From: a virus
DNA: 36,392 bases
IMG/VR virus record: IMGVR_UViG_3300044648_000104
Location: 1-36,392 of that record
Strand: one strand, 5' to 3'
Position 1 is the stretch's first letter, and each line of letters begins with the position of its first letter. Shown one piece after another: positions 1 to 36,392 of the stretch. A model generated the notes under the pieces. That model was not told the DNA's origin, searched no databases, and saw only the letters and a list, made by a program, of their open reading frames with translations. The translations under genes were made by a program, and so were the position numbers.

Positions 1-761
1 CGACGGTGGCTTGGTTGGGCGAAGACAATCCAGATGGTTTGTCCGCTTCTGACCTGTCCTTGAACGGACGCAGCATGAATCCGCATATGTGCGGTGCGTT
101 GGTGAAGATGAGCAATCGTCTTCTCCGCATGAGCAATCCTTCGGTCGAGAACTTGGTCCGTCAGGATCTTTCGTTCGCGATGGCAGAAGCGATTGACAAA
201 GCCGCGATCATGGGTACCGGTGCCGTTGCTGAGCCGCTGGGCATCAAGAATGTCCCTGGCGTCCTCACGTACGACATGACCTCGATCACGAAGAAAGTGG
301 AGATCTGGAATGCGTTGTATGAACTGGAATGCAAGCTCGCGGAAGCAAATTCGCTTCGTGGCAAGCTTGGGTTCGCGTTCCATCCTCGCGTGAAGAAATA
401 CTTGAGCCAAGCTCGTGTTGGTTCAGGACAAGCGGCTGAAGATGGTTACGGTTCGTTCGTTGCGGATCCGATTGCTCAGCATCATCTGGCGAGCTACCTC
501 GGCTATCCGTATCAGTCAAGCACCAACCTTCCGATTGTTACATCCACGACTCCTGACGAGTCTGATGTGCTCTTCGGAAACTGGGCCGAGTGTTTGATCG
601 GTATGTGGCAGGGTATGACCATCATGGCTTCGCAGGAAGCTGACCAGGCGTTCGTGAAGAACCAAACCTGGGTTCGCATCGTGCAGGAAGCTGACATCCT
701 GGTTCGCCATCCTGAGTCGTTCTGCATTGGGCAGCACCTCTCGATGGAACTCACAGCATAA
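1..761 (+). CDS. Major capsid protein, HK97 fold (5' end missing)
   Basis: The reading frame is open from the first full codon (base 3), so the gene begins before the window; about 253 C-terminal residues are present. Visible features fit the C-terminal half of an HK97-type capsid protein: a segment with GTGAVAEPLGI followed by a loop and a helix starting KKVEIWNALYEL, then the strand-rich A-domain end with FGNWAECLIGMWQGM and a final ITxxxSQEADQAFVKNQTWVRIVQEADILVRHPESF-like stretch seen in many phage capsid proteins. It would form the icosahedral shell. The gene leads the right-pointing virion arm, followed by a small virion gene and a terminator, which fits high-level expression of a capsid unit. 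Family placement is by pattern recognition only; the HK97 fold is likely, the subfamily unknown. Confidence 0.8.
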   Translation, partial: TVAWLGEDNPDGLSASDLSLNGRSMNPHMCGALVKMSNRLLRMSNPSVENLVRQDLSFAMAEAIDKAAIMGTGAVAEPLGIKNVPGVLTYDMTSITKKVEIWNALYELECKLAEANSLRGKLGFAFHPRVKKYLSQARVGSGQAAEDGYGSFVADPIAQHHLASYLGYPYQSSTNLPIVTSTTPDESDVLFGNWAECLIGMWQGMTIMASQEADQAFVKNQTWVRIVQEADILVRHPESFCIGQHLSMELTA

Positions 762-830
762 TGCTGTGGGGTGACAAAGTTGGGGTTGGACGGAAGTAAT
801 CAACCTTAACGCTTTTGATTGGAGGTTCAC

Positions 831-1244
831 ATGATCGGTTTGGAATCGAAACTAGTAGCAAAATATGGCGCGTCTGGAAGCGCGATTGGTACGGTCAACG
901 GGCCGTCCATCGACACTAAGGGCTTCTACGCAGCGTTGGTGGTTCTGAGTGCCGGTGCGTTCACAGCAACGGGAACGTTGGCGGTGAAAGTGCAGCATTC
1001 GAGCGACAACAACGTTGGTGATGCGTGGGCAGACTTGGCCGGTGCAGCGTTCACGACTCTGACTGACGCCACTGACGAGAACGTCGTGGTTGGTCGGCTG
1101 AAGCTGGATGGTAATACCTGCGAGCGATACATCCGTATCGTTGGTGTGGTTGCCACGGCTGCGGCTCCTTACGGAGTGTCGGTTGTTCTGAAGGGCAAGC
1201 AATACTTGCCGCAGACCGATGAGGCCGCTGAGTTCACGGTGTAA
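831..1244 (+). CDS. Small predicted virion protein next to the capsid gene
   Basis: The ATG at 831 is preceded by GGAGG at 821-825, so I prefer it to the in-frame TTG at 819. The product is 137 residues, rich in Ala, Thr, Val and Gly, with no signal peptide or membrane segment, and looks all-beta. It lies 69 bases after the capsid stop and directly before a terminator, so it is probably co-transcribed with the capsid gene at high level. Position and composition suggest a head decoration or capsid-stabilising protein (inference). I do not recognise a named family. A minor head protein is the main alternative. Confidence 0.75.
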   Translation: MIGLESKLVAKYGASGSAIGTVNGPSIDTKGFYAALVVLSAGAFTATGTLAVKVQHSSDNNVGDAWADLAGAAFTTLTDATDENVVVGRLKLDGNTCERYIRIVGVVATAAAPYGVSVVLKGKQYLPQTDEAAEFTV

Positions 1245-1280
1245 GCGATACCTGTCGAGAGTTAGTGTTCGGGATAAGAG

Positions 1281-1316
1281 GGCTGGGGTTCCCAAAGAGC
1301 CCTAGCCTTTCTTTTT
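1281..1316 (+). terminator. Rho-independent terminator after the capsid unit
   Basis: An 8-bp stem (GGCTGGGG at 1281-1288 with CCCTAGCC at 1300-1307, one G-U pair), an 11-base loop and a T-rich tail (TTTCTTTTT, 1308-1316). It lies 37 bases after the stop of the small virion gene and 17 bases before the next start, so it separates the capsid unit from the fibre-like cluster. Read-through probably feeds the next gene, as I see no promoter in the gap. Confidence 0.8.
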
Positions 1317-1333
1317 AGGAAACGGATTGCATA

Positions 1334-1783
1334 GTGGCAAATGCTGTTTACAACAAAGGCTTGGAAGAGCTTGCGAAGGCACTGTCCGATCTCGACGGAT
1401 CAGACCTGAGAGTGCTGCTCGTTAAGAGCACATACACGTTTAGCAAGGACCACCTGTTTGTTGACGATGGATCGGCTGACGATCCAGCTTCGCACGAGGT
1501 CACGGTTGCTGGTTACACGAGACAGACACTCGCGAACAAAGTCGTAACACGAGACGACACAAACGACTTCACGTACCTCGATGGGGATGATGTAGTGTTC
1601 ACTGGCCTCGCGGCTGGTGAGACGGTTGGTGGGGCAATTTTATTTCGTCATACGGGTACAGACACCACGGCTCCGTTGATGTCGTTTTACGATCTCGTTG
1701 ATACGGCTACGAACGGCGGTAACGTGACAATGCAATGGAATACTCCCGCGAATGGGGGAGTCTTAAAACTGCAATCAGGGTAA
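1334..1783 (+). CDS. Hypothetical virion-associated protein (149 aa)
   Basis: The gene starts with GTG at 1334; AGGAAACGG lies about 10 bases upstream. The product has an amphipathic N-terminus with LEELAKALSDLDGSDLRVLLV, then beta-rich sequence with an Asp-rich segment (DDVVFTGLAAGETVGG) and FRHTGTDTTAPLMSFYD. Proteins of this size and layout are common near head and tail genes of tailed phages and are usually listed as putative structural proteins. There is no enzyme motif, signal peptide or membrane segment. It opens the cluster of fibre-like genes after the capsid terminator. The function is unknown. Confidence 0.7.
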   Translation: MANAVYNKGLEELAKALSDLDGSDLRVLLVKSTYTFSKDHLFVDDGSADDPASHEVTVAGYTRQTLANKVVTRDDTNDFTYLDGDDVVFTGLAAGETVGGAILFRHTGTDTTAPLMSFYDLVDTATNGGNVTMQWNTPANGGVLKLQSG

Positions 1784-1796
1784 AGGAGATTAACAC

Positions 1797-3653
1797 ATGC
1801 CTATAGCAAGTGATTTCAGCATAGCTGCAAACGGAGATATTCGGTACACCGGCACAACCAACAACTATACGGTCATTGAATTACACCGTTGGCTCGGAGA
1901 CTTGATGGACGATGCGGCTGCGGCTGGCAACGACATTCTGGACATCACCGACGCAACGGCTTCGGAACGTTCGACAGATAACATCATCACGCTCAAAGCT
2001 CCGTATAACATCGATGATACGGCGGCAGAACACTTGTACGACGGATCCATCATCCAAGACAACGGCAACGTGATCTACGACGGTCTCGTGGTCATTGCGA
2101 ATGCTGGCATGCGCCTTGAGATTATTCAGAACGGTGCGTTGATCTCTCCCAACTTCTGGACAACCGGCCTCAATGCGGACGCGGCGAACGGTATCTCTCA
2201 CCGATTCATGGTGAAGGTACGTACGGCTGGGGCAGATATCGATGGCCGACGCTTGATCGGTATCACTCGTGAGTTCGGATTCACGTACAGCGAGTTCAAG
2301 ATTAACGGTACATCACGAGGCAACAACGTCATGGCCTTGACGTATGCCTCCGACCTCAACAACCAAACAGCGGAAGGTACAGTCGCAGGGTGGACTTCAA
2401 TCACCAACACCGAAGGGTATCGGTCGATTGACGTGGACGGCAACTCCACACCGGAAAATTACTACTCCGAGTGGAACAAAGACACGTTCACGATTAACCA
2501 GTTCTATGAGCGCATGAAGTGGCTCACGAGGCGTGGGTCAGGCAGCACGGTCTACGAAATAAACGGTGTCCTCTTCCGAGGCATCACACACCAGATTGCT
2601 ATCGACACACCGACTGGAACATTCCAGCCGGTCGAGCCGGTATCGTGGTCCGGTGGTACAGGGCAAATGGTTGCGATCAACAGCACGACAGCCGGGACGA
2701 TCATGTGGATCCAACTCCTGACTGGTGTGGCTCCCACTGATAACCAAGTCATTACTGGTACGCAATCGAGCGCAACAGCGATGGTCAACGTGACGGTGAC
2801 TGAGAGAACGCTCTCGTTCCCGTTCTGCGGATCTTCGACAGGTTCAGCAATCATTGGCGCGTACGGGTTCGGTATCGAAGCGGCTGACCTCAGTGCTTCG
2901 GACCTCCTGTTCGACCTAACAAACACACAGAGAAACCCACCCAACAACGTCTCGTTCACTGTGAACGGACTTGTGAGCGGCGAAGATCGTGTGTTGGTGA
3001 CTCGACTCGGGTATGTCTTCGCGTACGACACAGAAGTTGGTGGACCGTGGACGGACGGAGAAACACTCACGTTCGGCAACGGTGCGACGGCCAAGCTTCT
3101 GGAAGTGGTAGACAACGGGACGGCTGGTTATATGTACATCCGGTTACTGACCGGCTCGGTTCCTGTTGATAACGACACCATCACTGGTGGTTCGTCAGCG
3201 GCAACTGGTGCGGTCAACGGGACGGTTAGTCCATACCAAGACATCGAGCAGTACACCCTAAACGGTGCGCTGACCGGTGCAGCAGTAACTTCGGTGGTAG
3301 TGAACGAGACTATTGATTCGGACACGCCACAGAGCACGACCATTCGTATTCGGAGAGCGAGCGGGATCTACACCGTGCATACGGTGTCTGCGTGGACCGG
3401 CAGTACGTTTACGATTGCGAGTTCGGACTTCTCCTCAGACAACGCGCCTAACGGTGCGGGAGTTTACTCGTCCTACATCGATAAGCTTGCTGCGTCTTCG
3501 GGTGAGTCGTTTACGGTGGTGTTCAATACCAACCGGAACCTCTTCATTCGTGTACGAGACGGAGCGGGTACGCCAATCAAGACGTTCGAAACGACTGGAA
3601 CGCTCACAAGCGCGGGTGGTTCAACGACAGCCATTCGTACCAGCGATACATAA
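1797..3653 (+). CDS. Large beta-rich virion protein with an internal repeated module
   Basis: The ATG at 1797 has AAAGGAG at 1782-1788 upstream. The 618-residue product is rich in Thr, Gly, Asn and Ser with many predicted beta strands and no signal peptide, typical of virion fibre or decoration proteins. A module of about 50-60 residues occurs twice: around residues 283-335 (GGTGQMVAINSTTAGTIMWI, then LLTGVAPTDNQVITG) and around 417-477 (GNGATAKLLEVVDNGTAGYM, then LLTGSVPVDNDTITGG). The shared signature is (I/R)LLTGxxPxDNxxITG. The C-terminus is a separate small beta domain. The gene follows the 149-residue gene by 13 bases and precedes a second large beta-rich gene by 12 bases. It is probably a tail fibre or capsid fibre component; the exact role is unknown. 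Confidence 0.75.
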   Translation: MPIASDFSIAANGDIRYTGTTNNYTVIELHRWLGDLMDDAAAAGNDILDITDATASERSTDNIITLKAPYNIDDTAAEHLYDGSIIQDNGNVIYDGLVVIANAGMRLEIIQNGALISPNFWTTGLNADAANGISHRFMVKVRTAGADIDGRRLIGITREFGFTYSEFKINGTSRGNNVMALTYASDLNNQTAEGTVAGWTSITNTEGYRSIDVDGNSTPENYYSEWNKDTFTINQFYERMKWLTRRGSGSTVYEINGVLFRGITHQIAIDTPTGTFQPVEPVSWSGGTGQMVAINSTTAGTIMWIQLLTGVAPTDNQVITGTQSSATAMVNVTVTERTLSFPFCGSSTGSAIIGAYGFGIEAADLSASDLLFDLTNTQRNPPNNVSFTVNGLVSGEDRVLVTRLGYVFAYDTEVGGPWTDGETLTFGNGATAKLLEVVDNGTAGYMYIRLLTGSVPVDNDTITGGSSAATGAVNGTVSPYQDIEQYTLNGALTGAAVTSVVVNETIDSDTPQSTTIRIRRASGIYTVHTVSAWTGSTFTIASSDFSSDNAPNGAGVYSSYIDKLAASSGESFTVVFNTNRNLFIRVRDGAGTPIKTFETTGTLTSAGGSTTAIRTSDT

Positions 3654-3665
3654 AGAGGAGGCGGC

Positions 3666-5477
3666 ATGGCCGCGCCTACATACAGTACCGACCTTACCCT
3701 CATCAATTCGGGAGAGGCGACAACCAACTGGACTGAGCCCACAGGGGCCACCCAAGGCGGTGTCGCCGTTGCCGAAACAGATTACTTCATCCAAGGCACT
3801 GGGTGTATCTCGAAGACGTTCAACGCAACGGGTCTTGGGGGCTTACATTTCAACAACGGTGCCGGGGTCACGATCCCAACGGACGGGGCCTTTTTTCTCT
3901 GGACCTACTTCGGTGCTCCCAACGCTCTGAACACTTTCGCGAACGGCGGCTTGCGTGTCACCTGTGGAAGTGGCGCAGCCGACTACAAAATGTTCTACAT
4001 GGCTGGGAGCGACACGTATGCCTATGGAGGTTGGTTGTGTTGGCCGGTCGATCCTGCACAGACGGCAGATGCAACGCAAGGATCTCCTTCAGCCACACGG
4101 CAATTCTTCGGAATGGTTTGCAACGTGTCGGTCTCCATTGGAAAAGGAAACCCGTTCGGTGTTGACGTAATTCGTTACGGACGAGGCACACTGCAAATTG
4201 TTGACGGCGATCTTGCTAACGGCTTCGGGACGTTTGCTGGTGCTGCGGCTGAGAATGATACCGTGTCAAATAGATGGGGACTGCTCCAAGATCAAATCGG
4301 AAGCTACAAACACCAAGGCCATTTCTTGATGGGTACTTCAGGAACACCAGTCGATTTTAGAGATAGCAATAGAATTATCTTTATAGCGAGCACCACGAAA
4401 GTTACCGCGAACTTCAATCTCTATGAGGTCCGCAATGCTTCCAGTCGAGTCGATTGGACAGGTATCGCGATTACGGCCTTAGGCACGGTGAGTAAAGGCC
4501 GGTTCTTGATGACCGACAATGCCGACGTGAATCTTGATAGCTGTACGTTTACCGATATGGACACCTTCGTTTTCTTGTCTGCGTTAGAAGCGACTGGCTG
4601 TACGTGGCGTCGTTGCGGACAGATCACGGCTCCTGGGTGTGAAATCCTAAACTCTCTTATCACAAGCTACACAGGGGCTTCAGATACGTCAGCTTTAGTG
4701 TGGGACGCTAACGTAGACACGAACGGGAAGTTAGACGGCACAGAGTTCAGGAAGGGCTCTGGGACCACTCACGCGATTGAGTTGGGGACAACCAGCCCGA
4801 CCGCGATCACTCTGACGAACGTAACCTTCTCTGACTATAACGCCAGCAATGGGCAGAATGACTCAGCCATTCATGTGAAGCGGACGACTGGTACGGTCGA
4901 TATCACGATCACAGGTGGAACCACCCCAAGCTATAAGACCGATGGTGCCACGGTCAATATCATTGCCGGTGCAGTGACGACGGCGGTTAACGTCAAAGAC
5001 ACAGCGGGATCAAACATCCAAAACGCCAGAGTGTTACTGAAAGCGGCAACCGGTGGTCCGTTCCCGTTCGATGTCACGGTGACGATTGCCAACAGCGGCA
5101 CAACCGCGACGGTGACACATACTGGTCACGGTCTTTCAACCAACGATAAGGTTCTTATTAAAGGCGCGAGCCACCTAGCAAACAACGGTGTGTTTACAAT
5201 TACTGTGTCGGATGTGAACACGTACACCTATACGATGGGAAGCTCGCCCGGGAGCAACCCCACAGGAACGATTAAGTCTACCTTTGTGTTCTTGTACGGT
5301 CTGACAGACGCAAGTGGGAATGTCACGATGTCGAGAGTCGTGCCATCCTCGCAGCCGGTCGCAGGGTGGGTTCGTAAGTCCAGTACCCAACCATATTATC
5401 GAGAGGCTGCGCTTGGCGGCTCTGTGAGTAATACCTCAGGATACTCTGCCAACGCGCTGATGATTTCTGATGAATAA
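3666..5477 (+). CDS. Large fibre-like virion protein, probable beta-helix core
   Basis: AGAGGAGG (3653-3660) precedes the ATG at 3666. The 603-residue protein has an N-terminal beta-sandwich-like part (residues 1-200) and a middle with short repeated strands typical of right-handed beta-helices, such as DNADVNLDSCTFTDMDTFVF followed by ATGCTWRRCG and ITLTNVTFSDYN. The C-terminal region carries a transthyretin-like start (VNVKDTAGSNIQNARVLLKA) interrupted by a motif known from phage fibre proteins, HTGHGLSTNDKVLIKGA then NGVFTITVSDVNTYTYT. No catalytic residues can be assigned. It is likely a virion adhesin or fibre. The last 8 bases overlap the next gene, suggesting coupled translation. Confidence 0.75.
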   Translation: MAAPTYSTDLTLINSGEATTNWTEPTGATQGGVAVAETDYFIQGTGCISKTFNATGLGGLHFNNGAGVTIPTDGAFFLWTYFGAPNALNTFANGGLRVTCGSGAADYKMFYMAGSDTYAYGGWLCWPVDPAQTADATQGSPSATRQFFGMVCNVSVSIGKGNPFGVDVIRYGRGTLQIVDGDLANGFGTFAGAAAENDTVSNRWGLLQDQIGSYKHQGHFLMGTSGTPVDFRDSNRIIFIASTTKVTANFNLYEVRNASSRVDWTGIAITALGTVSKGRFLMTDNADVNLDSCTFTDMDTFVFLSALEATGCTWRRCGQITAPGCEILNSLITSYTGASDTSALVWDANVDTNGKLDGTEFRKGSGTTHAIELGTTSPTAITLTNVTFSDYNASNGQNDSAIHVKRTTGTVDITITGGTTPSYKTDGATVNIIAGAVTTAVNVKDTAGSNIQNARVLLKAATGGPFPFDVTVTIANSGTTATVTHTGHGLSTNDKVLIKGASHLANNGVFTITVSDVNTYTYTMGSSPGSNPTGTIKSTFVFLYGLTDASGNVTMSRVVPSSQPVAGWVRKSSTQPYYREAALGGSVSNTSGYSANALMISDE

Positions 5478-5682
5478 CAAAGTACTCGAACTCCCACGAC
5501 GAAACGCCGAGAGCGTGATGGAACGCTTGAGGCAGATGGAGATCCAGCTTGTTGAGCAGCAACAGCGGATCGATGGGCTCAATGCGTCGATTAGTGGGTT
5601 TATTCTACGCATGCAAGCCTTGGAGCAGTATGTCGCGCAGCAACGTATTGCACAGATGGGTAAAGGACCAACATGCCGTTAA
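5470..5682 (+). CDS. Small coiled-coil protein
   Basis: The ATG at 5470 overlaps the stop region of the large upstream gene by 8 bases and this gene overlaps the next one by 10 bases, so it sits in a coupled chain. The 70-residue product is almost wholly a predicted coiled coil: residues about 8-60 follow a heptad pattern with MERLRQMEIQLVEQQQRIDG and MQALEQYVAQQRIAQ. There is no membrane segment. Short coiled coils between fibre genes often act as trimerisation or attachment pieces, but that is inference. The family is not recognised. Confidence 0.7.
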   Translation: MNNKVLELPRRNAESVMERLRQMEIQLVEQQQRIDGLNASISGFILRMQALEQYVAQQRIAQMGKGPTCR

Positions 5683-6383
5683 CAATAAATTGGGGAACAC
5701 GAACGATCATAGTGCCACAGGATTATCTGACACCGATCTCTCCTGGGATTTTTGAGCTAGATGTTGAACAGTTTCGTCTCGACCTCTTAGACCTTGAAGA
5801 CAGCGAAGATGGGATCGTGTTTCCAAACACGCACCGGCACAACACGACCGTAGAGCTTTCGGGGGTGGTGTACGCGAGGTCTGTGGAAATTATCAATAAC
5901 TATAAAGTGGACTTCCAACCCGGGGTAGACCCCAACGAGCATTACATCATTCGCTGCGTAGGCGCGAACCACAACATTGCTGACGTACTTGCTTCAAATC
6001 ACCGACACTTCTCTTTGGTGGTCAGTAACGCAGCCGGTCTGATTGTCTCCACCGGCCCGACTTTGGTGGACGCCAACATTCTCTCGATTGACGGATCTAC
6101 TCAGTCAGCCCTCCTGATGCGTATCGCTTCGGAAACGATGATCGTGGGCACAGTCGCGGCGGTGATCTCCGACTCAGAGATCGATATTACCTTCAGCGAC
6201 TTCGATACAGAAGAGACGACCTCTCTGGAAGGTCGCAGGATTATCTTTACCTCGGGGAACAAGGCGAAAGAAGCAGCACGAATCACGAGCTACGCAGGAC
6301 AAGGCGTAGGTGTCCCGGCTCGTCTCGGGGTGACTCAACTCTCTTCTGTCCCGTCTATTGGCGCAACGGTCGTGGTGGTCTAA
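5673..6383 (+). CDS. Hypothetical virion protein (236 aa)
   Basis: The ATG at 5673 overlaps the coiled-coil gene. The N-terminal half has an acidic segment (FRLDLLDLEDSEDGIVFPN) followed by a histidine/threonine stretch (THRHNTTVELSG) and a beta-rich part. The C-terminal half is hydrophobic beta sequence ending in Val residues; residues about 175-205 include SDSEIDITFSDFDTEETTSL. No signal peptide or catalytic motif is visible. Its stop and the start of the next gene share bases (TAATG). Position among fibre-like genes suggests a virion component, perhaps an adaptor between fibre parts; the family is not recognised. Confidence 0.7.
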   Translation: MPLTINWGTRTIIVPQDYLTPISPGIFELDVEQFRLDLLDLEDSEDGIVFPNTHRHNTTVELSGVVYARSVEIINNYKVDFQPGVDPNEHYIIRCVGANHNIADVLASNHRHFSLVVSNAAGLIVSTGPTLVDANILSIDGSTQSALLMRIASETMIVGTVAAVISDSEIDITFSDFDTEETTSLEGRRIIFTSGNKAKEAARITSYAGQGVGVPARLGVTQLSSVPSIGATVVVV

Positions 6384-6829
6384 TGGCCGGTCAAGAACCC
6401 CTCACAGAATTGCACTATTTTGGGATCCCGATGGCGTACCTCGATCTGTTCCCTAAGGGGATTCCTGTTGTTATTCGGACAGTTGTCGGCACGAGTCAAT
6501 TTTGCATTTTGCACCCAGATGTGGCAGACTTATACGTAAGTAGAATCACCGATAACCTTTTCGTTCTATACGTTTACAAGGACTCGGCGGTCTCTCCTGA
6601 AGCAATCCGAGACTTAGAAGTGATGCTGATGCAAGAAGGGCAGTCCAAAGTTCCTGTTGTTGTGGTGCGGAACATCGAGATGGACGGAGCCTTCGGGGAG
6701 TCGTCGCTTCAATTGGAGGAGATGGTCGCGGCACAGGCACAAGCAGCAAGTCAAGAAGACATGGAAGCACAGAGCACGCAACACGCAGCAGCTTTGGTAG
6801 AAGCGGAAATCGAGGTAGAAATTGGCTAA
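6383..6829 (+). CDS. Hypothetical protein with Ala/Gln/Glu-rich tail
   Basis: The start ATG shares the A of the upstream TAA. The 148-residue product has a compact N-terminal part to about residue 95 with alternating strands and helices, including a run of Val residues (SKVPVVVVRNIEMDG), then a low-complexity helical tail rich in Ala, Gln and Glu (VAAQAQAASQEDMEAQSTQH). The tail could be a flexible linker or coiled coil. The last 8 bases overlap the next gene. No known family is recognised; a virion assembly role is guessed only from location. Confidence 0.65.
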   Translation: MAGQEPLTELHYFGIPMAYLDLFPKGIPVVIRTVVGTSQFCILHPDVADLYVSRITDNLFVLYVYKDSAVSPEAIRDLEVMLMQEGQSKVPVVVVRNIEMDGAFGESSLQLEEMVAAQAQAASQEDMEAQSTQHAAALVEAEIEVEIG

Positions 6830-7154
6830 TCAAGATATATACGACTTCACAGCCGGGGATACGGGGTCAGTGCTACGAGTGACGGTGCGAAACCGCTACA
6901 CGAAAGCTGTGATTCCTCTCAATGGTATCTACACAGCAAATCTTGTCTTCAAGAATGCGAACGGGGTGACATTGTCCCGAGCGATGACGGTGCTGACTGG
7001 TGCCAACGACGGCAAACTGGAATATCAGTTCGCGACCGGCGAGCTAGTGGAAGGGGCGATGGAGACACAAGTCGAAATCAACCACACCGCCTCAGGGAAG
7101 AAGATTTCAGAATTAGGGGTTCGGGTGTACCAAGTTGGACCGAAGCTCTCGTAA
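6822..7154 (+). CDS. Ig-like fibre/baseplate-type domain protein (BppU N-terminal-like)
   Basis: Translation probably starts at TTG 6822, which overlaps the end of the upstream gene; an ATG would come too late to keep the first strand. The 110-residue product looks like a single Ig-like beta domain: FTAGDTGSVLRVTVRNR at the start, then ANLVFKNANG, LEYQFATGELVEGAMETQVEI and GKKISELGVRVYQV. This order of strands resembles the N-terminal domain of phage baseplate upper proteins (BppU-type), which attaches receptor-binding parts to the virion. The match is by eye. The gene is the last of the fibre-like cluster before the lysis genes. Confidence 0.7.
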   Translation: MANQDIYDFTAGDTGSVLRVTVRNRYTKAVIPLNGIYTANLVFKNANGVTLSRAMTVLTGANDGKLEYQFATGELVEGAMETQVEINHTASGKKISELGVRVYQVGPKLS

Positions 7155-7162
7155 GGAACATC

Positions 7163-7603
7163 ATGTATACGTCCAAGTATTTTGCTCAGAAAGAGTTTGG
7201 CTGCAAATGTGGTTGTGGCTTCGGGACCAAGCCCGAAGACATCGCACCGGACATTTACTTTGCTCTCCATATCATGAGAGCGAAGTTACAGATTCCGTTC
7301 AAACTCACCAGCGCGGCTCGGTGTCTAAAACACAACCAGTCCGTCAACGGTGGGCTGAGATCCACTCACCTAGCTGGTGTGTCCGGTGACTGTACCCCCG
7401 ATTTTGTTGGGAAGTGCCGTGCAGTCGATGTCGATACCATCAAGTGGAGTACTGCTCAGCGTGGTGAAGCTATCGCTATGGCTCACGCTATGGGTTTGCG
7501 CGTTGGTATTGCTACGACGTTTTTGCATTTCGATTGCGAGAGTGAGCCCTACTATCGGGAAGGCGTCTGGAACTACGGAGCGAACGAAAGTTCGAGCATC
7601 TAA
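7163..7603 (+). CDS. Endolysin, peptidase M15 family (Peptidase_M15_3-like)
   Basis: AAGGAACATC precedes the ATG at 7163. The 146-residue single-domain protein should cleave peptide cross-links in host peptidoglycan with a zinc ion. Zinc ligands can be read as His69 (STHLAG, residues 67-72), Asp89 (AVD, 87-89) and His122 (HFD, 122-124). The N-terminus (FGCKCGCGFG, residues 12-21) and TSAARCLKHN (49-58) are typical of the M15_3 group. An oddity is that the usual SxHxxGxAxD motif is split by about 13 extra residues between Gly72 and Ala87, bounded by Cys77 and Cys85. There is no signal peptide or wall-binding domain, as in most endolysins of Gram-negative hosts. It is followed directly by a small membrane protein and a lipoprotein, forming a lysis cassette. 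Confidence 0.88.
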   Translation: MYTSKYFAQKEFGCKCGCGFGTKPEDIAPDIYFALHIMRAKLQIPFKLTSAARCLKHNQSVNGGLRSTHLAGVSGDCTPDFVGKCRAVDVDTIKWSTAQRGEAIAMAHAMGLRVGIATTFLHFDCESEPYYREGVWNYGANESSSI

Positions 7604-7804
7604 ATGAACATCGGAACAATCATAGGTGGGGTAGTGATGATTGCGGGTGGCGCGGCTGGTATGGCGTTTGGGGTCGTGGACCCTGTCACCGGAGTTGCGC
7701 TCGTTACAAACGGCCTCTCGATCTTGGGTATCAACAACAAGTTGACTCAGATCATGAAGGATAAGGAGATTAACATCCATGTCAAAAAAGAAACGTCGTC
7801 CTAA
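7604..7804 (+). CDS. Small membrane protein, candidate holin
   Basis: The ATG at 7604 follows the endolysin stop without a gap. The 66-residue product starts with a Gly/Ala/Val-rich hydrophobic stretch (residues about 4-25, IGTIIGGVVMIAGGAAGMAF) and a second moderately hydrophobic stretch to about residue 43, then a charged, lysine-rich tail. Size, hydrophobicity, charged C-terminus and position beside the endolysin fit a holin, which would open the inner membrane to release the endolysin. It matches no holin family I can name. The downstream XhlA-like gene at 27274 is a rival candidate. Confidence 0.65.
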   Translation: MNIGTIIGGVVMIAGGAAGMAFGVVDPVTGVALVTNGLSILGINNKLTQIMKDKEINIHVKKETSS

Positions 7805-8276
7805 ATATATTCTCGCGTGCGTGATGGTCGGCCTCATGTTGGTCATGAGCGGCTGTGCCACCACGACCTATAACGCCGATGGAACGGTTGTGAAGCAGGA
7901 GATCGATTACACCTCCGTTAAGTTGGTGGCCGCGACTACTGTTTCGCTCTGGGCCGCGTCACAGAAGAACGGCATCAATGAAGATGATGCGGAAGCGTTG
8001 TACTACATTCTTGAGTCGATTCAGGAGTACCACGCAGATGGGAGTGAGATTAAGCCGAGTCGGTGGGCAGAAGCGGCGAAGACACAGATCCCGAAGCGAT
8101 ACTGGGGTCTCGCGGCTGTAACCTCCGAGCTTGTGGCGTACGAGTTGAAGAAATACGGATTGTCCGAAGTCCCGCTGACCAAAGACTCGACAGCGTTGAA
8201 GGTGTTCGAGGCTATTCGTGATGGGGCAATGATGGGCATCGCTCCTTACACTGGCAAGGGGAAGATGGCTGCGTAA
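7779..8276 (+). CDS. Lipoprotein in the lysis cassette
   Basis: AAGGAG at 7763-7768 precedes the ATG at 7779, which overlaps the small membrane gene by 26 bases. The N-terminus is a classic type II signal: positive residues (KKKRRPK), a hydrophobic core, and a lipobox MSGC at residues 23-26, so Cys26 should be lipidated and the protein anchored in a membrane. The mature 140 residues are mostly helical (AEALYYILESIQEYHADG; KVFEAIRDGAMMG), with no known domain. The location suggests help in the last lysis step at the outer membrane, as an outer-membrane spanin does, but it is larger than typical ones and no inner-membrane partner is seen. Superinfection exclusion is another possibility. Confidence 0.8.
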   Translation: MSKKKRRPKYILACVMVGLMLVMSGCATTTYNADGTVVKQEIDYTSVKLVAATTVSLWAASQKNGINEDDAEALYYILESIQEYHADGSEIKPSRWAEAAKTQIPKRYWGLAAVTSELVAYELKKYGLSEVPLTKDSTALKVFEAIRDGAMMGIAPYTGKGKMAA

Positions 8277-8303
8277 CCACCATGAATAGAGAGGAGTTTG
8301 ACG

Positions 8304-8918
8304 ATGCCGAATGTTTTGACGACAAAGGACGAAGTGAAGCTGCATCTCGAAGATACAGCAGGGACAAGCACCTTCGACGCGCTATTAGACGCGATCATTC
8401 TCGCCGTATCCCAAAGAATCGAACTCGCCTCCAACAGGAAGCTGTTTACGGCGACGAGGACGGAGATTCATAGCGGTGGGACGCCTCGCATTTATGTGAA
8501 GTGTCCTCCAATTACGTCGATCACATCTATCATTTACGGGCCGGGGTACCAATTTACGAACGGCCAAGAGTTGTCGGTGACTGAGTACTTGGTGGATCCG
8601 AGTGAGAACAAGAACGTTATCTACTCGACCTACGGGTGTTTCCCTGGTGGGGAAGATTCCCTGAAGGTCACGTATGTTGGCGGGTATATCTCAGCGGACA
8701 CAGCAGATCCAGATCTGGATGAGCAACCAAGCAACATTCCTGATTGGCTCAAGCATGCAGCCACTCAGCAAGTGGTCTATATGTTCAAGAACCGGAAGAA
8801 CCTCGGTTTGGACAACGTGAATATCGGTGATGGAATCCTGGTGAAGACTACGCAGCGGTGGTTTCTGCCTGAGGTTCAAGACGTGCTCAAGCAGTTGAGG
8901 ATTAGGAACATTCACTAA
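8304..8918 (+). CDS. Head-tail connector protein, gp6-like
   Basis: GAGAGGAG at 8289-8296 points to the ATG at 8304 rather than the TTG at 8298. The 204-residue protein has the layout of phage gp6/gp15-type connector adaptors: an N-terminal helical pair (LTTKDEVKLHLED, LLDAIILAVSQRIELASNRKLF), a central strand block (PPITSITSIIYG; SLKVTYVGGY) and a C-terminal helix after IPDWLKHAATQQVVYMFKNRK. Such proteins form a ring between portal and tail. It starts the connector set (this gene and the next two), which here lies after the lysis genes instead of right after the capsid gene. Confidence 0.85.
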   Translation: MPNVLTTKDEVKLHLEDTAGTSTFDALLDAIILAVSQRIELASNRKLFTATRTEIHSGGTPRIYVKCPPITSITSIIYGPGYQFTNGQELSVTEYLVDPSENKNVIYSTYGCFPGGEDSLKVTYVGGYISADTADPDLDEQPSNIPDWLKHAATQQVVYMFKNRKNLGLDNVNIGDGILVKTTQRWFLPEVQDVLKQLRIRNIH

Positions 8919-9548
8919 ATGGGCGTCCGGTACGGTTCCAGAGCACAAGCCGCAGCACGACGGTTCAACCGAAACGTCCATACGCTGCTTGGTCCTCGCA
9001 TGATTCGCATCATGAATGAGGCGATCAAAGAGTTACGTGATTATGTGGTCCGCAACCACATGGGCGGGGAGAGAACCGGACCCAATCGTCTTGCCCGTAA
9101 CACCGGCAAGATGGAGCAGAAGACCATCGCGACTCGGGCGAAGCAAACCGCCGAGGGAACTTCTGCCTCTATCAAAGTTAATGTGAAGTACGCGAGTACG
9201 CACATTGCTGAAGGCTCTGAGACGCAGACGATCATTCGACCGAGACTCAAGCAGGCATTGGCGATCCCGCTTTCCGCAGTGAAAGGTGCCGACAAGCGAG
9301 CGAGATTCAAGCCACGAAGCAGGCAGATCAGTGGAAAGTTTCTCACGCAGCCAGAAGGAATTATTTATGGGCGCTTACCAGGAGGAGCCAGTCAACTTCC
9401 GTTGTTTGTACTGCGACCTCAAGTCGTGGTGCCGAAGCGTATATCTGTTAAGCGCGACATTGAGCCAGAAGGTCAACGTATTCTTGCACGCATTGTAGAT
9501 CGTGAAATCAAGAAAATTTTTGGTGAGGTAGGCAATGACGCCGGTTAG
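8919..9548 (+). CDS. Head-tail joining / tail completion protein (HK97 gp10 or gpG-like)
   Basis: The ATG directly follows the stop of the connector gene. The 209-residue product is very basic, with an N-terminal helix (MIRIMNEAIKELRDYVVRNHMG), a strand pair around IKVNVKYASTHIAEG and a C-terminal helix (RILARIVDREIKKIFGEV). This pattern, with the conserved-looking AxxHxxG segment, fits the phage tail completion family that includes HK97 gp10-like and Mu virion morphogenesis proteins. Between is a basic loop (RARFKPRSRQISGKF). It overlaps the next gene by 14 bases. Family assignment is by eye, but its position between connector and terminator genes supports it. Confidence 0.75.
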   Translation: MGVRYGSRAQAAARRFNRNVHTLLGPRMIRIMNEAIKELRDYVVRNHMGGERTGPNRLARNTGKMEQKTIATRAKQTAEGTSASIKVNVKYASTHIAEGSETQTIIRPRLKQALAIPLSAVKGADKRARFKPRSRQISGKFLTQPEGIIYGRLPGGASQLPLFVLRPQVVVPKRISVKRDIEPEGQRILARIVDREIKKIFGEVGNDAG

Positions 9549-9987
9549 AACAGAAGTGCTTAACAAGTTCATCACAGTGCTGGAAAGTATTCCAGAAATT
9601 AAGACGGTGCGAAGGTTCGAGGTTGTACCCGATGACCTCTCCGCAATCGTGCTCCCGGCTGCATATCTCTTTGAAACTGCACCGGAAGACAGGGGAATCC
9701 AGAATAGGGTGGCGACGGCGACGATGCACCTGATGGTACAAGTCTTTTTCAACCTGACGATGAAAGACCAACAAAACTCAGGTTTTTCAGACGCTTACGA
9801 GCTTATGGATATCCTGGCAGCACGGCTTCATGCGATCTACCACAACAGCGTTGGGCTCTCGAAAAATGGGCTTGTAAATATAGTGGAACTTACGTACGAT
9901 AGAATCATTACGAATAACTCCGTAGGCATGCTGAACTCAACGTTTGATGTTGAGTATCGGCACGATAGAGGAAACGCATTCAGTTAA
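9535..9987 (+). CDS. Tail terminator-like protein
   Basis: GTGAGGTAG lies 5-13 bases before the ATG at 9535. The 150-residue product has a helix (TEVLNKFITVLESIPEIKTV), the strand-turn pattern VLPAAYLFE, a strand (MHLMVQVFFNL), a helix (AYELMDILAARLHAIYH) and a final strand (SVGMLNSTFDVEYRHD). This alpha/beta order is the one seen in gpU-like tail terminators, which cap the tail tube and join it to the head. It sits just before the tail tube gene, the usual place. No sequence motif proves it, so the call rests on predicted fold order and neighbours. Confidence 0.75.
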   Translation: MTPVRTEVLNKFITVLESIPEIKTVRRFEVVPDDLSAIVLPAAYLFETAPEDRGIQNRVATATMHLMVQVFFNLTMKDQQNSGFSDAYELMDILAARLHAIYHNSVGLSKNGLVNIVELTYDRIITNNSVGMLNSTFDVEYRHDRGNAFS

Positions 9988-10002
9988 AAGGGAGGAGTCA
10001 AC

Positions 10003-11175
10003 ATGCCGCAAATTCATGACACTGATAACTATACAGTTCCCGGGGGAATTAAGTTATTTTTCAACGATGGAACTGGCGAACGCGACCTGGGCAACATGGT
10101 CGATGTGTCGATGGCTCGGGAGTCCGAAGACCTCGAACACTATACGAACCGCCCCGGCGCTCGTGTGAAGGACAAGATCATTGCTCTGAGCGAATCGCTC
10201 GCCATCGATTTCTCGTTGGATGAGCCGGTGATCGAGAACTTCGTGCTGTTTTTCAAGGGTGATACGGTTGTGAACCAGTCCGCTGGTACGGCTGTGTCTA
10301 CCGATCAGGAAGTAACTTTGGGTGCGGATAGCGCCTTCGCGAGCTTAGGCAAGCGTGGAGCGATCACTTCGTACTCTGCACGTAACTTCTTAGATTACGT
10401 GTATATGTTCGACGGTGTCTCGACGTACACCAACCACAGTGCCGAAGCTGACACTGCTGCTGGTACGCCGTTCACCATCCTTGCCGATGCTGGCGACAAG
10501 CTGTATTGCGGTAAGGATACCAAGTTCAACAGCATCAATATCGACGTAGCCACGGCTGCGGTCGGTTATACGGCTGTGACTTGGGAGTATTGGGATGGAT
10601 CTGCTTGGTCTGCATTGACCGTTGGTGGAACTGCCGACTTCTCTGCCGATGGAACTGGGCTTATCACGGTTCCTGGCGATTGGGCGAAGACCACGGTGAA
10701 CGGAATCAATGCGTACTGGATCCGAGCACAGCAAACCGCTGCTTCCCCTGCAACACCGGCCACGCTGAACAGCATTGGTCGTGGTGCGCTGGTGGAAAAT
10801 ACGGACGTTGCGTATGACATCGGGTCTACTTCGGTGGATGCGAAGGTTCGTGCGCTCTCTGGCTCGACCCTTGTTCTATCGGGGCAAGAGATCAAGGTGA
10901 CCTACACCTATCCGACTTATGCTTCGCAGATCACGAACATTGCGAAGGTGGGCAGCATCGAAGGATCTGCTCGGTTGGAAGTGCATCCTCAGAGTGGTCG
11001 TGGGTTGCAGTTCGATATCGAAATTCCGAAGTGCCAGATCAAGGCAAACGGTGACCTGTCCTTGAACGATCAAGAGTTCATGGCGATCCCGTTGTCACTC
11101 GTCGTGTTGGATGATACGGAGAATACTCCGACCCATCCTTACGGTCGCGTGATTATGTACGACGCGCAAGCGTAA
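10003..11175 (+). CDS. Major tail tube protein with an inserted beta domain
   Basis: A strong ribosome site (GGGAGGAG, 9990-9997) precedes the ATG at 10003. The 390-residue product would stack in rings to form the tail tube. The N-terminal part (residues 1-90, GGIKLFFNDGTGERDLG then EDLEHYTNRPGARVKDKII) and the C-terminal part (about 310-390, SARLEVHPQSGRG; FMAIPLSLVVLDD) look like tail tube sequence. Between them, about residues 125-262 form an extra domain with the signature WEYWDGSAWSAL, then DWAKTTVNGINAYWIRAQ, a module found in several phage tail proteins. It probably projects from the tube surface. Strong RBS and a hairpin after the gene fit high expression. Confidence 0.88.
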   Translation: MPQIHDTDNYTVPGGIKLFFNDGTGERDLGNMVDVSMARESEDLEHYTNRPGARVKDKIIALSESLAIDFSLDEPVIENFVLFFKGDTVVNQSAGTAVSTDQEVTLGADSAFASLGKRGAITSYSARNFLDYVYMFDGVSTYTNHSAEADTAAGTPFTILADAGDKLYCGKDTKFNSINIDVATAAVGYTAVTWEYWDGSAWSALTVGGTADFSADGTGLITVPGDWAKTTVNGINAYWIRAQQTAASPATPATLNSIGRGALVENTDVAYDIGSTSVDAKVRALSGSTLVLSGQEIKVTYTYPTYASQITNIAKVGSIEGSARLEVHPQSGRGLQFDIEIPKCQIKANGDLSLNDQEFMAIPLSLVVLDDTENTPTHPYGRVIMYDAQA

Positions 11176-11207
11176 TGGGCGGCTGGGATAAGTAGGTAAA
11201 CCGGAAA

Positions 11208-11240
11208 TAGCCCCGTTGCTAGGCGGGGCTAGTTCCTTTC
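11208..11240 (+). terminator. Hairpin after the tail tube gene (weak terminator or attenuator)
   Basis: A perfect 8-bp GC-rich stem (TAGCCCCG at 11208-11215 with CGGGGCTA at 11224-11231) and an 8-base loop. The following bases (GTTCCTTTCCCC) are pyrimidine-rich but lack a real T run, so it may end only part of the transcripts. It would lower expression of the chaperone and tape measure relative to the tube protein. Confidence 0.7.
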
Positions 11241-11278
11241 CCCTCAACTTCTGATTCAAATCTAAAAGGATTCACATC

Positions 11279-11692
11279 ATGGACGGGCTCTTCTCACTGT
11301 TAAACGCAACAGAGTACCAAGGCTTGGTGATTAAAGAATGGAACATCGTGCAGTTTTCAAAGCTGACTCGGGTTCTTCAGGTAATCGCAAAGGAGTACAA
11401 AGACAAAAATATCGGATGGGAAGGATTTTCAGAGACTCTCGTAAAGGCAGACGGCAGCGGAATCGCAGGCGTCTCAACTCAAATGCTAGAGTTTCTAAGT
11501 CCGTTCGTTGAACAAGCTCCTTTGCTCATCAAGGTCTCCTGTAACGCGGACGATAAGAAGATGGAGTCGTTGTCTTACACAGACGGCGTCATCCTTCTCG
11601 TGCTTATTCTCAAGGCGAACTTGGAGCACCTGAATAGTTTTTTCGGCAGGATCGTCGCCCCAAGCGCGGCAGCGACGACGGTTTCGATTTAG
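11279..11692 (+). CDS. Tail assembly chaperone, short (zero-frame) product
   Basis: AAAAGGATTCACATC precedes the ATG at 11279. The 137-residue helical protein (FSKLTRVLQVIAKEYKDKN; TDGVILLVLILKANLEHL) lies between the tail tube and tape measure genes, the fixed place of the tail chaperone pair (lambda G and GT). It would coat the tape measure during tail assembly and is not expected in the finished virion. Reading ends at a TAG at 11690, but a slippery run and hairpin at 11638-11678 can send some ribosomes into the -1 frame. The sequence is not close to lambda G; the call rests on position, frameshift signal and helical content. Confidence 0.82.
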   Translation: MDGLFSLLNATEYQGLVIKEWNIVQFSKLTRVLQVIAKEYKDKNIGWEGFSETLVKADGSGIAGVSTQMLEFLSPFVEQAPLLIKVSCNADDKKMESLSYTDGVILLVLILKANLEHLNSFFGRIVAPSAAATTVSI

Positions 11693-12027
11693 CTATCGAA
11701 CTCCTCTCAAGCCGTGGGCACAAGCTCACAGCGTTGTTGAGTGAGTACCCGATCTCGACAGTGAACGCGCTCGCTAAGGCCGCTCAAGCGAATCGAGCGT
11801 ACGACACAATAGCTCTTTCTGGCGCGGTCGCTGCCGGGGCTGTGCATGCAATCGAAGCAGGGTTCTCTGGCAAAGCGCCAAAGGCTCTGAAGAATTATCA
11901 GAAGGCCATCCTGAATTCGATCAAGAAGGCCCAGTCGAAGGGACAAGGACAGAAGGCCGATGCCGACACCTTGCTCTCAGGGTTCGGAGGTTTAGCGAAG
12001 ACGGAGAGACGCAGTGGCAGAAATTAG
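11279..12027 (+). CDS. Tail assembly chaperone, long product by -1 frameshift
   Basis: The -1 frame is open without a stop from the slippery site (T TTT TTC, 11638-11644) to TAG at 12025-12027. Slipping there gives about 122 residues from the zero frame plus about 127 more, near 249 in total. The added part starts RQDRRPKRGSDDGFDLAIEL and contains TVNALAKAAQANRAYDT and APKALKNYQKAILNSIKKAQ, so it is basic and helical. In lambda the matching T part binds the tape measure protein. No start codon with a ribosome site sits at the head of the downstream frame; the first in-frame TTG (11734) lacks one. The end overlaps the tape measure start by 14 bases. Confidence 0.8.
11638..11678 (+). promoter_or_regulatory. 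Programmed -1 ribosomal frameshift signal
   Basis: The slippery heptamer T TTT TTC (11638-11644) is in the right phase with the chaperone zero frame (Phe-Phe codons 11639 and 11642). After a 7-base spacer, TCGTCGC (11652-11658) can pair with GCGACGA (11672-11678) in a perfect 7-bp stem with a 13-base loop. Heptamer, spacing and hairpin are the known elements of -1 frameshifting in tail chaperone genes. Confidence 0.82.
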
Positions 12028-15000
12028 AGTAAACCTAGAAGCGCAGTCTCGGGAATTTGCTGCTTCGTTGGAGCAGGCGACTCGCCACGTCAACGTTCTG
12101 GCCGCACAGATCCAATCACTGGCCGCTGCTCAAGCACGGCAAGCCGCAGCCGCAACACACGCAGCACGCTCCCAGCAACAAGCAACACAAGCCACACAGC
12201 AAGCGGCTCAAGCTACAAGCCGTGCATCTTCTGCTCATCAGTCCTCTGCGGCGTCTATTGGCTTGGCGGTGCAGGCGTATCAGTTACTCGCTGATGCAGC
12301 GAAGAGAGCTTTCAGTATTCTTCAGGAAGGCTTCCAAGCGGCTGTCACAAACATCGATGACTTCTTAAAAGCCTCGATTGGTACGGCTGCGGCTCTGACG
12401 AACATTGCCGATCAATCGGAACAGGCCGGGAAGTCGTTCGGTGAGATCTTCTTACAGAACCTCAAAGCCACGAAGCAGACCTTCTTCGATTTAGAGAAGC
12501 TGGCCGCTCGATACTTTGCGTCTTCGACGGACTTGCAATTAGCTTATAACGCTTTCGCGCAACGAGGCGTGGTCATTAGGAAGACCGAGCTTGAGCAGCT
12601 TGCTCAGTTGACCGACTTGATCCTCCTGTTGACACAGGGCCAGCAATCGAGCATCCAGGTCCAAGAAGAAATTCGTTCACTGATTAACGGGACGATTCGT
12701 CCTACGGCACAACTCGGTCAGTTGCTCAAGTCGTACGGGAAAGATGTTAAGCAGGTTGCGGCTGAGATTAAAGCAGCCAACTCACTTCAACCTCTGCATG
12801 AGATCCTTCGTGGTGCTGCGGCTGCGACCGGGGAGATTCAAAAGACGTTCACAGCGGCAAAGAACGGGTTCGAAACAACGCTGCGTCAGATTGCTCGTTT
12901 CGGGTTCGATGAGTTCTATGCCAACTTTGTGAAGAGTGTTGATAACCTCACCAACTTCATGCAGGCCAACGCGAAACAGATTGCTGGCCTCTTCGGAGCG
13001 ATTGGCTCGGGTGTCAGTGTTATCCTGAGGGATCTCGGTAGAGCCATCACCGACATGATTCGGCTTGGTATCACTTCGAGAGAAGGCATCACCGCATTCG
13101 ATGGTTTCATCGCCGGTATCGCAACCACGGTACAAGTTATCATTCGCTCAGTCCAAGTGGTGATCGGGCTGTTCCAAGAACTCCCTGAGATCTTCAAAGC
13201 GGCTGGCCGTGCCTATGATATTGCCTTCACCAACGATGATCGTGTGCGTGAGGCGAAGCAGCAGCGCGATCAAATCATCGACCTGGTTGAACAGCAACAG
13301 AAGCGAGTGGCTGAGATCGAGGCGCGTCGTAAGGGTGGCGATAAGAACGCAACGACGGAAGTGCTGGACGCGCAGAAGAACATTCTGTTTAGCATGGAGT
13401 CTCAACTCTCAAAGCTGAACAATGCAATTCGTGCGAACGAGAAACCACTCACCGTTTTAACGGAGACACTGCTCGACGGGATCGTCAATCTACCGTGGTC
13501 GAAGGGGATGAAGGAGTTTGGTAAGACCGCTGAAGATGTGATCGACCGCGTACAAAAACGGCTTGAGCCACTGACGAAGTTTGATATCCGTGGGGCCTTC
13601 AACAAGAACCTACAGGAAGTGGTTGGCGGTCGTATCACGGCGCAAACCGCAGCGGACGCCGCGCAGAACGCTCCTGAGGAACAGCTTGTTCGGACTCGTA
13701 ATGAATTTTCCCCTGCCCCTGAAGACCTGGCGAAGTTAGCGAAGCTGACGAACGCTGTCACTTCGGCCCAAGACCGATACAATCGTTCGGTTCGTACTCG
13801 GGATGCGGTCACCGTTGCGGCTGAGACAGATATAGCCTTGCAGGGACTTCGTCGTACCTTGGCACTGCTTGAGCAAGGCTTCGTTGCTGTGGGCGACGAT
13901 ATCAACGGGCTGTTGTCCCCGGCGAAAGAGATCGGGAAGTTTTTCACAGACAACGCGACGGCGATTGCCGCTGGTGATTTATCCCTGAGCACCGAGCAGC
14001 TTAAAAACAATCTAATTGAAACGCAACGGGCGATTGCCGGTAACGTGTTCGCCAACCTCGCTCAGCAACTTGTGACGGCGAAGGAAGGGATGGAGAAGTT
14101 CACGGCTGCATCGAAGCAGGCCGCAATTGCTTTGATCGGTACTGAGGTCACGCCTAACTTAAAGGCTGGGGCTGAAATCCGTAAGGAGGTTGAGGAGTCA
14201 TACGATAAGCAGGTTGCCCTGGCTGACAAGTTGTTCGAAGAGGAAAAGGCGCGTATCGCGATCAAGCAAGCCGAAGGGAAGATAGACGCGGAGCTTGCCA
14301 ACGCGAACAATATCGCCGCTCATGCTGCCGGTATTAAACGAGCGGAGGACGAGAGATCCTTCCGGTTGCAGTCGGCACTGGCGAAAGAGGAAATTGCACA
14401 CGCAAACTTTAAGCGAATTCTTGCACAGTCGGACACGCAGATCGCGACACAGAACAGGCGGCTTGAAGAAGAGCGCCTCCGTATTCTGCAAGCAGAGAAC
14501 CAAGAGGTCGGCAAGATCCTTCAGAAGAATGCCGCCCTCACCGAGCAATCAGGTCGTCGTTTGGTTCAGGCAAAAGCAGTAGGCCCACGGACAGATCTCC
14601 AAGCGGCTGGCGATGAGATCAAGCAAGCAGAGGTACAGTTCGCGGCTGAGACGGCTTCAGTGCAAGGAGGTATCGATGCCCTAGCAGATCGGCTGCGGGT
14701 GCTCGGGCTTAATGCCACACAAGCGGATATCGATGTAGTCGCGGCTGAACAGCAACGGTTAGACGCATTGAAGGTAACGAACGCAGCGACTCTCGAACAG
14801 ATGAGGATCAACAGGGACTTCGCGGTCTCGTGGGCGACTGTCGGCAACGCTGTCCAGTCTTCACTGAACACGGTTGTTGATGGGATCTTGGGAGCCTTCG
14901 AAGGAAAGAAGACCAACTTCACGCAGGCATTCAAAGGCATCGCAGATCAGATGGTGAAGGACTCGATGAAGAACGTGTTCCAGAACATCACAACCTCGTT

Positions 15001-15382
15001 CCAAAAAGGTTTCGAGAGCCTGACCAAGTCGATTGCCCCCGGGATGGAGAGTACACTCGGTCCTGCATTCTTAGCAGGCTTCGGGTTGATTGCGTCTTTC
15101 GTCCTCGGTCAGTTGATGGGCGACCAGGGTGGAGAAGGTACAGCGTCGAACCCAACGGTCGGAATACAAAGCACGGAGCAAGTGAGAGGTATCATCGGTG
15201 GTGAGACACAGATCCCCATCGGCGCGGTCGCTGAGAGCTTACAAGACGCGCTTGTGCCAACCAATATGTGGCTGGCTCGGATCTACGGAGCGATCAGTAC
15301 GTCCGGTGGACTCAGCACGGCTCAAGTTGAAGGCATCATCGAGCGTGCGGTGACCGACGCTCTACAAATCCAACCGGCGTAA
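12014..15382 (+). CDS. Tape measure protein
   Basis: GTG start at 12014 overlaps the frameshifted chaperone by 14 bases. The 1122-residue protein is the longest in the window and sits right after the chaperone pair. The N-terminus is a long Ala/Gln-rich helix (residues about 20-85). Hydrophobic stretches occur near 325-395 (AIGSGVSVILRDLGRAITDM; GIATTVQVIIRSVQVVIGLF) and near the C-terminus (LAGFGLIASFVLGQLMG). Most of the rest is coiled coil, for example QKRVAEIEARRKGGDKNATT and LEEERLRILQAENQEVG-like helices. It sets tail length, about 170 nm by the 0.15 nm per residue rule, and is ejected at infection. No lytic transglycosylase or peptidase motif was seen. Confidence 0.92.
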   Translation: MAEIRVNLEAQSREFAASLEQATRHVNVLAAQIQSLAAAQARQAAAATHAARSQQQATQATQQAAQATSRASSAHQSSAASIGLAVQAYQLLADAAKRAFSILQEGFQAAVTNIDDFLKASIGTAAALTNIADQSEQAGKSFGEIFLQNLKATKQTFFDLEKLAARYFASSTDLQLAYNAFAQRGVVIRKTELEQLAQLTDLILLLTQGQQSSIQVQEEIRSLINGTIRPTAQLGQLLKSYGKDVKQVAAEIKAANSLQPLHEILRGAAAATGEIQKTFTAAKNGFETTLRQIARFGFDEFYANFVKSVDNLTNFMQANAKQIAGLFGAIGSGVSVILRDLGRAITDMIRLGITSREGITAFDGFIAGIATTVQVIIRSVQVVIGLFQELPEIFKAAGRAYDIAFTNDDRVREAKQQRDQIIDLVEQQQKRVAEIEARRKGGDKNATTEVLDAQKNILFSMESQLSKLNNAIRANEKPLTVLTETLLDGIVNLPWSKGMKEFGKTAEDVIDRVQKRLEPLTKFDIRGAFNKNLQEVVGGRITAQTAADAAQNAPEEQLVRTRNEFSPAPEDLAKLAKLTNAVTSAQDRYNRSVRTRDAVTVAAETDIALQGLRRTLALLEQGFVAVGDDINGLLSPAKEIGKFFTDNATAIAAGDLSLSTEQLKNNLIETQRAIAGNVFANLAQQLVTAKEGMEKFTAASKQAAIALIGTEVTPNLKAGAEIRKEVEESYDKQVALADKLFEEEKARIAIKQAEGKIDAELANANNIAAHAAGIKRAEDERSFRLQSALAKEEIAHANFKRILAQSDTQIATQNRRLEEERLRILQAENQEVGKILQKNAALTEQSGRRLVQAKAVGPRTDLQAAGDEIKQAEVQFAAETASVQGGIDALADRLRVLGLNATQADIDVVAAEQQRLDALKVTNAATLEQMRINRDFAVSWATVGNAVQSSLNTVVDGILGAFEGKKTNFTQAFKGIADQMVKDSMKNVFQNITTSFQKGFESLTKSIAPGMESTLGPAFLAGFGLIASFVLGQLMGDQGGEGTASNPTVGIQSTEQVRGIIGGETQIPIGAVAESLQDALVPTNMWLARIYGAISTSGGLSTAQVEGIIERAVTDALQIQPA

Positions 15383-15384
15383 TC

Positions 15385-15651
15385 ATGGCAACGATTAACC
15401 TCGCTTCAGGCGTTACCAAGATCGGTGGTGGCGGGACGATCACCTACAAGGGAAACCCTGACCGTTGTATTTGGTGGGAGCTTGTCGGTGTCGATGCGAA
15501 CGTAGAAGTCGCGCCGTTTGGTGAACTGGCGAACGAACAACATATTACCGATGCTGACGGATATGCAACCGTCTCGTACATTGCACCGGAGAGCACATTA
15601 GACCCTGACCAGTGGGACCGTATCAAGGTCCATGAAAGTATGTCGGCATAA
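15385..15651 (+). CDS. Small Ig-like (Big_1-like) tail protein
   Basis: The ATG at 15385 lies 2 bases after the tape measure stop; no clear ribosome site, so re-initiation is likely. The 88-residue protein looks like one Ig-like domain of the bacterial Big_1 type: TITYKGNPDRCIWWELVG, then ITDADGYATVSYIAPES. The signature of a substituted strand followed by D-x-x-G-x-A corresponds to the 'TDANGxA' turn in Big_1 domains. The stop and next start overlap (TAATG). It would be a small tail-tip or tail decoration protein. The two genes after it also end in similar domains. Confidence 0.72.
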   Translation: MATINLASGVTKIGGGGTITYKGNPDRCIWWELVGVDANVEVAPFGELANEQHITDADGYATVSYIAPESTLDPDQWDRIKVHESMSA

Positions 15652-16637
15652 TGGCACTCTTAAAACTATATGAATCAGCCAACCCCGTCTCTATACCTTT
15701 CCCTGTGACTGGTGAAGATATCTCGGGGATCAATACGTACAGTTGGTACTTTCGCCGGTACGATTGTGTTGTGGTGTGGAGTAATGGTTTCGGCGGCTGC
15801 TTCAAGCTCTATCGAGACGGGACATGCGTGAGAATGTGTCATGGAAGACTTGGCGTCACAGTACTCATGTCATATGACGCGAACGTCGATAAAGGAGTCT
15901 CTCAGCTTACCACCGGCACGTTCATCGGCGGGGCAAACAATGTGTACAACGATCCGATTGGGATGCTGTGGGATCCATCGAAGCCAGCGACGATGACAAA
16001 CCCAGCACTACCGGACGCTCATTGGAGAAACATTGTCTCAGGGAGTAGTTACTATCGCAGTCCTATCGGTGGAACGGCAACGACGAGAAATAACCTTACG
16101 AACGGGGACACGATTGAGACGATCACGTTTACCGGCTCTCAGACGTTCAGTGCCGATAAGTTTGAGATGACCGACGATGGGTGGATGATGTTGATTGATT
16201 ACACGAACGGTACTCGTGGGGTCATTCGCTTTAAGCACCGAGACACTGGTGAGATGTGGGAGTCCACTGTCGATGCAGCGAAGTGTATTTGGGTGGACCG
16301 AGTACACAACAACATTTGGGTCTACCGAGCGTCCGACAGCAAGCTTTTAGTTTACGATATGAAGGTCGCCCCGGCTACGATCTCTGCTCCAACGATGGGC
16401 GCGAACCGCAGTCGGTACCGAGAGGACGATATACAGGTCACCGTGCTCGGTTCAGAGAGTGAGCCGGTACGAGACTGGCCGATAGAGTGGGTCATGAGCG
16501 ACAACGTGCAGGGCCATTTAGAGTTTGAAGTGACACGGACAGACGACAGCGGGATTGCTCGCAACAGGTGGTGTGGACCTGGTGCTGATGACTATCTCGG
16601 AGGCAACTTAACCATCACCGCACAGACGGCATACTAA
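15651..16637 (+). CDS. Tail-tip protein with C-terminal Ig-like domain
   Basis: It is coupled to its neighbours by TAATG at both ends. Residues 1-240 form strand repeats rich in Trp and Tyr (YSWYFRRYDCVVVWSNGFGG; DDGWMMLIDYTNG; CIWVDRVHNNIWVYRASDSK) suggestive of a propeller-like fold. Residues about 243-328 form a Big_1-like domain (REDDIQVTVLGSESEPVRDW; RTDDSGIARNRWCGPG). No signal peptide or enzyme motif. It lies between the tape measure and hub genes, so a tail-tip role, perhaps host-surface contact, is likely. The family is not recognised. Confidence 0.7.
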   Translation: MALLKLYESANPVSIPFPVTGEDISGINTYSWYFRRYDCVVVWSNGFGGCFKLYRDGTCVRMCHGRLGVTVLMSYDANVDKGVSQLTTGTFIGGANNVYNDPIGMLWDPSKPATMTNPALPDAHWRNIVSGSSYYRSPIGGTATTRNNLTNGDTIETITFTGSQTFSADKFEMTDDGWMMLIDYTNGTRGVIRFKHRDTGEMWESTVDAAKCIWVDRVHNNIWVYRASDSKLLVYDMKVAPATISAPTMGANRSRYREDDIQVTVLGSESEPVRDWPIEWVMSDNVQGHLEFEVTRTDDSGIARNRWCGPGADDYLGGNLTITAQTAY

Positions 16638-17824
16638 TGTTAGAGCTAGTCAATAAATCAGTTGGCAATGCGTTTGAGTACCTTACCTGTGCGGACAACT
16701 GGGTACCGTTTCCTCCTGGTGCGACCAGTGGCTATCACGGCTGGTGCGGTATCGGTACAAGGATTTATTTAGAGGATGTGGTAATCCTCGACTCGTTTGT
16801 CTATGACGCGGCGGCTGATGTGTATCGGTTCGTGTGCTGGATGAACCAAGCGAACTACCCATCATGGAAGATCAAAGCGTTCACGTTCGATCCAGAGACC
16901 GCCACACTGATTGAAAGTTTTGAACTTACCGGCTTCGCGGTCGCGCACGCATGGACCGAAGGGGTATTCAACGGTGGGCTCAACGGTATGTATGCTGGTT
17001 ATTTCGTAACGCCGACTGGCCCAAGTACATCGGGGTACGGCATTGTGAACGTGGTGCTGCCTGACGGGATTCCTCAATCGTCGATGATTGAAAACTATTG
17101 GGTGAACACGTTGACGGTTCCAGATTTAGCGATGGCGAACATGGGCTTCGCTCTGTGTCCTGAGCGGAACCTTCTGACCTTATTGAATCTCAATACTGGG
17201 ATGACTGTCTGGGATATTTCGAATCGTCCTGATGGCCTTGGCACCAGGCTGTATCAGCAACCGATCCATGAGTCGTTCGCCTGGGGTATGGCGTATGAAA
17301 ACACAGAGACCGTTTGGACGATGCTCTCCGACACAATCGGTGGCTCATCCAGCAACCGGCAGACGATTGTGAAGTACAACTTTTTCAGGAACCAAATCGA
17401 GATGGTGACGGAGCTTCAGGTCAATGGTGGTCCTGATCGGTTCGGACAGATTGCCTTCGACACGAAGAGAAAGAAGATTGGGGCGATCCGTATCAAGGCT
17501 AATGACGCTGACGGTAAAGCGAACAACTCGTTTGAAATCTATGCTCCTCGACCAGTGATGACGCAGATCACAGTGCCGGTGAACATTAGCAAAATCTCCC
17601 AAGATGAGGAAGTCACGTTCATCACACATTTGCTGGGATCGAAAGCCGAGGCGGGTGGGAACAAAGAGATTGAGGTGGAGTGTGCGCCAACAGCGGGTCT
17701 GATTGTTCAACCAAAACTTTTGACAGGGGCGAGTGGCAATGCCTATATCAAGGTCACTCCGACAGCGGCAGCAGCCACAGAAACTATAACAGTCTCCTAT
17801 GAAGAGACAAAGGTGACAAGCTAA
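16637..17824 (+). CDS. Tail-tip protein, probable propeller plus Ig-like domain
   Basis: The start overlaps the upstream stop (TAATG), as does its own stop with the next start. The 395-residue product repeats the plan of the preceding gene: a long strand-rich part (residues 1-310) with regular aromatic strands (YLEDVVILDSFVYDAAADVY; MTVWDISNRPDGLGT; WGMAYENTETVWTMLSD) that resembles a beta-propeller, then an Ig-like domain (about 312-395, VNISKISQDEEVTFITHLLG; LLTGASGNAYIKVTPTA). The two genes may be distant paralogues. It is probably a structural part of the tail tip. No named family is recognised. Confidence 0.7.
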   Translation: MLELVNKSVGNAFEYLTCADNWVPFPPGATSGYHGWCGIGTRIYLEDVVILDSFVYDAAADVYRFVCWMNQANYPSWKIKAFTFDPETATLIESFELTGFAVAHAWTEGVFNGGLNGMYAGYFVTPTGPSTSGYGIVNVVLPDGIPQSSMIENYWVNTLTVPDLAMANMGFALCPERNLLTLLNLNTGMTVWDISNRPDGLGTRLYQQPIHESFAWGMAYENTETVWTMLSDTIGGSSSNRQTIVKYNFFRNQIEMVTELQVNGGPDRFGQIAFDTKRKKIGAIRIKANDADGKANNSFEIYAPRPVMTQITVPVNISKISQDEEVTFITHLLGSKAEAGGNKEIEVECAPTAGLIVQPKLLTGASGNAYIKVTPTAAAATETITVSYEETKVTS

Positions 17825-18423
17825 TGCCTACAATAACAAACTCCATTACGTTTACTGTTGGTAACAACACCCCCGTAGACACTGAGTCACAAGACATACA
17901 GTTCGCGGCACCAGTCACGTCGTCTAACTTAGCAGCGACCTCTGATGCTGAGCTTCGCCGTTTGGTCTACCCGGGCGGGGCATTCGCGCCGATCATCTAC
18001 GAGTCGAACCCCGACGTGTACACGAACTTTGATACATCTCCTTTGGACAAGCGTCCTCGGGCGTTTGCGACGGCCACTCTGACTGACAACGTCATTATGG
18101 GCTGGCTTGGTGTGAACAAGGATGTGGCGATTGAAGAGCGATGGACCGGCAGTGCTACTAGGTCGCGCATGAAGATGGATATGTTCTTGGCCCTCAAGGA
18201 TTACTACGAGAACCCGCCGACGAACGGCACGTACATCGTATGGGAGCCACGAGACAGGACCAACAAGACATACAACATCGTGATCGAGTCGCTGACATTA
18301 TCTGTGTCAGGATCGGCGGGACAAGGTGCTGGTGACTTCGAGTTTGACTATCTCGCGGTTCGTAGCGGTCTCTGCATGGGGACAGTGGAATTGCGATTCA
18401 GAATTGTGAGCCAAGTAGTCTAA
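17824..18423 (+). CDS. Baseplate / distal-tail-like protein
   Basis: The ATG overlaps the upstream TAA and the stop overlaps the hub gene start. The 199-residue product has beta strands and a helix in the middle (RSRMKMDMFLALKDYYENPP), followed by GTYIVWEPRDRTNKTYNIVI and a C-terminal strand block. Its place immediately before the putative hub gene is where siphoviruses keep the distal tail protein that joins tube and hub. The length is close to that of the N-terminal domain of such proteins. The assignment is from context; the sequence family is not recognised. Confidence 0.65.
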   Translation: MPTITNSITFTVGNNTPVDTESQDIQFAAPVTSSNLAATSDAELRRLVYPGGAFAPIIYESNPDVYTNFDTSPLDKRPRAFATATLTDNVIMGWLGVNKDVAIEERWTGSATRSRMKMDMFLALKDYYENPPTNGTYIVWEPRDRTNKTYNIVIESLTLSVSGSAGQGAGDFEFDYLAVRSGLCMGTVELRFRIVSQVV

Positions 18424-19976
18424 TGATTACGACGACCGGAACATACGCGGGCTACCTTGAACGTGGGGTGATCTACCCCAAGTGGAAGGTACTGTCGTTT
18501 AACCCCGCAACGGATACGTGGGCGAAGATCATCGATGGATCGTACGTGCAGACCCCCGTGGATCTGACACCGTTCATCGTGAAGATCGATCACTCGGTCG
18601 ATAAGATCGGTGTGCAGATGGTGGATGGCCCGGACCTTCTGTTCCATCCTGATGCTGGCGCATTACGAGCGGCAATCAAGCAGGGTCGGATCATTCGCGT
18701 GTATGAAGGCTTCGAAGGACTAGCTGAGTCGGAGTGGATCGTGACATTCAGTGGGACCGTCGAAGGTACGTACTCGTGGACCTATCAACGCGGGGAGACA
18801 CTCAATATCACTTTCTCGGCTTACGGGCGTGGAAATAACCAAGCCTGGAAGCGGCGAAACGTTTCGTCTCGCGCATTCACGGTCGGCTCCGACTGGGGCT
18901 CGATGTTCATGAACATCGTGAAGGACGTGATGTTGTTGGAAGACACTGAAGTTGTTGTGCCCGATTCGTGGGCAGTTGTGTTTGATAAGAACAGCAACCA
19001 AGTGGTGAACATGCCACCGTGGGATGCAATGGATCAGTTGATGTTTGGCATCATGGCGATCCCGTTCTTCAATGGTCGCGGTGAACTTGACATGATCCTC
19101 AAGAACCAGAACCGTACGACCCTGGTACTCGCAGACGATAAGTATCTGCGGAAGTATGAATCGAAAGGCAGCGGCTCAGAGACACTCAACAAGGTCATCC
19201 TCACCTATCTGTCGAACAGCTTGTCTCGTGTGGAGGGCCCAGACCAAGTACTCGGTACCGCAACGTGTACGGTCGGCTTCTTCAAACGGTCGTTTGAGAT
19301 CCCGGTGTACTACAGCGATGAACGAAAGACTCGGTCGGATAATCCTCGCTTCCTGATTAAGGCGAGCGCCAATGCTGGCCTGTTAGCTTTCTGTACAGAG
19401 GAGATGGAACAGATTGATGAGTTCCATGTGAATATCAATGTCGAGGTCAGCGTATGGGCTCCGGTCATTGCGACCGCACTCTTGGCGAGCTACCTCGCGA
19501 TCCAATCGATCCCTCGTGCGGTAGTCACGGCTCTCTTCGGTGGTACGACAATCCCGGTGCAGGATATCGCGGCAGCGGTGATCTTGATCGGCATCCTGCT
19601 CATCATGATGTGTTTGGGCACAGGACAATATGAAGTATGGGGGACTCCGTATGAAATGGTCTACCTCGAACAGCAAGCAGTCGCGATCAAATCAGGGGTT
19701 GAGTTTTGGGAGGAGAGGGAAAAAGAAATTAGAAACGATTTTATTTCGACGTTGGAGCAAGCGCAGCCGCTCGCCGTCAACGAACTCCACTTCGAAGTGA
19801 TGAAGGAGAACCCTCGGACGCTGATGCTCCGTTACGACCCGAGACTTGAGCCGGGAGACATTATCCAATTGTCTTCTACGGTTCGAGTTTATATCGAGAG
19901 TATCCAACGGAGCCTGGTGCGAAACTCAACGGACGTACAGATGATGACCATCCAGGGCTATAGGACGGTGCTGTAA
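18423..19976 (+). CDS. Tail hub / baseplate hub protein with possible membrane hairpin
   Basis: Coupled at both ends (TAATG). The 517-residue protein starts with a beta-rich region (residues 1-135) and continues with a part resembling phage tail hub proteins of the gp27/Tal type: SSRAFTVGSDWGSMFMNIVK, PPWDAMDQLMFGIMAIPFFN and GSETLNKVILTY, the last two matching a common hub layout where the sequence goes from 'D-x-L-x-x-I' to a residue-rich strand. The C-terminal end (LRYDPRLEPGDIIQLSSTVR) is typical of the last strands of a hub domain. Unusually, two hydrophobic segments (about 345-362 and 381-399) interrupt it, separated by about 18 residues. It would form the ring at the tail end through which DNA and tape measure leave. 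Confidence 0.72.
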   Translation: MITTTGTYAGYLERGVIYPKWKVLSFNPATDTWAKIIDGSYVQTPVDLTPFIVKIDHSVDKIGVQMVDGPDLLFHPDAGALRAAIKQGRIIRVYEGFEGLAESEWIVTFSGTVEGTYSWTYQRGETLNITFSAYGRGNNQAWKRRNVSSRAFTVGSDWGSMFMNIVKDVMLLEDTEVVVPDSWAVVFDKNSNQVVNMPPWDAMDQLMFGIMAIPFFNGRGELDMILKNQNRTTLVLADDKYLRKYESKGSGSETLNKVILTYLSNSLSRVEGPDQVLGTATCTVGFFKRSFEIPVYYSDERKTRSDNPRFLIKASANAGLLAFCTEEMEQIDEFHVNINVEVSVWAPVIATALLASYLAIQSIPRAVVTALFGGTTIPVQDIAAAVILIGILLIMMCLGTGQYEVWGTPYEMVYLEQQAVAIKSGVEFWEEREKEIRNDFISTLEQAQPLAVNELHFEVMKENPRTLMLRYDPRLEPGDIIQLSSTVRVYIESIQRSLVRNSTDVQMMTIQGYRTVL

Positions 19977-20500
19977 TGAGCATGCAACAACCCCTCATAC
20001 GTTTGATCGATGCGAGAGTGGACCGTGCAGACTCCGAGGTTATCGCCACAGCGGTCACCCCGGCGTATCGCTGGTATGACCAGGCGCTAGAGGACTATCT
20101 CTGGGTCATGGACGTGGACCTGGGGGGTGATGGCACACGACCTGACGCGGATACCATCGTGAAGGCGGTGCCCATTGCTGACGCCTCGCACGGTGTCCAC
20201 AAAGCTGGCCCGAGCACAAAGGTTCGCATGCACCGGCTCTCCCTGACCAGGGGGTACGAGATCATCGGCCTAGCGGCCATTGTGGATGGACAGGTGACGG
20301 TAATTGAGGTCACGTACGGGGACGGGGAGTTTACCCTCGGTACTCCAACAACTTACGGCTCAACCTATCGGCTATTGGATTATGATGACCTGGGAAACCC
20401 CGCTGTAAACGGTGGTTATACTTATGGTATGTTACCTTATGGGACTATGGGTAAGTACGATGCCTCAGGTAATCTCCTCTACGTTCTAGTCGTCCCTTAA
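19976..20500 (+). CDS. Tail-tip protein with LDYDDLG-type C-terminal motif
   Basis: The first ATG (19976) overlaps the hub stop; a second ATG two codons later is also possible. The 174-residue product has an N-terminal beta domain (WYDQALEDYLWVMDVDLGGD; GYEIIGLAAIVDGQVTVIEV) and a C-terminal Gly/Tyr-rich tail, LLDYDDLGNP then GGYTYGMLPYG, resembling the repeat unit in the gene at 26741. It lies between hub and fibre genes, so it may attach fibres. The family is not recognised. Confidence 0.68.
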   Translation: MSMQQPLIRLIDARVDRADSEVIATAVTPAYRWYDQALEDYLWVMDVDLGGDGTRPDADTIVKAVPIADASHGVHKAGPSTKVRMHRLSLTRGYEIIGLAAIVDGQVTVIEVTYGDGEFTLGTPTTYGSTYRLLDYDDLGNPAVNGGYTYGMLPYGTMGKYDASGNLLYVLVVP

Positions 20501-20511
20501 CAAGGAGCAAC

Positions 20512-22380
20512 ATGGCAGACGTAATTTCTTTAGTAAAAGTGTTCGGTGGCTCGGCGTCTTACATTGCCGACCACGAGGCAAACTATACCACCATCGAGAG
20601 CGCGATCAACGCACTGTACGCTACGGTGCAAGGGACGGCCACGAGCGGCAGCGTTGATCTTCGATTGAACGAACTCTACGACCGTAACGGTATCTTCGGC
20701 AAAGCAAGCTATAAACCGGTCGCGGCTACGCTTAGCCCGTCTCCTTACAATCTAACAGTAGCAGCCGGTGCTTATTATGATGGTACGTCCTTCCGTAAGG
20801 CGAACTCTTCAACCCTGATTCCCTTATTGTCGTTTAGTACAGGTACGCTCTACGTTAATGTACCGACAGGTGGTATTCCTACAGTAAGCTCTTCGCCTAC
20901 CGCCGACACAGTGTGGCAGTTCGCATGGAACGATACGACCCATGTGGTGTCTTCGGTCGTCTTCTATGACACGACAGCGGAGATCCTGCTCGATGGCGAC
21001 GACTACGCGGAGTGTATCGATGGCTATGATGGCCTCGCGGCTCGCCTCGATGCAATTGCTTCCGGTGGTGGCTTCTTAGCGCAAGAGTACGCAGAAGATA
21101 GCGCCAACCATTCCGGTTTGAACTTCGCGTACTTCGGCGGCAACGTCCACAATGACAACGTCGTGACGACCACGGTCGATGGGACGGTCGCTCTGACCGA
21201 CACGACAACGAACTATATCGAAGTGAATATCAGTACAGGTGCGGTGACGGCCAACACCAGCGGCTTCACAGCGGGTCGTATACCGTTGTTTACTGCGGTG
21301 ACTTCGGGCGGGTCGATCACAGTGGTCACGGATAAACGGACCTGGGCTCGGGGTGGAGGCTCAGGGTCTCACGCACAGAATACGGATGTGGGTACAGACG
21401 CCTCGGAGTTTAAGCTACTCCGTACCGTGACCGGCACTCCATCCAGCGATGCCTTCTGGAAAGTGGAACGAGGCACGAGTCCCGATGTATCGATCAAGTG
21501 GAACGAGACACTCGACAAGTGGCAGTTCACCAACGACGGTTCGACGTTCTCTGACCTCGGCTCTGGCAGCGGTGGAGATCCAGGCTCGAACGACGATATG
21601 ACGCAGTATGTTCCACTGGACGACCCTGACCTCATCGAAGAGCGTCTTGCTATCAGCACCGATGGTGCATACGTACAGAACAACATTGGCCCAAGTGGGT
21701 CAGCATACATCACTTCCGGTGATGCTCCTCAAGGTGTCACAGCCCTCGTGTTGCGCGTGGCGTTTTGGGATACGACTCCCGGCTCCGGTGTGAACGTTAA
21801 ATTTAAGAACTTCAATGCGATTGCTTCACCTCTGAAAGCGTTCACGGTGTGGGGTGGAACGGCTGAGCATAGCGGGTTCCTCTCGACACTGGTGATCCCT
21901 GGAACGGACGGCACAGATATCGGCTACGAGTCACTCGTCACAGCTTCGGGTGCGGGGACAGCGAACGTGCGCGTGTGGCTCATGGGTTACTTCAAGAAGG
22001 TGACTGGTGTTGGTACACAGACGAAAGCCTTCTCAAGCACCGGCAACGCTTGCCCTTCGGCAACGGCGACCAACTTCAACAAGACCGGCTTCGTCAATCG
22101 TGGCCTGTGCTACTTGCTGAAGCTGACTGAGACGGGCGGTACTTCGACTGGTACCTATGATGTCGCGATCTACTCGAAGGATACATTCCTCGCGGCAGAT
22201 CTCCTGTATCAAGCGACCGGCATTGACTCGACAGCCAACAGTCGTATCTACACCGACCGGCTTCCGTTTATGTACTTGGACGATGATGCGACGAGCGAGT
22301 TGCACATCAAGATTACTAACAACGACGGCGCACAGGCGATGACCTTCACCTTTGCCCTTACCTTGGAGCAGTTCTCATAA
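20512..22380 (+). CDS. Tail fibre protein
   Basis: AAGGAGCAAC precedes the ATG at 20512. The 622-residue product begins with an attachment-like region (SYIADHEANYTTIESAINAL), followed by domains known in phage fibres, such as GYDGLAARLDAIASGGGF and TTNYIEVNISTGAVTANTSG with FTAGRIPLFTAVTSGGS. The middle (residues about 285-350) has the KVERGTSPDVSIKWNETLDK type strand seen in fibre proteins. The C-terminal third is beta-rich (FKNFNAIASPLKAFTVWGG; SRIYTDRLPFMYLDDDATSE). It probably trimerises and reaches the host surface. No chaperone or endosialidase motif was seen. The stop overlaps the first tailspike start. Confidence 0.8.
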   Translation: MADVISLVKVFGGSASYIADHEANYTTIESAINALYATVQGTATSGSVDLRLNELYDRNGIFGKASYKPVAATLSPSPYNLTVAAGAYYDGTSFRKANSSTLIPLLSFSTGTLYVNVPTGGIPTVSSSPTADTVWQFAWNDTTHVVSSVVFYDTTAEILLDGDDYAECIDGYDGLAARLDAIASGGGFLAQEYAEDSANHSGLNFAYFGGNVHNDNVVTTTVDGTVALTDTTTNYIEVNISTGAVTANTSGFTAGRIPLFTAVTSGGSITVVTDKRTWARGGGSGSHAQNTDVGTDASEFKLLRTVTGTPSSDAFWKVERGTSPDVSIKWNETLDKWQFTNDGSTFSDLGSGSGGDPGSNDDMTQYVPLDDPDLIEERLAISTDGAYVQNNIGPSGSAYITSGDAPQGVTALVLRVAFWDTTPGSGVNVKFKNFNAIASPLKAFTVWGGTAEHSGFLSTLVIPGTDGTDIGYESLVTASGAGTANVRVWLMGYFKKVTGVGTQTKAFSSTGNACPSATATNFNKTGFVNRGLCYLLKLTETGGTSTGTYDVAIYSKDTFLAADLLYQATGIDSTANSRIYTDRLPFMYLDDDATSELHIKITNNDGAQAMTFTFALTLEQFS

Positions 22381-24545
22381 TGGCTATTAAGTATATGGAT
22401 CCAACCAACGGGAACGATGCGAACGACGGGAGTTCGTTTGCTCTCCGCTTCAAGACGTTCACGTCAGGAGCAACGGCTGCGCGTATTGCCCCCGGCGATG
22501 TTATTCGTGTCATGCGGTCTCCTAACCCCACGAGTGCGGGGATCAACGCGACATTCACGAACAAGAGCATTACTGTCTCGCTCGCCTCGGCGTTGAACGT
22601 CCTGATTACCAACTGCGACTCGGCCTGGACAGCGTCAGCCAACGTAACCTGTACAGCGGATACGGCAGTGTTTAGAACCGCAACAGGGGCGGCGAAGCAA
22701 GCGATTGCGGCAGGGTTCACCACAGGCAAGGTCGCATACTTCGATCTCGGCTCAAACCAAGACTATTCAGCGTACCAAGGTATTACCTTCTGGTACCTCT
22801 GTAGCGCGAACACGGCGGCGAACGTCTTCTCAATTCGTCTCTGCTCAGACGCAACAGGAGATGTGACGGTTGACAACTTAGCGATTACCTTCTCCGTCAT
22901 AGCGAACCAATGGGTGCCGGTGCATATCGATAAGGGTTCAGCCCTCGGTGCATCTATTCGTTCTATCGCTTTGTACGCAGACGTTGACCCAGGCACGGTG
23001 AACGTGAACCTCGATAACATCAACACGACGAAAGCTGTGGGCGCAGACTGCCTGACACACCTGACCTTGATCGGAAAGAATAGTGGAGTAAACGAAAACT
23101 GGTTTGCAGTCCGGTCGATCAACGGCACGACGGTTTTGATTGATGCGTCTCCGAATAATACTTCTTCCTTACTCACTCAGAGCCGTGGGTATAGTGGAAC
23201 AACGGAAACGGTACCGCTCTATTTACGACTGTGCCACACGACTGCGTTTAGCACGGCGGGACAATTCGCTTCGATAGTTCAGGACTCTGGCACAGCGGGG
23301 AATGTCATTACGTTCAGCGGCGGGTGGGACACGACCGATATGACAACACAGGACGGAGAGACATGGTTTGATGGACGGACTGGCGTATTGGTTGGTTTAA
23401 GTTTAAACGCAAGATCCTACATCAATTTCGAGAAATGTCATTGGACTCGTTATGACCAGGGAATTTCTACCAGCGGTAGCAACAACATTCGGTTCCTCGG
23501 CACAACGTATTTAAGCCATAACTTAACAGCAAATCTCTATATGGTAAACGGTTTTGATAATTACTTCGAGAAGATGGTGTTAGATTGTTCTTCTATCTAC
23601 GGAGTATATTTTGGAAATAATTATAGACTTGAGTTCGGTGAGCTACTTTCTCGTGGAACTGGCGCGGCCAATCTTGCGGAGAACGGTATCAGTTTTAACC
23701 AACCCTGCACAGGGATAAAGATCAACACCCTCACCATCCAGAATTGTGACAGTCATGGAGTTAGTTATAATGTCTCAACACCTAACACAGATATATCTAT
23801 CGGCACGTTGGTCATTAAAGATTGTGGTGGGACAGGGATGTTTATAGGTGACCTCTCGCAAGCGAAGTGGCGAATCGGAACGGTTACTATTACCGATAAT
23901 AGTTTATTCGCACTCTCTTTGAGTGGTGCGGCAGATATCGTAATTGGCTCATTGACAACCAGCGGTAACACGAGTGGATGTATTTCAGTACCAAATGAAA
24001 TTCAGTACATGGATATAGCTATTCTCCAATCCAGCATCGCAGAGGCTACTAAGGTAGCGGTTACGGCACCAGGCACCTCGATCTGGGGACCGGCTTATCT
24101 ACGCTTTGAGAACTATCTCGGAGTGGCGAACGATCACCGGATCTTCGTGGCTGGCGGCGATGTGGGGATGATTGTCAGTGAAACAACGGTGCGTCACACG
24201 GCAAGTGGAGTCGCGTGGAAGATCTCACCAAAGAACGCCTTCTGGGTTTCATCATTCCCATTGGAGTTTCCAGTTGGAAGAGTGTGGGTGCAAGCAGGAG
24301 TATCGAAGACGATCTCATTATGGATGCGACGGACGAACACCGCGCTCACTGGTAGGTTGGTTGTGAGACTTCCCGGTGGAAGCCATGTGACCGATGTGTC
24401 TTCCAGCATCACAGTCGGAGCCGATACGTGGGAGCAAGTCTCGGTGAACTTCACGCCGACACTCAGCGGGATTGCAAAGATCGAAGCGCATGCCTTCGGA
24501 GGCACGACGCACTCACTCTATGTTGATGACCTCAGTGTTTCGTAA
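22380..24545 (+). CDS. Tailspike-like protein, right-handed beta-helix, copy 1
   Basis: The ATG overlaps the fibre stop. The 721-residue product begins with a beta-helix lead-in (DPTNGNDANDGSSFALRFKT; ATAARIAPGDVIRVMRS), a jelly-roll-like insert (AYQGITFWYLCSANTAANVF; PVHIDKGSALGASIRSIALY), and a central beta-helix with coils such as GIKINTLTIQNCDSHGVSYN and DISIGTLVIKDCGGTGMFIG. The C-terminal 150 residues form a carbohydrate-binding-like sandwich (ETTVRHTASGVAWKI; WMRRTNTALTGRLVVRL; HSLYVDDLSVS). It likely binds or cleaves host surface sugar, but no catalytic pair can be assigned. Its two ends closely match copy 2 while the middles differ. Confidence 0.82.
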   Translation: MAIKYMDPTNGNDANDGSSFALRFKTFTSGATAARIAPGDVIRVMRSPNPTSAGINATFTNKSITVSLASALNVLITNCDSAWTASANVTCTADTAVFRTATGAAKQAIAAGFTTGKVAYFDLGSNQDYSAYQGITFWYLCSANTAANVFSIRLCSDATGDVTVDNLAITFSVIANQWVPVHIDKGSALGASIRSIALYADVDPGTVNVNLDNINTTKAVGADCLTHLTLIGKNSGVNENWFAVRSINGTTVLIDASPNNTSSLLTQSRGYSGTTETVPLYLRLCHTTAFSTAGQFASIVQDSGTAGNVITFSGGWDTTDMTTQDGETWFDGRTGVLVGLSLNARSYINFEKCHWTRYDQGISTSGSNNIRFLGTTYLSHNLTANLYMVNGFDNYFEKMVLDCSSIYGVYFGNNYRLEFGELLSRGTGAANLAENGISFNQPCTGIKINTLTIQNCDSHGVSYNVSTPNTDISIGTLVIKDCGGTGMFIGDLSQAKWRIGTVTITDNSLFALSLSGAADIVIGSLTTSGNTSGCISVPNEIQYMDIAILQSSIAEATKVAVTAPGTSIWGPAYLRFENYLGVANDHRIFVAGGDVGMIVSETTVRHTASGVAWKISPKNAFWVSSFPLEFPVGRVWVQAGVSKTISLWMRRTNTALTGRLVVRLPGGSHVTDVSSSITVGADTWEQVSVNFTPTLSGIAKIEAHAFGGTTHSLYVDDLSVS

Positions 24546-24554
24546 AGGAGAATC

Positions 24555-26741
24555 ATGGCAACGTTTTATTTAGATCCTGAAGGTGGAAACGACGCGAACG
24601 ATGGGACCAGCTTTGCCCAACGCTGGAAGACTTTCAACTCCGGTGCGACAGCGGCTCGTGTGGCCCCTGGCGATGTTATTCGTATCAAGGCGAGTCCTGA
24701 GCCCACCAGCTTAGGGATCACTGCGACCTGGACGAATAAGAGTCGTACGGTGACTCTCGCCTCGGCGCTCAATGCGTTAATCACCGACTGCCAAACAGCA
24801 TGGACAGCGTCAGCCGACGTGACCGCGACCGCCGATACAACCATCTACAGAGCTTTCCCAGGTGATGAAGGAGCGGCCCCTAAGTCGGCTAAGCTCGCGA
24901 TTGCCTCAGGCTTCACGACCGGTCTCGTGGCGTACTTCGCGCTTGGAGGCGCACAGGACTACAGCGCGTACCAAGGCATCACATTCTGGGTGTATGTGTC
25001 TGCTGCGCTCGCAGCCAGCACACTCTCGATTAAGCTCTGCTCGGACGCAGCCGGGGCAACTCCTGTTGACACGTTCGCGATCCCAGCTATTGCCTCAACA
25101 GAAGGTGTGGGCTCGTGGTTTCCTGTCTACGTCGATAAAGGCTCTGCTCTCGGTGCCTCGATCCAATCTATCGCACTCTACGCCGACTTGGATCCAGGGG
25201 CTATCGATGTGTACCTCGATAACATTGCGACGACCAAAGCGGCTGGCGACGACTGCCTAAACTACAACACCATGATCGGGAAGAACGTGGATGGGGAAAC
25301 GTGGTGGCAGATCTTGAAGATCAACGGGACGACGCTCACATTGGATAATGCCCCAGGTCTTCCGACGTTTTCTATGACGACAGGACAACGTGGGTACACC
25401 GGCACGACTGAGACGGTCTCGACATGGATTCGGAAAACATTCCGTACGGTGTCTCCACAATTTAGTTTCCAGGCTGTGGCAACGATTCAAGAAGCTGGCA
25501 CGGCGGGAAACCACACAAGTTATCTCGGTGGGTGGAATCCTACCGATATGAGCACGCAGACCGGAGAGACCTGGTTTGATGGTGGAAACGGTTGGGGTAC
25601 GGGGCTGGTAGGCAGCGGTTACACCACCTTAGATAAACTATGCTTCACTCGGTACGCTATTGGCTTCCAGTGTGGGGGCTCGTTCTACAACTCCCTCGGG
25701 ACATTGAAGGTATCGAACTGTTGCAACATAGGAATTGATTTAGCTGGGTGTTCCAACGTCACAGCCACGTTGCTGTATGCGGTGGCCTGTGAAAACTACG
25801 GCATCAATTTCTACACCTCACAATCAAACATCGCAGCGATTAAGTCGTACAGCCACGGCAATACGACTATCGGGTACGGAGTCTGGGTTGCCAATGCTTC
25901 ACTTAATGTCAAGATCGGTACCATCGATTCCCACAATAACGCTAAAGATGGATGGAGTGGCACTGGTGTTGAGTTCAGACGCTTCCGTTTGACCTCTGTT
26001 ACCTGTAGAGACAACGGTCGATACGGGTTTACACGCGATCATGGAAGCAGTTCTGATTTTGTGATTGACACGCTGACATGCACCGACAACGGTGAGTACG
26101 GGGCTTTCCTTTCGAGTGGAGAGACACTGATTAAGTCTTACACTTCGAGTGGGAATGTGACAGGAAGTATTCTCGGTGGGACTCCTGGCAGCTTAGCCCA
26201 CGTCCACACGATTCTTAAAAGCTCAATGGCCGAAGCCACGAAGTTTCAAGCGAATGCTGCGAATAACGGTCTTCTGCAAGGTGGGGTGCGCTTCCGAAAC
26301 TACAACAGCACGGCGAACGATCATCGATTCTATATGGCGGGATCAACCGCACGAATCGATGCAGAGACGACTGTGCGCCACACGGCTAGTGGGCTCGCGT
26401 GGAAGATGCAGCCACTCACGAGTGATTGGATCAGTAGTGATTACCCGTTGGTTCTTCCCTTAGCTAAGCTCGCGGTCAGGGCCAACGCGCTCGTCACCGT
26501 GAGTGTGTGGATGAGGCGCACGAACACCGGCATCACCGGCAAGCTCTTTACTGCCGGGGGAGTCCTCAATGGTGTCGCTTCTGATGTGAGTAACTCGATC
26601 ACGGTTGCGGCAGACACTTGGGAGAAGGTTACGATCTCTTTCACGCCGACCGAGGCGGGAGTTGTAGAGATCCAAGCACATGCGTATGGAGGGACCACGT
26701 ATACCTTGTACGTCGATGACGTAGAGTGGTCGCAAGCATAA
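24555..26741 (+). CDS. Tailspike-like protein, right-handed beta-helix, copy 2
   Basis: AAAGGAG at 24544-24550 precedes the ATG at 24555. The 728-residue product matches copy 1 at both ends: DPEGGNDANDGTSFAQRWKT, ATAARVAPGDVIRIKASP, AYQGITFWVYVSAALAASTL and KGSALGASIQSIALYADLDP at the front; ETTVRHTASGLAWKM, WMRRTNTGITGKL and TYTLYVDDVEWS at the back. The central beta-helix (LKVSNCCNIGIDLAGCSNVT; NVKIGTIDSHNNAKDGWSGT) is clearly different. Copy 2 has about 20 extra residues near 140-230. It should attach to the virion in the same way as copy 1 but may see another receptor. No catalytic residues are evident. Confidence 0.82.
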   Translation: MATFYLDPEGGNDANDGTSFAQRWKTFNSGATAARVAPGDVIRIKASPEPTSLGITATWTNKSRTVTLASALNALITDCQTAWTASADVTATADTTIYRAFPGDEGAAPKSAKLAIASGFTTGLVAYFALGGAQDYSAYQGITFWVYVSAALAASTLSIKLCSDAAGATPVDTFAIPAIASTEGVGSWFPVYVDKGSALGASIQSIALYADLDPGAIDVYLDNIATTKAAGDDCLNYNTMIGKNVDGETWWQILKINGTTLTLDNAPGLPTFSMTTGQRGYTGTTETVSTWIRKTFRTVSPQFSFQAVATIQEAGTAGNHTSYLGGWNPTDMSTQTGETWFDGGNGWGTGLVGSGYTTLDKLCFTRYAIGFQCGGSFYNSLGTLKVSNCCNIGIDLAGCSNVTATLLYAVACENYGINFYTSQSNIAAIKSYSHGNTTIGYGVWVANASLNVKIGTIDSHNNAKDGWSGTGVEFRRFRLTSVTCRDNGRYGFTRDHGSSSDFVIDTLTCTDNGEYGAFLSSGETLIKSYTSSGNVTGSILGGTPGSLAHVHTILKSSMAEATKFQANAANNGLLQGGVRFRNYNSTANDHRFYMAGSTARIDAETTVRHTASGLAWKMQPLTSDWISSDYPLVLPLAKLAVRANALVTVSVWMRRTNTGITGKLFTAGGVLNGVASDVSNSITVAADTWEKVTISFTPTEAGVVEIQAHAYGGTTYTLYVDDVEWSQA

Positions 26742-27199
26742 TGGCACTTCCGGTAGACCTCAACACATTAGACTACGATCACCTTGGCATGCCGTTTTGC
26801 CAGGGTCCGTCGAATGCTGCCGACATTCTCACCACGATGGATGTGGATGATATGGGGGCACCGTTCGTTGCAAACGATACCTCCCAGGCGTCCGTCCTTG
26901 GCTCGTACAGCCTCGACCGACTCGCTGATGGGTTCCCCTATGCAGACACCGCAAGCGTGGACACAGGGACGCTAGACTACCTCGGAGACGGCTTTCCGTT
27001 CGTCACCAACGTCTCGGGAACGGGAGATATTATCTTCGTGGCCGGGACTCCGGTCATTACGATCTCAGCCCCCTCCGTCAAAAACATTGGTTTAGAAAGG
27101 ACTTTCCCGCTCAAGAGGGCAGAGGAGATTGACTCAAATAGCCCACTGGCGCACGTTTTCCCCTACGTGGCTGTGCAAGATACCTCCTTGATTCCATAA
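26741..27199 (+). CDS. Small repeat protein, LDxDxLGxPF type
   Basis: The ATG at 26741 overlaps the tailspike TAA; an in-frame GTG 15 bases earlier is less likely. The 152-residue product contains four copies of a short unit spaced about 20-24 residues apart: LDYDHLGMPF (10-19), MDVDDMGAPF (33-42), YSLDRLADGFPY (56-67) and LDYLGDGFPF (78-87). A related unit is at the end of the gene at 19976. The remainder is a short beta-like tail. Repeats of this kind suggest binding of several copies of a partner, perhaps the spikes, but this is inference. It ends the tail-tip gene series. Confidence 0.72.
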   Translation: MALPVDLNTLDYDHLGMPFCQGPSNAADILTTMDVDDMGAPFVANDTSQASVLGSYSLDRLADGFPYADTASVDTGTLDYLGDGFPFVTNVSGTGDIIFVAGTPVITISAPSVKNIGLERTFPLKRAEEIDSNSPLAHVFPYVAVQDTSLIP

Positions 27200-27216
27200 G
27201 GGTTTATACGTATACT
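27188..27216 (+). promoter_or_regulatory. Sigma70-type promoter candidate
   Basis: TTGATT (27188-27193), a 17-base spacer, and TATACT (27211-27216), close to the consensus pair TTGACA and TATAAT. The predicted start point near 27223 lies about 50 bases before the ATG of the XhlA-like gene. The surroundings are A+T-rich, including the palindrome TATACGTATA at 27206-27215. Confidence 0.6.
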
Positions 27217-27234
27217 TATAACTGTACGGGGCTG

Positions 27235-27263
27235 CGTGTCTCGTATACCTATGACTAGACACG
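27235..27263 (+). promoter_or_regulatory. Inverted repeat in the leader of the XhlA-like gene
   Basis: CGTGTCT (27235-27241) pairs perfectly with AGACACG (27257-27263) across a 15-base loop. It lies just after the predicted start point and just before the ribosome site (GAGGCACGAG, 27263-27272). It could be a protein-binding operator or an mRNA hairpin that delays translation. Confidence 0.45.
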
Positions 27264-27273
27264 AGGCACGAGA

Positions 27274-27615
27274 ATGGATCTATCTAACATGACACCTGAA
27301 AGCCTGATCCTCTCAGTATCCAAAGACGTAGAAGCTCTCACCAAAACCGTACACGATTCCGCGATGCTGTTTCGCGAGAATCAAGCCATGCTCAATCAAG
27401 TGCTTCGCGATATGCAAGAGCACAAGTCTCTCGACGCGAAGATTCATGCCGACTTCACCACGATGCAGACACACGTCTTCGGTACACCGCAAGACGCCGG
27501 TCTCGTCACCAAGGTCCACGATCTCAACGGGAAAGTTGGAAGTATGTGGAAGCTCTTGTGGGCCATCATTACCGCCGCAGTCACAGGTGGTGGAGCACTT
27601 GCCTACTTCAAGTAA
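27274..27615 (+). CDS. Coiled-coil protein with C-terminal membrane anchor (XhlA/holin-like)
   Basis: GAGG at 27263-27266 and the ATG at 27274 follow a probable promoter, so this gene may be expressed apart from the tail genes. The 113-residue product has a long helical N-terminal part with heptad spacing (SVSKDVEALTKTVHDSAMLF; NQAMLNQVLRDMQEHKSLDA) and one hydrophobic segment near the end (residues about 91-111, MWKLLWAIITAAVTGGGALA). That layout, coiled coil then one membrane helix, is that of XhlA-type lysis proteins, though no sequence match can be shown. It may be a holin, antiholin or membrane-associated lysis factor. The alternative is a tail-associated membrane contact protein. Confidence 0.65.
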   Translation: MDLSNMTPESLILSVSKDVEALTKTVHDSAMLFRENQAMLNQVLRDMQEHKSLDAKIHADFTTMQTHVFGTPQDAGLVTKVHDLNGKVGSMWKLLWAIITAAVTGGGALAYFK

Positions 27616-27781
27616 ATGCCGCTTCGGTTGTGACACTCCGCTTCCTGGTCTCACGTTAATTTATTATCCCCAAGGTTGTTGGTGCTGGCCTGAGAAGTAC
27701 CAATGGCTCTGCCCTCAACACGTCGAGAAAGGTCTTCAGAACAACGAAGGCTGGACCGTCCTAGGTTTCCTCCACAAATAA
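27587..27781 (+). CDS. Small Cys-rich protein, probable zinc binder
   Basis: The frame overlaps the preceding gene by about 29 bases and is read from GTG 27587 (or GTG 27590, TTG 27599); no ATG is available and no good ribosome site is seen, so the start is uncertain. The predicted 64 residues hold Cys11, Cys15, Cys31, Cys33, Cys42 and His45 (CRFGC; CWCWPEKYQWLCPQH), a pattern typical of a small zinc-binding fold. Codon choice and aromatic content look protein-like, and the stop lies 5 bases before the terminator stem. No named family is recognised. Confidence 0.5.
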   Translation: MVEHLPTSSKCRFGCDTPLPGLTLIYYPQGCWCWPEKYQWLCPQHVEKGLQNNEGWTVLGFLHK

Positions 27782-27812
27782 AAAAGGCTGTGCCTTTCGA
27801 CACAGCCTTCTT
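27781..27812. terminator. Bidirectional terminator between the two converging arms
   Basis: A perfect 7-bp stem (GGCTGTG at 27786-27792, CACAGCC at 27801-27807) with an 8-base loop, flanked by a run of A on the left and TTCTTCATT on the right. On the minus strand the hairpin is followed by TTTTTTATTT, a strong terminator for the left-pointing operon; on the plus strand the T tract is weaker. Confidence 0.85.
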
Positions 27813-27864
27813 CATTACTTAATAATGATCCCAATGTTACACAGGGCTTTTTTCCACCAGGCCC

Positions 27865-28272
27865 CTACGGAACAACGTTTGGGATTTGTAGGTTCTTCGG
27901 GGCTTGGGGAGGGACCAGGTTAACTGATTTCACTCCTCTCGTGCTGCGTGTTGACTCGTTGTTGGACGTATCCACAGCGGTCAACTCGTAACAAAGCTGC
28001 CCATCGAACACCGGGACCGTGGTGTCCACGTACGTCATGGACGGACCAGTTCCCTTCAACACTGACACCGCAGTTCCGTTAATCATTAACGGCTGCAACG
28101 GACCAATCGGACAAGTCCCACCGCTGGCATTGCCACGGTAGATATTGTACTTGGCAAGATCCGTCTCAGTGTTTTGATCCCACGTCAACGTCGCTTCAGC
28201 CGCATGGCTGAACTGGTATGACAGGAGCATCGCACTGAGAGCTAACGCACCGACCAACAACCAACGCTTCAT
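27865..28272 (-). CDS. Secreted fibronectin type III domain protein
   Basis: A strong ribosome site (AGGAGG, 28278-28283 on the minus strand) selects the ATG at 28272; the longer frame upstream lacks one. The 135-residue product has a signal peptide (KRW, then a hydrophobic core LLVGALALSAMLL, cleavage likely after SHA at residue 24) and one fibronectin III domain: ATLTWDQNTETDLAKYNIYR at the start and QLCYELTAVDTSNNES at the end. Cys54 and Cys94 could form a disulfide. The C-terminus is Pro-rich. Phage early genes rarely encode exported proteins. Possible roles are change of the host surface or envelope, such as superinfection exclusion, or a moron taken from a host. It is the last gene of the left-pointing arm. 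Confidence 0.78.
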   Translation of the reverse strand: MKRWLLVGALALSAMLLSYQFSHAAEATLTWDQNTETDLAKYNIYRGNASGGTCPIGPLQPLMINGTAVSVLKGTGPSMTYVDTTVPVFDGQLCYELTAVDTSNNESTRSTRGVKSVNLVPPQAPKNLQIPNVVP

Positions 28273-28293
28273 AGAGAACCTCCTAGTGAAAGT

Positions 28294-28310
28294 GGGGCAC
28301 ATATCGCCCC
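28294..28310 (-). promoter_or_regulatory. Hairpin in the leader of the FN3 gene
   Basis: GGGGC (28294-28298) and GCCCC (28306-28310) form a perfect 5-bp GC stem with a 7-base loop, 22 bases before the FN3 start codon and 10 bases before its ribosome site. It is not followed by a T run, so it is more likely an mRNA stability or processing element than a terminator. Confidence 0.35.
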
Positions 28311-28341
28311 TGTTGAAAAGCAAAACCGATGCCACCGAAAA

Positions 28342-28518
28342 TCACACTCTTATTGGCTTATCTAAAGCTATACCGTATGCTTTCGCCAACGTCCACTCCT
28401 CATTTGTGAACACATTTTTCTTCTTGCATTTTTTACAAATCGCTGTGGTTGCTGTGCCATAATGCACGGCCAGCCAATAGTGATTACAGGGAACCAGACT
28501 CAGGTGACTCAATGCCAC
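28342..28518 (-). CDS. Small zinc-finger-like protein (58 aa)
   Basis: This gene is too short for most gene callers. It starts with GTG at 28518 (TTG at 28512 is an alternative better spaced from GGAGG at about 28522-28526), inside the end of the P-loop gene, and stops at 28342. The product contains Cys11-x-His13 and Cys28-x2-Cys31 (PCNHYW; AICKKCKKKNVF), a likely zinc site, followed by a helical tail (TNEEWTLAKAYG). It fills an otherwise empty gap between the FN3 and P-loop genes and overlaps the latter by 35 bases. Function unknown; small zinc proteins in phage early regions often bind nucleic acid or host proteins. Confidence 0.6.
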   Translation of the reverse strand: MALSHLSLVPCNHYWLAVHYGTATTAICKKCKKKNVFTNEEWTLAKAYGIALDKPIRV

Positions 28519-29089
28519 TGACCTCCGCGACCGAATCGCAGAGGCGTTTCACCCAGTCCTTCCTGCGCTGATCGACCATGTTAAGGACGTACACATGACC
28601 GGCCATCCGGTCGAAGGCGTGCTTACACAGCAGCCCGTAGATCGCGCTGTCTATCAGGGATTGATAGCCAGGTGCCGCGACCCGCATCCCGTCCGCTTCA
28701 GTTTTGAACAGGCCGGTCGGACAGTAGAACACGAGATCGAAGGACCAAAGATCCTCGACCGATCTGTCTTCCCAATCCTTCCGCTGCTCCTCAGTCACGA
28801 TGTTCCCACACCGCCGCATGCCGTAGACGTAATTGTCGAACAGCAGCCGGTCGGTCACATAGTGTTTGTGCTGACTCCGCTTCTCTTGCAGGAGTTGGAA
28901 GATCAACCACTGCAACGCGAGAAGCTGTTGCTCGCTCATGTTCTCTTGAGCGGCTTCGTTCTCGATGCCCATCTGCTTGAAGGCTTCGCGACCGACGCTG
29001 CCCACGTACGGTATCCCGTACTGTTCAGCCAGCCACATTGCCATCGTTGATTTGCCGGTCCCACCGGCTCCGGTGAATGCTACTTTCAT
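28484..29089 (-). CDS. P-loop ATPase / nucleotide kinase-like protein (AAA_28 type)
   Basis: The ATG at 29089 overlaps the stop of the regulator gene (ATGA). The 201-residue product has a Walker A motif at residues 7-15 (GAGGTGKST), and a segment TDRLLFDNYVYG typical of the NadR/AAA_28 kinase-like group, where the Asp and Arg lie near the nucleotide. A later FDLVFYCPTGLF resembles the strand and loop of deoxynucleoside kinase-like folds. It probably phosphorylates a small molecule, possibly a nucleoside or nucleotide, which would fit the nucleotide module here; the substrate cannot be inferred. It contains a Gln/Glu-rich helix (NMSEQQLLALQWLIFQLLQE). Confidence 0.8.
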   Translation of the reverse strand: MKVAFTGAGGTGKSTMAMWLAEQYGIPYVGSVGREAFKQMGIENEAAQENMSEQQLLALQWLIFQLLQEKRSQHKHYVTDRLLFDNYVYGMRRCGNIVTEEQRKDWEDRSVEDLWSFDLVFYCPTGLFKTEADGMRVAAPGYQSLIDSAIYGLLCKHAFDRMAGHVYVLNMVDQRRKDWVKRLCDSVAEVSGIESPESGSL

Positions 29090-29388
29090 AGTGGCGCACT
29101 CTCTAACGCTAAGGCACGCATCGAGAGGCTATGGATACGAGCGTTCAGTTCAGCTACCGCTCGCTTCCGTTCTTCCTCGCTGCTAATCAGGAAGTAGCCG
29201 CCACCTGATCCATCGGAAATTGATCCGATAGGTACCATATCGCTTTCGATCAGTTTCTTGACGATCAGTCGAACCGTCCGTCTACTGACCCCTAATTGTG
29301 TTGCGATATCCTTGTAGGTAATCGCGTTGTCAGCACCTTGATGGTTTTCAAGGATGCCGAGAATCTTATTTTCAACGACCATGCCCAT
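29086..29388 (-). CDS. Winged-helix DNA-binding regulator
   Basis: GGGGAG about 8 bases upstream favours the ATG at 29388 over the first in-frame ATG at 29403. The 100-residue product has a helix-turn-helix at residues about 22-50 (TYKDIATQLGVSRRTVRLIV) followed by a wing (MVPIGSISDGSGGGYFLIS) and a C-terminal helix (EEERKRAVAELNARIHSLSM). This is the layout of small winged-helix repressors. It is likely to control phage or host genes; the target is unknown. It overlaps its neighbours by 4 and 17 bases, so it is made with the early operon. Confidence 0.78.
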   Translation of the reverse strand: MGMVVENKILGILENHQGADNAITYKDIATQLGVSRRTVRLIVKKLIESDMVPIGSISDGSGGGYFLISSEEERKRAVAELNARIHSLSMRALALESAPL

Positions 29389-29599
29389 CGATCCACTCCC
29401 CATCGATCTCGATACTCAACCAGCCCTTTTGCATGATGTACTTCTTCCCATCCCGATCTTCGAAGAAGTGTGTTCCCCCGGGGCTGCAACGGAAGTGCCG
29501 CACATGCTCGAACGAAACCTCGACCATCCCCTGTTCAGTCGCGAACAGGTACGTCCGCTTCCTCTCAAAAACCTGGTACCAATCGTCCTTCTTTATCAT
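29372..29599 (-). CDS. Hypothetical small protein (75 aa)
   Basis: A good ribosome site (GAGGAGC) lies 4 bases before the ATG at 29599, inside the end of the upstream gene (35-base overlap). The product is charged and beta-rich: YQVFERKRTYLFATEQGMVE, then GTHFFEDRDGKKYIMQKGWL. It ends in WIDGHGR and overlaps the regulator gene by 17 bases. No motif or family is recognised. Confidence 0.65.
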   Translation of the reverse strand: MIKKDDWYQVFERKRTYLFATEQGMVEVSFEHVRHFRCSPGGTHFFEDRDGKKYIMQKGWLSIEIDGEWIDGHGR

Positions 29600-29888
29600 G
29601 CTGCTCCTCTGTGGTTATGGTCTTCTGGTCGTACAGGACCAGTTCAACCTTTTGTCTGACTACCTTCCAATGCACACCTAAGGCTTTTGCCACGACGTTC
29701 ATTTCCAAGATCACTTGTTCGATAGAGCGGTTGGGAGCCATGTGCTTCGTGGCGTAACAGTAGATGTTATCCTTGAGCACTGGGTCGCCGTAGATCCGAG
29801 AGTACTTCCAGGTCCAGGTCTCAATATCTTTCCGCATCCGTTCACGGCACTCGGCATCCTTCAGCGTTATATGACATTCGTAATACAC
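29565..29888 (-). CDS. Hypothetical protein (107 aa)
   Basis: An upstream in-frame ATG (29954) would overlap the neighbour by 88 bases, but GAGGAG followed by ATCCA and GTG at 29888 gives a much better start and cuts the overlap to 22 bases. The product is alpha/beta: YYECHITLKDAECRERMRKD, ETWTWKYSRIYG, CYATKHMAPNRSIEQVILEM and VHWKVVRQKVELVLYDQK. Features of an enzyme are not visible. The arrangement resembles small phage proteins found next to nucleotide metabolism genes, but no family is recognised. Confidence 0.68.
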   Translation of the reverse strand: MYYECHITLKDAECRERMRKDIETWTWKYSRIYGDPVLKDNIYCYATKHMAPNRSIEQVILEMNVVAKALGVHWKVVRQKVELVLYDQKTITTEEQHDKEGRLVPGF

Positions 29889-30082
29889 TGGATCTCCTCG
29901 GTACGGAATTTCAAAACATTGTTCGCCGTCTGTGTGAGAAACAGATAGTCCCACTCATCGATCACGAAGCACTCACCACGCACTGGGAAGTTTTTAATTG
30001 GGCCGTTCTCGATGAGTCTTCCGAGAAAGCTTGTACAGGAGATCATAAAGGTGGGCGTCCGTGATTCCTTTTTTCGCTTCAT
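29867..30082 (-). CDS. Hypothetical small basic protein (71 aa)
   Basis: GGGAGC precedes the ATG at 30082, which overlaps the stop of the upstream gene (ATGA). The product begins basic (KRKKESRTPTFMISC) and continues with a beta-like part (VRGECFVIDEWDYLFLTQTA). It overlaps the next gene by 22 bases. There is no known motif. Coupled starts and a good ribosome site support it as a real gene. Confidence 0.62.
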   Translation of the reverse strand: MKRKKESRTPTFMISCTSFLGRLIENGPIKNFPVRGECFVIDEWDYLFLTQTANNVLKFRTEEIQCITNVI

Positions 30083-30270
30083 TGCTGCTCCCTGTTATCG
30101 GCGCTCGCCCCATTGTCATTTTGAAGGCCATCGTTCGAGCAATCGTCCATCCAGTAACAAACGCCGCTGCCTGCAAGAATGACTTGATCTGAGGGTTCTC
30201 CCGCAGGATCAACTTCGAGAGAGGGCATAGCATTCTCTGGCCGTTCCGTTCCCATCGTCCTTCCATCCAA
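30079..30270 (-). CDS. Hypothetical acidic small protein
   Basis: The stop forms ATGA with the start of the next gene, supporting this frame. Start is uncertain: TTG 30270 or ATG 30255. The product is acidic and Asn/Asp-rich (CYWMDDCSNDGLQNDNGASA) with two Cys near the centre. A competing frame on the same strand (29994-30407) is longer but overlaps both neighbours heavily. I prefer this frame at moderate confidence. No family is recognised. Confidence 0.5.
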   Translation of the reverse strand: MDGRTMGTERPENAMPSLEVDPAGEPSDQVILAGSGVCYWMDDCSNDGLQNDNGASADNREQQ

Positions 30271-30303
30271 CTCACGCCGATCTCACCGGTCGGCACGACT
30301 CCG

Positions 30304-30468
30304 TCAGTTGGAAGCTCCTTTACGTTCATTTCTCTCACGAGTCCACCTGATCCTTTTGCCGCAGTTAATGCACTTGGCCCAATCGTAGGTCGTCTCTCCC
30401 GGCACATGCTCAGGGGCTAATGTTCCCTGGCACTTCGGGCACGGCTCTCGGTACAGTTCGATTCTCAT
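30304..30468 (-). CDS. Zinc ribbon protein (54 aa)
   Basis: The ATG at 30468 begins 1 base after the stop of the upstream gene (TGA-A-ATG). The product contains Cys10-x2-Cys13 and Cys33-x2-Cys36 (PCPKCQG; KCINCGKR), a clear zinc ribbon, followed by a basic tail (RIRWTRERNERKG). Such small ribbons are common in phage early regions and may bind nucleic acid or act on host RNA polymerase, but there is no direct evidence here. A longer frame from 30543 has a less convincing N-terminus. Confidence 0.7.
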   Translation of the reverse strand: MRIELYREPCPKCQGTLAPEHVPGETTYDWAKCINCGKRIRWTRERNERKGASN

Positions 30469-30469
30469 T

Positions 30470-30670
30470 TCAGTCAATGCCCCCGCGAGCATCGTTGTCC
30501 CATACCTGCCACAACTGAACCTTCCAGTCATTGGCCTCGACACCGGGGAGTGTCTTGACTAGCTGCTTCCATTCTTTTGCCTTCGCCGCCACCACAGCTT
30601 GCTCAAGAGCCGCTGCATTGACCGGCGCATCCACACACAGTGTCACGTAATACGTCGCCCTAAAACTCAT
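30470..30670 (-). CDS. Hypothetical protein (66 aa)
   Basis: TAGGAGCAACG precedes the ATG at 30670, a strong start. The product is strand-helix-strand: FRATYYVTLCVDAPV, then ALEQAVVAAKAKEWKQLVKT and DWKVQLWQVWDND. It looks like a small compact domain. The function is unknown; it is coupled to the zinc ribbon gene. Confidence 0.7.
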   Translation of the reverse strand: MSFRATYYVTLCVDAPVNAAALEQAVVAAKAKEWKQLVKTLPGVEANDWKVQLWQVWDNDARGGID

Positions 30671-30699
30671 CGTTGCTCCTAAGTAAAATTACTATACGC

Positions 30700-30924
30700 T
30701 CAAAACGACCAATACTCAAACCGTCTCAGCCACATGGAGTCGTTTTGCAGCAACCACTTCATGTTCGGGGCATCGTTCCCCTCTAACAGTTTCCAGAACC
30801 ACTCATAGCGTTTCTGGAAGTGCTCACGAAACAAATTCCTGTCGTTCTCAAGCTTCCTTATCTGGGATTCGAGGCTCTCGATTTTCTTCTTGAGGTCTCG
30901 AATCGTACGTCGTTCCCGGGTCAT
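30700..30924 (-). CDS. Coiled-coil protein (74 aa)
   Basis: The ATG at 30924 lies in the end of the upstream gene (77-base overlap); GGGAG is upstream but spaced about 9-10 bases. The first 45 residues are a coiled coil (LKKKIESLESQIRKLENDRN), the rest is aromatic (YEWFWKLLEGN; MWLRRFEYWSF). Both this and the upstream frame look protein-like, so the long overlap may be real. No family is recognised. Confidence 0.6.
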   Translation of the reverse strand: MTRERRTIRDLKKKIESLESQIRKLENDRNLFREHFQKRYEWFWKLLEGNDAPNMKWLLQNDSMWLRRFEYWSF

Positions 30925-31102
30925 GATCCCAACACTCCCATTTTACAGTTACAAAATCTTGGTGAAGCCACTGTGCAGCCTTCTCACCACGCTTCATACA
31001 GGTATCGTAATCCTCGTACGTCTTTGGTCCTTTGAAGTACGTGGGCTCACCGGCACCGAAGCCGATCTCCGTTGTCATAATAATTACAAGCCAGAACTTC
31101 AT
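30848..31102 (-). CDS. Probable exported or membrane-associated small protein (84 aa)
   Basis: The ATG at 31102 forms ATGA with the nuclease stop. The N-terminus is hydrophobic (KFWLVIIMTTEIGFG), possibly a weak signal or anchor. The following part has YFKGPKTYEDYDTCMKRGEK and WECWDHDPG, two Cys that could pair after export. The C-terminus is charged. It overlaps the coiled-coil gene by 77 bases. Function unknown. Confidence 0.58.
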   Translation of the reverse strand: MKFWLVIIMTTEIGFGAGEPTYFKGPKTYEDYDTCMKRGEKAAQWLHQDFVTVKWECWDHDPGTTYDSRPQEENREPRIPDKEA

Positions 31103-31542
31103 TTAAACTTCTCTACGCTCCTCTTTGCCGCAGTCTCAGCCATCGAGTAAAGAATATCGAACACGACTTCCATTCGTCTGAAATCACTTCGGAGAATCTT
31201 CGTGGGTATTGCTTGTTGAAATATAGCCGACTCGTACCCACGTCTCGGACCAAGAGGGAGGCCAACAAGTACCACCGCAGCGGCACCCGCTCGGGTATAT
31301 TCGTCAAGCTCGGCTCTCTGTAGATCGCTGACCTCAAGTTTGCGCTCCTTCTCACATTGGGGTATAAGCTTGAACTCAGTCCACACGGTCACCCCGTTGA
31401 TCGTGAGACTCATATCGAGGATGCCTCCGGTCGCATAGTCCGCATGCTTGCGCGACACGAAGCTCGCGCCAGGATGGACTTGGTTAAGCCAGCCCTTGAA
31501 CTTATCTACGAACCAGGTACGGTATTTATTCTCAGGCTTCAT
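31099..31542 (-). CDS. PD-(D/E)XK nuclease-like protein (VRR-NUC or resolvase type)
   Basis: The ATG at 31542 overlaps the upstream gene by 11 bases. The 147-residue product shows the PD-(D/E)XK core: Asp43 (GGILDMSL) and Glu56-x-Lys58 (VWTEFK), with a Leu-rich helix and later strands (RAGAAAVVLVGLPLGPRRG). This arrangement, with the acid about 13 residues before ExK, is typical of small phage VRR-NUC and Holliday junction resolvase-like enzymes that cut DNA. It probably works in replication or recombination. Exact substrate cannot be deduced. Confidence 0.78.
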   Translation of the reverse strand: MKPENKYRTWFVDKFKGWLNQVHPGASFVSRKHADYATGGILDMSLTINGVTVWTEFKLIPQCEKERKLEVSDLQRAELDEYTRAGAAAVVLVGLPLGPRRGYESAIFQQAIPTKILRSDFRRMEVVFDILYSMAETAAKRSVEKFK

Positions 31543-31822
31543 GTCTCGGGAACAACTCCTTCGTGTAATAGCAGTGGAGAATGTACGTGCCGCCGCTCAG
31601 TTTGATTGTGCTCAGATACTTTGCATTCCCCGGTACGATGAACGTTGAATCTGCCCCAGTCATTAGCAAGAAGAATACCAAGTGCGAGCGCCAGTTCCTC
31701 GTCTCGTCGTGCTCTAACCACATGACTGGCGTGCCTTGTTGTTCGTCCGCATGCAGGGGCACCACGTCGCCGTCGAGCAAAATTGTCGTTCGTTGTTCAA
31801 CTTGGTACTTTAGGATCTTCAT
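31532..31822 (-). CDS. Small phage protein resembling DUF7352
   Basis: The ATG at 31822 forms ATGA with the upstream stop. The 96-residue product begins MKILKYQVEQRTTILLDGDV and ends in strand sequence (YLSTIKLSGGTYILHCYYTK). This opening and the order strand, VPLHADEQQGTPVMWLEHDE, strand match the small beta-rich phage family DUF7352, which has no known function. The match is from memory of the family pattern. It likely has a house-keeping role in early infection. Confidence 0.62.
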   Translation of the reverse strand: MKILKYQVEQRTTILLDGDVVPLHADEQQGTPVMWLEHDETRNWRSHLVFFLLMTGADSTFIVPGNAKYLSTIKLSGGTYILHCYYTKELFPRHEA

Positions 31823-32037
31823 CGTGTGTGCTTCTGTAAGTGTGTCTTCAGTAACTCAAGGGATGCTGACTGTTGGTGTATCGTTGACTTCCCATCCTCG
31901 AAGGTACGAACCACGTACCACGCAGACGCGATAATCAGATCCTTCTGATACAGCGTCAGGTTCCGCAGCTTCTCGTGGTACTCGGCTAGTGCTGCGTCTT
32001 CATCGTCCATCGCCGCTTGTTTCTGTCCGCATCCCAT
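31819..32037 (-). CDS. Hypothetical helical protein (72 aa)
   Basis: The ATG at 32037 overlaps the stop of the membrane gene (TAATG). The product is helical and charged: DDEDAALAEYHEKLRNLTLY and LIIASAWYVVRTFEDGK. The early Cys3 is preceded by only two residues, so it is not a lipobox. No family is recognised. Confidence 0.65.
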   Translation of the reverse strand: MGCGQKQAAMDDEDAALAEYHEKLRNLTLYQKDLIIASAWYVVRTFEDGKSTIHQQSASLELLKTHLQKHTR

Positions 32038-32180
32038 TACAGTTCCTCCAAAAGGATTCCGGTGAGCAGACCGGATATAAACGAGAACACCGCCACGAAA
32101 GAGGCAAGCCAGGGATCTATGTGGTTATACATCGCGATCCCGGCTGCTAAGACTCCGAAGAGCACAGATAGAATAGGCAT
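32037..32180 (-). CDS. Small membrane protein (47 aa)
   Basis: The ATG at 32180 overlaps the upstream TAA (TAATG); a longer frame from 32246 would overlap the upstream gene fully and lacks a ribosome site. The product has two hydrophobic segments (PILSVLFGVLAAGIAMY, residues 2-18; LASFVAVFSFISGLLTGILL, 26-45) with a short polar turn, so it should form a hairpin in the inner membrane. Function unknown; an early-expressed membrane hairpin might alter the host membrane or anchor replication. Confidence 0.65.
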   Translation of the reverse strand: MPILSVLFGVLAAGIAMYNHIDPWLASFVAVFSFISGLLTGILLEEL

Positions 32181-32407
32181 TAGAGGAACCTCTGCACTTC
32201 GCTCGTTGTCCAACGCTCCCCGCTCGGGGTGTCGAACGCCATGCACTTGGTGTTGCTGTGGTAGCGCATTGAGGTACAGATGTACGTCCCGCCTACCTGC
32301 AACAATGGCCTCGGCACTTCCTTGACCTGGGCCATCTTGGTCACGGCCAGCATTCCATCAGGCCGCTTCTCGACTGAGTAGACTGAGTTCTTCGTTTCAA
32401 TGGTCAT
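32180..32407 (-). CDS. Hypothetical protein after the reductase (75 aa)
   Basis: The ATG at 32407 forms ATGA with the reductase stop. The product is beta-rich: NSVYSVEKRPDGMLAVTKMA, then GGTYICTSMRYHSNTK and FDTPSGERWTTSEVQRFL. It has two Cys (about residues 44 and 55). It resembles small single-domain phage proteins but no family is recognised. Coupling to the reductase may reflect transcription only. Confidence 0.65.
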   Translation of the reverse strand: MTIETKNSVYSVEKRPDGMLAVTKMAQVKEVPRPLLQVGGTYICTSMRYHSNTKCMAFDTPSGERWTTSEVQRFL

Positions 32408-34371
32408 GGTTTCTTCGGCAACTCACAGGAGTCTGAGTCGCAGCCTTTCACTGTCTCTTGGTTCACGTCCAGCACGTCATACGGCAATTCGATAGCCTTT
32501 GTCCGCGCTGCCTTCCGCTCATAGGTCGCGGCATCGATCTCCTCGTAGGGAGCGAGCTTATAGATCTCGTGCGGGTTGTACGGTAGGAAGGAGACACTCT
32601 TCAGCTTGTGCTGGAAGATCTCTAGCGCAAGTGGGATGTCTTTGGCTTCCTGCTCGGTGAAGTGGACGGTGATCGAGACTTGATTGTCGGCCCACTCCTT
32701 CTGCATGAGCGCGGCCAGTTCAAGCTGCTCCCACATGGACGCCTGTGCCTTCCCCTTCGAGAAGTACGGCTCGTGGATCGGAAATTCCACGACCATTGTG
32801 TTCGCGGCCTTCCCCTCTTCCTGACCGTAGATGTCAGGAACAACCTTATACCCCGCTGCTTCCAGCTTCGGGAGGATCGGAGAGTTGCTTGTAAATCTCA
32901 CTCTCCGTAAGTAGTACTCGCTGTGTACGTAGTGAATCCCAGGTGCGACTCCCGCGAGAATGGACACGGTGCCTGAAGGCTTCACACTCGTCCGTTTGAT
33001 TGACTCGGGCACGGCCAACCAGTCTGAGTACGACGCATCCAATCCCGTCAAGAAGTCGTAGCCCCTGTTGCACCAGCGAATGAAAGCCGACGCGCCAAGC
33101 TTTTGAATGGCTTGTGTCACGCCGCTCATGGAACAGCCAATGCGTCGATTGCGAGCGATAATCTCGTCCGTTTGCAAATAGCCGGTAGGTACGAGTGTGA
33201 CCGACTTTGCGTACAGATAAGCGAGCTTGAGTGTTTTGAGATAATCGTCTAGGGTCGCGTGATGACTCGGGTACGTCTCCACCAAGCAACATAGTTCACC
33301 ATCCTCCAAAGTTTGCTCACTGCAAGGGTTGGTACCCATCGCAAGAAAGTCTGTTCGGGACGGAATTGAGCCATCCATTCGTCCGTACATTCGGCAGTTG
33401 TCAAGCCACAGATATCCAGGTTCTCCATACTTAGCAGTAAGAGATCCGGCCTCACTGTAGTCCATTCCAACATGGGCTCGAATAGAATTGTTTGAGAAGG
33501 CGCGGTAATCCGCGACCTTTCCGAGGTCTGTTTTGAGATAGAGGAACTCATTGTCTACTGGTTCTCCTATGGCAATCTGGGCTGACCGGCGCACGTTGCC
33601 TGCGACAACGCAGCGCCCGATCATGTTACAGCAGTCTACGATCCAAGCCGAGTCCACGCGCTTGCCCATATACTCTTCGCATAAAGTTCTCAGCGAATCG
33701 TGAAGGCGCTTGAGGGGGCCGGGACCGCTGCTCACTCCACCGAATCGTTTGATCGGTGTCCCAGCCTTACGAATACCGGAGTAGTCGAACACGACTGTCG
33801 GACTGCCAGATGCTAAGTACGTGCTTAGCAAGACTTCGACAGACTTGATCCAGCCTTCTCTAGTGTCGTCAATCTTGATGTTCAAGATTGCGTTAGAAGG
33901 TTTGTTGATCCCCGCTTTGCCTGCTCCAAGGGTGTCGTAGCCAACTCCCACACCAAGCATGGTGAGGTTCATCAGTTGGGCAAAGACTTCTGGTTGCGGG
34001 TTACGAGTAGAAAGAAAAGCACAGTTGTTAAGTACTGCTCCTCCGTGGGCTTCGACCGCCTCGGTCCCCATAGCATAAAGTCCTCGGCCTGGGGGTGTGA
34101 ATTTGAAATTGAAAATCCGGTCATACATCTCCATTGCTGTACGCTGAGCACGCTCTTCCGAAAAAGGTCGGTTGTGAATGGCACAGTGGATCCGTAATGT
34201 GTGAAAGCACCCCTCGACAACCCTCGCGACCGTTTCATACCACTGCTCCTTTCGTCCTGAGCCCCACAGATTCCGAGAGTAGGTTCGCCAGTAGGTGACC
34301 TCTCCCAGTGTGGACATTGGGCTCTCGTGCTTATACTCCGCTAAGAATGATGCCGGTAGAATAGATTTCAT
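32404..34371 (-). CDS. nrdJ: Class II ribonucleotide reductase (adenosylcobalamin-dependent)
   Basis: The ATG at 34371 follows the TAA of the MazG-like gene. The 655-residue product converts ribonucleotides to deoxyribonucleotides with a B12 cofactor. Key residues of the monomeric RTPR type are visible: Cys117 (LNNCAFLST, thiol pair partner), Asn348, Cys350 and Glu352 (TNPCSEQ, radical site), Cys361 (the second thiol, 11 residues on as in the Lactobacillus enzyme), and a C-terminal Cys644-x4-Cys649 pair (GCDSDSCELPKKP) that reloads the thiols. Also KPSGTVSILAGVAPGIH. It is shorter than the usual about 740 residues; the region between Cys117 and NPCSE is about 55 residues shorter. Next to polymerase and pyrophosphohydrolase genes, it supplies dNTPs. 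Confidence 0.92.
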   Translation of the reverse strand: MKSILPASFLAEYKHESPMSTLGEVTYWRTYSRNLWGSGRKEQWYETVARVVEGCFHTLRIHCAIHNRPFSEERAQRTAMEMYDRIFNFKFTPPGRGLYAMGTEAVEAHGGAVLNNCAFLSTRNPQPEVFAQLMNLTMLGVGVGYDTLGAGKAGINKPSNAILNIKIDDTREGWIKSVEVLLSTYLASGSPTVVFDYSGIRKAGTPIKRFGGVSSGPGPLKRLHDSLRTLCEEYMGKRVDSAWIVDCCNMIGRCVVAGNVRRSAQIAIGEPVDNEFLYLKTDLGKVADYRAFSNNSIRAHVGMDYSEAGSLTAKYGEPGYLWLDNCRMYGRMDGSIPSRTDFLAMGTNPCSEQTLEDGELCCLVETYPSHHATLDDYLKTLKLAYLYAKSVTLVPTGYLQTDEIIARNRRIGCSMSGVTQAIQKLGASAFIRWCNRGYDFLTGLDASYSDWLAVPESIKRTSVKPSGTVSILAGVAPGIHYVHSEYYLRRVRFTSNSPILPKLEAAGYKVVPDIYGQEEGKAANTMVVEFPIHEPYFSKGKAQASMWEQLELAALMQKEWADNQVSITVHFTEQEAKDIPLALEIFQHKLKSVSFLPYNPHEIYKLAPYEEIDAATYERKAARTKAIELPYDVLDVNQETVKGCDSDSCELPKKP

Positions 34372-34812
34372 TTAACCGTGAGACTCCTCTTCCGCTGTCA
34401 TGCTGTCGAGAACTTTGTCCTCGTCAACGTTCGGTTCGATATGCTGGCCGGTACCGTCCGCGTTCTTCTTCCACTTGCGGTTGCGGTTGACGACCATCTT
34501 GGCATCGACGTACGAGTGGATATCAACGTTCATCACGGTTGCAGCGTGGTAGTTGACCACCATCGAGTCGGCTATCTCTTTCGCGATCTCCGGTGTGAGC
34601 CGGTACTGATCGTCAGGTTTGTGCGCGTACTTCTCCATGCACTCAAGCCCCATACGCATGGCCTTGAACATCGTGCGGGTTGCCTCGTTCGCGATCACAG
34701 TGACCTCTAAGGCTTCCAGCAATTCATCTAACGACCGTCGCACGATGGCGAACGGGGAAGGTCTACCGAAGTTTTCTGTCGCCCACTTTCCGATTGTCTC
34801 TTGCGTTTCCAT
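34372..34812 (-). CDS. MazG-like nucleotide pyrophosphohydrolase (DUF550-like)
   Basis: AAGGAG lies 4-9 bases before the ATG at 34812. The 146-residue helical protein has the all-alpha NTP pyrophosphatase pattern: Glu30-x2-Glu33 (DELLEALE) and Glu79-x2-Asp82 (EIADSMV), which bind metal and nucleotide, then a helix AATVMNVDIHSYVDAKM and the tail NRNRKWKKNADGTGQH typical of DUF550-like phage proteins. The spacer between the metal motifs is about 45 residues, longer than in MazG proper. It probably breaks down unwanted (d)NTPs, perhaps dATP/dGTP pools, next to the reductase. Confidence 0.8.
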   Translation of the reverse strand: METQETIGKWATENFGRPSPFAIVRRSLDELLEALEVTVIANEATRTMFKAMRMGLECMEKYAHKPDDQYRLTPEIAKEIADSMVVNYHAATVMNVDIHSYVDAKMVVNRNRKWKKNADGTGQHIEPNVDEDKVLDSMTAEEESHG

Positions 34813-34842
34813 AATTCTCCTTAAAGCAAATTAAGTGCCAAC

Positions 34843-35037
34843 CTAACAGGAAGGGAAGTCCTCAACATCAGCCTCAATAAACGCCCGTTCATAGCTTTCC
34901 GTCGTAGCTTTTTTGTTCAGTGCCTTGGCGATCTCTTCATATATGAACGCTCGCTGTTCAGGAGTGAACGTTACGGAGAACAACCATACATGCCCCTCAG
35001 GGAAAGCTTGGGCAATATCCCTCGGACTGATCTTCAT
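34843..35037 (-). CDS. Hypothetical small protein (64 aa)
   Basis: The ATG at 35037 forms ATGA with the membrane gene stop; a longer frame from 35199 lacks support. The product starts MKISPRDIAQAFPEGHVWLF and continues FTPEQRAFIYEEIAKALNKK, a mixed domain with two helices. The C-terminal AFIEADVEDFPSC is acidic. No family is recognised. Confidence 0.62.
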   Translation of the reverse strand: MKISPRDIAQAFPEGHVWLFSVTFTPEQRAFIYEEIAKALNKKATTESYERAFIEADVEDFPSC

Positions 35038-35192
35038 TCTTGTCCCCACCAATAGATAATCAGAGCGCCGAAAATATGTGTGATACCGAGCCAAACGAAC
35101 AGCGTCAGGTACCCACCCTTGAAGGTCCACAGGAAGGCAGACAGCGTGAACCAATACCAGGCGTACATCATAATGTTGAACCGTTTCATCAT
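35034..35192 (-). CDS. Small membrane protein (52 aa)
   Basis: The first ATG overlaps the polymerase stop (ATGATGAAA; either Met can start). The product has two aromatic hydrophobic segments (MMYAWYWFTLSAFLWTF, residues 8-24, and YLTLFVWLGITHIFGALIIY, 28-47) with a short turn between, so it should span the inner membrane twice. Early location suggests a host takeover or membrane-attachment role, but there is no direct evidence. Confidence 0.62.
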   Translation of the reverse strand: MMKRFNIMMYAWYWFTLSAFLWTFKGGYLTLFVWLGITHIFGALIIYWWGQE

Positions 35193-36392
35193 CGGCCACT
35201 CCATGACGTGCCGACCGTGGGCTCCCACACCAACGGCACGCGCATAACGTTGTCTAAGAACTTTGGATCTTCCAGATCTCGCTTGAGATCTTGGATCTGT
35301 TCAATGTTGGTAATGTCACCGTCCACTTCGTCATGCACCGTCAGACGCATCGTATCGAAGTAGCCGCCGTCATACGCCTTCACCAAAGCCAGCTTCATAA
35401 TGTCCGCAGCCGATCCTTGGATCAAACGGTTCAGTGCCACGTAGCACTTCCGTTTCATTTCAGGGTCAGTCCAATCGAAGCGCCTGCCCTTGAGTGTGAT
35501 CGTGGGGATACCGCAGGCAGCTTTCCTTTTTTCTCGGTCTCGGAGTTGTTTCGCGGCGGGAAAATACTGGTTATACGTCGCGAACATTTCTTCTGCTTCT
35601 TTTTGTGGGACTCCCATCTCTCTAGCGAACTTGGGTACTCCCATGTTGTACAGGGTGCCGAAGTTGATGTTCTTGGCTTTCTTTCTCGGGAGAAGTCCTT
35701 TGAGGACTTTCTCTGCGACAAGCTTGTGGAAATCGACCGTTGGGTTTTCATTGTATTCCTTGATTAACTCTTCGTTCTCCGAGTAATGAGCAAAGAGACG
35801 AAACTCAATTTGACTAGCGTCGAGAGAAGCAAACTTTTTCCCTGGTGCCGGGATGATGAGTGAACGTAGTAAGTACTCTGGGCCAATCTCAGCCTCCTGG
35901 TTTTCCGTTGACCATATCTGTTGTGGCTGTGCGCCTGCTCCCATACCCGCGCACGAGAAGCGACCGGACACGGCTCCCTTGGATCCCCCTTCACCGTCTC
36001 GGTCTCGCAATTGGTTCAGTGTGTACCGGAGGATCGGGGTCGCTGGATCGATGTTGTCAACCCAAGGCACGAGGAACGTGTTCAGTAACTTGTGTAGCTG
36101 CTTCGCCTTCTGCACCAGCTTCGGGAACGGATGCTCCATCCCCTTGATGAATTTCTTCCCGAAGTGTGGGGAAGACTTCACCATATCGACTTGACACTTC
36201 CAGCAACGGAAAGGCTTCTCACCTTCGTACGCCGGGAATGCTTCTTCACAGGTCACCGTGGGGCATTTCCAGTTCCACGGATAGCGAATGCCTAGCTTGT
36301 CGCACTCGACTTGGACTTGTTTGGGTGAATTGTAATTAACGCTCCCCAACGTCCGCTCAACCTCTGCCAGATCCTTACGTGCAAGATCGATC
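35189..36392 (-). CDS. DNA polymerase I, family A (N-terminus outside the window)
   Basis: The frame stays open to the right edge (upstream residues read DLAEVERTLGSVNYNSPKQV, typical of Pol I before the thumb), so the gene is cut. The visible part has motif A (LDASQIEFR; catalytic Asp and Glu), motif B (RKKAKNINFGTLYNMG, with Lys, Phe at the 762-equivalent position, and Tyr) and motif C (TVHDEVDGD; catalytic Asp-Glu). The standard Tyr after motif A Asp is Ala and the Gly after the motif B Tyr is Asn. Between NSPKQ and the thumb is an insertion with Cys29-x4-Cys34 and Cys49-x2-Cys52 (counting from TTG at 36349), a likely zinc ribbon. It is the main phage replicase. The 3'-5' exonuclease, if any, lies outside. 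Confidence 0.9.
   Translation of the reverse strand, partial: IDLARKDLAEVERTLGSVNYNSPKQVQVECDKLGIRYPWNWKCPTVTCEEAFPAYEGEKPFRCWKCQVDMVKSSPHFGKKFIKGMEHPFPKLVQKAKQLHKLLNTFLVPWVDNIDPATPILRYTLNQLRDRDGEGGSKGAVSGRFSCAGMGAGAQPQQIWSTENQEAEIGPEYLLRSLIIPAPGKKFASLDASQIEFRLFAHYSENEELIKEYNENPTVDFHKLVAEKVLKGLLPRKKAKNINFGTLYNMGVPKFAREMGVPQKEAEEMFATYNQYFPAAKQLRDREKRKAACGIPTITLKGRRFDWTDPEMKRKCYVALNRLIQGSAADIMKLALVKAYDGGYFDTMRLTVHDEVDGDITNIEQIQDLKRDLEDPKFLDNVMRVPLVWEPTVGTSWSGR

Follow-up and report, generated by a model that had tools for sequence, protein, structure and literature searches.

Two adjacent beta-helix spike genes with conserved ends and a diverged middle in the tail region of a virus known from environmental DNA

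Why would a virus keep, side by side among its tail genes, two spike genes that resemble each other at both ends and differ in the middle? The question is raised by IMGVR_UViG_3300044648_000104 (IMG/VR), a virus known from environmental DNA alone, of which positions 1 to 36,392 form the 36,392-nt stretch analysed here (the window). The window starts within an apparent major capsid gene (1-761, assigned by eye) and ends within a family A DNA polymerase gene (35189-36392), and since it appears to be cut at both ends and the contigs of sister viruses reach 52-68 kb, the virus genome is probably incomplete. No plasmid match was found.

The gene pair and its surroundings

The two spike genes, their conserved and variable blocks and the genes directly before and after the pair lie on the + strand. 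Spike A (22380..24545, 721 aa) and spike B (24555..26741, 728 aa) are intact ORFs of the same architecture, and the initial annotation, which took them for tandem paralogs of 721 and 728 codons, was correct in this respect, with 350/755 positions identical in BLASTP (46%, 550 bits). In blocks of 30 alignment columns, the identity amounts to 52-77% over residues 1-230, 33-57% over residues 231-348, 17-41% over residues 349-571 and 46-62% over residues 572-717. At the DNA level, six direct-repeat blocks of spike A have partners 2175-2208 bp downstream with 71-84% identity, four of them at the 5' end (22410-22663, 22758-22793, 22911-23080 and 23318-23374) and two at the 3' end (24180-24223 and 24321-24352), while there are none between 23374 and 24180. 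These blocks map the borders of the conserved parts: D1, D5, D2 and D3, together with the amino-acid profile, give the conserved 5' block of spike A (22410..23374), matched as a direct repeat by 24585..25582 in spike B, and D4 and D6 give that core of the C-terminal sandwich which is conserved at the DNA level (24180..24352), matched by the C-terminal block of spike B (26364..26539). The variable beta-helix middle occupies 23424..24059 in spike A (codons about 349-560) and 25626..26258 in spike B (codons about 358-568).

Taken alone, the two middles are 31% identical, compared with 27.8 +/- 4.3% for shuffled middles, and the significant local match within the middle is limited to its last 82 residues (E 4e-5). 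Spikes A and B are confirmed as paralogs whose ends are conserved and whose middles are close to background, in agreement with the differing middles that had been proposed. The same proposal spoke of exchanged middles; the variability stands, but exchange overreaches for these two genes, where identity falls as a ramp and a sharp border is absent.

The pair is located in the tail/adsorption region, downstream of the genes for the major tail protein, the tape measure and a tail protein. The tail module of the window runs in the order head-tail adaptor, major tail protein (with an Ig-like domain), tape measure, tail protein and a 622-aa gene (20512..22380), which is a candidate adaptor and shows 57-74% identity in four sister viruses. 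Two short ORFs (11279-11692 and 11734-12027) sit between the tape measure and the major tail protein; tail assembly chaperones made by frameshifting are usually encoded between these two genes. The stop codon of the 622-aa gene overlaps the start of spike A (TAATG), a ribosome-binding site (AAAGGAG) follows directly after the spike A stop with the start codon of spike B 10 bases past that stop, and the spike B stop overlaps the ATG of the next gene (26741..27199), again as TAATG. This chain of translational coupling signals supports co-expression of both spikes.

The product of the gene at 26741..27199 contains four [LM]D..x..PF motifs. A gene with the repeated motif [LM]D[YW].x..[AG]xPF was found downstream of the spike at 21/72 loci, upstream at 1/72 and in 0/72 shuffled controls; it accompanies spikes in many viruses that are otherwise unrelated, and at one locus (L012) the partner-gene motif is fused onto the spike C-terminus. 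The motif gene could possibly encode a partner or chaperone of the spike.

Predicted architecture of the two spikes

No Pfam or PHROG family matched spike A or spike B above the cut-off, and Pfam Beta_helix was found in 14/42 homologs, as was NosD (14/42). The AlphaFold2 models, which were built on 42 sequences, reached pLDDT 90.9 and pTM 0.88 for spike A, and pLDDT 89.0 and pTM 0.85 for spike B. In the spike A model, a beta-helix start (residues 1-56) is followed by an inserted CBM-like sandwich (57-225), the resumed right-handed beta-helix (about 226-570) and a C-terminal sandwich (about 585-721), and the spike B model has the same domain layout. The best PDB match of both is the AlgE4 epimerase (Z 29.4 for A and 27.2 for B, 2.7-2.8 A over 301-303 residues), and both also match the glycoside hydrolase BT_1002 and the CBA120 TSP2, Sf6, Dettilon (6f7k) and P22 tailspikes, with Z of 19-29 for AlgE4, Sf6, CBA120 TSP2 and P22. 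The sandwich of both spikes matches the carbohydrate-binding modules CBM4 and CBM16. Judged by models and structural matches, both spikes have the right-handed parallel beta-helix (pectin-lyase-like) fold, defined as a solenoid in which parallel beta coils of about 22-27 residues are stacked.

The conserved N-terminal block had been regarded as a mounting system common to both spikes, a view that the models do not support. Structural alignments begin at residue 1-3 of the spike models and at residues 122-330 of the P22, Sf6 and CBA120 spikes, past the anchor domains of these proteins. No separate N-terminal virion anchor of the P22, Sf6 or CBA120 type is present in the spike A or spike B model, XD/TD hinge domains were likewise not seen in either model, and the two spikes have no PHROG match that passes the cut-off. 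As modelled, the conserved block is the beta-helix start with an inserted CBM-like sandwich and not a separate mount, and attachment could proceed through the helix start or through an adaptor. Since a separate anchor is absent and another attachment route is possible, we retain the view that these proteins work like tailspikes, and claim no formal tailspike membership.

In the models, the two middles are one fold with diverged sequence, both being a right-handed beta-helix, which is the outcome that the initial annotation had named as speaking against its own proposal. The same fold is compatible with different specificity, since known tailspikes of a single fold bind different glycans; in P22-like tailspikes, receptor-binding modules of different specificity have the same fold without sequence similarity (PMC8432352). 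Conserved catalytic residues are not evident in the variable middle across the family.

Multi-spike clusters are known from Ackermannviridae of the CBA120 type, with TSP1-TSP4, for which module swapping among the TSPs was inferred (PMC8432352). Like these clusters, the present locus has beta-helix spike genes next to each other, in which structural parts are preserved and receptor-binding modules can be exchanged. Unlike the CBA120 spikes, which are hinged via distinct N-terminal domains (XD1-3, TD1), the two spikes of the window have one common N-terminal block that is the helix start, and their C-terminal sandwich is conserved too. The right-handed beta-helix is shared with P22, Sf6 and HK620 (Lederbergvirus; spike A vs Sf6 Z 26.0, vs P22 Z 21-22), whereas these phages have one spike gene each and an N-terminal head-binding domain, and here there are two genes and the domain is missing. 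A full-length homolog of matching predicted architecture is found in the Methanosarcina virus MetMV (AZF89914, 783 aa, 42-45% identical to spike B), although it is single copy and unannotated, with a middle made of about 24-residue coils from DNA tandem repeats. Among BFVD models, the top hit of spike A has 783 residues (TM 0.88) and is very likely this MetMV protein. The Methanosarcina host of MetMV is a prediction (PMC7164591), and for this reason no cross-domain transfer is claimed.

Sister viruses and the adsorption cassette

A sister virus (L010/L061/L063, 64-kb contig) has its tail module in common with this virus and a spike pair at the matching place; the adjoining tail genes are 64-73% identical and the tape measure about 35%. 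Spike B and its counterpart B' in L010 are 76% identical in the N-terminal part, 62% in the C-terminal part and 30% in the middle, and their middles are colinear (28.6% over 210 residues, E 1.7e-21). In the tree of residues 1-335 (24 rows), spike A groups with A' of L010 (95/91) and spike B with B' (100/97), and window A and B as sisters are rejected (p-AU 0.006), while an earlier shorter alignment (residues 1-225) had not rejected them (p-AU 0.23). Because the copies group by slot and the sisterhood of A and B is rejected, the duplication is most likely older than the split of this virus from the L010 virus, and both copies were kept in the two. The best matches of the spike A middle do not include L010_A, and L010_B is matched at E 2e-8. 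Replacement of the A-slot middle between window and L010 is suggestive and was not adopted, as a saturated tree of six middles leaves normal descent unrejected (p-AU 0.25).

Three further relatives have the upstream 622-aa gene at 57-65% identity. The slot behind it holds a single spike, a partner gene and a tail fibre in L066 (a 5.5-kb fragment); in L062 it holds three paralogs of a different type in tandem (340-364 aa) together with a fibre of the L066 kind, and in L064 a single unrelated 303-aa protein. Given these differing contents behind a conserved upstream tail gene, the slot is an exchangeable adsorption cassette. At another locus, the genes L011:1491-4271 and 10157-11215 flank the cassette and show matches to the N-terminal and the C-terminal part of one 1309-aa tail protein family (phrog_4271), as if the cassette lay inside a split tail gene.

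We consider it probable that the pair represents two siphovirus-like tail spikes, duplicated before the sister split and kept in an exchangeable cassette, with constant ends and a diverging, glycan-facing helix. Both copies go back to one spike gene and have been retained side by side right after the conserved tail gene. The ends, namely the helix start with its CBM-like insert and the C-terminal sandwich, would stay constant to serve folding, assembly and attachment, and the central beta-helix, as the surface that meets cell glycans, would diverge or be replaced. Both spikes would be carried on the virion, and their middles would bind or cleave surface polysaccharides with a specificity set by the variable helix of each; it is plausible that A and B differ in this specificity and that one virion would have two. 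Since the B and B' middles are still colinear, the middle seems to change by divergence in place, and perhaps also by exchange with other viruses.

The copies might instead be redundant or otherwise divided, with the middle under relaxed constraint, or with one copy binding the receptor and the other being structural. Beta-helix coils do tolerate change, the colinear B and B' middles fit divergence in place, and the middle is a near-identical coil array in about a third of the homologs. However, two viruses whose neighbouring tail genes have diverged to about 64-73% both retain A and B as intact, full-length genes, and the slot of the sisters holds other multi-paralog or fibre genes, so that we regard this division as unlikely.

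The wider family and biological meaning

A single-protein query for related loci returned nothing and alignment queries were needed; searches that covered IMG/VR, phage records and genomes yielded a family of 101 non-redundant members, spread over 95 records that mostly belong to uncultivated viruses, and no Pfam or PHROG entry matches it end to end. Among cultivated relatives, the Variovorax phage VPv81 encodes a protein homologous to the ends of the spikes. The median pairwise identity is 47% in the N-terminal part, 28% in the middle and 38% in the C-terminal part, so conserved ends with a variable middle appear to be a family-wide trait, not peculiar to A and B. Two or three copies, counted within the fetched flanks, are present in at least 5/95 records (the window, L010, L011, L079 with three, and L102). 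Sequence comparison demonstrates recombination between end and body within the gene for other members, namely L033 and L036, which are 94% identical in the C-domain and 63% in the N-domain; they are sisters by the C-domain, the N-tree rejects this sisterhood (p-AU 0.0002) and their flanks are largely unrelated. Domain shuffling in phages is concentrated in receptor-binding proteins, tail spikes and fibres (PMC10684548), and, as in that general survey, the spike family shows shuffling between end and body.

In 16/50 homologs, tandem repeats of a 69-75 bp DNA unit make up the middle, so that each repeat corresponds to one beta-helix coil. Such arrays include L037:9091-9765 (9.6 copies, 92% matches), L003:13044-13481, L023, L039, L024 and L013, and the related L023 and L039 have 7.5 and 4.4 copies, suggesting that spike length varies by whole coils. 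Where MetMV-like members have middles of high identity, this stems largely from coil repeats that they have in common, and it was not taken as a sign of exchange.

The spike module is found behind an apparent signal peptide in L015, L027 and L034 (by eye), and behind a 60-90 aa leader (HGGYWFGHLP...) in L013, L016, L025, L026, L038 and L041, from which the N-terminal leader seems to be swapped among family members. In view of the apparent signal peptides, family members need not all be virion parts, and in L022 the spike gene lies between portal and scaffold. Together with the missing anchor domain, these cases speak for A and B being beta-helix proteins of another kind, in the virion or the infected cell, such as a head decoration or a secreted polysaccharide-degrading enzyme, and not fixed spikes. 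A and B themselves, however, have no signal peptide, come last in the tail module and are coupled to tail genes, and in L062 and L066 a tail fibre occupies the slot, which makes such a role quite improbable.

Switching between A and B through their repeated ends had also been suggested for this genome, and the sequences argue against it. The longest exact DNA word common to A and B is 15 bp, third codon positions are saturated over the full pair (likewise in the L010 and L011 pairs) and no conversion tract was found in the pairs of the window, L010 and L011; on these grounds, a recent conversion or recombination event between the two copies is rejected for now. No inverted repeats of at least 18 nt occur in 22300-27300, and no match to a resolvase-type invertase (PF00239) or a reverse transcriptase (RVT_1) was obtained in the 36-kb window of this partial record. 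Within this scope, neither the inverted repeats and serine invertase that mark phase variation by inversion nor the reverse transcriptase that marks a diversity-generating retroelement was found. Although the conserved-end direct repeats lie about 2.2 kb apart, other family members have recombined between end and body and the corresponding slot of L066 contains just one spike, a device by which the repeated ends allow deletion or exchange of the A and B middles within a lineage, in the manner of antigenic variation, is very improbable given the above and the clustering of A/A' and B/B' by slot, and recombination-based switching is unlikely at present.

Returning to two tail spikes kept side by side, the absence of separate anchors raises the question of how one tail accommodates two near-interchangeable spikes. 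Since A and B have like N- and C-terminal ends and no private anchors, they might compete for common adaptor sites, and one clone would then consist of mixed virions (A-only, B-only, mixed, or with A/B hetero-oligomers). We hold this to be rather unlikely; if true, mixed spike composition would provide several host specificities without DNA switching. The pair provides a new instance of a strategy already known, that of recognising more than one type of cell surface. To the established pattern of multi-spike phages it contributes a widespread family of spikes that had not been described, with about 100 members in 95 records, one of them from a virus assigned to Methanosarcina. The series of five viruses, in which the slot has two, one or no beta-helix spikes, opens the way to study duplication, retention and replacement of receptor-binding genes.
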